DNA of 64,000 nucleotides, from positions 103,944 through 167,943 of the forward strand of contig NZ_LMUW01000054.1 in the NCBI RefSeq assembly GCF_009765735.1, given 5' to 3'. Positions within the stretch are counted from its first letter, which is position 1. Every line of letters begins with the position of its first letter. Of the stretch, positions 1 through 64,000 are shown piece by piece. The position numbers and the translations under genes are program-made. The notes beneath the pieces were generated by a model, which worked only from the letters and a program-made list of their open reading frames with translations, was not told where the DNA came from and ran no database searches. The DNA is from Xenophilus sp. L33 (GTDB lineage: Bacteria; Pseudomonadota; Gammaproteobacteria; Burkholderiales; Burkholderiaceae_C).

Positions 1-225
1 AACGCCTTCGCCGCCTACGGCGAACGCCTGCCGGCGGCTGCCGCCCGCCACGAGGTGCTGCCCACCGCCGCCGCGCTGCTGCGCCTGGCGCCCGGCCTGC
101 TCGCCGCCGGCCGCAGCGTCCCGCCGGCCGAGGCCTGGCCGCTCTACGTGCGCGACAAGGTGGCGCAGACGACCGAGGAGCGCGCTGCCGTGAAGGCGGC
201 GGCTTCGATGGCGGCAGCGACATGA
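1..225 (+). CDS. tsaB: TsaB, C-terminal part (tRNA t6A synthesis), partial
   Basis: The window opens inside a reading frame whose last 74 residues end with AEAWPLYVRDKVAQTT and an alanine-rich tail. The PLYVRDKVA motif close to the end is typical of TsaB, the non-catalytic partner of TsaD in threonylcarbamoyl-adenosine modification of ANN-decoding tRNAs. The stop codon overlaps the start of rimI as ATGA (222-225), which fits the common tsaB-rimI arrangement and implies coupled translation. The N-terminal ASKHA-fold part lies outside the window, so the identification rests on the tail motif and the neighbour. Confidence 0.85.
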   Translation, partial: NAFAAYGERLPAAAARHEVLPTAAALLRLAPGLLAAGRSVPPAEAWPLYVRDKVAQTTEERAAVKAAASMAAAT

Positions 226-800
226 GCGCAGTCTTGCAGCAGCCGCGCGAGGCGCGGCTCGAACCGATCACGCTCAAGCGGATCCCGGCGGTCTGCGCGG
301 TCGAGCAGACCGCCTACACCCATCCGTGGACGCCGGCCAACTTCACCGATTCGCTGGCCGCCGGCTACCACTGCCAGTGCCTGGTGGCGCCGCCGCCCGA
401 GGAGCCGCAGACCCCGCCACCGCGCCACACGCCGCTGCGCTGGGCGCGGGCGCTGCGCGCCGGCGGCGAGACGCTGATCGGCTACTTCGTCGCCATGAAG
501 GGCGTCGACGAGGTGCACCTGCTGAACATCACGGTGGCGCCGGCCTTCCAGCGCCAGGGCTGGGCGCCGCTGATGCTGGAGGCGCTGGCCGGCTGGTCGC
601 GCGGGCAGAACGCGCAGTGGCTCTGGCTGGAGGTTCGCGCCAGCAACCTGCGCGCGCTGGCCATCTACGAACGCAACGGCTTCCGCCGCGTCGGCATGCG
701 CAAGGGCTACTACCCGGCGCTCGGCGGCGGCCGCGAGGACGCGGTGGTGATGAGCCTGCGCCTGCAGGAGTCGAACACCGCCTGGGGCAACCTGGTTTGA
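222..800 (+). CDS. rimI: RimI-type ribosomal protein S18-alanine N-acetyltransferase
   Basis: The 192-residue product is a GNAT-fold acetyltransferase. The acetyl-CoA-binding strand and loop read HLLNITVAPAFQRQG (about residues 98-112). The RimI hallmark EVRASNLRALAIYERNGF and a following GMRKGYYP segment sit near residues 137-165. Members acetylate the N-terminal alanine of ribosomal protein S18. An insertion of about 25 residues between strands 2 and 3 (PPPEEPQTPPPRHTP region) makes it longer than E. coli RimI (148 residues). The start overlaps the tsaB stop and its own stop overlaps the next start (TTGA), so three genes are tightly coupled. Confidence 0.9.
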   Translation: MSAVLQQPREARLEPITLKRIPAVCAVEQTAYTHPWTPANFTDSLAAGYHCQCLVAPPPEEPQTPPPRHTPLRWARALRAGGETLIGYFVAMKGVDEVHLLNITVAPAFQRQGWAPLMLEALAGWSRGQNAQWLWLEVRASNLRALAIYERNGFRRVGMRKGYYPALGGGREDAVVMSLRLQESNTAWGNLV

Positions 801-1546
801 CCCGCGCCGCATTCCCGCTGGACGCGCGGCAGCGCGCGATGCTCGAGGAGATGGGCATCAAGCTGGTCGGCTGGCGCGATGCGCCGGTGGTGGTCGAAGC
901 GGCTGCCGAGGCGCCCGCGACGGCCGTGCTGGACGCTGCCGAGCCGGCGCCTACGCAGGAAGTCGCCGTCATCGCCGTCCGCCAACCGCCGGCCGCTGCA
1001 CCGGCGCCGCCTGCAACGCCGACCTCCATGCCCGCCAGCCACGGCGCCGCCGTCCTGGCCGAGCCGCCCTGCCTGCTCGACGGCGCGACCGCCGCGACCG
1101 GCGGCTGGCTGATCGTCGCCGACATGCCGCCCGAACCGGACGGCCGCCACGGCGAGCCCTTCGCCGGCGACGCCGGCCAGCTGCTGGACAACATGCTCCG
1201 CGCGCTGAAGCTGCGCGGCAGCGAGACCCCGGTGCACCTGATGCGCACCCATCGCGGCGTCGCCTCGGGCCAGCCCGGCAGCCCGCGCCCGGTGGCCGAG
1301 GCCTTCGGCGGCGCGATCGCCGCGCTGGCACCGCGGCTGGTGCTGGCCATGGGCCCGCTGGCCGCCCAGTCGCTGATGCAGAGCGCCGAGCCGCTCGGCA
1401 AGCTGCGCGGCCGGGTGCTGGCACTGCCGACGGATGGCGGCCCGCCGCTGGTCGCCACCTATCACCCGGCTTACCTGTTGCGCAATCCGGCCGACAAGGG
1501 CCGCGCCTGGGCCGACCTCTGTCTGGCGGCCGCGCAGTGGCGCTGA
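797..1546 (+). CDS. Uracil-DNA glycosylase family 4/5-like protein, degenerate motifs
   Basis: From a TTG start overlapping the rimI stop (TTGA, 797-800) the product is 249 residues; an internal ATG at 839 is the alternative. After a proline/alanine-rich linker of about 90 residues comes a UDG-superfamily core. It keeps GEPFAGDAGQLLDNML (motif A, second half) and the motif C segment TYHPAYLLRNP near the end. The first half of motif A, normally GEAPG, reads ADMPP, and motif B is not recognisable. The four iron-sulphur cysteines of family 4 are absent: only two cysteines exist in the chain. A base-excision role is therefore family-based inference. The protein could be a divergent or inactive glycosylase. 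Confidence 0.75.
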   Translation: MTRAAFPLDARQRAMLEEMGIKLVGWRDAPVVVEAAAEAPATAVLDAAEPAPTQEVAVIAVRQPPAAAPAPPATPTSMPASHGAAVLAEPPCLLDGATAATGGWLIVADMPPEPDGRHGEPFAGDAGQLLDNMLRALKLRGSETPVHLMRTHRGVASGQPGSPRPVAEAFGGAIAALAPRLVLAMGPLAAQSLMQSAEPLGKLRGRVLALPTDGGPPLVATYHPAYLLRNPADKGRAWADLCLAAAQWR

Positions 1547-1573
1547 GCCGCTGAGCCCGCCACGGCCAGAACC

Positions 1574-1579
1574 TAGAAT
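1574..1579 (+). promoter_or_regulatory. Possible -10 box of pyrF (leaderless start)
   Basis: TAGAAT lies 6 bases before the pyrF ATG. With normal -10 spacing, transcription would begin at or next to the A of the ATG, giving a leaderless mRNA. No convincing -35 box is seen at the expected distance (CTGAGC at 1551-1556), and there is no Shine-Dalgarno sequence. Confidence 0.4.
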
Positions 1580-1585
1580 TCCGCC

Positions 1586-2410
1586 ATGAATTTCCTGGAC
1601 CAGTTGCGCGCCGCCGAGCGCCAGAACGGCTCGCTGCTGTGCGTCGGCCTCGACCCGGAGCCGGCGAAGTTTCCGGCCGGGCTGCGCGGCGACGCCGGCA
1701 AGATCTACGACTTCTGCGCCCGCATCGTCGACGCCACCGCCGACCTGGCGATCGCCTTCAAGCCGCAGATCGCCTACTTCTCCGCCCACCGCGCCGAAGC
1801 CCAGCTGGAGCAGCTGATGGCGCACATGCGCCGCAACGCGCCCGGCGTGCCGGTGATCCTGGACGCCAAGCGCGGCGACATCGGCTCGACCGCCGAGCAG
1901 TACGCCCGCGAGGCCTTCGAGCGCTACGACGCCGACGCGGTCACCCTGTCGCCCTTCATGGGCTTCGATTCGGTCGAGCCCTACCTGCGGCACGCCGGCA
2001 AGGGCGCCTTCCTGCTCTGCCGCACCAGCAACCCGGGCGGCGACGACCTGCAGGCGCAGCGGCTGGCCGGCCTGCCGGGCGAGCCCTTTCTCTATGAGCA
2101 CGTGGCGCGGCTGGCGCAGGGCCCCTGGAACCTGAACGGCCAGCTGGGCCTGGTGGTCGGCGCCACCTACCCGGCCGAGATCGAACGGGTGCGGGCGCTG
2201 GCGCCGACGGTGCCGCTGCTCATCCCGGGCGTCGGCGCGCAGGGCGGCGACGCGGTCGCCACGGTACGGGCCGGCTGGCGGCCGGACGCGCCGATCGTGG
2301 TCAATTCGTCGCGCGCCATCCTCTACGCCTCGGCTGGCGACGATTTCGCCGAGGCCGCCCGGCGGGCGGCGATCGCCACGCGGGACATCCTGCAGGCCGC
2401 CAAGCCCTGA
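1586..2410 (+). CDS. pyrF: Orotidine-5'-phosphate decarboxylase, type 2
   Basis: The product decarboxylates OMP to UMP, the last step of de novo pyrimidine synthesis in the cytoplasm. The 274-residue length fits the longer type 2 (Mycobacterium/Myxococcus-like) OMP decarboxylases. The catalytic signature [16 protein letters not shown] is near residues 91-106, and the C-terminal phosphate-binding region is [20 protein letters not shown] near residue 20 is the type 2 N-terminal strand. No Shine-Dalgarno sequence precedes the ATG, and a TAGAAT box ends only 6 bases upstream. Confidence 0.96.
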
Positions 2411-2500
2411 CATTTGCGTCAGTCCGTCGACAGAGCCTGTGAAGCAGGTTGACGGAAAAAGTCACAATTTTTCACAGTCGTCGAACTAATGTTCTCTTCG

Positions 2501-2530
2501 ACCGTCCGGCATGCCGTGTAAACGGACGGT
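2501..2530. repeat. Inverted repeat upstream of the DUF1800 gene
   Basis: ACCGTCCG (2501-2508) and CGGACGGT (2523-2530) are perfect 8-base arms separated by 14 bases in the 185-base gap between pyrF and the DUF1800 gene. It could be an operator or a leader hairpin. No run of T follows, so a rho-independent terminator is unlikely. The rest of the gap contains a TTGACG at 2449-2454 without a clear matching -10 box. Confidence 0.5.
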
Positions 2531-2595
2531 AAAGACCCGGGCATAACATTTGCCTCACATCAAAGGCGCGAGGGGCGCCGAGGAGCGAGGAATCC

Positions 2596-4461
2596 ATGCT
2601 GGAAGCTATCGAAAGCGGTCGCGCCGAGGCGACCGTCGAGGAAGAACGCGCGCGTCCGATCGCCGCGAGGCCCGCACCGATCGTGTCGTCGAGGCCGATC
2701 CCGTTTGCCGCCACCCTGACCGCGGCGGCCGCGCTCGCGGCCTGCGGCGGCGGTGGCGGTGGCGGTTCCGGCGGCGTCGCGCTCAGTGGCACCACGCCGA
2801 ACAGCTCGGTCAACGCCAACAGCAACACCGGCGCCACCACCACCGTCGCCGCGGGCAGCCTGACGCCGCTGGGCACCACCGCGGCGGCCCAGACCTACGC
2901 CTACACCGCCCCGAAGAGCCCGGACGAGGCGGCGCGTTTCCTGCTGCAGGCCCAGTTCTCGGCCTCGGATGCGGACATCGCCGCGGTCACCGCCCAGGGC
3001 TACCTGCCCTGGCTCGGCGCCCAGGCCGACCTGCCGCAGACCCAGACCGGCTGGGCCTGGATCTCGTCGAAGACCTATAACACGGTCAACGTCGACGACA
3101 TGATCTGGAACCAGCTCATGACCTCGACCGACGGCTTCAGGAAGCGCGCGGCGCTGGCGCTGACCGAGATCTTCGTGGTGAGCGCCAACAACATCGGCTC
3201 CAACTGGCCCGACCTGATGATGGCCCAGTACTGGGACACGATGGTCGCCGGCGTCACCGGCACCTTCCGCCAGCTGCTCGAGAACGTGACCCTCAATCCG
3301 GCGATGGGCTACTTCCTCAACACCAAGGGCAACCAGCAGGCCAACGCGCAGGGCCGCCAGCCGGACGAGAACTACGCCCGCGAGGTGATGCAGCTGATGA
3401 CCATCGGGCTGTACATGCTGAACCCGGACGGCACCCCGATCAACGGTTCCGACGGCACGCCGCAGCCGACCTTCGCCCAGGCCGACGTCTCGAACCTGGC
3501 CAGCGTCTTCACCGGCTACGACCTCGACATCACCGACAACGAGCGCAACGGCTTCACGCCGCCCGGCGCCACCTACACCATCGAGAGCAACGCCTGGACC
3601 CAGCGCCCGATGGCGCTGAACCCGGTCTACCACTCGCGCACCGCCGCCACCTTCCTCGGCGCCACGGTGCCGGCCAATGCCACCGGCCCCGACTCGCTGA
3701 AGATCGCGCTCGACACGCTGGCCAACCATCCGAACGTCGGCCCGTTCATCGGCAAGCAGCTGATCCAGCGGCTGGTGACCAGCAACCCGAGCGCGGCCTA
3801 CGTGGCGCGGATCTCGGCGGTCTTCGCCAACAACGGCGCCGGCGTGCGCGGCGACATGAAGAGCGTCTTCGCCGCGATCCTGCTCGACAACGAGGCCCGC
3901 AGCCCGGCCGGCCTGACCGACAACACCTACGGCCGTCTGCGCGAGCCGATGCTGCGCTACGCCCAATGGGCGCGCACCTTCGGCGGCACCTCGACCACCG
4001 GCAACTGGAAGATCGGCGACCTGTCTTCCACCACCTACGGGCTGGGGCAGAGCCCGCTGCGCTCGCCCTCGGTGTTCAACTTCTTCGCGCCCGGCTACGT
4101 GCCGCCCTCGACCGCGATCGCCGCCGCCAAGCTGCTGGCGCCCGAGTTCCAGCTGGTCGACGAGACCACCGTCGGCGGCTACCTCAACTTCGTCCAGGGC
4201 CAGCTGCCGATCAACACCAAGGACGTCAACGGCACCTACGCCAACGAGCTGGCGCTGGTGCTCGACCCGGTCTCGCTGGTCGCCCGGCTGAACCTGATGC
4301 TCACCGGCAACCAGCTGTCGGCCGACGTGGTCAGCCTCATCACCACCGCGCTCAACACGCCGGCGGTGACTTCCACCAGCACCACCGCGGTGAAGATGAA
4401 CCGGGTCTATGCGGCGATCCTGATGGTGCTGGCCGCGCCCTCCTACCTGATCCAGAAATAA
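2596..4461 (+). CDS. DUF1800 domain protein, probable exported lipoprotein
   Basis: The 621-residue protein belongs to the DUF1800 family, which has no established biochemical role and is usually encoded beside a DUF1501 protein, as here. Family-like segments include PDENYAREVMQLMTIGL (about residues 255-271), which contains the characteristic NYAREVMQL stretch, and RAALALTEIFVVS. A hydrophobic stretch ending ALAAC, followed by a seven-glycine tract, looks like a lipobox with Cys50. It is preceded by an unusually long 30-residue charged N-terminus, so a later true start is possible. The chosen ATG follows GAGGAGCGAGG. The DUF1501 gene starts 11 bases downstream. Confidence 0.85.
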   Translation: MLEAIESGRAEATVEEERARPIAARPAPIVSSRPIPFAATLTAAAALAACGGGGGGGSGGVALSGTTPNSSVNANSNTGATTTVAAGSLTPLGTTAAAQTYAYTAPKSPDEAARFLLQAQFSASDADIAAVTAQGYLPWLGAQADLPQTQTGWAWISSKTYNTVNVDDMIWNQLMTSTDGFRKRAALALTEIFVVSANNIGSNWPDLMMAQYWDTMVAGVTGTFRQLLENVTLNPAMGYFLNTKGNQQANAQGRQPDENYAREVMQLMTIGLYMLNPDGTPINGSDGTPQPTFAQADVSNLASVFTGYDLDITDNERNGFTPPGATYTIESNAWTQRPMALNPVYHSRTAATFLGATVPANATGPDSLKIALDTLANHPNVGPFIGKQLIQRLVTSNPSAAYVARISAVFANNGAGVRGDMKSVFAAILLDNEARSPAGLTDNTYGRLREPMLRYAQWARTFGGTSTTGNWKIGDLSSTTYGLGQSPLRSPSVFNFFAPGYVPPSTAIAAAKLLAPEFQLVDETTVGGYLNFVQGQLPINTKDVNGTYANELALVLDPVSLVARLNLMLTGNQLSADVVSLITTALNTPAVTSTSTTAVKMNRVYAAILMVLAAPSYLIQK

Positions 4462-4472
4462 GGCGAGCCGCG

Positions 4473-5948
4473 ATGTACCTGATCGACCCCAAGGCCCAGA
4501 CGCGCCGCGCCTTCCTGCGCCGCTCCGGCCAGCTGGCCCTGACCGGCACCGCGCTGCCCTTCGCCCTCAACCTCGCCGCGATGGGCGAGGCCGCGGCCCA
4601 GGCGGCCGCGCCGGAGGACTACAAGGCGCTGGTCTGCGTCTTCCTCTACGGCGGCAACGACTATGCGAACACCGTCGTCACCTACGACCAGCCGAGCTAC
4701 GACGCCTACAACGCGATCCGGCTGCCCAGCACCTCGGGCGGCCTGGCGATCCCGCAGGCCAGCCTCGCCGCCACCTTGCTGACGCCGACCACCGCGCTGC
4801 CGAACGGCCGCCAGTACGCGCTGAACCCGACGATGACGCAGCTGGCGACGCTCTTCAACACCGACCAGAAGATGGCGGTGCAGCTGAACGTCGGCCCGCT
4901 GGTGGTGCCGCTGACGCGCTCGACCTACAACATGAACAGCAAGGCCTACCCGATCCCGCCGAAGCTGTTCTCGCACATCGACCAGCAGTCGACCTGGCAG
5001 TCGGACGCGCCGGCCGGCTCGACCGTCGGCTGGGGCGGCGAGATCGGCGACATCTCGCTGAACCAGAACACCAATTCGCTGTTCACCTGCATCTCGGTGG
5101 CCGGCAACGCGGTCTTCCTGTCGGGCGACACCGCACTGCAATACCAGGTCAGCACCGGCGGCGCGGTGCAGATCAACAGCCTCGCCAGCAGCCCTTTCGG
5201 CTCCAGCACGGTGAAGGCGGCGATGGTGCAGCTGGCGCAGCAGACCCGCACCCACGTGATGGAGAACGAATACAACCGGGTGACCAAGCGCTCGGTCGAC
5301 GCGCAGGGCCAGGTCACGACCGCGATCGGCGCCTCGACCTTCACGCCCACCGATGCCTTCGGAAGCCTGAACACCGGCCTGGCGCAGCAGCTCAAGATGG
5401 TGGCGCGCATCATCCGCGGCCGCTCCACGCTTGGCGCCAAGCGGCAGGTGTTCTTCGTCTCGATGGGCGGCTTCGACCTGCACTCCGGCCTGATCGCCAA
5501 CCACGGCCCGCTGCTGCAGCAGCTGAGCGACGCGATGGCCGCCTTCTACCGGCAGACCGTCGCGCTCGGCATCTCGAACAACGTGACCGCCTTCACCGCG
5601 TCGGACTTCGGCCGCACCCTGGCCAGCAACGGCGACGGCGCCGACCACGGCTGGGGCAGCCATCACTTCGTGGTCGGCGGCGCGGTGCAGGGCAAGCAGA
5701 TCTACGGCACGCCGCAGGTGGTGAGCATCAACAACACCTCGACCCTGCCGGGCTACGACGGCCACGTCGGCCAGGGCCGGCTGATCCCGACCACTGCGGT
5801 CGACCAGTACGGCGCCACCCTGGCCAAGTGGTTCGGCGTGCCGGCGGGCAGCCTGCCGGGCATCCTGCCGAACCTGAAGAACTTCGGCGGCACCGACAGC
5901 AACGGCGTCGCCTACCCGCAGGACGTCGGCTTCATGGCGCCGGCCTGA
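4473..5948 (+). CDS. DUF1501 domain protein with Tat signal
   Basis: The 491-residue product starts with a twin-arginine-like signal (RRAFLRRSGQLALTG, then a hydrophobic stretch to AAAQAA), so it is expected to be exported folded. The rest matches the DUF1501 family, which is related to the alkaline-phosphatase/sulfatase fold. Family-like pieces are VFLYGGNDYANTVV near residue 55, SMGGFDLHSG near residue 330, and the C-terminal TASDFGRTLASNGDGADHGWG with candidate metal ligands Asp and His. It forms an operon with the DUF1800 gene 11 bases upstream. Substrate and function of this widespread pair are unknown. Its 3' end overlaps the convergent IclR gene by 17 bases. Confidence 0.85.
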   Translation: MYLIDPKAQTRRAFLRRSGQLALTGTALPFALNLAAMGEAAAQAAAPEDYKALVCVFLYGGNDYANTVVTYDQPSYDAYNAIRLPSTSGGLAIPQASLAATLLTPTTALPNGRQYALNPTMTQLATLFNTDQKMAVQLNVGPLVVPLTRSTYNMNSKAYPIPPKLFSHIDQQSTWQSDAPAGSTVGWGGEIGDISLNQNTNSLFTCISVAGNAVFLSGDTALQYQVSTGGAVQINSLASSPFGSSTVKAAMVQLAQQTRTHVMENEYNRVTKRSVDAQGQVTTAIGASTFTPTDAFGSLNTGLAQQLKMVARIIRGRSTLGAKRQVFFVSMGGFDLHSGLIANHGPLLQQLSDAMAAFYRQTVALGISNNVTAFTASDFGRTLASNGDGADHGWGSHHFVVGGAVQGKQIYGTPQVVSINNTSTLPGYDGHVGQGRLIPTTAVDQYGATLAKWFGVPAGSLPGILPNLKNFGGTDSNGVAYPQDVGFMAPA

Positions 5949-6783
5949 GGGCTTGCGCGGCGGCGGGCGACCAGCCCAGCCGCTGCGACACCCGGTCGGC
6001 GGCGGCCTTCATCGTCGTCGCCAGTGCGCTGTCCCAGGCGGTGTCGAAGATCGCGGCCGGCCCGATCGCGGTCAGCGCCAGCACGATCGCGCCGGTGTGG
6101 TCGAAGACCGGCGCCGACATCGCGTTCACGCCCGGCAGGATCTCGCCCTCGGAGCGGCTGAGGCCGTGCGCGCGGACCTCTTGCAACTGGGCCTCGAAGG
6201 CCTTCCAGCTCGGCAGCGGCCGCACCGGCAGCGTGCCGTGGCGTGAGGGTGTCGCGGCGGGCGCGCGGCGCTCGCGCTGGCGCTCCTCCTCCAGCAGCCG
6301 CTCGACCTCGGCCGGCGGCAGGTAGGCGCCGAAGAGCCGCCCCGAGGCGGTGTTGGTCAGCGAGAAGACCGTGCCGTGGCGCATGTTGACGTGCAGCGCC
6401 GACGGCGATTCGGCGATCCGCACGATGGTCGCGCCGCGGTCGCCCCAGACCGCGATCGCCATCGTGTGGCCGACCTCGGCCGCCAGTTCGCCGATCAGCG
6501 GCGTGGCGATGTGCACCGGGTCGGCCTGCTGCAGCGCGATCAGCCCCAGTTGCAAGGCCAGCGGTCCGAGCAGATAGTGGCCGCTGGTGCGATCCTGTTC
6601 GACCAGGCCGAGCCGGCCGAAGCTGACCATGTACGGATGGGCCTTGGCCGGCGACATCTCGGCCTCGCGCGCCAGGTCCTTGAGCGCCATCGGGCGGCCT
6701 TCGTGGACCAGCGCGCGCAGCAGCTGGCCGCCCACCTCGATGCTCTGGATGCCCCGCTGGGCGCTGTTTTGAGATTCGTTCAT
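5932..6783 (-). CDS. IclR-family transcriptional regulator
   Basis: The 283-residue protein starts at MNESQNSAQRG; an in-frame ATG at 6801 would add six residues. An N-terminal winged helix (QSIEVGGQLLRALVHEGRPM, then LAREAEMSPAKAHPYM) is followed by an IclR effector domain with GHTMAIAVWGDRGATIVRI and NTASGRLFGAYLPP. The gene is divergent from the MBL/mhaAB/hmgA/fahA operon, so it is probably that operon's regulator with a phenylacetate-derived aromatic acid as ligand (inference). Two perfect 7-base-arm inverted repeats sit just upstream of its start. Confidence 0.9.
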   Translation of the reverse strand: MNESQNSAQRGIQSIEVGGQLLRALVHEGRPMALKDLAREAEMSPAKAHPYMVSFGRLGLVEQDRTSGHYLLGPLALQLGLIALQQADPVHIATPLIGELAAEVGHTMAIAVWGDRGATIVRIAESPSALHVNMRHGTVFSLTNTASGRLFGAYLPPAEVERLLEEERQRERRAPAATPSRHGTLPVRPLPSWKAFEAQLQEVRAHGLSRSEGEILPGVNAMSAPVFDHTGAIVLALTAIGPAAIFDTAWDSALATTMKAAADRVSQRLGWSPAAAQALRPAP

Positions 6784-6808
6784 GCAGAAGGCATTAGACA
6801 TTAACTGA

Positions 6809-6829
6809 TCGAGGATTTACACTCCTCGA
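6809..6829. promoter_or_regulatory. Candidate IclR operator 1
   Basis: TCGAGGA (6809-6815), a 7-base spacer, then TCCTCGA (6823-6829) form a perfect inverted repeat in the divergent promoter region. Its geometry is identical to the neighbouring site at 6828-6848. Confidence 0.6.
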
Positions 6830-6848
6830 ATTCGTCCCACGCGAATTC
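6828..6848. promoter_or_regulatory. Candidate IclR operator 2
   Basis: GAATTCG (6828-6834), a 7-base spacer and CGAATTC (6842-6848) form a second perfect inverted repeat with the same 7-7-7 geometry as the first, overlapping it by two bases. Together they could give cooperative binding of a tetrameric IclR-type regulator controlling both directions. Confidence 0.6.
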
Positions 6849-6880
6849 ATTCATCTTAGTCAAACTGCAGGAGACCCGCG

Positions 6881-7840
6881 ATGACCGCCACCAAGAAATT
6901 CGCCAGCCAGGCCGACCTCGAAGAAAAGAAGGTCACCTTCAGCCAGATTTCCGAACATGCCTGGGCCTACACCGCCGAGGGCGACCCCAACACCGGCATC
7001 GTCATCGGCGACGACGCGGTGCTGGTGGCCGACACGCAGGCCACGCCGGCCATGGCGGCCGACGTCATCCGCCGCATCCGCGAGGTGACCGACAAGCCGA
7101 TCAAGTACGTGGTGCTCACGCACTACCACGCGGTGCGCGTGCTCGGCGCCGCGGCCTACGAGCCCGAGCAGATCCTGGCCAGCCAGGACACCTACGACCT
7201 GATCGTCGAGCGCGGCGAGCAGGACAAGGCCAGCGAGATCGGCCGCTTCCCGCGTCTCTTCCAGAATGTCGAGACGGTCCCGCCGGGCATGACCTGGCCG
7301 ACGATGACCTTCACCGGCAAGATGACCGTCTGGCTCGGCAAGCTCGAAGTCCAGCTGCTGCAGCTGGGCCGCGGCCATACCAAGGGCGACACGGTCGTCT
7401 GGCTGCCGGGCGAGCAGACCCTGCTGAGCGGCGACCTGGTCGAGTTCGGCGCCACGCCCTACGCCGGCGACGCCTACTTCAAGGACTGGCCGCAGACGCT
7501 CGACAACGTCGCGGCACTGAAGCCCAAGGCGCTGGTGCCCGGCCGCGGCGCCGCGCTCACCACGCCGGCCGACGTGGCGCAGGGCCTCGCCGACACCCGC
7601 AACTTCATCGCCGACGTGTACGCCAACGTGCAGAAGGGCGTGGCCGCCGGCAAGGACCTCAACGCGGTCTACAAGGACACCTACGCCGCGCTCAAGCCCA
7701 AGTACGGCCACTGGGTCATCTTCGACCACTGCATGCCCTTCGACGTGACCCGCTGCTTCGACGAGGCCACCGAATATGTCGACCCCCGCATCTGGACCGC
7801 CGAGCGCGACATCGAGATGTGGAAGGCCCTGGAAACCTGA
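6881..7840 (+). CDS. MBL-fold metallo-hydrolase-like protein, altered metal motif
   Basis: The 319-residue protein has the metallo-beta-lactamase fold: VLVADTQATPA (strand and Asp51), TKGDTVVWLPGEQTLLSGDLVE and a late His. The signature HxHxDH reads HYHAVR at residues 81-86, so the Asp and third His that normally bind the second metal are replaced by Val and Arg. The second-half motif GRGHTKGD is present. This suggests one metal site or none. The gene is first in the homogentisate operon, 4 bases before mhaA, behind GGAG and an ATG. The substrate is unknown; hydrolysis of an aromatic ester or lactone feeding the pathway is only a guess. Confidence 0.85.
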   Translation: MTATKKFASQADLEEKKVTFSQISEHAWAYTAEGDPNTGIVIGDDAVLVADTQATPAMAADVIRRIREVTDKPIKYVVLTHYHAVRVLGAAAYEPEQILASQDTYDLIVERGEQDKASEIGRFPRLFQNVETVPPGMTWPTMTFTGKMTVWLGKLEVQLLQLGRGHTKGDTVVWLPGEQTLLSGDLVEFGATPYAGDAYFKDWPQTLDNVAALKPKALVPGRGAALTTPADVAQGLADTRNFIADVYANVQKGVAAGKDLNAVYKDTYAALKPKYGHWVIFDHCMPFDVTRCFDEATEYVDPRIWTAERDIEMWKALET

Positions 7841-7844
7841 AGCC

Positions 7845-9530
7845 ATGGCCGGGCTCGCATCGACGACCGGCGCGCCGGTCGACTACCAATCCCTGCGCTT
7901 CGAACACCGGCGCCATCCCGACCAGGACGCGGCGCCGCCGGCGCGCCATCCGGTGGCGATCGTCGGCGCCGGCCCGGTCGGGCTGGCACTGGCCATCGAC
8001 CTGGCCCAGCGCCAGGTGCCGGTGGTGCTGCTCGACAACGACTGCACGCTCTCGACCGGCTCGCGCGCGATCTGCTTCGCCAAGCGCACGCTGGAGGTCT
8101 TCGACCGGCTCGGCTGCGGCGACCGGATGGTGGCCAAGGGCGTGTCCTGGCACGTCGGCCGGGTGTTCTTCAAGGACGAGCAGGTCTACCGCTTCGACCT
8201 CCTGCCCGAGGCCGGCCACGAGCGGCCGGCCTTCATCAACCTGCAGCAGTACTACGTCGAGGGCTACCTGCTGGAGCGCGCCGCCGAGCTGCCGCTGATC
8301 GACCTGCGCTGGCACAGCCAGGTGACGGGCATCGCGCAGCACGCCGACCACGCGCTGCTCACCATCGAGACGCCCGACGGCCCCTACACGCTGGCCGCCG
8401 ACTACGTCGCCGCCTGCGACGGCTCGCGCTCCAGCCTGCGCCAGCTGCTCGGCCAGGAAGCGCACGGCCGCGTGTTCCGCGACCGCTTCCTGATCGCCGA
8501 CGTCACGATGGACGCCGACCTGCCGACCGAGCGCCGCTTCTGGTTCGACCCGCCCTTCCATCCGAAGCAGAGCGTGCTGCTGCACAAGCAGGCCGACAAC
8601 ACCTGGCGGGTCGACTTCCAGCTCGGCTGGGACGCCGATCCGGTCGAGGAGCGCAAGCCCGAGAAGATCATCCCGCGGGTGCGCGCGCTGCTCGACAGCA
8701 TCGGCCACGAGAAGGTCAGCTTCGACATCGGCTGGGCCAGCGTCTACACCTTCGCCTGCCAGCGCATGGACCACTTCCGGCATGGCCGGGTGCTGTTCGC
8801 CGGCGACTCGGCGCACGGCGTGTCGCCCTTCGGCGCGCGCGGCGCCAACTCCGGCGTGCAGGACGCCGACAACCTGGCCTGGAAGCTGGCCGCGGTGCTG
8901 CGTCGTGAGGCGCCCGACGCGCTGCTCGACAGCTACGCCGCCGAGCGCGAGGCCGCCGCCGACGAGAACATCCGTCACTCGACCCGCGCCACCGACTTCA
9001 TCACGCCCAAGAGCGAGGTGAGCCGGCTGTTCCGCGACGCGGTGCTGGAGTTGTCCAAGCGCCATCCCTTCGCCCGCGCGCTGGTCAACAGCGGGCGCCT
9101 GTCGGTGCCCAGCACCCTGCACGACTCGCCGCTCAACACGCCGGACGTCGATGCCTTCGAAGGCCCGATGGTGCCCGGCGCGGCCGCCGCCGATGCGCCG
9201 GTGGTCGGCGCCGGCGGCGGCGAGAGCTGGCTGCTGCGCGCCACCAGCGCGGCGCCCGGCGAGGCCGTGACCCGCTTCACCGCGCTGGTCTTCGGTTCCG
9301 GTGAGGCAGCACGGCGCAGCCTGGCCGCGCTGGCCGAGGCCGACCTGCCGCTGCACGTGGTCAAGGTGGCGGCGAGCAGCGACGCCGCCGGCCTGGCGGC
9401 CAAGCGCTACGACGCGCGGGACGGCACCGTCTACCTGCTGCGGCCGGACCAGCACGTGTGCGCCCGCTGGCGGCAGCCGACGCCGCTGGCGGTGCGCGCC
9501 GCCCGCGACCGCGCGATGGGCAAGCCCTGA
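7845..9530 (+). CDS. mhaA: FAD-dependent aromatic monooxygenase, MhaA-like
   Basis: The 561-residue class A flavoprotein hydroxylase has the NAD(P)H/FAD Rossmann motif VAIVGAGPVGLALAIDLAQ near residue 38, the DG motif CDGSRSSLR, and the second FAD motif RVLFAGDSAHGVSPFGARG near residue 320. The family includes MhpA and the 3-hydroxyphenylacetate 6-hydroxylase MhaA of Pseudomonas putida U, which needs a small coupling protein, MhaB, and yields homogentisate. A 65-residue gene followed by hmgA matches that arrangement, which supports the MhaA assignment over MhpA. Substrate specificity is inferred from context only. ATG at 7845 was chosen because longer versions run into the upstream gene. Confidence 0.8.
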   Translation: MAGLASTTGAPVDYQSLRFEHRRHPDQDAAPPARHPVAIVGAGPVGLALAIDLAQRQVPVVLLDNDCTLSTGSRAICFAKRTLEVFDRLGCGDRMVAKGVSWHVGRVFFKDEQVYRFDLLPEAGHERPAFINLQQYYVEGYLLERAAELPLIDLRWHSQVTGIAQHADHALLTIETPDGPYTLAADYVAACDGSRSSLRQLLGQEAHGRVFRDRFLIADVTMDADLPTERRFWFDPPFHPKQSVLLHKQADNTWRVDFQLGWDADPVEERKPEKIIPRVRALLDSIGHEKVSFDIGWASVYTFACQRMDHFRHGRVLFAGDSAHGVSPFGARGANSGVQDADNLAWKLAAVLRREAPDALLDSYAAEREAAADENIRHSTRATDFITPKSEVSRLFRDAVLELSKRHPFARALVNSGRLSVPSTLHDSPLNTPDVDAFEGPMVPGAAAADAPVVGAGGGESWLLRATSAAPGEAVTRFTALVFGSGEAARRSLAALAEADLPLHVVKVAASSDAAGLAAKRYDARDGTVYLLRPDQHVCARWRQPTPLAVRAARDRAMGKP

Positions 9531-9549
9531 GAACAAGGAGCCGAGCGAC

Positions 9550-9747
9550 ATGGAGACAACGACACTCACCACCACCCCAAACCTGGAAGCGCCCGACGAC
9601 TTCTACGAGGCGCTGATCGAGGCCCACCAGGGCCTGTCCGGCGACGAGAGCCAGGCGCTGAACGCGCGCCTGGTGCTGCTGCTGGCCAACCACATCGGCT
9701 CGACCGCCGTGCTGCGCGAGGCCCTGGCCGCCGCGCGCGCGACCTGA
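9550..9747 (+). CDS. mhaB: DUF2783 small protein, probable MhaB-like coupling component
   Basis: The 65-residue protein reads [15 protein letters not shown], then [13 protein letters not shown] and [11 protein letters not shown]. This is a helical DUF2783-type protein without cofactor motifs. It lies 19 bases after the flavin monooxygenase and 23 bases before hmgA, behind AAGGAG. In P. putida U a protein of about this size (MhaB) is required for 3-hydroxyphenylacetate 6-hydroxylase activity. The position and size match; equivalence is inferred. Confidence 0.75.
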
Positions 9748-9770
9748 ATCCCTTCGAGAGAAAGCAGGAC

Positions 9771-11078
9771 ATGACGACGAACGCCACCGCCGACGAGCGC
9801 CGCTACCAGAGCGGCTTCGGCAACGAATACGCCACCGAGGCGGTCCCTGGCGCGCTGCCGCAGGGCCGCAACAGCCCGCAGCAGGCGCCGCTCAAGCTCT
9901 ACGCCGAGCAGCTCTCGGGCACCGCCTTCACCGCGCCGCGGCGCGACAACCGGCGCAGCTGGCTGTATCGCCGGCAGCCCTCGGTGGTGGCCGGCCGCTA
10001 CAAGCCCTATGCCCAGCCGCACTGGAAGACCGGCGCCGACCGCGAGATCGCGCTGCCGCCCGAGCCGCTGCGCTGGGCGCCGATCCCGCTGGACGACGTC
10101 GACTGCGACTTCGTCGACGGCATGCGCACGCTGTGCGCCAACGGCGACGCCGAGGCCCAGCAGGGCGTGGCGGCGCATGTCTACACCGCCAGCCGCTCGA
10201 TGCAGCGCCGCGCCTTCGTCGACGCCGACGGCGAACTGCTGCTGGTGCCGCAGCAGGGCCGGCTGGTGCTGACCACCGAGATGGGCGTGCTCGACGTCGC
10301 GCCGGGCGAGATCGCGCTGGTGCCGCGCGGCGTGGTCTTCAAGATCGACCTGCCGGACGGCATATCGCGCGGCTATGTCTGCGAGAACTACGGCGCGCAG
10401 TTCCGGCTGCCCGAGCTGGGCCCGATCGGCTCCAACGGCCTGGCCAACGCACGCGACTTCCAGGCGCCGGTGGCGGCCTTCGAGGACGGCACCGTGCCCT
10501 ACGAGCTGGTCAAGAAGTCGAGCGGCCGCCTGTGGTCGGCGCCGACCAGCCATTCGCCCTTCAACGTGGTGGCGTGGCACGGCAACCTCGCGCCGGTGAA
10601 GTACGACACGGCGCACTTCATGACCATCGGGTCGATCAGCTTCGACCATCCGGACCCGTCGATCTTCACCGTGCTGACCTCGCCCTCGGACACGCCCGGC
10701 ACCGCCAACTGCGACTTCGTCATCTTCCCGCCGCGCTGGCTGGTGATGGAAGACACCTTCCGTCCGCCCTGGTACCACCGCAACCTGATGAGCGAATTCA
10801 TGGGCCTGGTCCACGGCCAGTACGACGCCAAGCCGGGCGGCTTCAAGCCCGGCGGCGCCAGCCTGCACAACTGCATGGTGCCGCACGGCCCCGACGAGGA
10901 AGCCTTCGACAAGGCCAGCCACGCGCCGCTCGCACCGCAGAAGCTCGACCACACGCTGGCCTTCATGTTCGAGAGCCGCTTCCGATTCGTGCCGACCGAC
11001 TACGCGCTGCAGAGCCCGGCGCTGGACAACGACTACGCCGACTGCTGGGCCGGCCTCAAGGACCAATTCAAGCCATGA
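9771..11078 (+). CDS. hmgA: Homogentisate 1,2-dioxygenase
   Basis: The 435-residue product is the Fe(II) dioxygenase that opens homogentisate to maleylacetoacetate. It begins with [19 protein letters not shown], the near-invariant N-terminal motif. The iron-binding region [14 protein letters not shown] (His and Glu ligands) lies near residues 325-340, and [15 protein letters not shown] follows. The length matches the family (about 430-445). The stop overlaps the fahA start as ATGA (11075-11078), so the two are translationally coupled. Confidence 0.97.
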
Positions 11079-12361
11079 CATCCATCCAATCCGTTGACAG
11101 CACCCACGACCCGAAGCTGCGCAGCTGGGTCGATTCCGCCAACGACACGGGCTGCGACTTCCCGATCCAGAACCTGCCCTTCGGCACCTTCCTGCGCCAG
11201 CCGCGGCCCGACCGGCGCGTGCTGCCCGCCATCGGCGTGGCCATCGGCGACAGCATCCTCGACCTGCGCATGGCCCGGCTGATCGACACCGACGACATGA
11301 ACGAGCTGATCGCCGCGACACCCGAGGAGCGTGTGGCGCTGCGCCGCGCGATCTCCGAAGGCCTGGCCGAAGGCAGCGACAAGCAGGCAGCCTGGCAGGG
11401 CGCGCTGGTGCGCCAGGACGCGGTCACGATGCAGCTGCCCTGCCGCATCGGCGACTACACCGACTTCTACACCGGCATCCATCACGCGACCACGGTCGGC
11501 AAGCTCTTCCGCCCCGACCAGCCGCTGATGCCCAACTACAAGTGGGTGCCGATCGGCTACCACGGCCGGGCGTCGTCGATCGGGGTCAGCGGGCAGCGCT
11601 TCAAGCGGCCGCAGGGGCAGACCAAGGCGCCGGATGCCGCCGAGCCCGGCTTCGGCCCGTCGAAGCGCCTCGACTACGAGCTGGAACTGGGCTTCGTGAT
11701 CGGCCGCGGCAATGTGCTCGGCGAGCCGATCGCGATCGGCGAGGCCGAGTCGCACCTCTTCGGCGTCACGCTGCTCAACGACTGGTCGGCGCGCGACATC
11801 CAGGCCTGGGAATACCAGCCGCTCGGCCCCTTCCTGGCGAAGAACTTCGCCAGCACGCTGTCGCCCTGGATCGTCACCATGGAAGCGCTGGCGCCCTTCC
11901 GCGCCGCCTTCGAGCGCGCCGCCGGCGAGCCGCAGCCGCTGCCCTACCTGGACGGCGCCGCCAACCGCGAGGCCGGCGCGCTCGACATCACGCTCGAGGT
12001 CTGGCTGCAGACCGAAAAGATGCGCGCCGACGGCCAGCCCGCGGTGCGCCTCTCGCGCGGCAACAGCGCCCAGGCCGCTTACTGGACCGCGGCGCAGCTG
12101 GTCGCGCACCACACGGTCAACGGCTGCAACCTGCAGCCGGGCGACCTGCTCGGCTCCGGCACCTTGTCGGGCCCGAAGCCCGACGAGGCCGGCTCGCTGC
12201 TGGAGCTCACCCTCGGCGGCAAGAACCCGATCAGCCTGCCCAACGGCGAACGCCGCACCTTCCTGGAAGACGGCGACACCTTGAGCCTGCGCGGCTTCTG
12301 CGAGCGCGCGGGGGCGGTGCGGATCGGGTTGGGGGAAGTGAGCGGGACGGTGGTCGGCTGA
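11075..12361 (+). CDS. fahA: Fumarylacetoacetase
   Basis: The 428-residue protein hydrolyses fumarylacetoacetate to fumarate and acetoacetate, the last homogentisate-pathway step. The catalytic/metal region [20 protein letters not shown] is near residues 127-146, followed by [10 protein letters not shown] and [21 protein letters not shown]-terminal GSGTLSGP loop is also present. The start overlaps the hmgA stop. The intervening maleylacetoacetate isomerase (maiA/hmgC) is not in this window and must be elsewhere or replaced. Confidence 0.97.
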
Positions 12362-12385
12362 CCTGCGCCGCGATATCGCCGAACC

Positions 12386-12391
12386 TACAAT
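12386..12391 (+). promoter_or_regulatory. Candidate -10 box for the 12402 gene
   Basis: TACAAT ends 10 bases before the ATG, implying an untranslated leader of only a few bases. No good -35 hexamer is seen. The box suggests that the unknown/PIN gene pair has its own promoter, separate from the fahA operon. Confidence 0.4.
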
Positions 12392-12401
12392 CGGCGGGAT
12401 C

Positions 12402-13175
12402 ATGGAAGCCCAGCGCATCACCGTTGCCCTGATCGATCGCTCGGCGGGATACGAGGCCACGCCGGAGCGGGTTCGGCTGCGTTCACTCGCCGACTTCGCC
12501 GCCGATGTCGAGGCGTTCCTGCGGGGCGAATCGCGAGAAATCGACACGGCCCAGCTGGAGGTGTCGGTCGAGCCCGGCTCGGTCGCGATCCAGACCGCGC
12601 CCATCCCGGCGGCGCCATTGCTGTTCAACGACCTGGAGGCGCTGCTTGGCGGCGAGCGCCTGGACCGGCTGGATCGCCGACGCCGCGAGATCGTCGAGAA
12701 GTGGCAGAAGGCCGCGCGCGCCAGCCGCGAGGTTTCCGTGCGGATCGGCGCGCCCTTCCTTGACCGCCCCATCCTGATCAGCATCGACAGCGACTACCGC
12801 AGCGACGATGCGGACCAATGGGTCCAGGTGGAGCGCTACGTCCGCGGTGAGATCGAGGACCTCGGCGGCGTCAGCCGGGCCAATGCGCACGTTCGCCTGC
12901 CGGACGGCACGTCGCTCAAGGTGTCGGCCGACCGAGAACTGCTGCGCAACGAGAAGACCAATCGGCTCTACAAGATGGCAATGTTGAGGGTCAGGGCCCA
13001 ATACAACGTGCTGACCCACGAGCTGCGTGACGCCCGCTTGATGGAGTTCGTGGAATACGCGCCGGGCATCGACGAAGACGAGCTGGCGCGCATGACCCGA
13101 CGTGGCGCGCAGGCCTGGAACGATGTTCCCGACGCGACCTCGTGGGTGGACGACTTGCGCGGAGGCGCGGATTGA
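12402..13175 (+). CDS. Unknown protein, partner of the PIN-domain gene
   Basis: I do not recognise this 257-residue protein. It is highly charged, with no signal peptide or membrane segment. Visible pieces are an N-terminal LRSLADFAADVEAFLRGES, a basic helix RLDRLDRRRREIVEKWQKAARASREVSVR near the middle, a beta-rich segment ANAHVRLPDGTSLKVSADRELL, and an acidic, Trp-containing C-terminus (RGAQAWNDVPDATSWVDDL). Its stop codon overlaps the TTG start of the PIN gene, and a GGAGG inside its last codons serves as that gene's ribosome binding site. The coupled pair resembles a toxin-antitoxin unit, in which this would be the antitoxin, though it is larger than typical antitoxins. Confidence 0.7.
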   Translation: MEAQRITVALIDRSAGYEATPERVRLRSLADFAADVEAFLRGESREIDTAQLEVSVEPGSVAIQTAPIPAAPLLFNDLEALLGGERLDRLDRRRREIVEKWQKAARASREVSVRIGAPFLDRPILISIDSDYRSDDADQWVQVERYVRGEIEDLGGVSRANAHVRLPDGTSLKVSADRELLRNEKTNRLYKMAMLRVRAQYNVLTHELRDARLMEFVEYAPGIDEDELARMTRRGAQAWNDVPDATSWVDDLRGGAD

Positions 13176-13651
13176 ACAGCGTCCTCCTGGACACGAGTTT
13201 CCTCATCTCGTTCAGCGATCCCGGCCGGCCCCATCACGACACCGCCCTGCGCTACTACCGCGAATGCGTGGCGCGCCAGGTGCCCTTATTCCTGTCGACC
13301 ATTGCCATTTCCGAATTCCAAGTCAGGCAGCCGATCAACGATCTGCCGCTGCGCAACTTCGTCGTGCTTCCCTTCAACGTCGACCACGCGATGGCCTGCG
13401 GTCTCCTGCTGCGGCGACCGATGCCGCGCGACGCCGCGGACGACCGGGCGCGCGTGAAGGACGACTACAAGCTGATCGCGCAGTGCCAATGCGAGGGCAT
13501 TTCCCACGTGCTGAGCGAGGACGCCGGCACGCTCGCGAAATACCTGCTTCGCACGAATGCAGCGGCGCCCGGAGGCACCCGCTGCGTCCTGCTCAAGGAT
13601 GGTTTCGACCTCAGCTGGTTCGAGGACGGGCAGAGCCGCCTCATCCCTTGA
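13172..13651 (+). CDS. PIN-domain ribonuclease-like protein (putative toxin)
   Basis: The 159-residue product has a PIN-domain pattern: VLLDTSFLISF with Asp7, AISEFQV with Glu48, VKDDYKLIAQCQ with Asp97/98, and HVLSEDAG with Asp117. These four acidic positions would bind the Mg2+/Mn2+ of a single-strand RNA nuclease, as in VapC toxins. The TTG start overlaps the upstream stop (TTGA, 13172-13175) and has GGAGG six bases before it. It is longer than typical VapC proteins (about 130 residues). The last 11 bases overlap the convergent thioesterase gene. A toxin role is inferred from domain and pairing. Confidence 0.8.
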   Translation: MNSVLLDTSFLISFSDPGRPHHDTALRYYRECVARQVPLFLSTIAISEFQVRQPINDLPLRNFVVLPFNVDHAMACGLLLRRPMPRDAADDRARVKDDYKLIAQCQCEGISHVLSEDAGTLAKYLLRTNAAAPGGTRCVLLKDGFDLSWFEDGQSRLIP

Positions 13652-14099
13652 CCGCGGCCACGCCCGCCGCCCGCGTCGCATCCAGATGCGCCCGCGCCCG
13701 CTCCGCCAGCGCCATCTCGCCCGGTGTTTCCGGCGTGAAGGTGTCCACCGGCAGCGTCCGGCCGTGCGAGTCGACCGAGACGAAGACCACCAGGCATTCG
13801 GTGGTCTTGTGCATCTCGCCGCCCTTCATGTCGCCGCTGCGCACCTCGACCGAGATGTTCATGCTGCTGTTGCCGGTGTAGGCCAGCCGCGCCTCGACCT
13901 CGACCAGGTCGCCGATCATGATCGGCCGGTGGAAGCGGATGCTGCCGATGAAGACGGTCACGCAGTAGCGCTTCGACCAGCTGGTGGCGCAGGCGTAGCC
14001 GGCCTCGTCGATCCACTTCATGACGGTGCCGCCATGGACCTTGCCGCCGAAGTTGACGGTGTTGGGCTCGGCCAGGAAGCGCAGGGTGATGGAGGACAT
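13641..14099 (-). CDS. Acyl-CoA thioesterase, YciA/hotdog family
   Basis: The 152-residue single-hotdog protein has the YciA-like active-site segment NTVNFGGKVHGGTVMKWIDEAGYACA (Asn/Asp/Glu positions, residues about 13-38) and FIGSIRFHRPIMIGDLVEVEARL. Such enzymes hydrolyse a broad range of acyl-CoAs in the cytoplasm as hexamers. It stands alone, convergent with the PIN gene and divergent from gentisate dioxygenase across a 159-base gap that shows no clear promoter box. Confidence 0.9.
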   Translation of the reverse strand: MSSITLRFLAEPNTVNFGGKVHGGTVMKWIDEAGYACATSWSKRYCVTVFIGSIRFHRPIMIGDLVEVEARLAYTGNSSMNISVEVRSGDMKGGEMHKTTECLVVFVSVDSHGRTLPVDTFTPETPGEMALAERARAHLDATRAAGVAAVKG

Positions 14100-14258
14100 G
14101 GGGTGCCTGGGCGACGAGTGGATCGGGAACGAAAGCGCCCGCGACGATTATGCGAGGGCCGTGCCAACCTGGGGGTCGTGGCGCCGGCCTTCGGCGGCCG
14201 CGGCGCGGATTGATCAGAATCGGGGTCGCGGCGTCACTCGGCGCCGGGAGACAAGCCC

Positions 14259-15299
14259 ATGAGTGCCACCGCCGAACGCCGCGCCTACTACGAGCGCATC
14301 CGCCCGCTGAACCTGACGCCGCTGTGGGAGTCGCTGCATGCGCTGGTGCCGCGCGAGCCGCAGACGCCCTGCGTGCCGGCGCTCTGGCGCTACGACGAGA
14401 TCCGCCCGCTGCTGATGCAGTCGGCCGAGCTGATCACCGCCGAGGAAGCGGTGCGCCGGGTGCTGGTGCTGGAGAACCCGGCGCTGCCCGGCCGCTCGTC
14501 GATCACCCAGTCGCTCTACGCCGGCCTGCAGCTGATCATGCCGGGCGAGGTGGCGCCGTCGCACCGCCACGTGCAGTCCGCGCTGCGCTTCATCGTCGAT
14601 GGCAAAGGCGCCTACACGACCGTGGCGGGCGAGCGCACCACCATGTTCCCGGGCGACTTCATCATCACGCCGTCCTGGGCCTGGCACGACCACGGCAACG
14701 AGGGCATCGAAGGCACCAGCGAGCCGGTGGTCTGGCTCGACGGCCTGGACATTCCGATGCTGCGCTTCTTCGACGCCGGCTTTGCCGAGAACGACGACGC
14801 CAGCCAGCAGCAGGTGGCCAAGCCCGAGGGCCACAGCCTGGCGCGCTTCGGCCACAACATGGTGCCGGTCCGGCACGACCACGTGTCGCCGACCTCGCCG
14901 ATCTTCAACTACCCCTATGCCCGCAGCCGCGAGGCGCTGGCGCAGCTGCAGCATCAGGAGGCGCCGGACGCCTGGCTCGGCCACAAGCTGCGCTACGTCA
15001 ATCCGCTCACGGGCGGCTCGCCGATGCCGACCATGGCGACCTGCCTGCAGCTGCTGCCCGAGGGCTTCGCCGGCAAGACGCATCGGGCCACCGACGGCAC
15101 CGTCTACAGCGTGGTCGAGGGCCGCGGCAGCGCCGAGATCGCCGGCCAGCGCTTCGACTTCGCACCGCGCGACACCTTCGTGGTGCCTTCGTGGGCGCCG
15201 CTCAGGCTGTCGGCCCGGGGCGAATGCGTGCTCTTCAGCTACTCGGACCGGCCGGTGCAGCAGGCCATGGGCGTCCTGCGCGAAGCCTTCCTGGATTGA
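14259..15299 (+). CDS. gtdA: Gentisate 1,2-dioxygenase (bicupin)
   Basis: The 346-residue bicupin opens gentisate to maleylpyruvate using Fe(II). The N-terminal cupin carries [20 protein letters not shown] (iron-binding histidines near residue 105) and a later WHDHGNEG. The C-terminal cupin keeps the fold ([21 protein letters not shown]). The [19 protein letters not shown]-terminus is typical of the family. Salicylate or 1-hydroxy-2-naphthoate dioxygenase relatives are the alternatives. No maleylpyruvate isomerase or fumarylpyruvate hydrolase gene is beside it; instead a Bug receptor and an FAD oxidoreductase follow. Confidence 0.9.
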
Positions 15300-15344
15300 C
15301 CGCGCTTATCCTCGGCGTCCCTTCCCCTTTTTCCCCGAAGTTCC

Positions 15345-16310
15345 ATGCAACTCCTCAAGAGAGCGCTGCTCGTCGCAGCCGCCTGCGCCCTGCCCCTGGC
15401 CGCCATGGCCCAGGGCGCCAACTGGCCGAACCGGCCGATCCGCCTCCTGGTCGGCTTTCCCGGCGGCTCGACGCCCGACATCGCCGCCCGCACCATCGCG
15501 GAGCCGCTGGGCAAGGCCCTCGGCCAGCCGATCGTGGTGGAGAACAAGCCGGGCGCCTCCGGCAACATCGCGGCCGACATGGTGGCCAAGGCGACCGACG
15601 ATCACACGCTGGGCGTGGTGATCAACGGCAACCTCACCTCGTCGAAGATGCTGTATCCGAAGCTGCCCTACGACCCGGCCAAGGACTTCGCCGACCTGTC
15701 GCTGATCGCCACCGCGCCGCTGGTGCTGGTGACGCAGCCCGACCAGCCCGGCGGCGCCGCCTTCTTCGACGCCGCCCGCAAGGCCGGCGACCACTGGAGC
15801 TACGGCTCGGTCGGCGTCGGCTCGGTCGGCCACCTGGGCATGGAGTTGCTGAAGAGCAAGGTGCCGGGGCTGCTGCCGGTGCACGTGCCCTACCAGGGCA
15901 ATCCGCAGGTGATGACCGCGCTCCTGAGCGGCCAGATCCAGATGGCGCTGATCCCGCCGGGCCTGGCGCTGCCGCAGGTGAAAGCCGGCAAGATCAAGGC
16001 GATCGGCGTCACCAGCGGCCGCAGCGCGCTGATGCCCGAGGTGCCGCCGCTGGCCGACGCCGGCGTGCGCGACGTCGACCTGGAAGTGTGGGTGGCGCTG
16101 CTCGGCCCCGCCCGCCTCTCGAAGCCGGCGCAGGACAAGCTCACGCAGGCGATGGCCCAGATCATGAAGTCGGGCGAGGTGCGCCAGCGCCTGTTCGACC
16201 AGGGCTGGCAGGCGGTCGGCAGCTCGCCGGAAGGCATGCGCACGCGGGTGCAGCAGGAGTCGGCCATCATGACCCGGATCATTTCCACCCACGGGATCAC
16301 GCTGCAATGA
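15345..16310 (+). CDS. Bug/TctC-family periplasmic solute receptor
   Basis: The 321-residue protein has a Sec signal peptide (LLVAAACALPLAAMAQG) and the Bug family N-terminus WPNRPIRLLVGFPGGSTPDIAAR. Bug proteins bind small carboxylic or aromatic acids in the periplasm and serve tripartite tricarboxylate (TctAB) transporters. No TctA/TctB gene is nearby, which is common for this expanded family in Burkholderiales. It lies 45 bases after gentisate dioxygenase and overlaps the next gene by four bases, so a role in uptake of a gentisate precursor is likely but inferred. Confidence 0.93.
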   Translation: MQLLKRALLVAAACALPLAAMAQGANWPNRPIRLLVGFPGGSTPDIAARTIAEPLGKALGQPIVVENKPGASGNIAADMVAKATDDHTLGVVINGNLTSSKMLYPKLPYDPAKDFADLSLIATAPLVLVTQPDQPGGAAFFDAARKAGDHWSYGSVGVGSVGHLGMELLKSKVPGLLPVHVPYQGNPQVMTALLSGQIQMALIPPGLALPQVKAGKIKAIGVTSGRSALMPEVPPLADAGVRDVDLEVWVALLGPARLSKPAQDKLTQAMAQIMKSGEVRQRLFDQGWQAVGSSPEGMRTRVQQESAIMTRIISTHGITLQ

Positions 16311-17662
16311 ACGCAGCCCCGGTGATCGAGCCGCAGCGCGCGCTGCCGGTCTACGCCGACTGCGACGTGGTGGTGGTCGGCGGCGGGCCGGCCGGCATCG
16401 CCGCCGCGGTCGCCGCGGCGCGCCACGGCGCCCGCACGCTGCTGGTCGAGCGCTACGGCTTCCTGGGCGGCATGGGCACCGCGGGCGGCGTCACCAACTT
16501 CGCCGGCCTCTACGGCCGCCGCAACGGCGAGATGACCCAGTTGGTGCACGGCGTGGCCGACGACCTTCTCGCCCGCATCGACGCGCTGGGCGGCCTCAAC
16601 AAGCCGCAGGACGGCATGCAGGGCCGCATCCGCGTGCGCTCCTACGACACCTCGGTCTACAAGTGCGCGGCCGACCAGCTGCTGCTCGACGCCGGCGTCG
16701 AGCTGCTGTTCCACGCGCTGGCCGCGGCGGTGGTCATGGACGGTCCGCGCATCGCCGCGCTGGTGGTCGAGACCAAGTCGGGCCGGCAGGCGATCCGCGC
16801 CCGCGCCTTCGTCGACTGCAGCGGCGACGCCGACGTTGCCGCCTTCGCCGGCGTGCCCTTCGAGGTCGGCGACGGCCAGGGCAGCGGGCTCTATCCGTCG
16901 ACCATGTTCCGGGTCGGCCAGGTCGAGGCGGCGCCGGCGCTGGCGGCGGTCGGTGAATTCAAGGCGATCAACGAGCTGATGGCGGCGGTGCGCGCCCGCG
17001 ACCCGGAGGCCTACGCCTTCCCGCGCGAGGGCGCCATCCTGCGGCCGCAGATCGACCCGCGCGAATGGCGGGCCAACGTGACCCAGATCCGCAACGCCGC
17101 CGGCCAGGCGATGAACGCGGTCGACGCCCGCCAGCTGAGCGAGGGCGAGCTCGAGGGCCGCCGCCAGATCGGCGAATTCTTCCGCTTCCTGAAGGCCGAG
17201 GTGCCGGGCTTCGGCGCGTCGGCGATCGTCGAGATCGCGCCGCAGGTCGGCATCCGCGAATCGCGCCGCATCGAGGGGCTGTATGCGCTCTCGGGCGAGG
17301 ACATCCTGTCGTCGGCGCGCTTCGACGACTGCATCGGCCTCAACGCCTGGCCGATGGAGATGCACAGCGCCGGGCAGATCGAATGGTTCTTCCCGCGCGA
17401 TCCGGAGCGCGCCTACAACCACCTGCCCTGGCGCATGCTGGTGCCGCGCGGCGTCGACAACCTGCTGGTGGCCGGCCGTTGCGCCTCGATGACGCACCAG
17501 GGCCAGGCGGCGGCGCGGGTCAGCGGCGGCTGCTTCGTGATGGGGCAGGCGGCCGGCACCGCGGCGGCGACGGCAACGGCGAACGGTGCGCGATTCGCCG
17601 ACATCGACGTGGCGGCGCTGCAGCAGCGGCTCGCGGCGGACGGCGTCGACCTGGACCGCTGA
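16307..17662 (+). CDS. FAD-dependent oxidoreductase (FAD_oxidored type)
   Basis: The 451-residue product has an N-terminal dinucleotide-binding motif DVVVVGGGPAGIAAAVAAARHG (about residues 21-42), LVERYGFLGGMGTAGG, and VDCSGDADVAAFAG, the pattern of the FAD_oxidored family. The C-terminal FAD contact LLVAGRCASMTHQGQAAARV is present. The family includes uncharacterised dehydrogenases often linked to Bug receptors. It may oxidise the compound taken up by the receptor; the substrate is not evident. Its start overlaps the receptor stop (ATGA). Confidence 0.85.
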   Translation: MNAAPVIEPQRALPVYADCDVVVVGGGPAGIAAAVAAARHGARTLLVERYGFLGGMGTAGGVTNFAGLYGRRNGEMTQLVHGVADDLLARIDALGGLNKPQDGMQGRIRVRSYDTSVYKCAADQLLLDAGVELLFHALAAAVVMDGPRIAALVVETKSGRQAIRARAFVDCSGDADVAAFAGVPFEVGDGQGSGLYPSTMFRVGQVEAAPALAAVGEFKAINELMAAVRARDPEAYAFPREGAILRPQIDPREWRANVTQIRNAAGQAMNAVDARQLSEGELEGRRQIGEFFRFLKAEVPGFGASAIVEIAPQVGIRESRRIEGLYALSGEDILSSARFDDCIGLNAWPMEMHSAGQIEWFFPRDPERAYNHLPWRMLVPRGVDNLLVAGRCASMTHQGQAAARVSGGCFVMGQAAGTAAATATANGARFADIDVAALQQRLAADGVDLDR

Positions 17663-17757
17663 AGGAGCGGTCCCTGACAGGCACGGGACAGGTTTTTCGC
17701 CCGCTCTTTGCTATCGTCAGGGTTTTCACCTAGCGCGTCCCCCGGACGCGAACCGCG

Positions 17758-18675
17758 ATGACCGATCCCGCCACCGCCGCCCACCTGGTCGGCCAGCTCG
17801 TCGAGCTGATGCATCTCGAACCCCTCGGCGAGGACCGCTTCCGGGCCCAGAGCGAGGACATCGGCACGCCCGCCGTCTTCGGCGGCCAGGTGCTGGGCCA
17901 GGCGCTGATGGCGGCCAGCCTGACCGTCGGCGCCGAGCGTCCGGTGCATTCGATGCACGCCTACTTCCTGCTGCCGGGCGAGCACGCGCCGATCGACTAC
18001 GCGGTCGACCGGGTGCGCGACGGGCGCAGCTTCACCACCCGGCACGTGGTCGCGCGGCAGGGCGAGCGGGTCATCTTCGAGCTGTCGGCCTCGTTCCAGA
18101 CGGTCGACCAGGGCATCGAGCACCAGAACCCGATGCCGCTCGTCGACGGCCCCGAGGGCCTGCCGAGCGAGCTCGACCAGCGCATCGCGCTCGGCGACCG
18201 GCTGGCCGAGCGCTGGCGTGCCAAGGGCCTGCAGCCGCATGGCCTCGAATACCGCCGGGTCGAGCCGGACGACATGCTGACGCCGGCCCCGCGCCCGGCC
18301 GAGAGCGCGATCTGGTTCCGCGCCATCGCCCCGCTGCCGGACGACCCGATCGTGCACCGCGCGCTCCTGGCCTACGCCTCCGACCACGGCCTCTTGCGCG
18401 CCGCGATGCGGCCGCACGGCCTGAGCTTCATCAGCGGGCAGGTGCGCCCGGCCAGCCTCGACCACGCGATGTGGTTCCACCGCGATTTCCGGCTCGACGA
18501 CTGGTTGCTCTACAGCATCGACTCGCCCAGCGCCGGCGGCGCGCGCGGCCTGTGCCGCGGCAGCATCTACACCCGCGACGGCCGGCTGGTGGCCTCGACC
18601 GCGCAGGAAGGCATGCTGCGCGTGCTGGGCCAAGGAAGCCCCCCGCTCGGCGCGGCCGGCGCGGTGCCGATATAA
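17758..18675 (+). CDS. tesB: Acyl-CoA thioesterase II
   Basis: The 305-residue double-hotdog protein hydrolyses medium and long acyl-CoAs. [17 protein letters not shown] and HSMHAYFLLPG in the first hotdog, and LDHAMWFHRDFRLDDWLLY in the second, are TesB signatures, the last containing the catalytic Asp. Length matches E. coli TesB (286) with a short extension. The 95-base upstream gap contains GTCCC and GGGAC arms followed by five Ts (about 17669-17698), a weak terminator for the upstream operon. Confidence 0.93.
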   Translation: MTDPATAAHLVGQLVELMHLEPLGEDRFRAQSEDIGTPAVFGGQVLGQALMAASLTVGAERPVHSMHAYFLLPGEHAPIDYAVDRVRDGRSFTTRHVVARQGERVIFELSASFQTVDQGIEHQNPMPLVDGPEGLPSELDQRIALGDRLAERWRAKGLQPHGLEYRRVEPDDMLTPAPRPAESAIWFRAIAPLPDDPIVHRALLAYASDHGLLRAAMRPHGLSFISGQVRPASLDHAMWFHRDFRLDDWLLYSIDSPSAGGARGLCRGSIYTRDGRLVASTAQEGMLRVLGQGSPPLGAAGAVPI

Positions 18676-18706
18676 GGACCGCTTCCTTCTTCTTTCGCAG
18701 GTCCTC

Positions 18707-19819
18707 ATGAGCGTCCTCTTCAGTCCCTTCGCCCTCGGCCCGCTGGCCTTGCGCAACCGCATCGTCATCGCGCCGATGTGCCAATACACGGCCGAGGAGG
18801 GCAGCGCCACCGACTGGCACCTGATCCACCTCGGGCAGCTGGCGCTGTCGGGCGCCGGCCTCCTGATCATCGAGGCGACCGCGGTGGAGGACCCGGGCCG
18901 CATCACGCCGGGCGACCTCGGTCTCTATTCCGATGCCAACCAGGCGGCGCTGGCCAAGGTGCTGGCCTCGATCCGCCGCCATTCGCACATCCCGGTCGCG
19001 ATCCAGCTGGCCCATGCCGGGCGCAAGGCCTCCAGCCACGCGCCGTGGGACGGCGGCCAGTCGCTGGCGCCCGACGAAGGCGCCTGGGAAACCTTCGCGC
19101 CCTCGGCGCTGCCGCACGCGGCCGGCGAGCCGCCGCCGGTGGCGCTCGACGAGGACGGCCTGGCGCGGGTCAAGGCGGCCTTCGTGCAGGCCGCGAAGCG
19201 CGCCGAGGCGCTCGGCATCGACGCGATCGAGCTGCATGCGGCCCACGGCTACCTGCTGCACCAGTTCCTCTCGCCGATCGCCAACCAGCGCACCGACGGC
19301 TACGGCGGTTCGCTCGAGAACCGCATGCGCTTCCCGCTGGAAGTCTTCGAGGCGGTCCGCGCCGCGGTGCCCGCGCGCATGCCGGTCGGGGTGCGGGTCT
19401 CGGCCACCGACTGGGTCGAGGGCGGCTGGGACGTGACGCAGAGCATCGCCTTCGGCCAGGCGTTGGCGAAGCGCGGCTGCAGCTACCTGCACGTGTCCTC
19501 GGGCGGCGTCTCGCCGCTGCAGAAGATCCCGCTCGGCCCGGGCTACCAGGTGCCGCTGGCCGCGCAGGTGCGGGCCGCGGTCGACCTGCCGGTGATCGCG
19601 GTCGGCCTGGTGACCGAGCCGAAGCAGGCCGAGGCGATCCTCGAGGCCGGCGAGGCCGACCTGGTGGCGCTGGCCCGCGCGATCCTGTTCGAGCCGCACT
19701 GGCCCTGGCGCGCCGCCGCCGAGCTGGGCGGCACGGTCGAGGCGCCGCACCAGTATTGGCGCTCGCAGCCGCGCGAGCTGAAGGCCTTGTTCGGCGACGT
19801 CCGCATCGGCCAGCGCTGA
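18707..19819 (+). CDS. NADH:flavin oxidoreductase, YqjM-like Old Yellow Enzyme
   Basis: The 370-residue TIM-barrel flavoprotein starts FSPFALGPLALRNRIVIAPMCQYTAEEG. The Cys in MCQY is the redox-tuning cysteine of the thermophilic-like OYE class. Further hallmarks are IQLAHAGRKAS, AHGYLLHQFLSPIANQRTDGYGGSLENR and GLVTEPKQAEAIL near the end. The enzyme would reduce activated C=C bonds with NAD(P)H. It lies 31 bases after tesB and could be co-transcribed. The physiological substrate cannot be told from sequence. Confidence 0.93.
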   Translation: MSVLFSPFALGPLALRNRIVIAPMCQYTAEEGSATDWHLIHLGQLALSGAGLLIIEATAVEDPGRITPGDLGLYSDANQAALAKVLASIRRHSHIPVAIQLAHAGRKASSHAPWDGGQSLAPDEGAWETFAPSALPHAAGEPPPVALDEDGLARVKAAFVQAAKRAEALGIDAIELHAAHGYLLHQFLSPIANQRTDGYGGSLENRMRFPLEVFEAVRAAVPARMPVGVRVSATDWVEGGWDVTQSIAFGQALAKRGCSYLHVSSGGVSPLQKIPLGPGYQVPLAAQVRAAVDLPVIAVGLVTEPKQAEAILEAGEADLVALARAILFEPHWPWRAAAELGGTVEAPHQYWRSQPRELKALFGDVRIGQR

Positions 19820-19836
19820 CGCCTTCGGCGGCGCAA

Positions 19837-21108
<1,272 letters not shown>

Positions 21109-21112
<4 letters not shown>

Positions 21113-22122
21113 GGGAGGCGATCCGGCGTCGGGCCGGCGAAGAAGGATTGGAGCGCGGCGCGCGGCAGTGTCCCGCGCAGGCCGATGGCGACCACGGCGC
21201 TCTCGCTCGGGCTCGGCAGGTCGGGTGGCATGGGCCGAAGCGTGCCACGGCGGCCGGCGACCTGGACCTCGGACCAATCGCTGGCGCCCTTGTCGTCGCG
21301 AGAAGTTCGCAGCCAGCCCTTCAGGCGCAGCAGACCGGGCGGCGGCGACTGCAGCCAGGCGCGCAGGGCGCCGGCGTCGAAGGCCTGCGGCGGGCGGAAG
21401 GACATGCTTTCGAAGACGCTGCCGTGGTCGGGTGCCGCGTGGTCCCCGTGGACATGGTCGTGGTCGTGGTCGTGGTCGTGAACGTGGTCGTGATGGCCGC
21501 AGCCGCAGGGCGCCGCCACGGCCGGCATCGCCAGCCCGCTCAGCAGGGCCAGCGGCACCGCCGCCTGCACCGCATCGACCAGCGGCACCGGGCCGGCCAC
21601 GCCCTCGATCCACCGCGCCAGCGCGGCGCGCCCGGCGTCGTCGACCAGCTCGCGCTTGTTGAGCACCACCAGGTCGGCCGCCCGCAGCTGCCGCTCCAGC
21701 GTGTCCGCCAGTTGCGGGTCGCGCGACTGCGCGAGCGCGGCGCCGGCGTCGACCAGCACGATCACGCCGTCCAGGCCGAGGCCCGGATCGGCCCGGCCGA
21801 GCTGCGCGATGCGCCACGGATCGGAGACGCCGCTGGCCTCGATCACCACCGCGTCGAAGGCGCTGCCGGCTTCGAGCACCCGGATCAGCGCCCGCGACAG
21901 GTCGTCGCCGATCTGGCAGCAGACGCAGCCGTTGGCCAGCGCGATCGTGTCGCCGGCGCTGGCCTCGATCAGGCCGGCGTCGATGTCGAGCGCGCCGAAG
22001 TCGTTCACCAGCACCGCCAGCCGCTGGCCCTCCGCCCGGCGCAGCCAGTGGTTGAGCAGGGTCGTCTTGCCGGCGCCGAGGAAGCCGCCGATGACGGTGA
22101 GCGGCAGGCGGGCGGCAGTCAT
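21109..22122 (-). CDS. CobW/COG0523-family GTPase, probable metallochaperone
   Basis: The 337-residue P-loop GTPase has Walker A GGFLGAGKT (residues 12-20), the metal-binding CXCC motif GCVCC (66-69), VIEASGVSDPW, and the NKRE guanine-specificity motif. A histidine/aspartate-rich insertion (GHHDHVHDHDHDHDHVHGDH, about residues 220-240) probably buffers Zn2+ or another metal. The C-terminal CobW domain ends the chain. It overlaps the amidohydrolase gene upstream and the exporter downstream by four bases each, so it may load metal into that amidohydrolase (inference). Confidence 0.92.
21455..21478 (+). repeat. Four tandem TGGTCG hexamers in the CobW gene
   Basis: Four perfect TGGTCG units encode part of the His/Asp-rich metal-binding loop on the minus strand. 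The repeat could change length by slippage and so alter the number of HD pairs without shifting frame. Confidence 0.7.
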
Positions 22123-23783
22123 TCGGTGGCCGTCCCGGCCTGGAAGACGCGGCCCGAGAGCACAGTGCCCCAGACCCGCACGTCCTTCAGCGCCATCGGA
22201 TCGACCGCCAGCGGGTCGTCCTCCAGCACGCAGAAGTCGGCCCGCTTGCCGCATTCGATGCTGCCGATCTCGTGGTCGAGCTTCAGGGTCCAGGCGGCGC
22301 CGAGCGTGATGGCGCGCAGCGCCTGCGGCACGGTCAGGCGCTCGGCCTCGCCCAGCACGCGGCCTTTCGGCGTCACCCGGTTGACCGCGCACCAGGCGGT
22401 GAAGAGCGGCCCGAGCGGCGTCACCGGCGCGTCCGAGTGGATGGCCAGCGGCACGCCCGCGGCCAGCGCGCTGCCGCAGGCGTCCAGGCGATGGGCGCGG
22501 TCCGGGCCGAGTGTCATCTCGTAGTGCTGGTCGCCCCAGTACCAGAGGTGGTTGGCGAAGAGGTTGGCGCCGAGGTCCAGCGTCTTCATGCGGCCGAACA
22601 GCGGCGCGTCGATCATCTGGCCGTGCTGCAGCACATGGCGATGGTCGGCCCGCGGCGCGCGCGCCAGGATGCGCTCGACCGCGTCGATCGCCGCGGCGCT
22701 GGCCTCGTCGCCGTTGGTGTGGGTGTGGATCTGCAGGCCGGCGCGGTGGTAGGTCTCGAAGTCGGCCTCGTACTGCGCCGGCGCGGTCACCCAGATGCCG
22801 TTGGGCGCGCCGTTGAAGTGGCCCGGCCAGCGCAGCCGGGCCGAGAAGCCCTGGATCGAGCCGTCCAGCATCATCTTCACCAGGCCGTAGCGCAGCTTGT
22901 CGGTGTTGCGGGCGACCAGCGCCTTGACGTGCTCGGCGCCCTGGGCCGCGCCATGCGTGCCGTGGAAGGCCTGGAAGGCCGGCAGGATGCGCACGCCGAC
23001 CGAATCGTCGGCCAGCGCGGCCTCGAGCACCGCGCAGTCGGCCTCGCCCAGCTTGTTGACCAGGTCGGTCGCGGTGGTCACGCCCTGCAGGCAGGCCAGC
23101 GCGGCGAAGGCCCGCACGCCGGGCTCGGTCATCGGCGCCAGCAGGCCGGCGTCGCCGATCTTGCGGATCACCAGGAACATCGCGGCGGGCTCCTGCAGCT
23201 CGCCGTTCGGTTCCCCCGAGGCGAACTTCACCACGCCCTCGACCTCGTTGTCACGCGTGATGCCGGCCAGCCGCAGCATCGCGCCGTTGACGTTCATCAG
23301 GTGGCCGTTGGCATGGGCGATCACGATCGGCCGCCCGCCGCCGATGCGGTCGAGGTGCTCGGTGGTCATGCGCTCGCCGCCGAAGTAGATCGGATCGAAG
23401 CCCCAGGCGATCAGCGGCTCGTCGGCCGCGAGGCCCTTGGCCGTCATCTCCGCGTCGATCTCGGCCAGTCGCGCGACCACCGCGTCCATCGAGCGCAGGC
23501 CGCTCCAGACCTTGCCGCGCGGATCGCGCCGGTCGAACCAGCCGAGGTACGGCAGGTCCCACATGCTGCCTTCCTTGAGGTGCGAGTGGCCTTCGACCAG
23601 GCCGGGCATCAGCACCTTGTCGGCGAAGCGCTCGTCCAGCACGTGAGGGCCCCAGGCCGACAGCTCGGCCAGGTTGCCTACGCCGAGCACCCGGCCGTCG
23701 CGCACCGCGACGTGGGTCGCTTCCGGCTGCATCGGGTTCATGGTGAGGATGCGGCGGGCGACGTAGAGGGTGGTGGTCGTCAC
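22119..23783 (-). CDS. Metal-dependent amidohydrolase, YtcJ-like
   Basis: The 554-residue protein starts at GTG overlapping the upstream oxidase stop (GTGA) and belongs to the amidohydrolase_3/YtcJ group. Signatures are VLMPGLVEGHSHLKEGSMW (HxH of metal site, about residues 59-77), KMMLDGSIQGFSARL, LQIHTHTNGDEASAAAID, HRHVLQHGQM and AIHSDAPVTPLGPL (final Asp). ERLTVPQALRAITLGAAW and GSIECGKRADFCVLEDDP close the chain. It would hydrolyse an amide, or deacylate or decyclise an amine-derived compound. The neighbours (amine/amino-acid oxidase, MFS carrier, CobW) suggest a small catabolic pathway with unknown substrate. Confidence 0.9.
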   Translation of the reverse strand: MTTTTLYVARRILTMNPMQPEATHVAVRDGRVLGVGNLAELSAWGPHVLDERFADKVLMPGLVEGHSHLKEGSMWDLPYLGWFDRRDPRGKVWSGLRSMDAVVARLAEIDAEMTAKGLAADEPLIAWGFDPIYFGGERMTTEHLDRIGGGRPIVIAHANGHLMNVNGAMLRLAGITRDNEVEGVVKFASGEPNGELQEPAAMFLVIRKIGDAGLLAPMTEPGVRAFAALACLQGVTTATDLVNKLGEADCAVLEAALADDSVGVRILPAFQAFHGTHGAAQGAEHVKALVARNTDKLRYGLVKMMLDGSIQGFSARLRWPGHFNGAPNGIWVTAPAQYEADFETYHRAGLQIHTHTNGDEASAAAIDAVERILARAPRADHRHVLQHGQMIDAPLFGRMKTLDLGANLFANHLWYWGDQHYEMTLGPDRAHRLDACGSALAAGVPLAIHSDAPVTPLGPLFTAWCAVNRVTPKGRVLGEAERLTVPQALRAITLGAAWTLKLDHEIGSIECGKRADFCVLEDDPLAVDPMALKDVRVWGTVLSGRVFQAGTATE

Positions 23784-25180
23784 AGTATTTCGTCCTGCAG
23801 GTAGTACCAGCGGTAGAGCATGCCCTGGCCGAAGCGCCGGAAGCGCGCCGCCCATTCGCCCTGGGCGGGAAAGGGCAGCGGGCTGTCGTAGATCGGCAGG
23901 TCGAAGACCGGGTCCGGCTGGCCGGCGATGCGCTGCGCCAGCCGCCGCCCGGCATGGGCCGAGAACGACACGCCGTTGCCGCCGTAGCCCAGCGCATAGA
24001 ACACCGCCTGCTTCGGATCCGGCTGCATCACGCGCGGCATCATGTCGTGCGCCACGTCGACCCAGCCCCACCACGAGTAGTCGATGCGGATGCCCTTGAG
24101 CGGCGGGAACTTGCGCGCCAGGCCGTCCACCAGCAGCGCGTAGTGCGCCGGGCCGCTGGCGTCGGCGCCGGTGATCGCGCTGCGGCTGCCGATCTGCACC
24201 CGCTTGTCGGGCAGCAGCCGGTAGTAGAAGCGCAGCGTGCGGGTGTCGGTGATCGCCTCGTGGGTCAGGAAGTTGGTCGCCGCCAGCTCGGCGTCGGTCA
24301 GCGGCCGGGTCACGATCGAGTTCGACAGCACCGGGAAGTAGCGGTTGGTGAGGCTCGGATGCAGCCCCGGCGCGGTGTAGGCGCCGGTGGCGATGCCGAC
24401 CGCGCGCGCCCGCACCGTGCCGCCGGGCGTCTTCAGGTGGTGCACGCCGCCCTTGGTTTCCCAGCCGGTCACCGGGCTCGACGGATGCACCCGCGCGCCG
24501 CCGGCGCGGGCCCGCTTCAGGTAGCTGTAGGCCAGCTTGAGCGGATGCACGCAGATGCCCTCGGCCTCGTGCATCGCGCCGGCGGCGTCCTGGTCGTTGC
24601 AGTATTCGGCCCGCACCTCGGCGGCGCTCAGCATGCGGGTGTCGTAGCCGAACCGGTCGCGCATCACCTTCGCCTCGTTGGCCAGGAAGGCCATCTTCTG
24701 CGGCCGGTGCGCGACGTACAGGTGGCCGCCGGGCTGCGGATCGCAGTCGGCGCCGGCCACCAGGTCCTTGAAGGTCTCGAAGCCGAAGCGGATTTCCTCG
24801 TCCAGCCGGCGCGCGGTGGCCAGGCCCCAGCGTTCGATCCACTGCGAGCGGTAGAGCCGGCCGCTGGCGTTCTGGCCCTGGCCGCCGTTGCGGCTGGTGC
24901 AGCCCCAGGCGACGCGGTTGGCTTCCAGCACCACCGCCTTGATGCCGTGCGCCTCGGCCAGGAACAGCGCGGTCGCGAGGCCGGTGAAGCCGGAGCCGAT
25001 GATCGCCACGTCGGCGTCGATGTCGCCTGCCAGCGGGCCGTCGTCGTCGGGCGGCGCGCCGGCGGTGGCCGCCCAGTAGGTCGGCGCGTAGTCGCGGTTG
25101 CGGCCGGGGCCGTCGGAGACCAGCGGGTCGTAGGCCGGGTCGTAGGGCGCGAACAGCTCGCGCGGTGCGGCGATGCTCAT
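23780..25180 (-). CDS. FAD-dependent amine/amino-acid oxidase (DadA/PuuB-like)
   Basis: The 466-residue DAO-family flavoprotein has ADVAIIGSGFTGLATALFLAE near residue 55, VLEANRVAWGCTSRNGGQG, and a C-terminal YALGYGGNGVSFSAHAGRRLA FAD contact. SRNGGQ and the overall order match gamma-glutamylputrescine oxidase (PuuB/OrdL-like) proteins better than D-amino-acid dehydrogenase. It probably oxidises an amine or N-alkyl amino acid and releases an aldehyde. It is followed by the amidohydrolase at a GTGA overlap and preceded by the NTF2-like gene 14 bases away. Confidence 0.88.
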   Translation of the reverse strand: MSIAAPRELFAPYDPAYDPLVSDGPGRNRDYAPTYWAATAGAPPDDDGPLAGDIDADVAIIGSGFTGLATALFLAEAHGIKAVVLEANRVAWGCTSRNGGQGQNASGRLYRSQWIERWGLATARRLDEEIRFGFETFKDLVAGADCDPQPGGHLYVAHRPQKMAFLANEAKVMRDRFGYDTRMLSAAEVRAEYCNDQDAAGAMHEAEGICVHPLKLAYSYLKRARAGGARVHPSSPVTGWETKGGVHHLKTPGGTVRARAVGIATGAYTAPGLHPSLTNRYFPVLSNSIVTRPLTDAELAATNFLTHEAITDTRTLRFYYRLLPDKRVQIGSRSAITGADASGPAHYALLVDGLARKFPPLKGIRIDYSWWGWVDVAHDMMPRVMQPDPKQAVFYALGYGGNGVSFSAHAGRRLAQRIAGQPDPVFDLPIYDSPLPFPAQGEWAARFRRFGQGMLYRWYYLQDEIL

Positions 25181-25194
25181 GGCCGTGTCCTGCT

Positions 25195-25578
25195 TCAGGC
25201 CGCCGGCAGCAGCGGCCGCGCCTTGCGGAAGACGTTCTTCACCAGGATCAGCCCGTCCTTGAAGGTGAACAGGTCGACCCCGTCCGACTCGCTGCGCGCG
25301 CCGTCGGCGGCGGTGCCGGTGAAGGTCCATTCCGAGACGCCGCGTTCGCCTGCGACCCAGTGCCGGCCGTTGCGCCACTGCGCGTCGGGAAAGGCCTGCC
25401 ACGCCGAGGCGAAAGCCTTGGCGACGGCTTCGTGGCCGATGTGCCGGGTGCCCCAGCTGTCGGGGCCGGCGGCGGTCTCGAAGACGCAGTCGGGGTGCAT
25501 GAAGCGCATCAGCGCCGGCAGGTCGTGGCGGTTCCAGGCGGCGGAAAAGGCTTCCAGCATGGCGATGTCGGGGGTCAA
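25195..25578 (-). CDS. NTF2-like/SnoaL-fold protein
   Basis: The 127-residue protein has the SnoaL-like pattern AMLEAFSAAWNRHDLPALMRFMHPDCVFET with a later GTRHIGHEAVAKAF and WTFTGTAADGARSESDGVDLFTF. Members are small cone-fold enzymes or ligand binders. Its place between the transporter and the oxidase suggests an accessory catalytic step, but no function can be given from sequence alone. Confidence 0.85.
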   Translation of the reverse strand: MTPDIAMLEAFSAAWNRHDLPALMRFMHPDCVFETAAGPDSWGTRHIGHEAVAKAFASAWQAFPDAQWRNGRHWVAGERGVSEWTFTGTAADGARSESDGVDLFTFKDGLILVKNVFRKARPLLPAA

Positions 25579-25660
25579 GAAAGTTCTCCTTGGAAAGCGA
25601 AGGCAAAGCGATGCCCGCGCGCCCCTGCGACGGGGCGCGTGGCGGGTGACGGGGGCGCCC

Positions 25661-26959
25661 TCAGGCGATGCGGGCGGAGGCCAGCGGGGCGGGCGCTTCC
25701 TCGTCCTCGGCCGACAGCTCGGCCAGGCTCGGATAGCGCTTCATGGTCAGGAACAGCAGCGCGGGCACGGCCTGCAGCGCCACCAGCAGCCACAGCGGCA
25801 GCGTGGCGGAGCCTTGCGTGGTCGCGATCGTGGCGAAGGCGATCGGCCCGATCGCGCCGCCGACGAAGAAGGCGGCCAGGAACCAGCCGAACACGCTCGA
25901 CAGCGACCGGGTGCCGAAGTAGCGGCTGGCCAGGTAGGGCATCAGGTCCGACTCGCCGCCGATCGAGATGCCCAGCAGCAGGGCGCCGAAGATCACGATC
26001 GCCGGCGACGGCGCGGTCGCGTAGATCGCGATGCCGATCACCGCCGAGGCCAGCGTGATCAGGCCGACCCAGGGCCCGTGCATCTTGTCGAGCAGCCAGC
26101 CGATGCCGACCCGCCCCAGCAGCACCGCCGCGCCCGACACCGCCTGCACCTTGGCCACTTCGGCGGCGGTCAGGCCGGCGGTCTTCGAGAGGATGAACAC
26201 GTAGTTGATCGTGATCGCGTAGGCGGTCAGGCCCATCACCGCGAAGCTCAGCGCGAACTTCCAGAAGGTGGCCGACCGGATGATGACGCCGCGCGACGGC
26301 CCGACCAGCGCCGCCTTCTGGTCGGCGCGCCGGTTCGCGCTCGGCGCGTCGCCGTCGGGCAGCAGGCCGTAGGGCGCCGGGCTGTCCTTGACCAGCAGGG
26401 CCACCATCGGCAGGCAGACCAGCAGCTCGAAGGCCGCCAGGCTCAGCAGCGCGTCCGACCAGCCGGTCGCCGCGATCATGTGCGCCGCCAGGATCGGGAT
26501 CACCACCGCGCCGACCGCCTGCGAGCCGGCCGCCAGGCCGAGCGCCAGGCCGCGCTTGCGGTCGAACCAGAGCGCCATCGCCCGCGCGTAGGAGACCACG
26601 TTGGTGCCGGCGCTGACCAGGCCGATCAGCGCGAAGGCGGCGTAGAACTGGGTGAGGGAATCGCCGATCTGGCTCAGCGCCGCGAGCGAGACCGCGAACA
26701 GCGCGATGCTCACGCAGGCCACCCGGCGGCAGCCCCAGCGGTCGAGCATCCAGCCGTAGACCGGGTAGGTCAGCATCTGCAGCAGCAGGTAGATCGTGGC
26801 GGCCTTCGCCAACTGCGGCAGCGTCCAGCCGAAGTCGTGGTTCCAGGCGCCGGCCAGCTGGGAGAAACCCGAACTGATGAAGACGACCGAACCGAAAGCG
26901 ATACCGAAACCCGAACCGGCGACGACGCGCCAACCGGGGAAGATCCCTCTGTTTGCCAT
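25661..26959 (-). CDS. MFS transporter
   Basis: The 432-residue protein has about twelve hydrophobic segments. It has PGWRVVAGSGFGIAFGSVVF at the start, the loop 2-3 motif PVYGWMLDRWGCRRV near residue 65, and GLALGLAAGSQAVGAVV, a layout like MFS monocarboxylate or oxalate/formate antiporter-type carriers. It is first in the minus-strand operon and divergent from a MocR regulator, so it probably imports the operon's substrate. An 82-base gap separates it from the NTF2-like gene. Confidence 0.9.
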   Translation of the reverse strand: MANRGIFPGWRVVAGSGFGIAFGSVVFISSGFSQLAGAWNHDFGWTLPQLAKAATIYLLLQMLTYPVYGWMLDRWGCRRVACVSIALFAVSLAALSQIGDSLTQFYAAFALIGLVSAGTNVVSYARAMALWFDRKRGLALGLAAGSQAVGAVVIPILAAHMIAATGWSDALLSLAAFELLVCLPMVALLVKDSPAPYGLLPDGDAPSANRRADQKAALVGPSRGVIIRSATFWKFALSFAVMGLTAYAITINYVFILSKTAGLTAAEVAKVQAVSGAAVLLGRVGIGWLLDKMHGPWVGLITLASAVIGIAIYATAPSPAIVIFGALLLGISIGGESDLMPYLASRYFGTRSLSSVFGWFLAAFFVGGAIGPIAFATIATTQGSATLPLWLLVALQAVPALLFLTMKRYPSLAELSAEDEEAPAPLASARIA

Positions 26960-27062
26960 GCAGCCCTCCTGATGGTCGCGCGAAACATTCGGCGACGGGC
27001 CGAGGTTAAGCTTTTGTCTTGCGCCCGTCATAGAGCCAGTGGGCGCCAATCGTGAAAGCCAG

Positions 27063-28649
27063 ATGACGCTTCGCCAGCCAGTCGACAGCCCCGCGCGCGC
27101 CGAGCCCCGTCCGCCGCCACCGAGCGTGCCGCTCTGGGGCCAGCTGTTCGCGCTCGACGACAGCACCGGGCTGCCGCTGCAGTCGCGTCTGCGACTCAAG
27201 ATCGTGCAGGTGATCCTCGACGGGCGGCTGGCCGCGGGCGCATCGCTGCCCTCGTCGCGCCAGCTGGCGCAGGCGCTGGACCTGAGCCGCAACACGGTCA
27301 CCGCGGTCTACCAGCAGCTGATGGATGAGGGCTTCATCGACTCGCGGGCGCGCGCCGGCGTTTTCGTGGCCTCGGGCGCGCGGCCGGCGTCGATCGACGC
27401 GGCGGTCGCCGTGCCGGACAAGCCCGAGGCCGTGGAGCCCCGGGACCCGCCGCACGCCCCGCAGCCCTGGGCCCGGCGCGTGCTGCGCTCGCTGCGCGCC
27501 ACGCCCACGCTGTCCAAGCCGCCGCAGTGGCGCCGCTTCGCCTATCCCTTCGTCTACGGCACCCACGACGCCGAGCTGTTCCCGACCGAGGACTTCCGCG
27601 AATGCTGCCTGCGCAGCCTGGCGCGCTCGCAGCTGCCCAACTGGACGCCCGACTTCGAGACCGACGACGCGCCCGACCTGATCGAGCAGATCCGCACCCG
27701 CCTCCTGCCCAACCGCGGCGTCTTCGTGCGGCCGGAAGAGATCCTGGTCACGGTCGGCGCCCAGCACGCCTTCTACCTGCTGGCCGAGGCGCTGTTCGAC
27801 CGCGACACGCGGGTCGGCTTCGAGGAGCCCGGCTACCCGCATGCGCGCAACGCCTTCTCGCTGCGCACCTCGAGGCTGGTCGGCATCCCGGTGGACGACG
27901 AAGGGCTGGTGGTCGACGCGCTGCTGCCGCTCGACTACGTCTTCGTCACGCCCTCGCACCAGAGCCCGACCACGCACACGCTCAGCCTGGCGCGGCGCCA
28001 GTCGCTGCTTCGCCAGGCGGACAGCCGGGACTTCGCGGTGATCGAGGACGACTACGAGGCCGCCAACCTCTACGTCGGCGCGCCGACCCCGGCGCTCAAG
28101 AGCCTGGACCGGAGCGGCCGCGTGATCTACATCGGTTCGCTCTCCAAGAGCGTGGCGCCGGCGCTGCGGCTGGGCTACATCGTGGCGCATCCGGAGCTGA
28201 TCGCCGAGCTGCGGCTGCTGCGGCACGCGATGGTCCGGCATCCGAGCGCCTTCCTGCAGCACACCTACGCGCTCTTCCTGTCGCTCGGCCATCACGACTC
28301 GCATTCGCGCCGGGTCAACCAGGTGCTGATGGCGCGCATGGAAGCGGCGCTGGCGGCGATGCAGCGGGAGCTGCCGTCCTTTCGCTGCACCCGCGCGCAA
28401 GGCGGCGCCTCGCTATGGGTCGAGACGCCGGCCTGGCTCGACGGCGCCGCGCTGGCGCTGCAGGCGCGCCGCCACGGCGTGCTGATCGAGCCGGGCGACG
28501 TCTTCTTCGCGCGGCCGCCGAGCCCCTGCAACTTCTTCCGGCTGCGGCTGTCGTCGATCGACATGGCGCAGATCGAGCCCGGGATCCGGGCGCTGCGCGA
28601 CGCGGTGCACGAGATGGCCGCGGCCGCCGGCGCCAACATCTCTTCATGA
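27063..28649 (+). CDS. MocR-type GntR/aminotransferase regulator
   Basis: The 528-residue fusion has an N-terminal GntR winged helix (LPLQSRLRLKIVQVILDG and LPSSRQLAQALDLSRNTVTAVYQQL, residues about 38-90) and a fold-type I aminotransferase domain. The PLP region contains VTPSHQSPTTHTLSLARR, VIEDDYEAANLY and the lysine segment YIGSLSKSVAPALRLGYI, where Lys would form the internal aldimine. MocR regulators often control a divergent gene and sense an amine or vitamin B6 compound. The divergent MFS/oxidase operon is the likely target. A GTG at 27039 would add eight residues. Confidence 0.92.
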   Translation: MTLRQPVDSPARAEPRPPPPSVPLWGQLFALDDSTGLPLQSRLRLKIVQVILDGRLAAGASLPSSRQLAQALDLSRNTVTAVYQQLMDEGFIDSRARAGVFVASGARPASIDAAVAVPDKPEAVEPRDPPHAPQPWARRVLRSLRATPTLSKPPQWRRFAYPFVYGTHDAELFPTEDFRECCLRSLARSQLPNWTPDFETDDAPDLIEQIRTRLLPNRGVFVRPEEILVTVGAQHAFYLLAEALFDRDTRVGFEEPGYPHARNAFSLRTSRLVGIPVDDEGLVVDALLPLDYVFVTPSHQSPTTHTLSLARRQSLLRQADSRDFAVIEDDYEAANLYVGAPTPALKSLDRSGRVIYIGSLSKSVAPALRLGYIVAHPELIAELRLLRHAMVRHPSAFLQHTYALFLSLGHHDSHSRRVNQVLMARMEAALAAMQRELPSFRCTRAQGGASLWVETPAWLDGAALALQARRHGVLIEPGDVFFARPPSPCNFFRLRLSSIDMAQIEPGIRALRDAVHEMAAAAGANISS

Positions 28650-28659
28650 ACCACCGCCC

Positions 28660-29040
28660 ATGACCCGGACCTACCACGGCAGCTGCCACTGCGGCGCCAT
28701 CCGCTTCGAGATCGACACCACGCTCGACCGCGTGACCCGCTGCAACTGCAGCGTCTGCAGCAAGAAGGGCATCCTGCACCACCGGGTCGCCGAGGAGCGC
28801 TTCCGGCTGCTGTCGGGCGAGCCGCAGCTCGGCACCTACCGCTTCGGCAGCGGCGTGGCCAAGCACCACTTCTGCACGGCCTGCGGCATCCACGTCTTCA
28901 CCCGGCCGCGCGCGGCGCCGGAGCTCTACACGGTCAACGTGCGCTGCCTGGACGACTACGACCTGGAAGTCGAGAAGCCCGAGGTGGTGGAATTCAACGG
29001 CCGCAACTGGGAGGCCGAGGTCGCCCGCCTTGGCAATTGA
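28660..29040 (+). CDS. GFA-family zinc protein
   Basis: The 126-residue product is a GFA/CENP-V-type Zn-binding protein: GSCHCGAIRFEI (CxC near residue 10), RCNCSVCSKKG (CxCxxC near 32-37) and HHFCTACGIHVF (CxxC near 71-74). The family was named for glutathione-dependent formaldehyde activation, but most members have no proven role. It is ten bases after the MocR gene. Its last 112 bases, with ten bases beyond the stop, are duplicated at 29853-29974 inside the type VI module next door. Confidence 0.9.
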   Translation: MTRTYHGSCHCGAIRFEIDTTLDRVTRCNCSVCSKKGILHHRVAEERFRLLSGEPQLGTYRFGSGVAKHHFCTACGIHVFTRPRAAPELYTVNVRCLDDYDLEVEKPEVVEFNGRNWEAEVARLGN

Positions 29041-29050
29041 GCCGCACTGG
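28929..29050 (+). repeat. 122-base direct repeat, copy 1 (GFA gene 3' end)
   Basis: The segment covers the last 37 codons and stop of the GFA-family gene plus ten following bases. It is repeated without gaps at 29853-29974, with 117 of 122 positions identical by direct counting. Confidence 0.95.
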
Positions 29051-29082
29051 AAGCGGCACTCAACAGCAGGCAATTGCGCCGG

Positions 29083-29109
29083 TTCGCTCGCGCGCTCCAA
29101 GCGCGCCAG
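29083..29109 (+). repeat. 27-base repeat, copy 1
   Basis: The segment beginning TTCGCTCGCGCG and ending AAGCGCGCCAG recurs at 30220-30246 with one mismatch, in the same place relative to the immunity-like gene that follows. It marks the downstream flank of each effector module. Confidence 0.85.
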
Positions 29110-29135
29110 ATTGCACGCAATCCACTTGAAGGCGC

Positions 29136-29555
29136 TTAGCAATCATGGGGAAGGTCGTTGCCGTATGTGCAGGCAGTCGGGTCGTACCATCTGCGATCCT
29201 TATAAAACAACGCGGTCGACCCACCGAAGTCAAATTCAAGCACCGCCGTTCCTGCCGAATAGACAATCCAAGTGCCCGCAAATCCATCGCTGAATTCAAT
29301 CGTTCCTGTCGCATGACAGGGGGTGTATCTGTCTTTCGTCACTACAATGTCCGGAATCGGGTAAGCTTTTTCAAAAAAGCGCTTGACCTGCGCCCGGGTC
29401 GGCTTAAAGGTTTTGCACATATCGGGCGGATTTCTAAGATCCTTCCCGAAATCCAATCCGGTTTTCTCTATTTTCAATGCTCGAATTGTTCTTGCATCTA
29501 CGTTTTGCGAGAGGCACGCCAGCATCACCAAGGCGAAAAGTAACTTTGTCACCAT
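29136..29555 (-). CDS. Exported T6SS immunity-like protein, orphan copy
   Basis: The 139-residue protein has a Sec signal peptide (LLFALVMLACLSQNVDA) and a mature domain ending in DPTACTYGNDLPHDC. It aligns without gaps to the product at 30262-30681 with 80 of 139 residues identical, including cysteines in CKTF, YTPC, ACTY and HDC that could form disulfides. Its ATG overlaps the end of a truncated amidase by seven bases, and AAGGAGG (29561-29567, minus strand) is an excellent ribosome binding site. The cognate effector is broken, so it would act as orphan immunity against a diverged amidase delivered by neighbours. The family is not one I can name. Confidence 0.7.
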   Translation of the reverse strand: MVTKLLFALVMLACLSQNVDARTIRALKIEKTGLDFGKDLRNPPDMCKTFKPTRAQVKRFFEKAYPIPDIVVTKDRYTPCHATGTIEFSDGFAGTWIVYSAGTAVLEFDFGGSTALFYKDRRWYDPTACTYGNDLPHDC

Positions 29556-29851
29556 ATGGCCCTCCTTGCCTCCGTTGGCATCTTTCGGCCAATTTCCGGA
29601 TGTCTATAGATTTCTCTCATTGAAACGTGAAGATTCTCGGTTAAATGTTTTATCAAATATCGCAGCGAGGTGTTTTGCGCATCGTTCACTGGCTCGAATA
29701 TTCCTGCATTCGGTCCTTTCGGCGGCGCGAAACCGACAATCTAGATGCCTATCGAATCAGAATTGTTGAGGAACCTATCTGGAAAATTCTTTGCGAATTC
29801 GGCTCCATTGGTTGCATCCGCTCGATCTCGATTTCCTTTGATCTGATCCAA
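29549..29851 (-). pseudogene. Truncated amidase effector with amber codon
   Basis: Minus-strand translation gives 100 codons plus stop that align without gaps to residues 112-211 of the intact amidase at 30675-31310, with 69 of 100 identical. IYRHPEIGRK, with the late catalytic-site His, is kept. The codon equivalent to Glu148 (SVGIEIVG) is TAG at 29741-29743. The first 111 residues are missing; the break is at 29852, where the copied GFA 3' end begins. The end overlaps the immunity gene exactly as in the intact module. It is a remnant of an older, diverged effector gene. Confidence 0.9.
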
Positions 29852-29852
29852 T

Positions 29853-29974
29853 CACGGTCAACGTGCGCTGCTTGGACGACTACGACCTGGAAGTCGTGAA
29901 GCCCGAGGTGGTGGAATTCAACGGCCGCAACCGGGACGCCGAGGTCGGCCGCCTTGGCAATTGAGCCGCACTGG
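29853..29974 (+). repeat. 122-base direct repeat, copy 2 (GFA 3' end fragment)
   Basis: This untranslated copy of the GFA gene 3' end starts exactly where the truncated amidase stops. It differs from copy 1 at five positions and has no gaps. Confidence 0.95.
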
Positions 29975-30261
29975 TTGGACGGCGCTTCCTGCAGCGAGCC
30001 AACGATATACCAACTCCGTCTGCGCGGACAGCTGTATCGGCAGACGGCGTGGGCGATGGGCGCGTGAGCAAACGCGATACCACTGCAGAGAGGACGATAT
30101 TCAGAAGCGGCACCCAATGGCACTATTAACGGCCGGAAGGCGCCCCTTCGTTCGCATGATCGCCGAGACACCCGAAGAGGTGGCCAAGCAAGCGTGAAGC
30201 ATGCAGGCGCCCGCGCTGTTTCGCTCGCGCGATCCAAGCGCGCCAGTTACCCAAGAGGCGG
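29975..30261. other. Non-coding spacer downstream of the intact module
   Basis: No convincing gene was found in these 287 bases. The corresponding spacer in the older module (29051-29135) is about 200 bases shorter. A short frame ending at 30197 (RPFVRMIAETPEEVAKQA) could be the tail of a lost gene, but it has no supporting start. Confidence 0.5.
30220..30246 (+). repeat. 27-base repeat, copy 2
   Basis: One mismatch to 29083-29109. It lies 15 bases from the 3' end of the intact immunity gene. Confidence 0.85.
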
Positions 30262-30681
30262 TTAACAATCATGAGGAAGGTCGTTGCCGTAGGTGCAGGC
30301 GGTCGGATCAAGCCACTTTCGATCCTTGTAAAAAAGCGAAACGGCGCCGCCGAGGTCGAACTCGAGAGTCGCCGCGCCAGACGAATAAATACGCCATTTA
30401 CCAGAATTTCCATCGCCGAATTCGATGGTGCCTTCTGCATAACAAGGGGTATAGCGATCCTTGTATACGAATTGATCTGGAACGGGATGGGCTCTGTTGA
30501 AAAATCTCTTGACTTGGAGGGTCGTCGGCTTGAAAGATTTGCACACGCCGGGCGGGTTTCTATCGCCTTTCTCAATATTCATTCCCGTATTTTCGATTTT
30601 TACGATCTTGACCGCCAGCGCGAAAGCGGCGATAGGAAACATGCCCACCAAGATCGTGGCATAAGTGAAACTTCTTACCAT
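30262..30681 (-). CDS. Exported immunity protein for the amidase effector (putative)
   Basis: The 139-residue protein has a signal peptide (YATILVGMFPIAAFALA) and a mature domain that is probably periplasmic, where a peptidoglycan amidase would act. Its ATG overlaps the amidase stop by seven bases (30675-30681), the tight coupling typical of effector-immunity pairs. It is 58% identical to the orphan copy at 29136-29555, with the C-terminal DPTACTYGNDLPHDC fully conserved. Immunity function is inferred from position, export and the toxin beside it. A secreted accessory lipid- or wall-binding protein is the main alternative. Confidence 0.72.
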   Translation of the reverse strand: MVRSFTYATILVGMFPIAAFALAVKIVKIENTGMNIEKGDRNPPGVCKSFKPTTLQVKRFFNRAHPVPDQFVYKDRYTPCYAEGTIEFGDGNSGKWRIYSSGAATLEFDLGGAVSLFYKDRKWLDPTACTYGNDLPHDC

Positions 30682-31310
30682 TTTGCTGTCGCCGCCTCCG
30701 ATTCTGTTTTTCGACCAATCTCCGGGTGACGGTAGATTTCATGCAGAGAAACTTTTAGCTGATCGGCGAGTTCTTTGACAAGCCATTTAAGCGCGACATT
30801 CTGGGCATCGGTGACAGGCTCGTAAATACCTTGATTTGGTCCTCTGTTTGGTGCTATGCCAACGATTTCTATTCCGACCGAATCATCGTTAAAGGGAAAT
30901 CTATCAGGAAAATTCTTTGCGAATTCCGCTTTGTTGGTGGCGGTTGCTCGATCTCGATTTCCCTTAATCTGATCCAGTTTTCGAGCCGCCAGCAAGTCGA
31001 CGCTGCCGCAAGTCTTTTTCAGTAGGCATCTCGATTGCAAATCGCCGACGTGATTGGTTGTCTTTTTTAGTGACGCGGTTTGATACACGGTCCCGTTTTT
31101 TTCAATCATGAAATGAGCCCCATTCGGCCGCGCGCCGTCTGGTTGCTTCTTCGAGTAGGAACCAAACGCACTGTCTGCGGAAGACCCGCCCGTTTGATGA
31201 ACTACGATGCCGTTCACGGTCTTCATCTCACGATTTTCAATCAATGGAAAGATCTTGACCTTCACTCTTTCGTCATCCACGATGCCAAATCTATCTATAA
31301 AAAATGCCAT
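30675..31310 (-). CDS. Peptidoglycan amidase, probable type VI effector
   Basis: The 211-residue protein is an Amidase_2/PGRP-fold N-acetylmuramoyl-L-alanine amidase. It has GIVVHQTGG with His38, NGAHFMIEKNGTVYQTA with His66, NHVGD with His87, SVGIEIVG with Glu148, and IYRHPEIGRK with His195. The usual third ligand region (RKTDPG in AmpD-like enzymes) reads RKTESEA, so a Glu may replace the Asp. It has no signal peptide, so it is not self-exported. It lies nine bases after hcp behind AGGGGG, and it overlaps an exported putative immunity gene. Delivery through Hcp into competitor periplasm is the natural reading. Confidence 0.82.
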   Translation of the reverse strand: MAFFIDRFGIVDDERVKVKIFPLIENREMKTVNGIVVHQTGGSSADSAFGSYSKKQPDGARPNGAHFMIEKNGTVYQTASLKKTTNHVGDLQSRCLLKKTCGSVDLLAARKLDQIKGNRDRATATNKAEFAKNFPDRFPFNDDSVGIEIVGIAPNRGPNQGIYEPVTDAQNVALKWLVKELADQLKVSLHEIYRHPEIGRKTESEAATAKW

Positions 31311-31319
31311 GTCGCCCCC

Positions 31320-31799
31320 TCAGAGTTCCTTGTTTGCCTGAATATCAAAGGCCGCAGCCACGGTGCCCCCGCTTCCGCCTCGTGCATTTTGAACGACATA
31401 TTCCTGCCTGATGCGGGCGAAGGAGAGTCGAACTTCTTCTCTCAAATTCCGCATCGTCGGCGTTGCCGAGGAATTGATGCCAGTGACAATGACGTCATTC
31501 ATTGTCAGTTTGAGATATTCGAGCGGAAAGCCGCCGGCTTTGCGTGCGACGAACACGGCGGATTCGATGTGCTTGCCGATCATGCAATACTTGAACAGAT
31601 TCGGCGTCGCGCGATCGATGAATTTATCGAAGACGAAGTCTCCGACGGTTGCCTTTCCTGCGCCACCGCCGCTGCCGGAATGCATGCTCGATTTTTGCGT
31701 TATTTGCCAGTCCCAACATATCACTTCGATTTCTCTGCCGTGTGTCGCGTCCTGTGATTCGCCGTCAATATCCGTCAACTTTAGAAAAAAGTCTTGCAC
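31320..31799 (-). CDS. hcp: Hcp-family type VI secretion tube protein
   Basis: From a GTG at 31799 the product is 159 residues, the usual Hcp size. It starts QDFFLKLTDIDGESQDATH and continues with REIEVICWDWQI, VGDFVFDKFIDRATPNLFKYC and YLKLTMNDVIVTGIN, all Hcp family landmarks. An upstream ATG at 31874 would add 25 unrelated residues, so the GTG is preferred although its ribosome binding site is weak. Hcp hexamers form the inner tube and carry small effectors in the lumen. No VgrG, sheath or baseplate gene is in the window, so this is an auxiliary hcp cluster that depends on a main T6SS locus elsewhere. Confidence 0.88.
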   Translation of the reverse strand: MQDFFLKLTDIDGESQDATHGREIEVICWDWQITQKSSMHSGSGGGAGKATVGDFVFDKFIDRATPNLFKYCMIGKHIESAVFVARKAGGFPLEYLKLTMNDVIVTGINSSATPTMRNLREEVRLSFARIRQEYVVQNARGGSGGTVAAAFDIQANKEL

Positions 31800-31818
31800 G
31801 ATTCGCCCATTTGGATTT

Positions 31819-31837
31819 ACGCCGCGACATGCGGCGT
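31819..31837 (-). repeat. Hairpin upstream of hcp
   Basis: ACGCCGC (31819-31825), a five-base loop and GCGGCGT (31831-31837) form a perfect stem 20 bases before the chosen hcp start. If it is in the hcp leader it may affect translation or mRNA stability. Its position inside the longer reading frame argues for the shorter Hcp. Confidence 0.55.
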
Positions 31838-32046
31838 CGGGCGCAATCCTCCGCAATGACGGGACTGGCGGCAAGCGGAACGTTCCGACGAGACAAAGGG
31901 AATTAGCTCGTCGATCAAGAATTCAGGAAAAATCGCGACGTTCGGTGCGGCGTTCCATCCGACAGGACAAAACCCAGTACCAAAATCTCTCATCGGTACA
32001 GCGGCAGCGCGCTTCGGAAGCCATAGAAGCTTCAGGCCTCGATGAT
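31838..32046. other. Gap between hcp and uvrA
   Basis: The AT-richer stretch upstream of hcp should hold its promoter, but no clear -35/-10 pair is seen. A plus-strand frame ending at 32061 (tail [20 protein letters not shown]) has protein-like composition and may be the last part of a lost gene. It has no start of its own. Confidence 0.4.
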
Positions 32047-35000
32047 CTATTCGGGCGCTAGGAGGCGCTTGAGGTAGAGCCCGGTGTGGCTGGCCTCGTT
32101 GGCCGCGATGTCCTCCGGCGTGCCGACGCCCACCACGGTGCCGCCGCCGGCGCCGCCTTCGGGGCCCATGTCGATCACCCAGTCGGCGGTCTTGATGACG
32201 TCCAGGTTGTGCTCGATCACCACGATCGTGTTGCCGGCGTCGCGCAGCTGGTGCAGCACCTTCAGCAGCAGCTCGATGTCGGCGAAGTGCAGCCCGGTGG
32301 TCGGTTCGTCGAGGATGTAGAGCGTGCGGCCGGTGTCGCGCTTGCTCAGCTCCAGCGCCAGCTTCACCCGTTGCGCTTCACCGCCCGACAGCGTGGTCGC
32401 CGACTGGCCCAGCTTGATGTAGCTGAGGCCGACGTCCAGCAGCGTGCGCAGCTTGCGCTCGATGGTCGGCACCGCGCGCAGGAAGTCGTGCGCCGTCTCC
32501 ACCGTCATGTCGAGGATCTGCGCGATGTTGCGGCCCTTGTAGAGCACCTCCAGCGTCTCGCGGTTGTAGCGCTGGCCGTGGCAGACCTCGCAGGGCACGT
32601 AGACGTCGGGCAGGAAGTGCATCTCGACCTTGACCACGCCGTCGCCCTGGCAGGCCTCGCAGCGGCCGCCCGCGACGTTGAAGCTGAACCGGCCCGGGCC
32701 GTAGCCGCGCTCGCGCGCGGTGTTGGTCTCGGCCATCAGCTCGCGGATCGGCGTGAAGAGACCGGTGTAGGTCGCCGGGTTGCTGCGCGGCGTGCGGCCG
32801 ATCGGCGACTGGTCGACGTTGATCACCTTGTCGAAATACTCGATGCCTTCGATCGCCTCGTGCTCGGCCGGCTCCTCGTGGGCGCGGTAGAGCGTGCGCG
32901 CCACCGCGCTGTAGAGCGTGTCGTTGACCAGCGTCGACTTGCCCGAGCCGGACACGCCGGTGACGCAGGTCAGCAGGCCGACCGGGAAGGCGACGCTGAC
33001 GTTCTTCAGGTTGTTGCCGCTGGCGCCGACCACGCGGATCTCCTGCAGGTCCGACTGCGTGGCCAGGTGCGCCGCCTCGCGCGCCGCGCGCCGCTCGGCC
33101 GCCGGGCTGGGCGGGAAGCGCGGCGGCTTCCGGCCTTCATGGAAGGCCTTCTGCGCCACCACCGGCAGCCACGGCGTGCGGCGCTGCGGCACCTCGATCT
33201 TCTTGGCGCCCGACAGGTACTGGCCGGTGAGCGAAGCCGGGTTCGCCGCCACCTCGGCGTAGCTGCCCTGCGCCATCACCTGGCCGCCATGCACGCCGGC
33301 GCCCGGGCCCATGTCGATCACGTGGTCGGCGGCGTGGATCATGTCCTCGTCGTGCTCGACCACGATCACGCTGTTGCCGATGTCGCGCAGGTGGCGCAGG
33401 GTGCCGATCAGGCGGTCGTTGTCGCGCTGGTGCAGGCCGATGCTGGGCTCGTCGAGCACGTACATCACGCCGGTCAGGCCCGAGCCGATCTGCGAGGCCA
33501 GGCGGATGCGCTGCGCTTCGCCGCCCGACAGCGTCTCGGCGCTGCGGTCCAGGCTCAGGTAGTTGAGGCCGACGTCGTTCAGGAACTTCAGCCGAAGGCC
33601 GATCTCGCGCACGATCTTGTCGGCGATCTCGGCCTTGGCGCCGTGCAGCTTGAGCTGCTGGAAGTAGGCCAGGCTCTCGCGCAGGGTGACGTGGCTGATC
33701 TCGAAGATCGCGGTGCGCCGGGGCTCCGGCCCCGACTCGTCGACCAGGAAGACGTTGCGCGCCTCGGGCCGCAGCCGGCTGCCGTGGCAGTCGGGGCAGG
33801 GCTGCAGGTTGCGAAAGCGCGAGAGCTCCTCGCGCACCAGCGTCGAGTCGGTCTCGCGGTAGCGCCGCGCCATGTTCGGGATGATCCCTTCGAAGGGGTG
33901 CTTGCGGACCACCTTCTTGCCGGCCTGCTGGCCGCTGTCCATCACGTAGCTGAACTTGATCTCTTCCTGCGCCGAGCCGTTCAGCACGGTCTGCTGCACC
34001 GACGCCGGCAGCGCCTCGAAGGGCTGCTCGATGTCGAACTTGTAGTGGCGCGCCAGGCTCTCCAGCATGCTGAAGTAGTAGCCGTTGCGCCGGTCCCAGC
34101 CCTTGATCGCGCCGCTGGCCAGGCTCAGCGACGGAAAGGCCACCACCCGCGCCGGGTCGAAGAACTCGCGATGCCCGAGGCCGTCGCAGCTCGGGCAGGC
34201 GCCGACCGGCGAATTGAAGGAGAAGAGGCGCGGCTCCAGCTCCACCAGCGAGTAGTGGCAGATCGGGCAGGCGAACTTGGCGTTGAAGAGGTGCTCGTGC
34301 GCCGGCTTCGGCGCGGGCGCCGATTCGGGCTCGGCCGCCGGCGCGTCCATCTCGAGCGCGATCGCGCGGCCGTCGGCCAGCCGCAGCGCCGCCTCGAAGC
34401 TCTCGGCGAGGCGCTGCTGCATGTCGGGCCGGGCGCGCAGCCGGTCGATGACGACGTCGATGTCGTGCTTCTCGGTCTTCTTGAGCTTGGGCAGGTCGTT
34501 GTATTCGTAGGTCGCGCCGTCGACGCGGAAGCGCACGTAGCCCTGCGCCTGCATCTCGGCGAACAGCTCGACGAACTCGCCCTTCTTCTCGCGCGCCACC
34601 GGCGCCAGGATCATCAGCCGCGGCGCGTCGCCGTTCTGCTCGGGCAGCGCCAGCACCGCGTCCACCATCTGGCTGACGGTCTGCGCCTGCAGCGGCAGGT
34701 GGTGGTCGGGGCAGTAGGGCGTGCCGGCGCGGGCGTAGAGCAGGCGCAGGTAGTCGTGGATCTCGGTCACCGTGCCGACGGTCGAGCGCGGGTTGTGGCT
34801 GGTCGCCTTCTGCTCGATGCTGATCGCCGGCGACAGGCCCTCGATCAGATCGACGTCCGGCTTGTCCATCAGCTGCAGGAACTGCCGCGCATAGGCCGAC
34901 AGGCTCTCCACGTAGCGGCGCTGGCCCTCGGCGTAGAGCGTGTCGAAGGCCAGGCTCGACTTGCCCGAGCCCGACAGGCCGGTGATCACCACCAGCTTGT

Positions 35001-35079
35001 TGCGCGGGATGTCGAGGTCGACGTTCTTCAGGTTGTGCGTGCGCGCGCCGCGGATGCTGATGCGCTGGAGGGCGAGCAC
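32047..35079 (-). CDS. uvrA: Excinuclease ABC subunit A
   Basis: The 1010-residue damage-recognition ATPase of nucleotide excision repair has the start [20 protein letters not shown], Walker [23 protein letters not shown], a first Zn module ([17 protein letters not shown]), ABC signature [18 protein letters not shown], a second Walker [17 protein letters not shown], a Zn finger ([18 protein letters not shown]), and a second signature [23 protein letters not shown] at 35079 is chosen because it is closest to the conserved N-terminus; a TTG at 35115 would add 12 residues. There is no ATG in this position. Confidence 0.97.
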
Positions 35080-35162
35080 GGCGCCGAGGTAGGCGTCATC
35101 GGTGGGGGAATTCAAGAGGCGCTCGGTTTTGGGCAACCGAACATGATAAATCCCCGGCGCTT

Positions 35163-36527
35163 TCAGGGTGCGGGACGGGAATCGTCCGCATCCTCCTCGA
35201 CCTCCCGCGGCAGCGGGCGGCCGATCGACCTGGACACCATGAATTCCGCCAGCGCCTCGTAGAGCGGCCGGCTGATCATCCGCGACACCCCGCTGGCCAG
35301 CAGCGCGCAGGCCATCAGGCTCAGCACCATCGAATGGCCGTCGATCATCTCCATCACGATGATGAAGGCCGTGAGCGGTGCCTGCGTCACCGCCGCCAGG
35401 AAGCCGGCCATGCCCAGCGCGATCAGCGCCGGCCGCGCCGCCGGCCCGGCCAGCTGCGACAGCGCCTCGCCGATGCCGGCGCCGATGGTCAGAGAGGGCG
35501 CGAAGATGCCGCCCGGCACGCCGGCCCAGGCGGTCAGCCAGGTGGCGACGAACTTCAGCAGGGTCTGCAGCGCGGTCAGCTCGCCCTGGCCGGCCAGCAG
35601 CTGCTTGACCGTTTCCGAGCCGGAGCCGAAGGTGGCGCCGCCCGAAGCCAACCCGATCACCGCCACCGCCAGCCCCAGCCCGGCCGCGAAGCGCACCGGC
35701 CAGCGGCTGCGCAGCCGGTTGAGCGGCCCGGGCGCGACGGTCAGCGAGGCGGCCATCAGCTTGGAGAAGAGGCCGCCGCAGGCGCCGGCGGCCAGCGCCA
35801 CCGCCAGCCCCGGCCCGAGCATGTCCCAGCCCAGCTTGCCGACCTTGATGACGCCGAAGTAGCTGGCATTGCCGAACACCGACACCGCCGCCAGGCCCGC
35901 CAGCACGATCGCCGTGATGATCAGCCCGCTGGCCTTGGACTCGATGCGGCCCGACAGCTCCTCGATCGCGAACACCACGCCGGCCAGCGGCGCGTTGAAG
36001 GCGGCGGCGATGCCGGCCGCGCCGCCGGCCAGGATCAGCGAGCGGCGGTCGATGCCGCTCGCGGGCGACAGCCAGCGGCGCGAATGCTGCATCAGGCCGG
36101 CGGCGATCTGCACCGCCGGCCCCTCGCGGCCGATCGACAGGCCGGCCGCGAAGCCGGCCACGCCCAGCACGATCTTCGCCAGGCTCAGCCGCAGCGAGAC
36201 GAAGTAGCCGCGGGACTCGAGCGGCAGCATCGGGTGCAGCGCCGCCTTGACCTGCGGGATGCCCGAGCCGCTGGCCGACGGCGCCCAGCGCCGGGTGGCC
36301 CAGACGATCGCGGCGGTGAGCGCCGGCGTCCAGATCAGCACCGCCCAGCCGTGGCGCGCCAGCAGGCGCTGGAAGAGGCCGAAGGCCCAGTCGCTGGCGA
36401 GGCTCAGCGCGACCACGAAGAAGCCGGCCGCCACCGCGTAGCCGAGCACGATCGCGCGGTCGATCCAGCGGCGCCAGCCCGACAGTTCGGCGCGCAGGTT
36501 CTCGAGGAAATCGGGTTCGTGGTTCAT
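35163..36527 (-). CDS. ClC-family chloride channel or Cl-/H+ antiporter
   Basis: The 454-residue membrane protein has the three ClC ion-path motifs: [12 protein letters not shown] near residue 87, [16 protein letters not shown] near residue 127, and [18 protein letters not shown] near residue 340. The GREGP glutamate is the gating/proton residue, so either a channel or a transporter is possible. It is 83 bases upstream of uvrA in the same direction, and divergent from ssb across 99 bases. Confidence 0.94.
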
Positions 36528-36573
36528 CGGCGGGGCGCTGCCATTCTCTCAGGGCCACCCGGGGCGCTTGGGG

Positions 36574-36579
36574 CACAAT
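36574..36579 (+). promoter_or_regulatory. Possible -10 box of ssb
   Basis: CACAAT stands 47 bases before the ssb start in the 99-base divergent gap, in the GGCACAATCGCCGG context often seen at promoters in this bacterial group. No good -35 hexamer is seen and no LexA-like site was found. Confidence 0.35.
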
Positions 36580-36626
36580 CGCCGGTTAATTTCTTCCTCT
36601 CCACTCCATTCATCAGGGGCAGCACC

Positions 36627-37157
36627 ATGGCATCGGTCAACAAAGTCATCCTCGTCGGCAATCTGGGGCGCGACCCCGAAACCCGCACCTTCCCCAGCGG
36701 CGACCAGGTCTGCAACGTGACGCTGGCCACCACCGACAAGTGGAAGGACAAGCAGAGCGGCGAAATGCGCGAAGCCACCGAGTGGCACCGCCTGGTCTTC
36801 AACGGCCGCCTGGCCGAGATCGCCGCGCAATACCTGCGCAAGGGCTCGCAGATCTACGTCGAAGGCCAGATCCGCACCCGCAAGTACAACGACAAGGACG
36901 GCGTCGAGAAGTACGCCACCGACATCCGCGTCGACCAGATGCAGATGCTCGGCAGCCGCCAGGGCCAGGGCGGCCCGTCGGGCGGCGGCGACGACGACGG
37001 TTATTCGCAAGGCGGTGGCGGTGGCGGTGGCGGTGGCGGCTACAGCCGCGCCCCGGCCGCGGCCCCGCGTGCGCCTGCGCCCGCACCGGCGGCGCGCCAG
37101 GCGCCGGCCAAGTCGTCGTCGGGCTTCGACGACATGGACGACGACATTCCGTTCTAG
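36627..37157 (+). CDS. ssb: Single-stranded DNA-binding protein
   Basis: The 176-residue SSB has an OB fold beginning [19 protein letters not shown], with [21 protein letters not shown] and [15 protein letters not shown]. It is followed by a disordered Gly-rich linker (ten glycines at about residues 132-141) and the acidic tail DDMDDDIPF that docks repair and replication partners. Length and tail are standard for betaproteobacteria. The stop overlaps the convergent chorismate mutase gene by four bases. Confidence 0.97.
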
Positions 37158-37438
37158 AGCGGCCGACCTGCGGCACGCGCGTGCCGCTCCACCACTTCGC
37201 TCGAGATCACCCGGTAGACGGCCTGCACCACCGCGTGGTCCAGGCCGTTTTCGGCTGCCAGCGTTTGCAGCAGCCGGGCCCGTTCGGCCTGCCTTCCCGG
37301 ATCCCTCGGCGGCTCGGCGACGCGCGCCTTGATCTCGCCGATGCGGCCCGTCAGCGCGAAGCGGCGCGCGAGCAGCGCGACGATGTCCCGATCGATGGCG
37401 TCGATCTCGGCGCGCAGGGGCGCCATCTCCGCATTCAT
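37154..37438 (-). CDS. Chorismate mutase, AroQ type
   Basis: The 94-residue all-helical protein reads [27 protein letters not shown] and a final [13 protein letters not shown]. The Arg/Lys spacing matches AroQ chorismate mutases or isochorismate-pyruvate lyase-like relatives. There is no signal peptide, so it would be cytoplasmic. It is last in the AraC-linked aromatic operon, overlapping the alpha/beta hydrolase start by four bases. A lyase acting on isochorismate to give salicylate would fit an aromatic cluster as well as a mutase; sequence alone does not decide. Confidence 0.82.
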
Positions 37439-38241
37439 CGGGCGCTCGACGCCAGGAAGGCCTCGACCTCGTGCGCGACCGCCGCCGGCCGCTCGACGGT
37501 GATCGCGTGATGCCCGCCCTCGACGTCGACGATCCGGCTGCCGCGGATGCGCGCCTGCATCTCGTGCATCAGGCGGGGCGGCACCACGACATCGCGGCTG
37601 CCGGCGACGAGCAGCGTCGGCGCGGCGATGTCCTCGCAGCGCAGTGCCGCGGTCGATCGCGCCAGCGTGCCGCGGGAGCCGGCCGCCTGTCCCGCGCGCC
37701 GGGCCATGCGCGCGACCAGTTCAGGATGGCGCTCGGCATGGTCGGAGCCGTAGAAGGTCTCTGCAAGTTCGCGGGCGCTGCCGGGCAGGGCGGCGCGCAG
37801 CGCCTGCAGATGCCTCGTGCCTGCCGCATGGGCCGTGTCCAGCGAGACGTCCAGTGGCCAGGTGTTGCACAGCACCAGCCGATCGACCTGCGCCGGGTGC
37901 CGGATGGCCAGGCCTTGGGCGATCCGGCCGCCGAAGGAGGTGCCGAGCACGTTCGTCCGCGCCAGCCCGAGCGCCTCGACGAGCTGCGCGGCGTCTTCGA
38001 CCAGGTCGAGGATCGAGCGCGGTTCCGAATCGCTTTCCGTTTCCCCGCAGCCCCGCTGGTCGTAGCTGTAGACGGTCAGGCGGGCGGACAACAGCGCGGC
38101 CAGCGGCTCGAAGGACGTGCGCGTCGCCTCGGCGCCGTGGATGAGCAGGATCGGCGGCCCTTCGCCGCGCACCGACCAGGCGGTGCGGGCGTGGCGCGTC
38201 GGCGCATGGCGCGTGGCCGGCATGGAGGCCCCTTCAGACAT
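37435..38241 (-). CDS. Alpha/beta hydrolase
   Basis: The 268-residue alpha/beta-fold hydrolase has ILLIHGAEATRTSFEP, YDQRGCGETESDSEP, a nucleophile elbow GTSFGGRIAQGLA with Ser near residue 101, TLLVAGSRDVVVPPRLM with the Asp, and VEGGHHAITVERP with the His. This layout is like meta-cleavage product hydrolases or 3-oxoadipate enol-lactonases. It overlaps the VOC gene by eight bases and chorismate mutase by four. Confidence 0.87.
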   Translation of the reverse strand: MSEGASMPATRHAPTRHARTAWSVRGEGPPILLIHGAEATRTSFEPLAALLSARLTVYSYDQRGCGETESDSEPRSILDLVEDAAQLVEALGLARTNVLGTSFGGRIAQGLAIRHPAQVDRLVLCNTWPLDVSLDTAHAAGTRHLQALRAALPGSARELAETFYGSDHAERHPELVARMARRAGQAAGSRGTLARSTAALRCEDIAAPTLLVAGSRDVVVPPRLMHEMQARIRGSRIVDVEGGHHAITVERPAAVAHEVEAFLASSAR

Positions 38242-38605
38242 CGAAGGTGATCTCGATCCGCAGCCCGGTCGGATCGTGCATGAACAACTGGTGCAGCGGC
38301 CAGCCCGGCACCGGCGCCTCCGTGAACTCGATGCCCTGCGCGCTCAGCCGCGCGCGCGTGGCCTGCAGATCGACGCCACGAAAGGCGATGTGGTTCAGCG
38401 CGGTACGGCCGCCCGGCGGTATGGCGCCCGAGGCGTAGAGGTGGACCAGCGCCTGGCCGTTCGCATAGAGCCACCAGCCGGGGAACTTCAGCACCGGGCG
38501 CGGGCCGGCCTCGAGGCCCAGCGCCCGCTCGTAGAAGGCCTTCAGCGCCGGCAGCGCCGCCTCGTCGCAGCACAGGGTGAAATGGAACAGGCCGCTGACT
38601 TGCAT
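38234..38605 (-). CDS. VOC-family (glyoxalase-fold) protein
   Basis: The 123-residue single VOC domain reads FHFTLCCDEAALPALKAFYERALGLE, ALNHIAFRGVDLQATRARL and FMHDPTGLRIEITFDV, with His and Glu at usual metal positions. It is too short for a two-domain extradiol ring-cleavage dioxygenase, so isomerase, binding or accessory roles are more likely. It is in an operon with the flavin monooxygenase (11 bases upstream) and the hydrolase. Confidence 0.85.
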   Translation of the reverse strand: MQVSGLFHFTLCCDEAALPALKAFYERALGLEAGPRPVLKFPGWWLYANGQALVHLYASGAIPPGGRTALNHIAFRGVDLQATRARLSAQGIEFTEAPVPGWPLHQLFMHDPTGLRIEITFDV

Positions 38606-38616
38606 GACCGCCCTCC

Positions 38617-40221
38617 TCAGTCCAGGCCCAGCAGCCGGCTCATGACGCGCCCCAGCACATCGGTGAGGCTCTCGCGTTCACCGCCGGGCGTTCGCCAGGC
38701 GACGTGGCCGTCCGGACGCACGACCACCGCGCCCTGCAGGCCCATCTCCAGGCCGTCGCGCGGGTCGACCGCGTCGAGCCGATGCGCGTCGATGGCGATG
38801 CCCAGCCGCTCGCCCGCCTCCTTCGCCGCGCGGGCCCAGTCGCTGGCCTGCGGGCCGTGCACCACCACGAAGCGGGTGTCGAAGAGGTCGAGCGTGGAGC
38901 GGTCGCGCGCCAGGTTCAGCCACAGGTGCGGATAGCGGCCGCCCGGGCGGTCCGAAGGCTGGTAGTAGCGCGTGACCAGGCCGCGATGGGCCGTGCCGTC
39001 CGGGATCACCGCGCCTTCCTCGTAGCTGAAGCCCAGGCCCAGGCCGATGCTGTGGCTGTGGTGCACCGCGTCGTTGATCCAGAAGTCGATCTGCGGCTGG
39101 TTCTTCTGCCGGAAGGCCTCGTCCATCTGGCGAAAGCGCAGCGTGTTGCCCATGCTGAAGTCGGCGTTGGCCTGGCCGATCGGGCGCCGCTCGACGTCGT
39201 AGCTTTCCAGCAGGGCCGGCGAGGCCTTGCCCGCCAGCACCAGCGCCAGCTTCCAGGCCAGGTTGTGGGCGTCCTGGATGCCGGTGTTCATGCCGTAGCC
39301 GCCGGTCGGCGGAAAGCGATGCGCCGCGTCGCCGATCAGGAACACGCGCCCCTTCGAATAGCGTTCGGCGATCTGCTTGCTCACGCGCCAGGTCGAGCGA
39401 TTGATGATCTTCACGTCGAGGTCCGGAATGCCACAGTGGGCGCGCGCCAGGCGCACCACCTCTTCGTCCGGAGGTGGCGTGACCGAAGCGTCGCCGTCGG
39501 CCAGCTTGCGCACGGTGAGCCACTTGTCGCAGCCGTTGGTGTTGAGGATGCTGGCGGCCGGAACGCCGGGCTGGCCGGGCGCGATCCGGAAGGCGCCCAT
39601 CTGCCGCACGATCGGCAGGTGCGACAGGTCGGCGTGCCAGTAGTCGTTGCTCATCACCGCGAGCGAGGCGGGGCCCTTCATCTGGATGCCGACGCGTTGC
39701 CGCACGGCACTGGCCGCGCCGTCGGCGGCGATCAGGAAGCGCGCGTGGAAGACTTCCTCCAGGCCGGTTTCCGGGTCGCGCGTGGTGACGACGACACCCG
39801 ACGCGTCCTCCTCGTGCGAGACGTATTCCACGCCTTGCCGGATGCCCCCGGTCGCGCCGCGCCGCGCGGCGACCAGCAGTTCTTCCTCGACCACGTCCTG
39901 CGAGATGGTGCACTTCCATGTCGGGCTCTGGCCCAGGTCGGGCTCGCGCGGCACGCGGCCGTAGACATGGCCCGACATGGATTCGACGAAGGCGAAGCCG
40001 GAGGCGTTGTCCGGCAGGCCGCGGCGCACCAGCGGATCCTGCACGCCCCATTGGCGGAACAGCTCCATGGTGCGCACCCAGGTGCCGCGCGCCTTGGGGT
40101 GTGTGGTGGTGGTGCGGCTGCGCTCCACCAGGACGTAGTCGATCGCGAAGCGATTGAGCAGAAGCGCCATCGACAGGCCCGTGGGGCCGCCGCCGACGAT
40201 GAAGATGGAAACGCGTTGCAT
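38617..40221 (-). CDS. FAD-dependent aromatic-ring monooxygenase (PheA/TfdB type)
   Basis: The 534-residue flavoprotein has the GxGxxG FAD motif VSIFIVGGGPTGLSMALLLN at the start, the KARGTWVRTMELFRQWG region of the phenol-hydroxylase-like family, FLIAADGAASAVRQRVG and VFLIGDAAHRFPPTGGYGMNTG. A thioredoxin-like C-terminal domain is present. It would hydroxylate a phenolic acid using NAD(P)H. It belongs to a five-gene operon with a Bug receptor 36 bases upstream, so the imported acid may be its substrate (inference). Confidence 0.92.
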   Translation of the reverse strand: MQRVSIFIVGGGPTGLSMALLLNRFAIDYVLVERSRTTTTHPKARGTWVRTMELFRQWGVQDPLVRRGLPDNASGFAFVESMSGHVYGRVPREPDLGQSPTWKCTISQDVVEEELLVAARRGATGGIRQGVEYVSHEEDASGVVVTTRDPETGLEEVFHARFLIAADGAASAVRQRVGIQMKGPASLAVMSNDYWHADLSHLPIVRQMGAFRIAPGQPGVPAASILNTNGCDKWLTVRKLADGDASVTPPPDEEVVRLARAHCGIPDLDVKIINRSTWRVSKQIAERYSKGRVFLIGDAAHRFPPTGGYGMNTGIQDAHNLAWKLALVLAGKASPALLESYDVERRPIGQANADFSMGNTLRFRQMDEAFRQKNQPQIDFWINDAVHHSHSIGLGLGFSYEEGAVIPDGTAHRGLVTRYYQPSDRPGGRYPHLWLNLARDRSTLDLFDTRFVVVHGPQASDWARAAKEAGERLGIAIDAHRLDAVDPRDGLEMGLQGAVVVRPDGHVAWRTPGGERESLTDVLGRVMSRLLGLD

Positions 40222-40257
40222 TGGAAGGGATCTCCTGGAGGTCGGGTTCGTGAAGGT

Positions 40258-41226
40258 TCAGTCCATGCTGATGCCGAGCGCCGGCAACTCGCGCTGGAAG
40301 CGGGCCACGTCGCTCTTGACCTCGGCGTCGAACTGGGCGGGCGTGCCCTTCGGCACGCTGCCGCCGGAGCTCTTGACCGCGTCGATGAAGGCGGGCGTCG
40401 CCATGGCCTTGGCCACGTCGTCGCCCAGTTGCCGGAGCGCTTCGGGCGCCATGCCGGCCGGTGCGAACAGTCCGGCCCAGGCGGGCACGCTCTTGCCCTG
40501 GATGCCCTTCTCGGCCAGGGTGGGAACGTCGGGCAGCTCCGCCAGGCGCTTCGGCCCGGCCAGCGCCAGCGCCCGCACCTGGCCGCCGTGCACCTGCTGG
40601 ACCGCGAAGCTCGATCCCCAGAAGAGCATGTCGATCTGCGCGCCGATGAGGTCGGGGATCGGGCTGCTCTTGTAGGGCACGTGGATGAAGCGGGTGCCCG
40701 TCGCGCGCTCGAACATCGCGGCGGCCAGGTGCGTGGTGTTGCCGATGCCGGCCGATCCGTAGCTCAGCGTGCCGGGCCTGGCGCGCGCCGCGGCGATCAG
40801 GTCGTCCACCGTCTTGAAGGGCGAGCTCGCCGGCACCAGCAGCAGGAAGCCGTCGGCCTCGCTGAGCTTCGCGACCGGCGTCAGGTCCTTCAGCGTGTCG
40901 AAGGGCAGCTTCTTGTAGAGCACCGCGTTGGTCTCGATGCCCGCGGTGGTGAAGAGGAGGGTCTGTCCGTCCGGCCTGGAGCGAACGACTTCCGCGGTCG
41001 CGATGGTGCCGCTCGCGCCGGGCCGGTTGTCGACGATGTACTGCTTGCCGGTGACCTCGTGCAGCGAGGTCGCCAGCTGGCGCGCCACCGTGTCGGTGGA
41101 GCCGCCCGCCGGGAAGGAGACGACGAAGCGGACCGGCGCGTCGGCCGCGGCGACGGCGCCGGCCGCGGTGGCGAAGATCGCGGCGGCCAGGAGGCGCGTG
41201 AGGGACTTTCGAGTGAGGCGTGTCAT
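40258..41226 (-). CDS. Bug/TctC-family periplasmic solute receptor
   Basis: The 322-residue protein has a signal peptide (LLAAAIFATAAGAVAAADA) and the Bug start VRFVVSFPAGGSTDTVARQLA. IVDNRPGASGTIATAEVVRS and FIHVPYKSSPIPDLIGAQIDML follow, as in other Bug proteins. The ATG at 41226 is preferred to one at 41268 because the signal peptide then has normal length. It is first in the operon, divergent from an AraC regulator, with hairpins in the leader. No TctAB partner is in the window. Confidence 0.93.
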   Translation of the reverse strand: MTRLTRKSLTRLLAAAIFATAAGAVAAADAPVRFVVSFPAGGSTDTVARQLATSLHEVTGKQYIVDNRPGASGTIATAEVVRSRPDGQTLLFTTAGIETNAVLYKKLPFDTLKDLTPVAKLSEADGFLLLVPASSPFKTVDDLIAAARARPGTLSYGSAGIGNTTHLAAAMFERATGTRFIHVPYKSSPIPDLIGAQIDMLFWGSSFAVQQVHGGQVRALALAGPKRLAELPDVPTLAEKGIQGKSVPAWAGLFAPAGMAPEALRQLGDDVAKAMATPAFIDAVKSSGGSVPKGTPAQFDAEVKSDVARFQRELPALGISMD

Positions 41227-41254
41227 GGCGGCGGTGGGTTGAACGTCGATCGGT

Positions 41255-41272
41255 GCGGGTGGTTGCACCCGC
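41255..41272 (-). repeat. Hairpin upstream of the Bug gene
   Basis: GCGGGTG (41255-41261) and CACCCGC (41266-41272), separated by GTTG, form a perfect seven-base stem in the probable leader of the Bug-monooxygenase operon. Confidence 0.55.
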
Positions 41273-41307
41273 GGTCCATGCCCGGAACTTTGCGCCTGGC
41301 GGCTTCA

Positions 41308-41330
41308 GGACCGGTACTGCGCGGCGGTCC
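41308..41330. promoter_or_regulatory. Inverted repeat in the Bug/AraC divergent promoter
   Basis: GGACCG (41308-41313) and CGGTCC (41325-41330) are separated by 11 bases beside an AT-rich AAAAATATTG. It may be an operator of the AraC-type regulator or part of a promoter. Confidence 0.45.
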
Positions 41331-41444
41331 AAAAATATTGCGATCGGGCCATGACGCGGGCGCCCGTCGATGCCGGCCCCGGCTTCGGGAAAATCACGAG
41401 AATCGGTCGCAGGACGAGCTTTCGACGAAGGAGCGATACCCCGG

Positions 41445-42326
41445 ATGCTCAGCAAACTGCCGTCGACGGAAGGCCCCACCCGGTTCCCCAGCCAGATGGC
41501 CTTCAACAGCGCGATGAACGGTGCCGGCGAACGCCCGGACGGCCCCGTGGTGCTCGCGATCTGGGCCGGTCGCCAGCTCTCCGGCGGCGGCCGGGGCCGC
41601 CACGAGGGCCGCATGCATTCGCACCTGCGCGGCCAGGTGATGTGCATCGAGGACGGCCTGATGCAGGTGCGCACGCAATCGGGCTCGTGGCTGGTGCCGG
41701 CCCACCGCGCCGTCTGGATCCCGCCGGGACACGCGCATGCCAGCACCATCACCGGCGTCACGCGCAGCTGGAACGTCTTTCTTTCGTCGAAGGGCAGCGA
41801 GGCCATGCCGCCCGAGCCGTGCGTGCTGGCCGTCAACCTCCTGATGCACGAACTGGTGCTGCGCGCGACGGCCTGGCGCGAGGCGGACCGGCTCGACGGC
41901 TCGCAACGCCGGCTCGCGCTGGTGCTGATCGACGAGCTGCGCCGCGCCCCGCGCGACCCGCTGCACCTGCCGATGCCCAAGGACCGGCGGCTGCTGCGCA
42001 TCGCCAATGCGATCACCGAGAACCCTTCCGACACGCGTGGCAAGGACGAATGGGCGGCCTGGGCCGGCATGTCCGAACGGACGATGAGCCGGCAGTTCCA
42101 GGCGCAGGTCCGGATGAGCTTCGTGCAGTGGCGCCAGCAGGCGCTGCTGATCCACGCGCTGGAACGCCTGCTGACCGGCGAGAGCGTGGCCGCCGTGGCC
42201 GACAGCATGGGCTATGCGACGCCCAGCAACTTCATCACCATGTTCCGCAAGGCGATGGGCTATTCGCCCGCGCACTACGTGGCGAGGTTGCAGGAGACGG
42301 CGTTCGGCGCGGCGGCTAGCGAGTGA
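41445..42326 (+). CDS. AraC-family transcriptional regulator
   Basis: The 293-residue protein has an N-terminal cupin-like sensor (HSHLRGQVMCIEDG, WLVPAHRAVWIPPGHAHASTI) and a C-terminal AraC double helix-turn-helix (DEWAAWAGMSERTMSRQFQAQVRMSFVQWRQQALL, then VAAVADSMGYATPSNFITMFRKAMGYSPAHY). The ATG at 41445 follows GGAG; a start 25 codons upstream is possible but lacks support. It is divergent from the Bug/monooxygenase operon, its likely target. The stop overlaps the convergent TetR gene by 11 bases. Confidence 0.92.
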   Translation: MLSKLPSTEGPTRFPSQMAFNSAMNGAGERPDGPVVLAIWAGRQLSGGGRGRHEGRMHSHLRGQVMCIEDGLMQVRTQSGSWLVPAHRAVWIPPGHAHASTITGVTRSWNVFLSSKGSEAMPPEPCVLAVNLLMHELVLRATAWREADRLDGSQRRLALVLIDELRRAPRDPLHLPMPKDRRLLRIANAITENPSDTRGKDEWAAWAGMSERTMSRQFQAQVRMSFVQWRQQALLIHALERLLTGESVAAVADSMGYATPSNFITMFRKAMGYSPAHYVARLQETAFGAAASE

Positions 42327-42924
42327 CCGGCGGCACTGCCCTCGGCCAGGCCGCCATCGCCGCCTGCGCCATCCCCTCGAGCTCTTCCTGGCTGGCGCCG
42401 TCGCGCCCCTGCACCGCCATGCCCTGCACCACGCCCAGGTAGAAGCGCGCGAGCCGCTCGGCATTCACCGAAGGCGGCAGTTCGCCGCTCGCCACGGCGC
42501 GCTCCAGGCCCGCGCGCAGCTTGGCCAGCGAGTCGCGCCGTGCCGAGCGGGTGACCTCCGGCACCTCGCCGGGGCTTTCCTCGCCCGCCGCCAGCGTCAC
42601 CAGGCAGCCCGACGGGCCGGCGGTGCCGGCCAGCACCACGGCGGCGCCGCGCAGCACGTTTTCCATGCCCGCCTCGACGGTCGGGCCGTCGTCGATGTGG
42701 TCCCAGATGAGCGCGTTCGCCGCAACGCTGTAGCGCTGCACCGCCTCGACATACAGCTCCTCCTTGCTGCCGAACGCCGCGTAGAGGCTGGGCGAGCGGA
42801 TGCCCATCGCCTCGCAAAGATCGCTCATCGAGGACGCCAGGAAGCCCTTGCGCCAGAACAGCTGGAGCGCGGCGTCCAAGGCGCCGTCGCGGTCGAATTC
42901 TCTCGGTCGGCCGAGCACTTTCAT
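42316..42924 (-). CDS. TetR-family repressor
   Basis: The 202-residue protein starts GRPREFDRDGALDAALQLFWRKGFLASSMSDLCEAMGIRSPSLYAAFGSKEELY, a classic TetR helix-turn-helix of the AcrR type. The C-terminal ligand domain is generic. It is divergent from an SDR gene and an 18-base palindrome lies between them. Such TetR/SDR pairs commonly autoregulate and respond to the SDR substrate. Confidence 0.92.
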   Translation of the reverse strand: MKVLGRPREFDRDGALDAALQLFWRKGFLASSMSDLCEAMGIRSPSLYAAFGSKEELYVEAVQRYSVAANALIWDHIDDGPTVEAGMENVLRGAAVVLAGTAGPSGCLVTLAAGEESPGEVPEVTRSARRDSLAKLRAGLERAVASGELPPSVNAERLARFYLGVVQGMAVQGRDGASQEELEGMAQAAMAAWPRAVPPVTR

Positions 42925-42938
42925 GGCTTTATCACTTT

Positions 42939-42956
42939 TTGTGTTGATCGACACAA
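42939..42956. promoter_or_regulatory. Candidate TetR operator
   Basis: TTGTGT (42939-42944), central TGATCG, ACACAA (42951-42956) form an 18-base palindrome with one mismatched pair. It sits 14 bases before the tetR start in the divergent promoter. A weaker related half-palindrome, CTGT...ACAG, is at 42995-43012, nearer the SDR gene. Confidence 0.65.
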
Positions 42957-43025
42957 TAAACCTGTTGACGCGCCGGATCAATGCGCAGAAGATTCTGTAT
43001 CGATCATCACAGAAAGGAAATCACC

Positions 43026-43763
43026 ATGTTGCTCGAGAACAAGCGCGCACTCGTCACCGGCGGCAGCCGCGGCATCGGGGCCGCCATCGCCAAGGTGCTG
43101 GCCGCCGAGGGCGCCGACGTCGCGATCACCTATGAGAAGGCGGCCGACCGCGCGGCGGAGGTCGTGGCGGCGGTGCAGACGCTCGGCCGGCGCGCGGTGG
43201 CGATCCAGGCCAACAGCGCCCAGGCGGCCGACGTGAAGGCCTCGGTCGACCACGCGGCCGAGTTCCTCGGCGGGCTGGACATCCTGGTCAACAACGCCGG
43301 CATCTTCCTGTACGCGCCACTGGCCGACAGCTCGCTCAAGGACATCGATTCGATCCTGAACGTCAACGCACGCGCTCCGGTACTGGCCAGCCAGGCCGCC
43401 CTTGCGCACCTCGGCCAGGGCGCCAGCATCGTCAACATCGGCAGCTGGTTCGGCGCGCAGGTGCAGTGGCCGAACCTGAGCGTCTACGCGATGTCGAAGT
43501 CGGCGCTGGTGTCGTTCACCCGCGGCCTGGCGCGCGAACTGGGCCCGCAGGGCGTGACGGTGAACCTGGTGCAGCCGGGCGCGATCGAAAGCGACATGAA
43601 CCCGTCCACCGGCCCGCTGGCCGACACGATCCGCCAGCCGATCGCGCTCGGCCGCTATGGCAACGGCGAGGACATCGCCGACGCGGTCGCCTTCCTGGCG
43701 AGCGACAAGGCGCGCTACATCACCGGCACGTCGCTCACGGTCGACGGCGGCATGCTGGCCTGA
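43026..43763 (+). CDS. Short-chain dehydrogenase/reductase
   Basis: The 245-residue classical SDR has the cofactor motif VTGGSRGIGAAIAKVL, LVNNAGIF, the catalytic IGSWFGAQ and YAMSKSAL (Tyr-x3-Lys), and an ending ITGTSLTVDGGMLA typical of FabG-like enzymes. It probably uses NADP(H). It follows AGAAAGGAAA and is controlled by the divergent TetR gene (inferred). The substrate is not evident. Confidence 0.93.
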   Translation: MLLENKRALVTGGSRGIGAAIAKVLAAEGADVAITYEKAADRAAEVVAAVQTLGRRAVAIQANSAQAADVKASVDHAAEFLGGLDILVNNAGIFLYAPLADSSLKDIDSILNVNARAPVLASQAALAHLGQGASIVNIGSWFGAQVQWPNLSVYAMSKSALVSFTRGLARELGPQGVTVNLVQPGAIESDMNPSTGPLADTIRQPIALGRYGNGEDIADAVAFLASDKARYITGTSLTVDGGMLA

Positions 43764-43773
43764 GGCCGGCCCT

Positions 43774-44619
43774 TCAGCGCAGGAACACCAGCACGGCGAC
43801 CGATGCGGCCAGGCAATAGAAGCCGAAGTAGTGCCAGCGACCCTGCTCCAGCCACTTCGACAGCCAGCGCAGCGCCAGCCAACCGGCCGCGAAGCTGCAG
43901 ACCATGCCGAAGAGGCCCGGGGTCAGCATCGACATGGTGCTGTGGGTGGCGGCGCCAGCGTCGGCCGCCTGCGACTTGAAGAGGCGCCAGGCTTCACGGG
44001 CGATCACCGGCGGCGTCAGCACCACGGCCAGCGCGAAGCTGAATTCCTCGGCCCGGAAGCGGTCGACGCCGGCCAGGAGGCCCGTGGAGATGGTCGAGCC
44101 GGAGCGCGAGAAGCCGCGAAAGGGCAGGCACAAGCCCTGGACCGCGCCGATCCAGGCCGATTCGCGGGCGCCCAGCGGGCGCTCGCGCTGCGGCTTCAGC
44201 CCCGAGATGATGATCAGGATGCCCGCGGCCGCCAGGCCGCCGGCCATGACGTACGGGTTGCCGAAGATCTGCTCGATCTCGGCCTTGTCGGCGCCGCCGA
44301 GCACCACCTTCTCGATCAGCAGCAGCAGCGCGCCGCCGATGACGCCGGTCAGCACCGTGGCGATGATCACCAGCCGAAGGATGTGCATGAAGCTGCGCAT
44401 CGAGGCGAAGTAGCGCTCGCGCCAGGTCTGCCAGAAGTAGCCGATGACCGCGAACATGGTGCCGGTGTGGAGCATGACCAGCAAGAAGGTCATCTCGGGC
44501 GAGGTCGGGTCGAGGCCGAGCATCTTCTCGACCGCGATCACGTGGGCCGAGCTGGAGATCGGCAGCAGCTCGGCAATGCCCTGCACCAGAGCGAGAACGA
44601 TGATGTTGATGAGCGTCAT
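43774..44619 (-). CDS. uppP: Undecaprenyl-diphosphatase (BacA type)
   Basis: The 281-residue membrane enzyme recycles undecaprenyl pyrophosphate for wall synthesis. The catalytic region VQGIAELLPISSSAHVIA near residue 12 and the FRGFSRSGSTISTGLLAG segment near residue 170 carry the family's Glu, Ser and Arg residues. About eight hydrophobic segments are present. The start at 44619 gives the conserved N-terminus; a longer frame lacks support. Confidence 0.95.
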   Translation of the reverse strand: MTLINIIVLALVQGIAELLPISSSAHVIAVEKMLGLDPTSPEMTFLLVMLHTGTMFAVIGYFWQTWRERYFASMRSFMHILRLVIIATVLTGVIGGALLLLIEKVVLGGADKAEIEQIFGNPYVMAGGLAAAGILIIISGLKPQRERPLGARESAWIGAVQGLCLPFRGFSRSGSTISTGLLAGVDRFRAEEFSFALAVVLTPPVIAREAWRLFKSQAADAGAATHSTMSMLTPGLFGMVCSFAAGWLALRWLSKWLEQGRWHYFGFYCLAASVAVLVFLR

Positions 44620-44680
44620 GGAAAAAGCTTGAATGGGTGCCGTATTGTCCATGTTGCGCCGCACCCAAATCCGCAGCGCC

Positions 44681-44708
44681 TGAACCCGTCCGAGGCCGCC
44701 CGGGTTCA
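44681..44708. repeat. Inverted repeat between uppP and the SH3 gene
   Basis: TGAACCCG (44681-44688) and CGGGTTCA (44701-44708) are perfect eight-base arms separated by 12 bases in the 231-base divergent gap. It could be an operator or a leader hairpin. It is not part of a tRNA, because no acceptor or anticodon arms surround it. Confidence 0.5.
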
Positions 44709-44850
44709 ACCGCGAAGACCGCGTTCCATGGGTGCGCCGAATCGAGGCCCGCATGACAAATCTTCAGGTTTCATGCGGCCTGCAGCGTGATTCGGCGGCG
44801 TTTGCGCTGCTACGCTCGGCGACCTTGCTTCATCCCATGAGGGAGAGACC

Positions 44851-45321
44851 ATGTCTGCCATCACCATCCGAAGCATCCGAAAAAGCCTGGGCGCCTTCGC
44901 GCTGCTGCTGCCGATCGCAGCCTTCGCGCAGTCCCACGCGTCCAATTCGACCAACCGCGCGGTCAACCTGCGCGCCGGCCCCGACCGCGCCTTCCCGGTC
45001 GTGACCTGGCTGCCGGCCCGCACGCCGGTGCGCGTCTCGGGCTGCACCAGCGGCTGGCGCTGGTGCGACGTGTCGTCGGGCCGCAGCCGGGGCTGGGTGG
45101 ATGCCCGCTACCTGCAGAACTCGGTGCGCCGGGCGCCGATCGTCCGCTTCTCGGTGCCGTCCTACTGGGACCGCAACTACCGCAACCAGCCCTGGTACGG
45201 CAACCGCAACCAGTGGTCGAACTGGGGTTCGCCGGGCTTCCGGCCGCCGGCACCGACGCCGATCCGGCCGCCGAGCGTGCCGCCGCAGCGGCTGCCGCCC
45301 GGCACCCGCCCGGCCGGCTGA
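44851..45321 (+). CDS. Exported SH3-domain protein
   Basis: The 156-residue protein has a signal peptide (GAFALLLPIAAFAQS) and a bacterial SH3 domain with AVNLRAGPDRAFPVVTWLPA and GWRWCDVSSGRSRGWVDARYL. The C-terminus is rich in Tyr, Trp, Asn and then Pro. Such proteins sit in the periplasm and may bind wall or envelope partners. It is followed by two small membrane protein genes. Confidence 0.85.
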   Translation: MSAITIRSIRKSLGAFALLLPIAAFAQSHASNSTNRAVNLRAGPDRAFPVVTWLPARTPVRVSGCTSGWRWCDVSSGRSRGWVDARYLQNSVRRAPIVRFSVPSYWDRNYRNQPWYGNRNQWSNWGSPGFRPPAPTPIRPPSVPPQRLPPGTRPAG

Positions 45322-45371
45322 GCGCCGCGTCCGTTCACACGTCCCGTTTCCTTCGTCGAGGAGAACCCACC

Positions 45372-45596
45372 ATGCGCCGCGCCCTGTACATCGTCCTGAT
45401 CGTCATCTTCGCCACCCTCGTCATCGCCTTCAAGTTCCAGAACATGGACTCGGCCACGATCTCGCTGTTCTCGATGTCGATGACCCTGCCGCTGTCGCTG
45501 CTGGTCTTCCTGATCTACGTGCTGGGCATGCTCACCGGCGGCTTCATGCTGAGCCTGCTGCGCAGTTGGGCGCGCGGCGCGGCCCGGCGGCCCTGA
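45372..45596 (+). CDS. LapA-domain small membrane protein
   Basis: The 74-residue protein has two hydrophobic helices (ALYIVLIVIFATLVIAF and LLVFLIYVLGMLTGGFML) around a short NMDSATISLF loop, the LapA (lipopolysaccharide assembly A) domain pattern. It follows GAGGAG. In E. coli LapA helps regulate LPS synthesis with LapB; here only the domain is recognised. Confidence 0.8.
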   Translation: MRRALYIVLIVIFATLVIAFKFQNMDSATISLFSMSMTLPLSLLVFLIYVLGMLTGGFMLSLLRSWARGAARRP

Positions 45597-45651
45597 TCCC
45601 GCGCAACCGCGCCGTGTTTTTCGTTGTTCTTAAATAAATGGAGGAATTTTC

Positions 45652-46029
45652 ATGAGTAATTTCTGGGACCTGATCCTGTTGATGCTGTCGACCTTCGTGC
45701 TGCTGGCCTACCTGCTGGTGCTGTTCCAGATCGTGGTCGACCTGTTCCGCGACAGCGAACTCGGCGGCGGCTACAAGGTGCTGTGGCTGATCGGCCTGAT
45801 CTTCCTGCCGGGTCTGACCGCCATCCTCTACATCGTCGGCCGCGGCCGCGGCATGGCCGAGCGGCAGAAGGCCAGCCTGCAGCGGGCCAAGTCCGACACC
45901 GACGCCTACATCCGCGAGGTTGCCGGCAAGTCGCCGGCCGAGCACATCGCCGACGCCAAGGCGCTGCTCGACGCCGGCACCATCAGCCCGGACGAATTCG
46001 CCCGTTTGAAGGCCAAGGCGCTCGCCTGA
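45652..46029 (+). CDS. Membrane protein with PLDc_N-like and SHOCT domains
   Basis: The 125-residue protein has two membrane helices with a Trp/Gly-rich loop (VLWLIGLIFLPGLTAILYIVGRGRGMAE), the PLDc_N pattern normally found at the start of cardiolipin synthases. A C-terminal SHOCT motif follows (IADAKALLDAGTISPDEFARLKAKAL). It lies beside, and convergent with, a phospholipase-D-like lipoprotein gene that lacks this domain. Function is unknown; a membrane scaffold is possible. Confidence 0.8.
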   Translation: MSNFWDLILLMLSTFVLLAYLLVLFQIVVDLFRDSELGGGYKVLWLIGLIFLPGLTAILYIVGRGRGMAERQKASLQRAKSDTDAYIREVAGKSPAEHIADAKALLDAGTISPDEFARLKAKALA

Positions 46030-46056
46030 TCCCGCCGACCCCGCGCGGACGCTTCT

Positions 46057-47664
46057 TCAGAGCTGGTCTTCAGGCACCAGCGGGCGCAGCAGCAGCCGCT
46101 CCAGCGCGGTGAGCGGCGAGACGCCCGGCTCGGGCACCGACGCATCCTCCGGGTCCGCCGCATCGGCCGCACCGGACGCGGCGTCGCCGCCCGCCCCCGG
46201 CGGCAGCCACGACAGCCGGCCGTCGTCGCTGCCCAGCTGCACCCGGTAGGCCTCGGTCTTCATCGCATCGACGATCCGCAGCGCCTCGGCGGCGATCGCC
46301 GGGCTGTCGATCGCGACGCCGACCTCGGTGTTCTCGCGCGCCGAACGCGGATCGAGGTTGAGCGAACCCAGCAAGGTGGTCTGGTGGTCGATCACCAGCA
46401 CCTTGGCATGCAGCCGGCCGCGCGAGGAACCGCCGAAGAGCGTGCGCCCCTGCGCAGACGGGCTGGCGCTGATCTCGTAGAGCTTCACGCCCGCCTCGAG
46501 CAGGCGCTTGCGGTAGCGCGCGTAGCCGAAGTAGACGACCACCGAATCGTTGGCCGGCAGCGAATTGGTCACCAGCGTCATGTCGACGCCCTTCAACTGC
46601 AGGCTCTGCAGGATCGACATGCCGCGCTGGCCTGGCACCAGGTAGGGCGAGACCAGCGAGATGTCGCTGCGGGTGCCGAGGATGTTGGCGATCGCGCCGG
46701 CCATGAGGCTGGTGTTGTCGATGTCGTCCGGCGCCTGCCGGAGCTTGGAAGGCCGGTCGGCCACCGCATAGGCGACCGCGGGCAGGAGGCTCAGCCGGCC
46801 GGCCGCGATCTCGGCGCTGACCGGACCGCGGCCGAGCAGGTCCTGCTCGGGAAGCTGGAGGTCGATGTCGCCCGCCTTCACCGGCAGCACCTGCAACGAC
46901 GCCGCGAGCGCCGCATCGGGATTCGAGCGGGCCTGGCCGGTCAGGACGCGGGCCGGGTAGGCCTCCTCGCTGTTCCAGTAGCGGTCGAAGATGGCGCCCA
47001 GCTGCGGCACCACCCGGCCGGCGGCGATGCCGTCCAGGTCGATGAAGTTGGCCCGGTCGCTGAGGCCGAAGTATTCGTCCGCGATGTTGCGGCCGCCGAC
47101 GATCGCCAGCGCGCCGTCCGCGATCATCAGCTTGTTGTGCATGCGGTGGTCCAGCCGCGGCAGGTCGCCGGCCGAGGTGACCAGCCGCCCGACGAAGCTG
47201 CCGCGGGCGCAGCAGAAGGGGTTGAACAGCCGGATCTCGAAGTTCGGCAGGCCGGCCAGGGTCTCGATCAGCGGCTCGGCGCCGGTGCTGTTGAGGTCGT
47301 CCAGCAGCAGCCGCACCCGCACGCCGCGCAGCGCGGCGTCGCGCAGCGCCGCGAATACCGCCCGGCCGGAAGCATCGTTTTCCATGATGTAGACCTGCAG
47401 GTCGATGCTGTGGGTGGCTTTCCGGATCAGCGCCAGCCGGGCGTCGAGCGCGTAGGGCCCGAGGGGCAGCAGGCGGAAGCCGGAGGCGGCCTCGGGCGGC
47501 AGGGCGTCCGCGGCCAGCCGCGCCAGCCGACTTTGCGAAGGTGTCGATTCGAGGCTCTGCGAGGCGGTGCGCGGCGTGCCGACCGGCAGCGCGCCGCAGG
47601 CGCCGAGGGCCAGGCCGAGCAGCAGAAGTGCCATTCGAAATGCCATCCGGAGGGCCAGGGACAT
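46057..47664 (-). CDS. Phospholipase-D-like lipoprotein (cardiolipin synthase-like)
   Basis: The 535-residue protein has a lipoprotein signal ending LALGAC and two HKD motifs: [18 protein letters not shown] near residue 175 and [18 protein letters not shown] near residue 420. [10 protein letters not shown] after the first HKD is typical of the ClsC/YmdC branch. It would act on phospholipids from the membrane face. The start at 47664 gives a normal signal peptide; longer frames are not supported. Confidence 0.88.
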
Positions 47665-47743
47665 GGCTCGCGCCAGGCCGCCGGCCGACGCTCCAATATC
47701 CCCTCGCCGCTTGAAGACGGCCGATCCGGGCCAAGATAGCAGC

Positions 47744-48730
47744 ATGATTCCGTTCTCGATCCTCGATCTGTCGCCGATCACCGAAGGCAGCGACGCCGCC
47801 CAGTCCTTCCGCAATTCGCTCTCGCTGGCCCAGCATGGCGAGAAACTGGGCTACCGCCGCTACTGGCTGGCCGAGCACCACGGCATGCCCGGCATCGCCA
47901 GCGCCGCCACCGCGGTCCTGCTCTCGCACATCGGCGCCGGCACTTCCACCATCCGCATCGGGGCCGGGGGCGTGATGCTACCCAATCATTCCCCGCTGGT
48001 GATCGCCGAGCAGTTCGGCACCCTCGAATCGCTCTATCCGGGCCGCATCGACCTCGGGCTCGGCCGCGCCCCCGGCTCCGACCAGCGCACCGCCCATGCG
48101 CTCCGGCGCGACCTGCAGTCCGACGCCGACCGCTTCCCGCAGGACGTGATCGAACTGATGGACTTCATGTCGAAGGAGCCGCGCCAGGCGGTGCGCGCGG
48201 TGCCCGGCATCGGCCTGGAAGTGCCCGTCTGGATCCTCGGCTCCAGCACCTTCGGCGCCCAGCTGGCGGCGCACCTGGGGCTGCCCTACGCCTTCGCCTC
48301 GCATTTCGCGCCGCAGCAGCTGCTGCAGGCGATCCACATCTACCGCGAGACCTTCAAGCCTTCGGCGCAGCTGGCCAAGCCCTACGTGATGCTGGGCTTC
48401 AACGTCTTCGCCGCCGACACCGACAAGGAAGCCGCCTTCCGCGCCACCTCCTGGCAGCAGGCCTTCGTCAACCTGCGCAGCGGCCGGCCGGGCCGGCTGC
48501 CGCCGCCGGTCGAGAACTACCGCGACAAGGTCGGTCCGGCCGAGCATGCGCTGCTCGACTCGGTGCTTTCGTGCTCGGCGGTCGGTTCGCGCGAGACGGT
48601 GCGCGCCGGTATCGAGGCCTTCGTCGAGCGCACCGGCGCCGACGAACTGATGATCACCTCGCAGGTCTTCGACCATGCGGCGCGGCTGCGTTCCTACGAG
48701 ATCCTGGCCGAGATCAACATGGCGTCGTAG
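47744..48730 (+). CDS. LLM-class flavin-dependent oxidoreductase
   Basis: The 328-residue luciferase-like protein reads [78 protein letters not shown], as in the YhbW/alkanal-monooxygenase-like group. It probably uses FMNH2; its substrate is unknown. The ATG is divergent from the phospholipase-D-like gene at 80 bases. A G+C-rich hairpin follows the stop. Confidence 0.92.
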
Positions 48731-48746
48731 CCGCGCGCCGGCGCGG
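48731..48746 (+). terminator. GC-rich hairpin after the LLM gene
   Basis: CCGCGC and GCGCGG arms with a GCCG loop lie directly after the stop codon and before mnmA. There is no T run, so it is only a possible terminator. Confidence 0.35.
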
Positions 48747-48761
48747 GAGAATCGCTGCCCT

Positions 48762-49871
48762 ATGGACAAACAGCGCATCGTGGTGGGCTTGAGCGGCGGC
48801 GTCGACTCCGCGGTCACCGCGCACCTGCTCAAGCAGCAAGGCCACGAGGTGGTCGGCATCTTCATGAAGAACTGGGAAGACGACGACGACAGCGAATACT
48901 GCTCGTCGAACATCGACTTCATCGACGCCGCCAGCGTGGCCGACGTGCTCGGCATCGAGATCGAGCACGTCAACTTCGCTGTCGACTACAAGGACCGCGT
49001 CTTCGCCGAATTCCTGCGCGAATACCAGGCCGGCCGCACGCCGAACCCCGACGTGCTGTGCAACGCCGAGATCAAGTTCAAGGCCTTCCTCGACCACGCG
49101 ATGCGCCTGGGCGCCGAGAAGATCGCGACCGGCCACTACGCCCGCGTGCGCTTCGACGAGGCGAGCGGCCGCCACCAGCTGCTCAAGGGGCTCGATCCGG
49201 CCAAGGACCAGAGCTACTTCCTGCACCGTCTGAACCAGCAGCAGTTGTCGAAGACGCTGTTCCCGGTCGGCGAGCTGCGCAAGACCGAGGTGCGCCGCAT
49301 CGCCGACGAGATCGGCCTGCCGAACGCGAAGAAGAAGGATTCGACCGGCATCTGCTTCATCGGCGAGCGGCCGTTCCGCGACTTCCTCAACCGCTACATC
49401 TCCAAGGAGCCCGGCCCGGTGCGCGACGAGCGCGGCCGCCAGATCGGCGAGCATCAGGGCCTGAGCTTCTACACGCTGGGCCAGCGCCAGGGCCTCGGCA
49501 TCGGCGGGGTCAAGGCCAAGGGTGCGCAGCGCGGCGCAGGCGACCACGCGCCCTGGTTCGTCGCTCGCAAGGACATGGAGAAGAACACCTTGTGGGTGGT
49601 GCAGGGCCACGACCATCCGTGGCTGCTGTCGCCGGCGCTGGAAGCCGACGACGCCAGCTGGGTGGCGGGCGACGCGCCGGTGGCCGGCGCCTATGCCGCC
49701 AAGTCGCGCTACCGGCAGGCCGATGCCGGCTGCCGCCTGGCCGAGGATGCGAACGGCGCCTTCCGGCTTGAATTCGCCGAAGCGCAATGGGCGGTCACGC
49801 CCGGGCAGTCGGCGGTGCTGTACGACGGCGAGGTCTGCCTCGGCGGCGGCGTGATCTCGCGCGCCGGCTGA
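48762..49871 (+). CDS. mnmA: tRNA-specific 2-thiouridylase
   Basis: The 369-residue enzyme makes 2-thiouridine at position 34 of Lys, Glu and Gln tRNAs. The PP-loop [22 protein letters not shown], the catalytic cysteines in [12 protein letters not shown] and [10 protein letters not shown], and IATGHYARV are all present. Length and motifs are standard. Confidence 0.97.
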
Positions 49872-49878
49872 AAGGCCT

Positions 49879-50358
49879 TCAGCCTTCGCCCGGTCTCGCG
49901 ACCGAGGCGTGCAGGTGGATCACCGACAGCGGGAAGCGCTGCCCCGCCAGGTAGTCCTCGACGCACTGCAGCAGGAGCGGGCTGCGATGCCGGTCCTGGC
50001 TGGCGCGGATCTCGTCGATCGTCATCCACAGCGTGCGCACGATACCGTGGTCGAGCGCGCGGCCGGCTTCGAGCGCGCCCAGCCTGCCGCAGAAGGCGAA
50101 GCGCATGTAGGTGATGTCCTCCGGCTGCAGGGTGCGCGCCATGTAGACGCCGATCAACTGCTCAGGCTCGAAGCGATGGGCGGTCTCTTCCAGGGTTTCG
50201 CGGGCGCAGGCCTCGATGGGCGATTCGCCCGGGTCGAGATGGCCGGCGGGCGTGTTCAGCCGCAGGCCGTCGGCCGCGACTTCCTCGACCAGCAGGAAGC
50301 GGCCGTCCTGCTCGATGACCGCGGCGACGGTGACGTTCGGTTTCCAGCGTGCGGCCAT
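49879..50358 (-). CDS. NUDIX hydrolase
   Basis: The 159-residue protein contains the Nudix box GHLDPGESPIEACARETLEETAHRF near residue 42, with the final Gly replaced by Ala. WKPNVTVAAVIEQDGRFLLVEE precedes it, as in NudJ-like phosphohydrolases. ATG 50358 has AAGGA at normal spacing. A second ATG at 50367 overlaps the upstream kinase stop as ATGA. It follows the two-component genes and may be co-transcribed with them. Confidence 0.9.
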   Translation of the reverse strand: MAARWKPNVTVAAVIEQDGRFLLVEEVAADGLRLNTPAGHLDPGESPIEACARETLEETAHRFEPEQLIGVYMARTLQPEDITYMRFAFCGRLGALEAGRALDHGIVRTLWMTIDEIRASQDRHRSPLLLQCVEDYLAGQRFPLSVIHLHASVARPGEG

Positions 50359-50363
50359 CGGTT

Positions 50364-51011
50364 TCATTCCTTGTGGGTGGGAAGGGTCAGCGCCACGGTG
50401 TGGCCGTCGATCGACAGTTCGGCGCCGAGCCGGGCGGTCGCGGTGCGGGCCAGGCGGAAGGCGTCCGGCGCGCGCGGGCGCAGCGGACGCGGATCGTGCA
50501 TCGACAGGCGCCAGCCTCGCGTCGCAGGGTCGGAGCCCAGTTCGCATTCGATCTCGCCGCCGGGACTTGCCGACGCGATGAGTCCGGTCAGCAGGTCGTC
50601 CAGGGCGGCCGTCAGCAAGGCGCGGTCCGAGCGCACCGGCGCGGCAGCCGGCGCGTCGCCCATGCGAAGCGCCAGGCCCTGGCGGCCGGCGGGTTGCCAG
50701 GCGCCGTCCACCGCCTGCTGCAGCAGCGCGGCCAGGTCCACGGTTTCGATCCGCAGGGCCCGCGATTCGGCGCGGGCCAGCGCCAGGAAGGCGTCCGAGC
50801 GCGCGAGGCCGTCGCGCGCCGCGTCTTCGATCGCGTGCAGCAGCGCCGCATCCGGCGCCGCGGCCGGCGAACGCAGCCGCGCCAGCTCGATCAGCCCGAG
50901 GATCGCCGAGGCGCTGCTGCGCGCGTCGTGCGAGAGGAAGCGCAGTGCGGCGTCGCGCTGGCGCACGGCAGGGTGCGTGCCGTCGGCGTCGGACGGCGCG
51001 AGTCGGGTCAT
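50364..51011 (-). CDS. Histidine-kinase-like protein with degenerate ATPase region
   Basis: The 215-residue protein has an H-box-like segment LRFLSHDARSSASAILGLIEL with His28, but the following half shows no N, G1 or G2 boxes of the HATPase domain and no DxGxG. Residues 130-215 keep only a rough beta-sandwich pattern. There is no sensor or membrane segment. It overlaps the response regulator gene by four bases. It may be a phosphotransfer or phosphatase partner rather than an active kinase. Confidence 0.75.
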   Translation of the reverse strand: MTRLAPSDADGTHPAVRQRDAALRFLSHDARSSASAILGLIELARLRSPAAAPDAALLHAIEDAARDGLARSDAFLALARAESRALRIETVDLAALLQQAVDGAWQPAGRQGLALRMGDAPAAAPVRSDRALLTAALDDLLTGLIASASPGGEIECELGSDPATRGWRLSMHDPRPLRPRAPDAFRLARTATARLGAELSIDGHTVALTLPTHKE

Positions 51012-51739
51012 GGCGCCAGGGTGTCGGTCGCGGCGTCGGCCGATGCGAAGGCCTCGCCTTCGATCGGCTCCAGCCGGTAGCCCAGACCGTAGACCGCCGA
51101 CAGCAGGAAGCCGTTGGACGGCATCAGGTCGAGCTTGAGCCGCAGGCGCGAGATGTGGGTGTCGAGCGAGCGCGAAGGCGTCTCGACCCCGATGCCCCAG
51201 ACCGCCTCGCGCAGGTGCTCGCGCGACAGCAGCCGGCCCAGGTTCTGGAAGAGGAAGAGCGCCAGTTCGTATTCGCGCCGGCTCAGCTCGACCACCTTGC
51301 CCTGGATGCGCAAGGTGCGGGTGCTCGGATAGAAGCGGTAGCCGCGAAAGCTCAGCGCGTTGTCGTGCTGGGCGGGGTAGGAGCGCCGCAGCAGGGCGCG
51401 CACGCGGGCCTGCAATTCGGCCACGCGGATCGGCTTGGCCATGAAGTCGTCGGCGCCGGCGGCCAGGCCGTCGACCAGGTCCTGCTCTTCCTGGCGGTGC
51501 GTGAGGAACAGCACCGGCAGGCTGCTGTGCAGTTCCTGCCGGATGGAGCGCACCACCCGCGGCCCTTCGATGTCCGGAAGGTTCCAGTCGAGGATGAGCA
51601 GGTCGTAGGTCTGCTGGTGCAGGTCGCGCAGCAGCGACCTGCCTTCGGAGAAGCCATGGCACTCGTGGCCGATGACCTCCATGGTGTGCTGGATCAGTTC
51701 GAGATGATGTGCCTCGTCGTCGAGCGCTGCGATTCGCAT
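51008..51739 (-). CDS. OmpR-family response regulator
   Basis: The 243-residue protein has a receiver domain (Asp7/Asp8, phospho-acceptor Asp51 in ILDWNLPDIEG, Lys102 in DDFMAKPI) and a C-terminal winged helix (VVELSRREYELALFLFQNLGRLLSREHLREAVWG, then SRSLDTHISRLRLKL). The C-terminal GLGYRLE is the wing motif. It is first in a minus-strand operon with the kinase-like gene and NUDIX gene. Confidence 0.93.
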   Translation of the reverse strand: MRIAALDDEAHHLELIQHTMEVIGHECHGFSEGRSLLRDLHQQTYDLLILDWNLPDIEGPRVVRSIRQELHSSLPVLFLTHRQEEQDLVDGLAAGADDFMAKPIRVAELQARVRALLRRSYPAQHDNALSFRGYRFYPSTRTLRIQGKVVELSRREYELALFLFQNLGRLLSREHLREAVWGIGVETPSRSLDTHISRLRLKLDLMPSNGFLLSAVYGLGYRLEPIEGEAFASADAATDTLAP

Positions 51740-51752
51740 TGGAGTCCCCCTG

Positions 51753-51782
51753 TTGACATCGTCAGGGATGCCGGCGTTTATG
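51753..51782 (+). promoter_or_regulatory. Sigma70-like promoter pair without an adjacent gene
   Basis: TTGACA (51753-51758) followed after 17-18 bases by GTTTATG (51776-51782) points toward pntAA, which starts 210 bases further on. It might drive the transhydrogenase operon with a long leader or a small RNA. Confidence 0.4.
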
Positions 51783-51853
51783 CGGACCGGTCATCCCGCC
51801 GACAGTGTACCCAGCGCCGGACCCTTGGCGAGGGCGCCCGCTCGGCCTTTCGT

Positions 51854-51870
51854 GCTATCGATTCGATAGC
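51854..51870. repeat. 17-base perfect palindrome upstream of pntAA
   Basis: GCTATCG, ATT, CGATAGC form a perfect inverted repeat in the 252-base gap between the response regulator and pntAA. It may be a regulator site. It also resembles short hairpin repeats common in this bacterial group, which I recall but could not check. Confidence 0.6.
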
Positions 51871-51991
51871 GAGTCGACGAGGCGGAGCGGGCGGCGAAGG
51901 GCCGCCGCCGGGTCCCCGGGCGGACCGTTTCCGGGCCGCTTCTTCGGGTAAGCTCTGGCGCCATTCCAAATCCCGCCCCGAGGAGACATCC

Positions 51992-53134
51992 ATGCTGATA
52001 GGCGTGCCCACCGAAACGACGGCGGGTGAAACCCGTGTCGCGGTCACCCCTGAGACCGCGAAGAAGCTCGTGGCGCAGGGCCATGTGGTGCGCGTGCAGT
52101 CCGGTGCCGGCGTGGCCGCCAGCGTGACGGATGCGCTCTACCAGGCCGCCGGCGCCGAGATCGTCGACCTGGCCGGAGCCTTCGGCGCCGAGATCGTGCT
52201 GAAGGTGCGCTCGCCCTTCGACAACGAGACCTCGCTCATGAAGCCCGGCACCGTGGTGGTCGGCATGCTCAATCCCTTCGACGCCGCCGGCCTGCAGCGC
52301 CTGGCCGGCGCCGGCCTCACCGGCTTCGCGCTCGAGGCGGCGCCGCGCACCACGCGGGCGCAGAGCATGGACGTGCTCAGCTCGCAGGCCAACATCGCCG
52401 GCTACAAGGCGGTGATCATCGCGGCCGACAAGTACCAGCGCTTCTTCCCGATGCTGATGACCGCCGCCGGCACCGTGAAGGCGGCGCGCGTGGTCATCCT
52501 GGGCGTCGGCGTCGCGGGCCTGCAGGCGATCGCCACCGCCAAGCGCCTGGGCGCGGTGATCGAGGCGTCCGACGTGCGCCCTTCGGTCAAGGAGCAGATC
52601 GAGTCGCTCGGCGGCAAGTTCATCGAGGTCTCCTACGACACCGACGAAGAGAAGGAAGCCGCCGTCGGCGTCGGCGGCTATGCCAAGCCGATGCCCCTGA
52701 GCTGGCTGGCGCGCCAGCAGGTCGAGGTCGCCAAGCGCATCGCGCTGGCCGACATCGTGATCAGCACCGCGCTCATCCCCGGCCGCGCCGCGCCGACGCT
52801 CATCACCGAGGACATGGTCAAGTCGATGAAGCCCGGCTCGGTGATCGTCGACATCGCCGCCGGCAAGGGCGCCGACGCCATGGGTGGCATGACCGGCGGC
52901 AACTGTCCGCTGTCGGAGGCCGACCGCACGGTGGTCAAGCACGGCGTGACCATCGTCGGGGAGACCAACCTGCCGGCGCTGGTGGCCGCCGACGCCTCGG
53001 CCCTCTACGCGCGCAACGTGCTCGACTTCCTCAAGCTGATCTGCCCGAAGGAGGGCGGCCTGAAGATCGACCTCGAGGACGACATCGTCGCCGCCTGCCT
53101 GGTGGCGCGCGACGGCCAGGTGACCCGCAAGTAA
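51992..53134 (+). CDS. pntAA: NAD(P) transhydrogenase subunit alpha, part 1 (dI)
   Basis: The 380-residue soluble NAD(H)-binding subunit of the proton-translocating transhydrogenase has GVPTETTAGETRVAVTPETAKKL, SSQANIAGYKAVI, the nucleotide motif VVILGVGVAGLQAIATAKRLGA and ALIPGRAAPTLITEDMV. It is followed by separate pntAB and pntB, the split three-gene form seen in Rhodospirillum and many proteobacteria. GAGGAGAC precedes the ATG. Confidence 0.96.
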   Translation: MLIGVPTETTAGETRVAVTPETAKKLVAQGHVVRVQSGAGVAASVTDALYQAAGAEIVDLAGAFGAEIVLKVRSPFDNETSLMKPGTVVVGMLNPFDAAGLQRLAGAGLTGFALEAAPRTTRAQSMDVLSSQANIAGYKAVIIAADKYQRFFPMLMTAAGTVKAARVVILGVGVAGLQAIATAKRLGAVIEASDVRPSVKEQIESLGGKFIEVSYDTDEEKEAAVGVGGYAKPMPLSWLARQQVEVAKRIALADIVISTALIPGRAAPTLITEDMVKSMKPGSVIVDIAAGKGADAMGGMTGGNCPLSEADRTVVKHGVTIVGETNLPALVAADASALYARNVLDFLKLICPKEGGLKIDLEDDIVAACLVARDGQVTRK

Positions 53135-53158
53135 GCCGGAAAAAAAGAGGAGAAGCCC

Positions 53159-53479
53159 ATGGATCCCGTCTCGCACACAGTCATCAACCTGATCATCTTC
53201 GTGCTGGCCATCTACGTCGGCTACCACGTGGTCTGGACCGTCACGCCCGCGCTGCACACGCCGCTGATGGCGGTGACCAACGCGATCTCGGCGATCGTGA
53301 TCGTCGGGGCCATGCTGGCCGCGGCGCTGACCGAGACGGGCCTGGGCAAGACCATGGGCGTGCTGGCGGTGGCGCTGGCCGCGGTCAACGTCTTCGGCGG
53401 CTTCCTGGTCACCCGGCGCATGCTGGAGATGTTCAAGAAGAAGGACAAGAAGACCGCCGGCGGAGGGACCGCTCCATGA
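53159..53479 (+). CDS. pntAB: NAD(P) transhydrogenase subunit alpha, part 2 (membrane)
   Basis: The 106-residue protein has three membrane helices and corresponds to the membrane part of PntA. GYHVVWTVTPALHTPLMAVTNAISAIVIVGAM is the conserved core. It overlaps pntB by four bases and follows pntAA by 24 bases. Confidence 0.95.
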   Translation: MDPVSHTVINLIIFVLAIYVGYHVVWTVTPALHTPLMAVTNAISAIVIVGAMLAAALTETGLGKTMGVLAVALAAVNVFGGFLVTRRMLEMFKKKDKKTAGGGTAP

Positions 53480-54975
53480 GCATGAACGTCGTCACGCTGC
53501 TGTACCTCGTCGCCAGCGTCTGCTTCATCCAGGCCCTGAAGGGCCTGAGCCATCCGACCACCTCGATCCGCGGCAACGTCTTCGGCATGGTGGGCATGGC
53601 GATCGCGGTGCTCACCACGATCGCGCTGATCCACGGCCTCGCGCAATCGCTGCAGGTCAACTTCGCGATCGGCATCGGCTGGGTGCTGGCCGCGGTGGTG
53701 GTCGGCGGCGGCTACGGCGCCTACCGCGCCCGCACGGTCGAGATGACCGCGATGCCGGAGCTGGTCGCCTTCTTCCACAGCATGATCGGCCTGGCGGCCG
53801 TGTTCATCGCGGTGGCCGCGGTGGCCGAGCCCTGGGCCTTCGGCATCACGCCGCTGCCGGTGGCCGCCACCGGCACGGTGCCCACCGCCGACGGCGCGAT
53901 GATCGTCGACGGCTTCCTGCGCTACGCGATCCCGCCGGGCAACCGGCTGGAGCTGTTCCTGGGCGCGGCCATCGGCGCGATCACCTTCAGCGGCTCGGTC
54001 ATCGCCTTCGGCAAGCTCTCGGGCAAGTACAAGTTCCGCCTGTTCCAGGGTGCGCCGGTGCAGTTCAAGGGCCAGCACATGCTGAACCTGGTGCTGGGCC
54101 TGGTGACCATCGCGCTCGGCCTGCTGTTCGTGGCGACGGAAAGCTGGGGCGCCTTCTTCGCGATGCTGCTGCTGGCCTTCGTGATGGGCGTCCTGATCAT
54201 CATCCCGATCGGCGGCGCCGACATGCCGGTGGTGGTGTCGATGCTCAACAGCTATTCGGGCTGGGCCGCGGCGGGCATCGGCTTCTCGCTGAACAACGCG
54301 ATGCTGATCGTGGCCGGTTCGCTGGTCGGTTCTTCCGGCGCGATCCTGAGCTACATCATGTGCAAGGCGATGAACCGCTCGTTCTTCAACGTGATCCTGG
54401 GCGGCTTCGGCGGCGAGGCGGCCACGGCCGGCGGCGCGGCCAAGGAGCAGCGGCCGGTCAAGAGCGGCAGCGCCGACGACGCGGCCTTCGTGTTGTCCAA
54501 CGCCGAGACGGTGGTGATCGTGCCGGGCTACGGCCTGGCGGTGGCGCGCGCGCAGCACGCGGTCAAGGAACTGGCGGCCAAGCTCACCGAGCACGGCGTG
54601 ACCGTGAAGTACGCGATCCACCCGGTGGCCGGTCGCATGCCGGGCCACATGAACGTGCTGCTGGCCGAGGCCGAGGTGCCCTACGACCAGGTCTTCGAGA
54701 TGGAGGACATCAACGGCGAGTTCGGCCAGGCCGACGTGGCGATCATCCTGGGCGCCAACGACGTGGTGAACCCGGCCGCGCTGCAAAAGGGCACGCCCAT
54801 CTACGGCATGCCGATCCTGGAGGCCTACAAGGCCAAGACGGTGATCGTCAACAAGCGCTCGATGGCCGCCGGCTACGCCGGCCTGGACAACGAGCTGTTC
54901 TACATGGACAAGACCATGATGGTCTTCGGCGACGCCAAGAAGGTGGTCGAGGACATGGCCAAGGCGATCGAGTAG
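53476..54975 (+). CDS. pntB: NAD(P) transhydrogenase subunit beta
   Basis: The 499-residue subunit has about nine membrane helices and a C-terminal NADP(H)-binding domain. GYGLAVARAQHAVKELA, IHPVAGRMPGHMNVLLAEAEVPYD, LGANDVVNPAA and VNKRSMAAGYAGLDN are dIII signatures. With PntAA and PntAB it couples proton influx to reduction of NADP+ by NADH in the inner membrane. Confidence 0.97.
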   Translation: MSMNVVTLLYLVASVCFIQALKGLSHPTTSIRGNVFGMVGMAIAVLTTIALIHGLAQSLQVNFAIGIGWVLAAVVVGGGYGAYRARTVEMTAMPELVAFFHSMIGLAAVFIAVAAVAEPWAFGITPLPVAATGTVPTADGAMIVDGFLRYAIPPGNRLELFLGAAIGAITFSGSVIAFGKLSGKYKFRLFQGAPVQFKGQHMLNLVLGLVTIALGLLFVATESWGAFFAMLLLAFVMGVLIIIPIGGADMPVVVSMLNSYSGWAAAGIGFSLNNAMLIVAGSLVGSSGAILSYIMCKAMNRSFFNVILGGFGGEAATAGGAAKEQRPVKSGSADDAAFVLSNAETVVIVPGYGLAVARAQHAVKELAAKLTEHGVTVKYAIHPVAGRMPGHMNVLLAEAEVPYDQVFEMEDINGEFGQADVAIILGANDVVNPAALQKGTPIYGMPILEAYKAKTVIVNKRSMAAGYAGLDNELFYMDKTMMVFGDAKKVVEDMAKAIE

Positions 54976-55008
54976 GCGCCGGCCCATCCCGCTTCGAGGA
55001 GATTTTTC

Positions 55009-56703
55009 GTGACCGATCGCCCCTGGCTTGGCGCCTACCCCCAAGGCGTGCCCGCCGACATCGACGCTTCCCGCTACGCCTCGCTGGTCGCGCTGATGGA
55101 AGAGAGCTTCTCGAAGTACGGCGACCGCGTCGCCTACAGCTTCATGGGCAAGGACATGCGCTACGCCGAGGTCGACCGCGAGAGCCGCGCCTTCGCCTCC
55201 TACCTGCAGGGCCTCGGCCTGGTCAAGGGCGACCGAGTCGCGGTGATGATGCCGAATTGCCTGCAATACCCGGTCGCCGTGGCCGGCGTGCTGCGCGCCG
55301 GGATGATCGTCGTCAACGTCAACCCGCTCTACACGCCGCGCGAACTGGAGCACCAGCTCAAGGATTCGGGTGCCAAGGCGATCGTGGTGATCGAGAACTT
55401 CGGCGCCACCCTGCAGCACTGCATCGCGGCCACGCCGGTCAGGCACGTGGTGCTGGCCGCGCTGGGCGACCGCCTCGGCGCGCTCAAGGGCGCGCTGGTC
55501 AACTACGTGGTGCGCAAGGTCAAGAAGATGGTGCCGGCCTACAGCCTGCCGGGCGCGGTGCGCTTCAACGACGCGCTGAAGAAGGGCGCCGCCCGCGGCT
55601 TCGCGCCGCAGGCCATCGGCCCGGACGACGTCGCGCTGCTGCAATACACCGGCGGCACCACCGGCGTCTCCAAGGGCGCCGTGCTGCTGAACCGCAACGT
55701 GATCGCCAACGTGCTGCAGTCGGAGGCCTGGAACGAGCCGGTGATGCAGCAGGTGCCGGCCCACGAGCAGCCGACCGGCGTGTGCGCGCTGCCGCTCTAT
55801 CACATCTTCGCGTTCACGGTCGGCATGATGCTGAGCATGCGCACCGGCAGCAAGCTGGTGCTCATCGCCAATCCGCGCGACCTTGCGGGGGTGCTGAAGG
55901 AGCTGTCCAAGCACACGATCCACAGCTTCCCGGCGGTCAACACGCTCTTCAACGGCCTGGCCCACCACCCGGACTTCAAGACGGTCGACTGGAGCCACCT
56001 GAAGATCTCGGTCGGCGGCGGCACCGCGGTGCAGGCCGCGGTGGCCAAGCTCTGGCTCGAGAAGACCGGCTGCCCGATCTGCGAAGGCTACGGCCTGTCG
56101 GAGACCTCGCCCTCGGCGAGCTGCAACCCGACCACCAACAAGGCCTACACCGGCACCATCGGCGTGCCGCTGCCCAGCACCTGGATGAAGCTGATCGACG
56201 AGCACGACCAGGAAGTGGCGCCCGGCGAGCGCGGCGAGATCGCGATCAAGGGCCCGCAGGTGATGGCCGGCTACTGGCAGCGCCCTGACGAGACCGCCAA
56301 GTCGATGACCGCCGACGGCTACTTCAAGACCGGCGACATCGGCACGGTCGACGCCGAGGGCTACTTCAAGATCGTCGACCGCAAGAAGGACATGATCCTG
56401 GTGTCGGGCTTCAACGTCTATCCGAACGAGGTGGAAGACGTGGTGGCGCTGATCCCGGGTGTGCTGGAATGCGCCGCGGTCGGCGTTCCCGACGAGAAGA
56501 CCGGCGAGGCGGTCAAGCTGATCATCGTGCGCAAGAACCCGGAACTCACCGAGGCCCAGGTCCGCGCCTTCTGCCGCGAGAACCTGACCGGCTACAAGCA
56601 GCCGCGGGTGATCGAGTTCCGCACCGAGCTGCCCAAGACGCCGGTCGGCAAGATCCTGCGGCGCGAACTGCGCGACGCACAGCCGGCGCCTGCACCGGCC
56701 TAA
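55009..56703 (+). CDS. fadD: Long-chain acyl-CoA ligase
   Basis: The 564-residue AMP-forming ligase has the P-loop YTGGTTGVSKGAVLLNRN near residue 215, CEGYGLSETSP, GYFKTGDIG and the catalytic-lysine region PKTPVGKILRREL at the end. Length and motif order match FadD. The GTG start follows GAGGAG. It starts 33 bases after pntB; the following dpp operon begins 50 bases downstream. Confidence 0.94.
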   Translation: MTDRPWLGAYPQGVPADIDASRYASLVALMEESFSKYGDRVAYSFMGKDMRYAEVDRESRAFASYLQGLGLVKGDRVAVMMPNCLQYPVAVAGVLRAGMIVVNVNPLYTPRELEHQLKDSGAKAIVVIENFGATLQHCIAATPVRHVVLAALGDRLGALKGALVNYVVRKVKKMVPAYSLPGAVRFNDALKKGAARGFAPQAIGPDDVALLQYTGGTTGVSKGAVLLNRNVIANVLQSEAWNEPVMQQVPAHEQPTGVCALPLYHIFAFTVGMMLSMRTGSKLVLIANPRDLAGVLKELSKHTIHSFPAVNTLFNGLAHHPDFKTVDWSHLKISVGGGTAVQAAVAKLWLEKTGCPICEGYGLSETSPSASCNPTTNKAYTGTIGVPLPSTWMKLIDEHDQEVAPGERGEIAIKGPQVMAGYWQRPDETAKSMTADGYFKTGDIGTVDAEGYFKIVDRKKDMILVSGFNVYPNEVEDVVALIPGVLECAAVGVPDEKTGEAVKLIIVRKNPELTEAQVRAFCRENLTGYKQPRVIEFRTELPKTPVGKILRRELRDAQPAPAPA

Positions 56704-56753
56704 GGGTTTGGCCGGGGCCGCCTCCGGCACCGCTCTTGCATCCTTCGGGGCGA

Positions 56754-57760
<1,007 letters not shown>

Positions 57761-57764
<4 letters not shown>

Positions 57765-58660
57765 GCAGCAGCACCGTGCCCACCGACACCGTGCAGGCGC
57801 CGCCCGGCCCCTGGCGCGAATTCTGGCAAGCCTTCGCGGTCAACCGCGGCGCGCTGGCCGGGCTGGCGGTGATCGTGCTGCTGCTCGGCGTGGCGCTGCT
57901 GGCGCCGGTCATCGCGCCCTACGCGCCCGACCTGACCGACCCCAGCGCCTTCCTGCGGCCGCCGGCCTGGCAGCAGGGCGGCACGCCGGCGCACTGGCTC
58001 GGCACCGATGCGATCGGCCGCGACATGCTGTCGCGCCTGATGTACGGCGCCCGGCTGTCGCTGTCGATCGGCGTCGCGGTGGTGGCGATCTCGGCGGCCA
58101 CCGGCATCGTGCTGGGGCTGGTCGCCGGCTTCTTCCGCGGCCTGCTCGACATCGCGATCATGCGGCTAATGGACATCCTCCTGACCCTGCCCAGCCTGCT
58201 GCTGGCGATCGTGATCGTCGCGATCCTCGGCCCGGGCCTGGTCAACGCCATGCTGGCGGTCGCGGTGGTGGTGCTGCCGCACTACGTGCGGATCACGCGC
58301 GCAGCGGTCATCTCGGAGGCGGCGCGCGACTACGTGACGGCCGCGCGCATCAGCGGTGCCGGCACCTGGCGGCTGATGTTCCGCGAGGTGCTGCCGAACT
58401 GCGCCGCGCCGCTGATCGTGCAGGCCTCGCTCGGCGTGTCTTCCGCGATCCTCGACGCGGCGGCGCTCGGCTTCCTCGGCCTGGGCGCGCAGCCGCCGTC
58501 GCCCGAGTGGGGCACGATGCTGGCCGACGCGCGCGAATTCGTGCTGCGCGCCTGGTGGGTCGTGACCTTCCCGGGCCTGGCGATCCTGGCCGCGGTGCTG
58601 GCCTTCAACCTGCTGGGCGACGGCCTGCGCGATGCGCTCGACCCCAAGCTCAAGCGCTAG
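57761..58660 (+). CDS. dppC: ABC permease, DppC type
   Basis: The 299-residue permease has [42 protein letters not shown], and the EAA loop [33 protein letters not shown]. It pairs with DppB to form the membrane channel. It ends seven bases before dppD. Confidence 0.95.
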
Positions 58661-58667
58661 CGCCACC

Positions 58668-59681
58668 ATGACCACGATCCTGGACATCGCCGACCTCCAC
58701 GTCGACTTTCCTTCGCAGGGCGGCACGCTGCATGCGGTCGACGGCGTCAGCCTGAAGCTGGAGGAGGGCGAGGTGCTCGGCATCGTCGGCGAATCCGGCT
58801 CCGGCAAGAGCGTGACCATGATGGCGCTCATGGGCCTGATCGCCTGGCCCGGCCTGGTGCGGGCGCGCCACATGCGCTTTGCCGGAAAGGACCTGCTGGG
58901 CATCTCCGAGCGCGAGCGCCGGGGCCTCGTCGGCAAGGACGTGGCGATGATCTTCCAGGAGCCGACCACCAGCCTCAACCCCTGCTTCACCGTGGGCTGG
59001 CAGCTGATGGAAACGCTGCGGCTGCACCTCGGCCTCGACAAGCGCGCGGCCCAGCGGCGGGCGATCGAGCTGCTGGAGCAGGTCGGCATCCCGGCGGCTT
59101 CGTCGCGGCTAGCGAGCTACCCGCACCAGCTGTCGGGCGGCATGAACCAGCGCGTGATGATCGCCATGGCGATCGCCTGCAACCCGCGCCTCCTGATCGC
59201 CGACGAGCCGACCACCGCGCTCGACGTGACGATCCAGGCCCAGATCCTCGAGCTGCTGCGCAGCCTGCAGCGCGAGCGCGGCATGGCGCTGGTGCTGATC
59301 ACCCACAACATGGGCGTGGTCGCCGAGATGGCGCAGCGGGTGGCTGTCATGTATGCCGGCCAGGTGATGGAGGAGCGCGGCGTGGCCGAGCTCTTCGCCG
59401 CCCCGCAGCATCCCTACACGGCCGCACTGATGGCCGCGCTGCCCGAGCGCAGCGCCGGCGGCGGCCGGCTGGCGACCATCGCCGGCATGGTGCCGGGCGT
59501 GCACGACCGGCCCGCTGGCTGCCTGTTCGCGCCGCGCTGTGCCTACGCCACCGCGCATTCGCGCGCGGTGCGGCCCGAGCTGCGCGAGTGGCAGGGCGGC
59601 CAGGTGCGCTGCCACTACGCGCTCGGCGATCCGCTGCGCGACGCGGAGATGGCGCGTGACGGTGCGGAGGTCGTGCGATGA
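58668..59681 (+). CDS. dppD: ABC transporter ATPase, DppD type
   Basis: The 337-residue ATPase has Walker [18 protein letters not shown]-loop [10 protein letters not shown], signature [18 protein letters not shown], Walker [14 protein letters not shown] and the C-terminal oligopeptide/dipeptide extension with cysteines ([10 protein letters not shown]). It overlaps dppF by four bases. Confidence 0.95.
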
Positions 59682-60661
59682 GCGCGGCGACGGTCGAAGC
59701 CGTCGTCGAGGCGCGCGACCTGGAGCGCACCTACACGGTCCACCGCGGCCTGTTCCGCGCGCCGGCGCAGCTGCGCGCGGTCGGCAACATCTCCTTCCGG
59801 ATCGCGCCGGGCCGCACGCTGGCGGTGGTCGGCGAATCCGGCTGCGGCAAGTCGACCCTGGCGCGGATGGTGGCGCTGATCGAGAAGCCCAGCGCGGGCA
59901 CCTTGAGCCTCGGCGGCGAGGACGCGGTCCATCCCGCGGCCGGCCGCCGGCGGGCGCTGCGGCAGGCGGTGCAGCTGGTGTTCCAGAATCCCTACGGCTC
60001 GCTCAATCCGCGCAAGAAGATCGCGACCGTGCTCGAGGATCCGCTCCTGATCAACACGGCGCTGGGCAAGTCCGAGCGCGCGGCCCGCTCGCGCGACATG
60101 CTGGCGCGAGTGGGCCTGCGGCCCGAGCATGCGCAGCGCTATCCGCACATGTTCTCCGGCGGCCAGCGCCAGCGCATCGCGATCGCCCGCGCGCTGATGC
60201 TCGAGCCGCGCCTGCTGGTGGCCGACGAGCCGGTCTCGGCGCTCGACGTCTCGATCCAGGCGCAGGTGCTGAACCTGCTGGCCGACCTGCAGGCCGAGCT
60301 CGGCCTGGCCTACCTCTTCATCTCGCACGACCTCGGCGTGGTGCGGCACATCGCGCACGAGGTGCTGGTGATGTACCTCGGGCACGCGGTCGAGCAAGGG
60401 CCGAAGGCGCGCATCTTCGCGCGGCCGCTGCATCCCTACACGCGGGCGCTGCTGGCGTCGACACCGGGCCTCGCGACCGAGCGCATCGTGCTCAAGGGCG
60501 AGCTGCCCTCGCCGCTGGCGCCGCCGCCGGGCTGCGTCTTCAACACCCGCTGCATGCACGCCACCGAGCGCTGCTTCAGCGAACGGCCGCTGCCGCGGCT
60601 GCTCGACGAACGCCAGGTGGCCTGCCACCATGCGGAGAAGTTCCTGTTGCCATCACCCTGA
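59678..60661 (+). CDS. dppF: ABC transporter ATPase, DppF type
   Basis: The 327-residue ATPase has [34 protein letters not shown], the signature [40 protein letters not shown] and a C-terminal [15 protein letters not shown] tail. It pairs with DppD. Confidence 0.95.
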
Positions 60662-60675
60662 AGGAGTCCGACGAC

Positions 60676-62298
60676 ATGCCATCCACCACACGTTCCTCGC
60701 GTCGCCTGCGCATCGCGGCCCTGCTGGCACCCGCCGCGCTGGCGCTCGCCTGCGGCGCGGCCGCGGCCAAGACGCTGGTCTTCTGTTCCGAAGGCAGCCC
60801 CGAGAATTTCTATCCGGCGATCAACACCACCGGCACTTCCTTCGACGCCACCGCGCAGGTCTACGACACGCTGGTGCGCTTCGAGCGGGGCGGCACCAAG
60901 GTGCTGCCGGCGCTGGCCGAGAGCTGGACCATCTCGCCCGACGGCACCGAATACACCTTCAAGCTGCGTCAAGGCGTGAAGTGGCACACCAGCTCCAAGA
61001 CCTTCAAGCCGACCCGCGACTTCAACGCCGACGACGTCATCTTCATGATGAACCGCCAGTGGAAGGAGGACGACCCCTACTTCAAGGTGACGAGCAACAA
61101 CCACTCCTACTTCAACGACATGGGCATGCCCAAGCTGCTGAAGTCGATCGAGCGGGTGGACGACTACACCGTGAAGTTCGTGCTGAACCAGCCCGAGGCG
61201 CCCTTCCTGGCCAACCTCGCGATGCCCTACGCCGGCGTGCAGTCCAAGGAATATGCCGACGCGATGCTCAAGGCCGGCACGCCCGAGAAGATCGACCAGG
61301 ACCCGGTCGGCACCGGCCCCTTCTACCTGGTGCAGTACCAGAAGGACGCCATCGTCCGCTTCAAGGCCTTCCCGCAATACTGGGCCGGCAAGGCCAAGAT
61401 CGACGACCTGATCTTCGCCATCACGCCCGATGCCTCGGTGCGCTGGGCCAAGCTGCAGAAGAACGAATGCCAGGTCATGCCCTATCCGAACCCGGCCGAC
61501 CTCGACGCGATCCGCAAGGACCCGAACGTGCAGGTGCTCGAGCAGCCCGGCCTGAATATCGGCTACCTGGCCTACAACACGCAGAAGAAGCCCTTCGACG
61601 ACGTCCGCGTGCGGCGCGCGGTGAACATGGCGATCAACAAGAAGGCGATCATCGACGGCGTCTACCTGAGCACCGGCGTGGCCGCCAAGAACCCGATCCC
61701 GCCGACGCTCTGGTCGTACAACGACGCGGTCAAGGACGACCCGTACGACCCCGAGGCCGCCAAGAAGCTGCTGGCGCAGGCCGGCTATCCCGACGGCTTC
61801 AGCACCGACCTCTGGGCCATGCCCGTGCAGCGGCCCTACAACCCGAACGCCAAGCGGGTGGCCGAGCTGATGCAGGCCGACCTGGCCAAGGTCGGCGTCA
61901 AGGCCGAGATCAAGACCTTCGAATGGGGCGAGTACAGGAAGCGCATGCAGGCCGGCGAACACCAGATGGGCATGCTCGGCTGGACCGGCGACAACGGCGA
62001 CCCCGACAACTTCCTCGACACGCTGCTCGGCTGCGCCTCGGCCCAGTCGAACGGCAGCAACGTCGCCAAGTTCTGCTACCAGCCCTACGACGACCTGGTG
62101 CTCAAGGCCAAGCGGGTGACCGACCAGGCGCAGCGCGAGCAGCTCTACAAGCAGGCGCAGGTGATCTTCAAGGAACAGGCGCCGTGGTTCACCATCGCCC
62201 ATGCGGTGCAGCTGAAGCCGGTGCGCAAGGAGGTGGTCGACTTCAAGCTCAGCCCCTTCGGCCGCCACGAGTTCTACGGCGTGGACATGAAGGAGTGA
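60676..62298 (+). CDS. dppA: Periplasmic peptide/nickel-binding protein, DppA type
   Basis: The 540-residue SBP_bac_5 protein has a signal peptide (IAALLAPAALALACGAAAA) and the family start KTLVFCSEGSPENFYPAINTTGTSFDA. VGTGPFYLVQYQKD and VRRAVNMAINKKAIIDGVY are standard landmarks. The receptor is last in the dppBCDFA order. It follows AAGGAG. The cysteine/aromatic composition near the start resembles dipeptide/heme-binding DppA. Confidence 0.95.
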   Translation: MPSTTRSSRRLRIAALLAPAALALACGAAAAKTLVFCSEGSPENFYPAINTTGTSFDATAQVYDTLVRFERGGTKVLPALAESWTISPDGTEYTFKLRQGVKWHTSSKTFKPTRDFNADDVIFMMNRQWKEDDPYFKVTSNNHSYFNDMGMPKLLKSIERVDDYTVKFVLNQPEAPFLANLAMPYAGVQSKEYADAMLKAGTPEKIDQDPVGTGPFYLVQYQKDAIVRFKAFPQYWAGKAKIDDLIFAITPDASVRWAKLQKNECQVMPYPNPADLDAIRKDPNVQVLEQPGLNIGYLAYNTQKKPFDDVRVRRAVNMAINKKAIIDGVYLSTGVAAKNPIPPTLWSYNDAVKDDPYDPEAAKKLLAQAGYPDGFSTDLWAMPVQRPYNPNAKRVAELMQADLAKVGVKAEIKTFEWGEYRKRMQAGEHQMGMLGWTGDNGDPDNFLDTLLGCASAQSNGSNVAKFCYQPYDDLVLKAKRVTDQAQREQLYKQAQVIFKEQAPWFTIAHAVQLKPVRKEVVDFKLSPFGRHEFYGVDMKE

Positions 62299-62305
62299 CG
62301 CGCGC

Positions 62306-63094
62306 GTGGCGAGCCTGAACGAACCCGGATCCGAACCCACGCCGGTCATCGCGATCGTCGCGGCGATGCACGAGGAGTTGAGCGCGGTGCTGGCGCAGAT
62401 GCCCGACGAGCGCCGGACCCGCATCGCCGGGCGCGACTTCTGGGTTGGCCACCTGCAGGGCCAGCCGGTGGTCGCGGTGCTGTCGCGCATCGGCAAGGTG
62501 GCCGCGGCGATCACCGCCACGGTGCTGCTGGAGCGCTTCGGCGTGCGGGCGATCGTCTTCACCGGCGTGGCCGGCGGCCTGGCCCCGGGCGTGAAGGTCG
62601 GCGACATGGTGGTCGCGACCCGGCTGCTGCAGCACGACCTGGACGCCTCGCCGATCTTCCCCAAGTACGAGGTGCCGTTGTCCGGCCATGCCCGCTTCGC
62701 GACCGACACCGCGATCAGCGATGCGCTGGCCGCGGCGAGCGTCGAGCTGCTGCGCGATCCGGCCGCCTTGCTCGGGCACCAGGTGGTGGAAGACTTCAAC
62801 CTGCGGGCGCCGCGGCTGCACCGCGGGCTGATCGTCAGCGGCGACCGCTTCGTCTCGACCGCCGCCGAGAGCGATGCGCTGCGCCGCGCGCTGCCCGACG
62901 CGCTGGCGGTCGAGATGGAAGGCGCCGCGGTGGCGCAGGTGTGCCACGACTACGGCGTGCCCTTCGCCGCGGTACGCACCATCTCCGACCGCGCCGACGA
63001 CGACGCGCATCGCGACTTCACCCGCTTCGTCTCGGTGGTGGCCAGCCGCTACAGCGTGGCGCTGGTGGAGCGCTGGCTGGCGACGCTGCCTTGA
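62306..63094 (+). CDS. mtnN: MTA/SAH nucleosidase-like protein
   Basis: The 262-residue GTG-started protein belongs to the purine/uridine phosphorylase fold: IAIVAAMHEELSAVLAQM, VVFTGVAGGLAPGVKVGDMVV region (FTGVAGGLAPGVKVGDMVVA), SGDRFVSTAAES, and VEMEGAAVAQVCHDYGVPFAAVRTISDRAD. The Glu in VEMEGAA and the late Asp are the catalytic pair. It removes adenine from methylthioadenosine or S-adenosylhomocysteine. It is longer than E. coli Pfs (232). Confidence 0.92.
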   Translation: MASLNEPGSEPTPVIAIVAAMHEELSAVLAQMPDERRTRIAGRDFWVGHLQGQPVVAVLSRIGKVAAAITATVLLERFGVRAIVFTGVAGGLAPGVKVGDMVVATRLLQHDLDASPIFPKYEVPLSGHARFATDTAISDALAAASVELLRDPAALLGHQVVEDFNLRAPRLHRGLIVSGDRFVSTAAESDALRRALPDALAVEMEGAAVAQVCHDYGVPFAAVRTISDRADDDAHRDFTRFVSVVASRYSVALVERWLATLP

Positions 63095-63103
63095 GGATCG
63101 CCG

Positions 63104-64000
63104 TTACTTCAACCAGCCGCGGCTGCGGAAGTAGAGCATCGGCACGAGCGCGCTGGCGATCATCAGCACCAGCGCGAACACATAGCCGTATTCCCATTCC
63201 AGCTCCGGCATCAGCTTGAAGTTCATGCCGTAGACGCTGGCGATCAAGGTCGGCGGCAGCAGCGCGACGCTGGCCACCGAGAAGATCTTGATGGTCTTGT
63301 TCTGGTTGATGTTGATGAAGCCGACGGTCGCGGCCATCAGGAAGTTGATCTTCTCGAACAGGAAGGCGGTGTGGTTGTCGAGCGACTCGATGTCGCGCAG
63401 GATCTGCCGCGCCTCCTCGAACTGGTCGGCGCTCAGCATCCGGCTGCGCAGCATGAAGCTGACCGCGCGCCGCGTGTCCATCACGTTGCGGCGGATGCGG
63501 CTGTTCAAGTCTTCCTGGCGCGCGATCAGGCCCAGCACCTCGGCCGCCAGCTCGTCGCTGACGTTGCCCGGCAGCACCTTGCTGCCGGCCACTTCCAGCT
63601 CGTCGTAGATGTTCTCCAGCGTGTCGGCCGAATATTCGGCGTCGGCGTCGAACAGCTTCAGCAGCACTTCCTTGGCGTCCTCGATCAGCCCCGGCGCGCG
63701 CCGGGCCCGCATGCGCACCAGCCGGAACACCGGGATGTCCTCGTCATGGATCGAGAACAGCACGCCGCGGCTGCGCAACTCGTCGTTGTGCTGGTTGAGG
63801 ATGAAGGCGACCCGCACCGAGCGCGGGTCCTCGTCGTCGTCGATCAGGAAGTCGCTGCGGATGTGCAGTTCGCCGTTGTCTTCCTCGTAGAAGCGGGCCG
63901 ACTCCTCGATGTCCTCGTCCATCGCGTCCTCGGGGATCGAGAGGCCGTAATACTGCTTGATCCAGCGCTTCTCCTCGACCGTCGGCGACTCCAGGTCGAC
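63104..64000 (-). CDS. corA: CorA-type magnesium/cobalt transporter, partial
   Basis: The frame runs off the right edge; 298 residues are visible. The C-terminal two-helix membrane region carries the YGMNF motif (GMN) and ends LYFRSRGWLK. The upstream part is the cytoplasmic helical funnel, including EEKRWIKQYYGLSIPEDAMDEDIEESARFY. The start lies outside the window. Confidence 0.95.
   Translation of the reverse strand, partial: VDLESPTVEEKRWIKQYYGLSIPEDAMDEDIEESARFYEEDNGELHIRSDFLIDDDEDPRSVRVAFILNQHNDELRSRGVLFSIHDEDIPVFRLVRMRARRAPGLIEDAKEVLLKLFDADAEYSADTLENIYDELEVAGSKVLPGNVSDELAAEVLGLIARQEDLNSRIRRNVMDTRRAVSFMLRSRMLSADQFEEARQILRDIESLDNHTAFLFEKINFLMAATVGFININQNKTIKIFSVASVALLPPTLIASVYGMNFKLMPELEWEYGYVFALVLMIASALVPMLYFRSRGWLK

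Follow-up and report, generated by a model that had tools for sequence, protein, structure and literature searches.

The window (the whole 64-kb stretch of DNA that was analysed) carries two perfect inverted repeats between an IclR-family regulator gene (iclR) and a divergent homogentisate operon. We conclude that the second repeat (palindrome 2) very likely provides the upstream site of a tandem operator bound by the divergently encoded IclR protein, itself a likely HmgR-like repressor, and that the first repeat (palindrome 1) was made by chance or mutation. Conservation settles the question: the core of the second repeat is kept in related promoters, whereas the first repeat is not.

The locus comprises the following genes.

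5932-6801, minus strand: IclR-family regulator gene (Pfam HTH_IclR 44.2 bits, cut-off 22; IclR_C 73.8 bits, cut-off 24)
6881-7840, plus strand: MBL-fold protein, first operon gene, 319 aa (Pfam Lactamase_B 45.8 bits, cut-off 22.7)
7845-9530, plus strand: mhaA-like FAD monooxygenase, 561 aa (NCBIfam NF006002 856 bits, cut-off 416)
9550-9747, plus strand: mhaB-like small protein, DUF2783, 65 aa (Pfam PF10932 106.6 bits on 9562-9747)
9771-11078, plus strand: hmgA, homogentisate 1,2-dioxygenase (TIGR01015 660 bits, cut-off 511)
11078-12361, plus strand: fahA, fumarylacetoacetase (TIGR01266 492 bits, cut-off 375)

The regulator belongs to the IclR family, as HTH_IclR and IclR_C both scored above their curated cut-offs. 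It fell below the cut-off of the PcaR/PcaU/PobR subfamily model (TIGR02431; 79.5 bits vs 284.75). Two in-frame ATGs are present in iclR, giving a product of 289 aa from 6801 or 283 aa from 6783. The equivalent of the 6801 ATG meets a stop after 9 codons in three related loci (L003, L006, and L007), so the start called at 6801 may be wrong, and 6783 is the better-supported start. A DUF1800 and DUF1501 gene pair is located at 2596-5948, on the opposite side of iclR.

The MBL-fold protein carries THYHAVR at the place of the metal motif, which is canonically HxHxDH. The longer stretch THYHAVRVLG was retained in 63 of 67 tblastn matches and was absent in 4. By size and setting, the monooxygenase and the DUF2783 protein, whose start at 9550 was taken from the translation, match mhaAB (3-hydroxyphenylacetate 6-hydroxylase). 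The mhaA-like protein is probably the large component of this enzyme. MhaA and MhaB of P. putida U have 566 and 60 aa, respectively (PMC3053370).

Checking the two inverted repeats described in an earlier note, we confirmed both as perfect 7-7-7 repeats at 6809-6829 and 6828-6848, between iclR and the homogentisate operon. Palindrome 1 consists of TCGAGGA (6809-6815), TTTACAC (6816-6822), and TCCTCGA (6823-6829), and palindrome 2 of GAATTCG (6828-6834), TCCCACG (6835-6841), and CGAATTC (6842-6848). Their reported two-base overlap was also borne out, with the centres at 6819 and 6838, 19 nt apart. That they fill the space between the divergent starts was an overstatement. The repeats cover 40 of the 79 bases from the upstream iclR ATG (6801) to the MBL ATG (6881), or 40 of 97 bases if the better-supported iclR start at 6783 is used.

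Counting such repeats across the 64-kb window, we found 19 perfect 7-7-7 repeats, where 40 first-order Markov simulations averaged 13.2. Abutting pairs with equal loops (3-12) were observed twice against 0.5 in the simulations, so a pair of this kind is unremarkable across the window. Inside the 97-bp intergenic stretch such a pair is rarer: of 20,000 base shuffles, 3.5% contained one or more perfect 7-bp repeats and none an abutting equal-loop pair, although this local test was post hoc, framed once the pair had been noticed.

The regulatory features that emerged from the comparison with related genomes are listed below.

6795-6800, plus strand: -35 box TAGACA of the operon promoter, within the conserved block ATTAGACAT (6793-6801)
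6809-6829, no strand: palindrome 1, perfect in the window, not conserved, outside the proposed operator
6818-6823, plus strand: -10 box TACACT, 17-nt spacer after TAGACA, near-invariant in the alignment
6830-6846, no strand: putative operator site 1, ATTCGTCCCACGCGAAT, centre 6838, consensus about RTTCGYN5GCRAAY, the core of palindrome 2
6849-6865, no strand: putative operator site 2, ATTCATCTTAGTCAAAC, centre 6857, consensus about RTTYGCYTTAGACRAAY, outside the interval first reported
6869-6874, plus strand: probable Shine-Dalgarno AGGAGA, with 26 or 27 of 27 promoters agreeing in columns 6870-6874

Two sets of promoters were used. The same-genus search covered 36 genomes besides the window's own, and 33 of them had a strong IclR ortholog; none was found in G012, G021, and G029 (completeness 62-88%). 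Among 30 loci, the window's own included, the gene faces MBL within the locus in 27. The alignment comprises 27 of the 30 loci L002-L031. The three left out (L026, L030, and L031) had no MBL hit and are present as longer versions (L036-L038), and L001 is a duplicate of L002. For the second set, a profile of 17 aligned orthologs was run against genome contigs, and the promoters of the best 80 of 174 relatives were taken, mostly from Variovorax, plus Xenophilus, Rhizobacter, Rhodoferax, Pseudacidovorax, and unplaced genomes. Counts from the two sets are not independent, as the sets overlap, and L097 and L120 are probably one strain.

Aligning the related promoters, as the earlier note had proposed, gave a divided answer: the core of palindrome 2 was conserved, while palindrome 1 was not conserved (75 relatives). 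The block 6830-6865, preceded by a short variable stretch, is conserved without gaps in 27/27 aligned IclR/MBL promoters, the window included. It consists of two 17-mers with a 2-base gap, the centres being 19 nt apart. Site 1 reads RTTCG...YRAAY in all 27 promoters, window included, and site 2 reads RTTYR...CRAAY, again in 27/27. Palindrome 2 amounts to site 1 together with flanking bases whose extra pairing in the window strain is fortuitous. Site 2 is degenerate in that strain, the whole 36-mer departing from the consensus at 3 positions. The idea that two dimers of one regulator sit on the same helix face therefore survives in altered form. Next to an IclR gene lies a conserved equal-length tandem, spaced 19 nt from centre to centre, which fits this idea, but palindrome 1 is not a member of the pair; the partner of palindrome 2 is the imperfect 17-mer downstream (6849-6865), outside the interval originally reported. 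The other suggestion, that two different regulators bind the two repeats, found no support.

The strict tandem RTTYRN7YRAAY-N2-RTTYRN7YRAAY was present in 65/80 ortholog promoters (best 80 of 174 relatives) and in 1/16,000 Markov-shuffled regions. By genus, this set of the best 80 of 174 gave 53/60 in Variovorax, 5/6 in Xenophilus, and 7/9 in others, and the tandem was not found in its Rhizobacter (0/3), Rhodoferax (0/1), and Pseudacidovorax (0/1) promoters. Some of the 15/80 promoters that miss the strict tandem in this set, such as L053, L058, L100, L112, L116, and L118, have recognisable mismatched sites, and L107 and L119 are also among the 15. Within the genus, 30/33 relatives hold the strict tandem, namely 26/26 aligned ones together with L033, L034, L037, and L038; L032 and L035 have one strict site each and a mismatched second site.

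The strict pattern itself fixes the spacing, and we therefore ran a spacing-free scan for single 17-mers. At least two matches were found in 65/80 promoters (best 80 of 174), and all 65 hold a pair exactly 19 apart. The remaining matches were 15 nt after site 1 (9 cases), 15 nt before it (1), or 58 nt before it (6). Site 1 begins 6 bases past the -10 box in the window, and this gap varies from 5 to 8 among relatives. A pair fixed at 19 with a variable gap to the -10 box would be expected if the two dimers had to touch each other and not the polymerase site. The match 58 nt before site 1 is a third 17-mer, on the side of the iclR start; it reads ATTCGTTCATGGTGAAT and occurs in L092, L093, L095, L097, L103, and L120. 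Both sites, their spacing, their conservation, and their linkage to the genes are established in the sequence.

Palindrome 1 behaved quite differently. Scoring its pairing in the window's register across the 75 promoters with a recognisable promoter (best 80 of 174 relatives), we found more than 4 of 7 positions paired in 0/75, the range being 0-4. The mean pairing was 1.88, compared to 2.10 when the arms of different relatives were combined (n=75). Few alignment columns vary as much as those in its arms (6811-6813 and 6826-6828), and the -10 box shares bases with the loop and reaches the first base of its right arm. Palindrome 1 was rejected as an operator on account of its lack of conservation in the 75 relatives and the overlap with the -10 box. 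Its symmetry, which spans spacer and -10 box, arose by chance or mutation and, as far as these sequences show, is particular to the window's strain.

TAGACA-N17-TACACT (6795-6823) is the only promoter-like site in 6700-6900, with 9/12 matches where 0.1 such sites were expected (50 shuffles). The pattern TTAGACA-N16-18-TANANT was present in 75/80 ortholog promoters (best 80 of 174 relatives). By consensus and conservation, the site is a conserved sigma-70-type promoter. The block ATTAGACAT (6793-6801) is invariant in 27/27 aligned promoters, a degree of conservation that exceeds the needs of a -35 box, and it may also contribute to a promoter that faces iclR.

We asked whether the operator goes with the regulator or with the neighbouring genes. 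When six proteins were searched in the best 80 of 174 relatives, hmgA was the nearest divergent gene in 11/80 loci, and the strict tandem was present in 7 of these 11. In the same genus, the tandem was found in 3 of 4 loci where iclR faces hmgA (L033, L037, and L038). At L039, where an MBL protein 86% identical occurs in another gene setting, no site was found in the 300 bases before the MBL gene. The tandem is thus kept where iclR faces hmgA and absent at the L039 MBL gene, indicating that the operator is tied to the IclR ortholog and hmgA rather than to MBL. Three loci (L107, L119, and L036) have iclR beside hmgA and keep the ATTAGACA block, yet no operator sites were seen in them. Site and regulator can therefore separate, and these are the clearest results against a strict link. 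L036 (genome G035), L107, and L119 are possible natural loss-of-operator cases.

Scanning the 64-kb window, we found one tandem (6830-6865) and one lone 17-mer match at 48013. Neither a further 13 kb of the contig (L041) nor the neighbourhoods of 4HPPD/maiA family matches (L123-L133) yielded a second tandem, and a BLAST search of 6770-6890 against the own genome returned the self-match only, although diverged copies may lie elsewhere in the genome. With no second tandem in the own-genome sequence examined, the link between regulator and site rests on one place per genome. The IclR paralogs at L039-L041 (42-52% identical) had no tandem in the stretch examined, and L039 has a lone ATTCGATATTATCGAAT. 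A further paralog, at L042, is 38% identical. The L041 paralog (4629-5453), encoded on this contig roughly 8 kb ahead of the window, is 46% identical, with KAHPYMVSF common to both proteins in the HTH region.

Suvorova and Gelfand (2021) describe IclR proteins that bind as dimers or tetramers, and tandem sites 18-22 nt apart, mainly 19-21, predicted for 94/181 ortholog groups (PMC8222616). The candidate operator has this published geometry, two palindromic sites 19 nt apart in 65/80 ortholog promoters (best 80 of 174). The likeness to the WTT-11-AAW tandems extends to the 17-bp palindromes and to the position, as the centres lie 43 and 24 nt before the start codon and most published ones lie 20-80 nt before it (PMC8222616). 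WTT-11-AAW is the group 1 class of IclR motifs, with the inner consensus YCRYW3RYGR (PMC8222616). Site 1 in the window has such ends (ATT-N11-AAT), while site 2 ends in AAC. The ends seen in the 65 tandem promoters (A 60/G 5 and T 50/C 15) are broader than W. The inner consensus differs, since position 5 is G in 65/65 site 1 copies where that consensus, as given in the same article, has C. The CG steps are 7 apart here, compared to 5-6 in most motifs published there.

The closest functional analogue is HmgR of P. putida, which represses hmgABC with homogentisate as the anti-repressor (PMC5343134). The hmgR gene is divergent from the homogentisate genes (PMC3053370), and iclR here is likewise divergent from and adjacent to an operon with hmgA, or to hmgA itself. 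The HmgR motif ATTACGTTATTCGTAAT is 17 bp long with ATT-11-AAT ends, like the site here (PMC8222616, Table 1). Its half-site is, however, ATTACG, whereas here it is RTTYGC with a clear tandem; HmgR has an extra direct half-site (PMC8222616). The operons also differ, with MBL and mhaAB heading the one described here. GenR of Corynebacterium glutamicum (ATTCC-N7(5)-GGAAT) shares the 5-7-5, ATT...AAT layout (PMC8222616), but it has C at position 5 in place of G and belongs to another pathway and phylum. In Burkholderia xenovorans LB400, mhaAB-like genes also adjoin hmgA and are proposed to serve 3-hydroxyphenylacetate breakdown via homogentisate (PMC3053370). That study found no HmgR-like gene in LB400, unlike the present locus with its adjacent IclR gene.

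We propose that the IclR-family protein would bind the tandem sites 6830-6846 and 6849-6865, whose centres are about two helical turns apart. Two dimers (a tetramer) on one helix face would block RNA polymerase at initiation or early elongation, and the protein would in this way repress MBL-mhaA-mhaB-hmgA-fahA. Homogentisate or 3-hydroxyphenylacetate would release the repression, as in an HmgR-like circuit. The identity of the binding protein, its binding as a tetramer, the transcription start, the repression, and the inducer are all what we infer. The sites start 6 bases past the -10 box and would thus cover roughly +1 to +36 of the operon transcript, counted from the predicted start. Bound protein at +1 to +36 would block initiation or early elongation, making repression the likely mode. 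The same position speaks against a PobR- or PcaU-like protein that owns the tandem sites but activates, or acts chiefly on its own gene, since sites downstream of the -10 box are in a blocking position for the operon; that the closest analogue, HmgR, is a repressor (PMC5343134) points the same way. The IclR family includes activators and its members generally regulate their own genes (PMC8222616), and ATTAGACAT could be part of an iclR-facing promoter; we regard activation or autoregulation as unlikely.

Little credit goes to two equal operators in palindromes 1 and 2, for one regulator or for two. Their perfect arms, shared 7-7-7 geometry, centres 19 apart, and the 0/20,000 local shuffles with an abutting equal-loop pair would favour it. 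But the arm TCGAGGA is unlike RTTYGC, palindrome 1 overlaps the -10 box, and its pairing exceeds 4/7 in 0/75 relatives with a mean (1.88) below the cross-pair expectation (2.10), leaving this explanation very improbable. We consider it just as improbable that the transcribed repeat 6828-6848 acts as an attenuator or a terminator-like leader hairpin. A terminator-like prediction was obtained at 6828-6848, and the predicted folds gave z-scores of -1.78 (6828-6880) and -2.46 (6805-6870). With G-U pairs allowed, 50, 65, 65, 33, 65, 63, 6, and 7 of 65 tandem promoters can form the eight successive pairs of site 1, so that 50 to 65 of them can form five of the six outer pairs. The fourth pair is, however, broken (mostly C-A) in 32/65 and the inner two in 59 and 58 of 65. 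The outer G of palindrome 2 (6828) and C 6827 sit in the most variable columns, few T follow the stem, and a hairpin leaves two equal sites at a fixed 19 nt unexplained. A short site 1 hairpin is possible in many relatives, but because the fourth pair is broken in about half of the 65 promoters, the hairpin is disfavoured against the tandem operator.

The tandem design of IclR operators has already been described, and the homogentisate pathway is already known with an IclR repressor elsewhere. Our literature search found no naming of such an operator for the mhaAB-hmgA operon; the supplementary tables of PMC8222616, outside the search, may list one. For the mhaAB-hmgA operon as found in Variovorax and its relatives, the analysis offers a concrete 36-bp candidate operator and points to a likely regulator. 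It also carries the lesson that a perfect palindrome can be a false site and its imperfect neighbour the real one. A bolder reading, to which we give little weight, is that an unlisted IclR half-site class (RTTYGC, CG steps 7 apart, 17-2-17 at 19 nt) links the breakdown of 3-hydroxyphenylacetate to that of homogentisate across Variovorax, Xenophilus, and relatives; palindrome 1 would then be a recent, mutation-made palindrome over the -10 box that brings a strain-specific layer of control.

A minor observation concerns the left arm of palindrome 1. L050 and L051 carry ATCCTCGAT at the equivalent position, and the window's ATCGAGGAT (6808-6816) matches its reverse complement exactly. The two differ by three adjacent changes, as a micro-inversion or a template switch would leave, and it is possible that such an event perfected palindrome 1.
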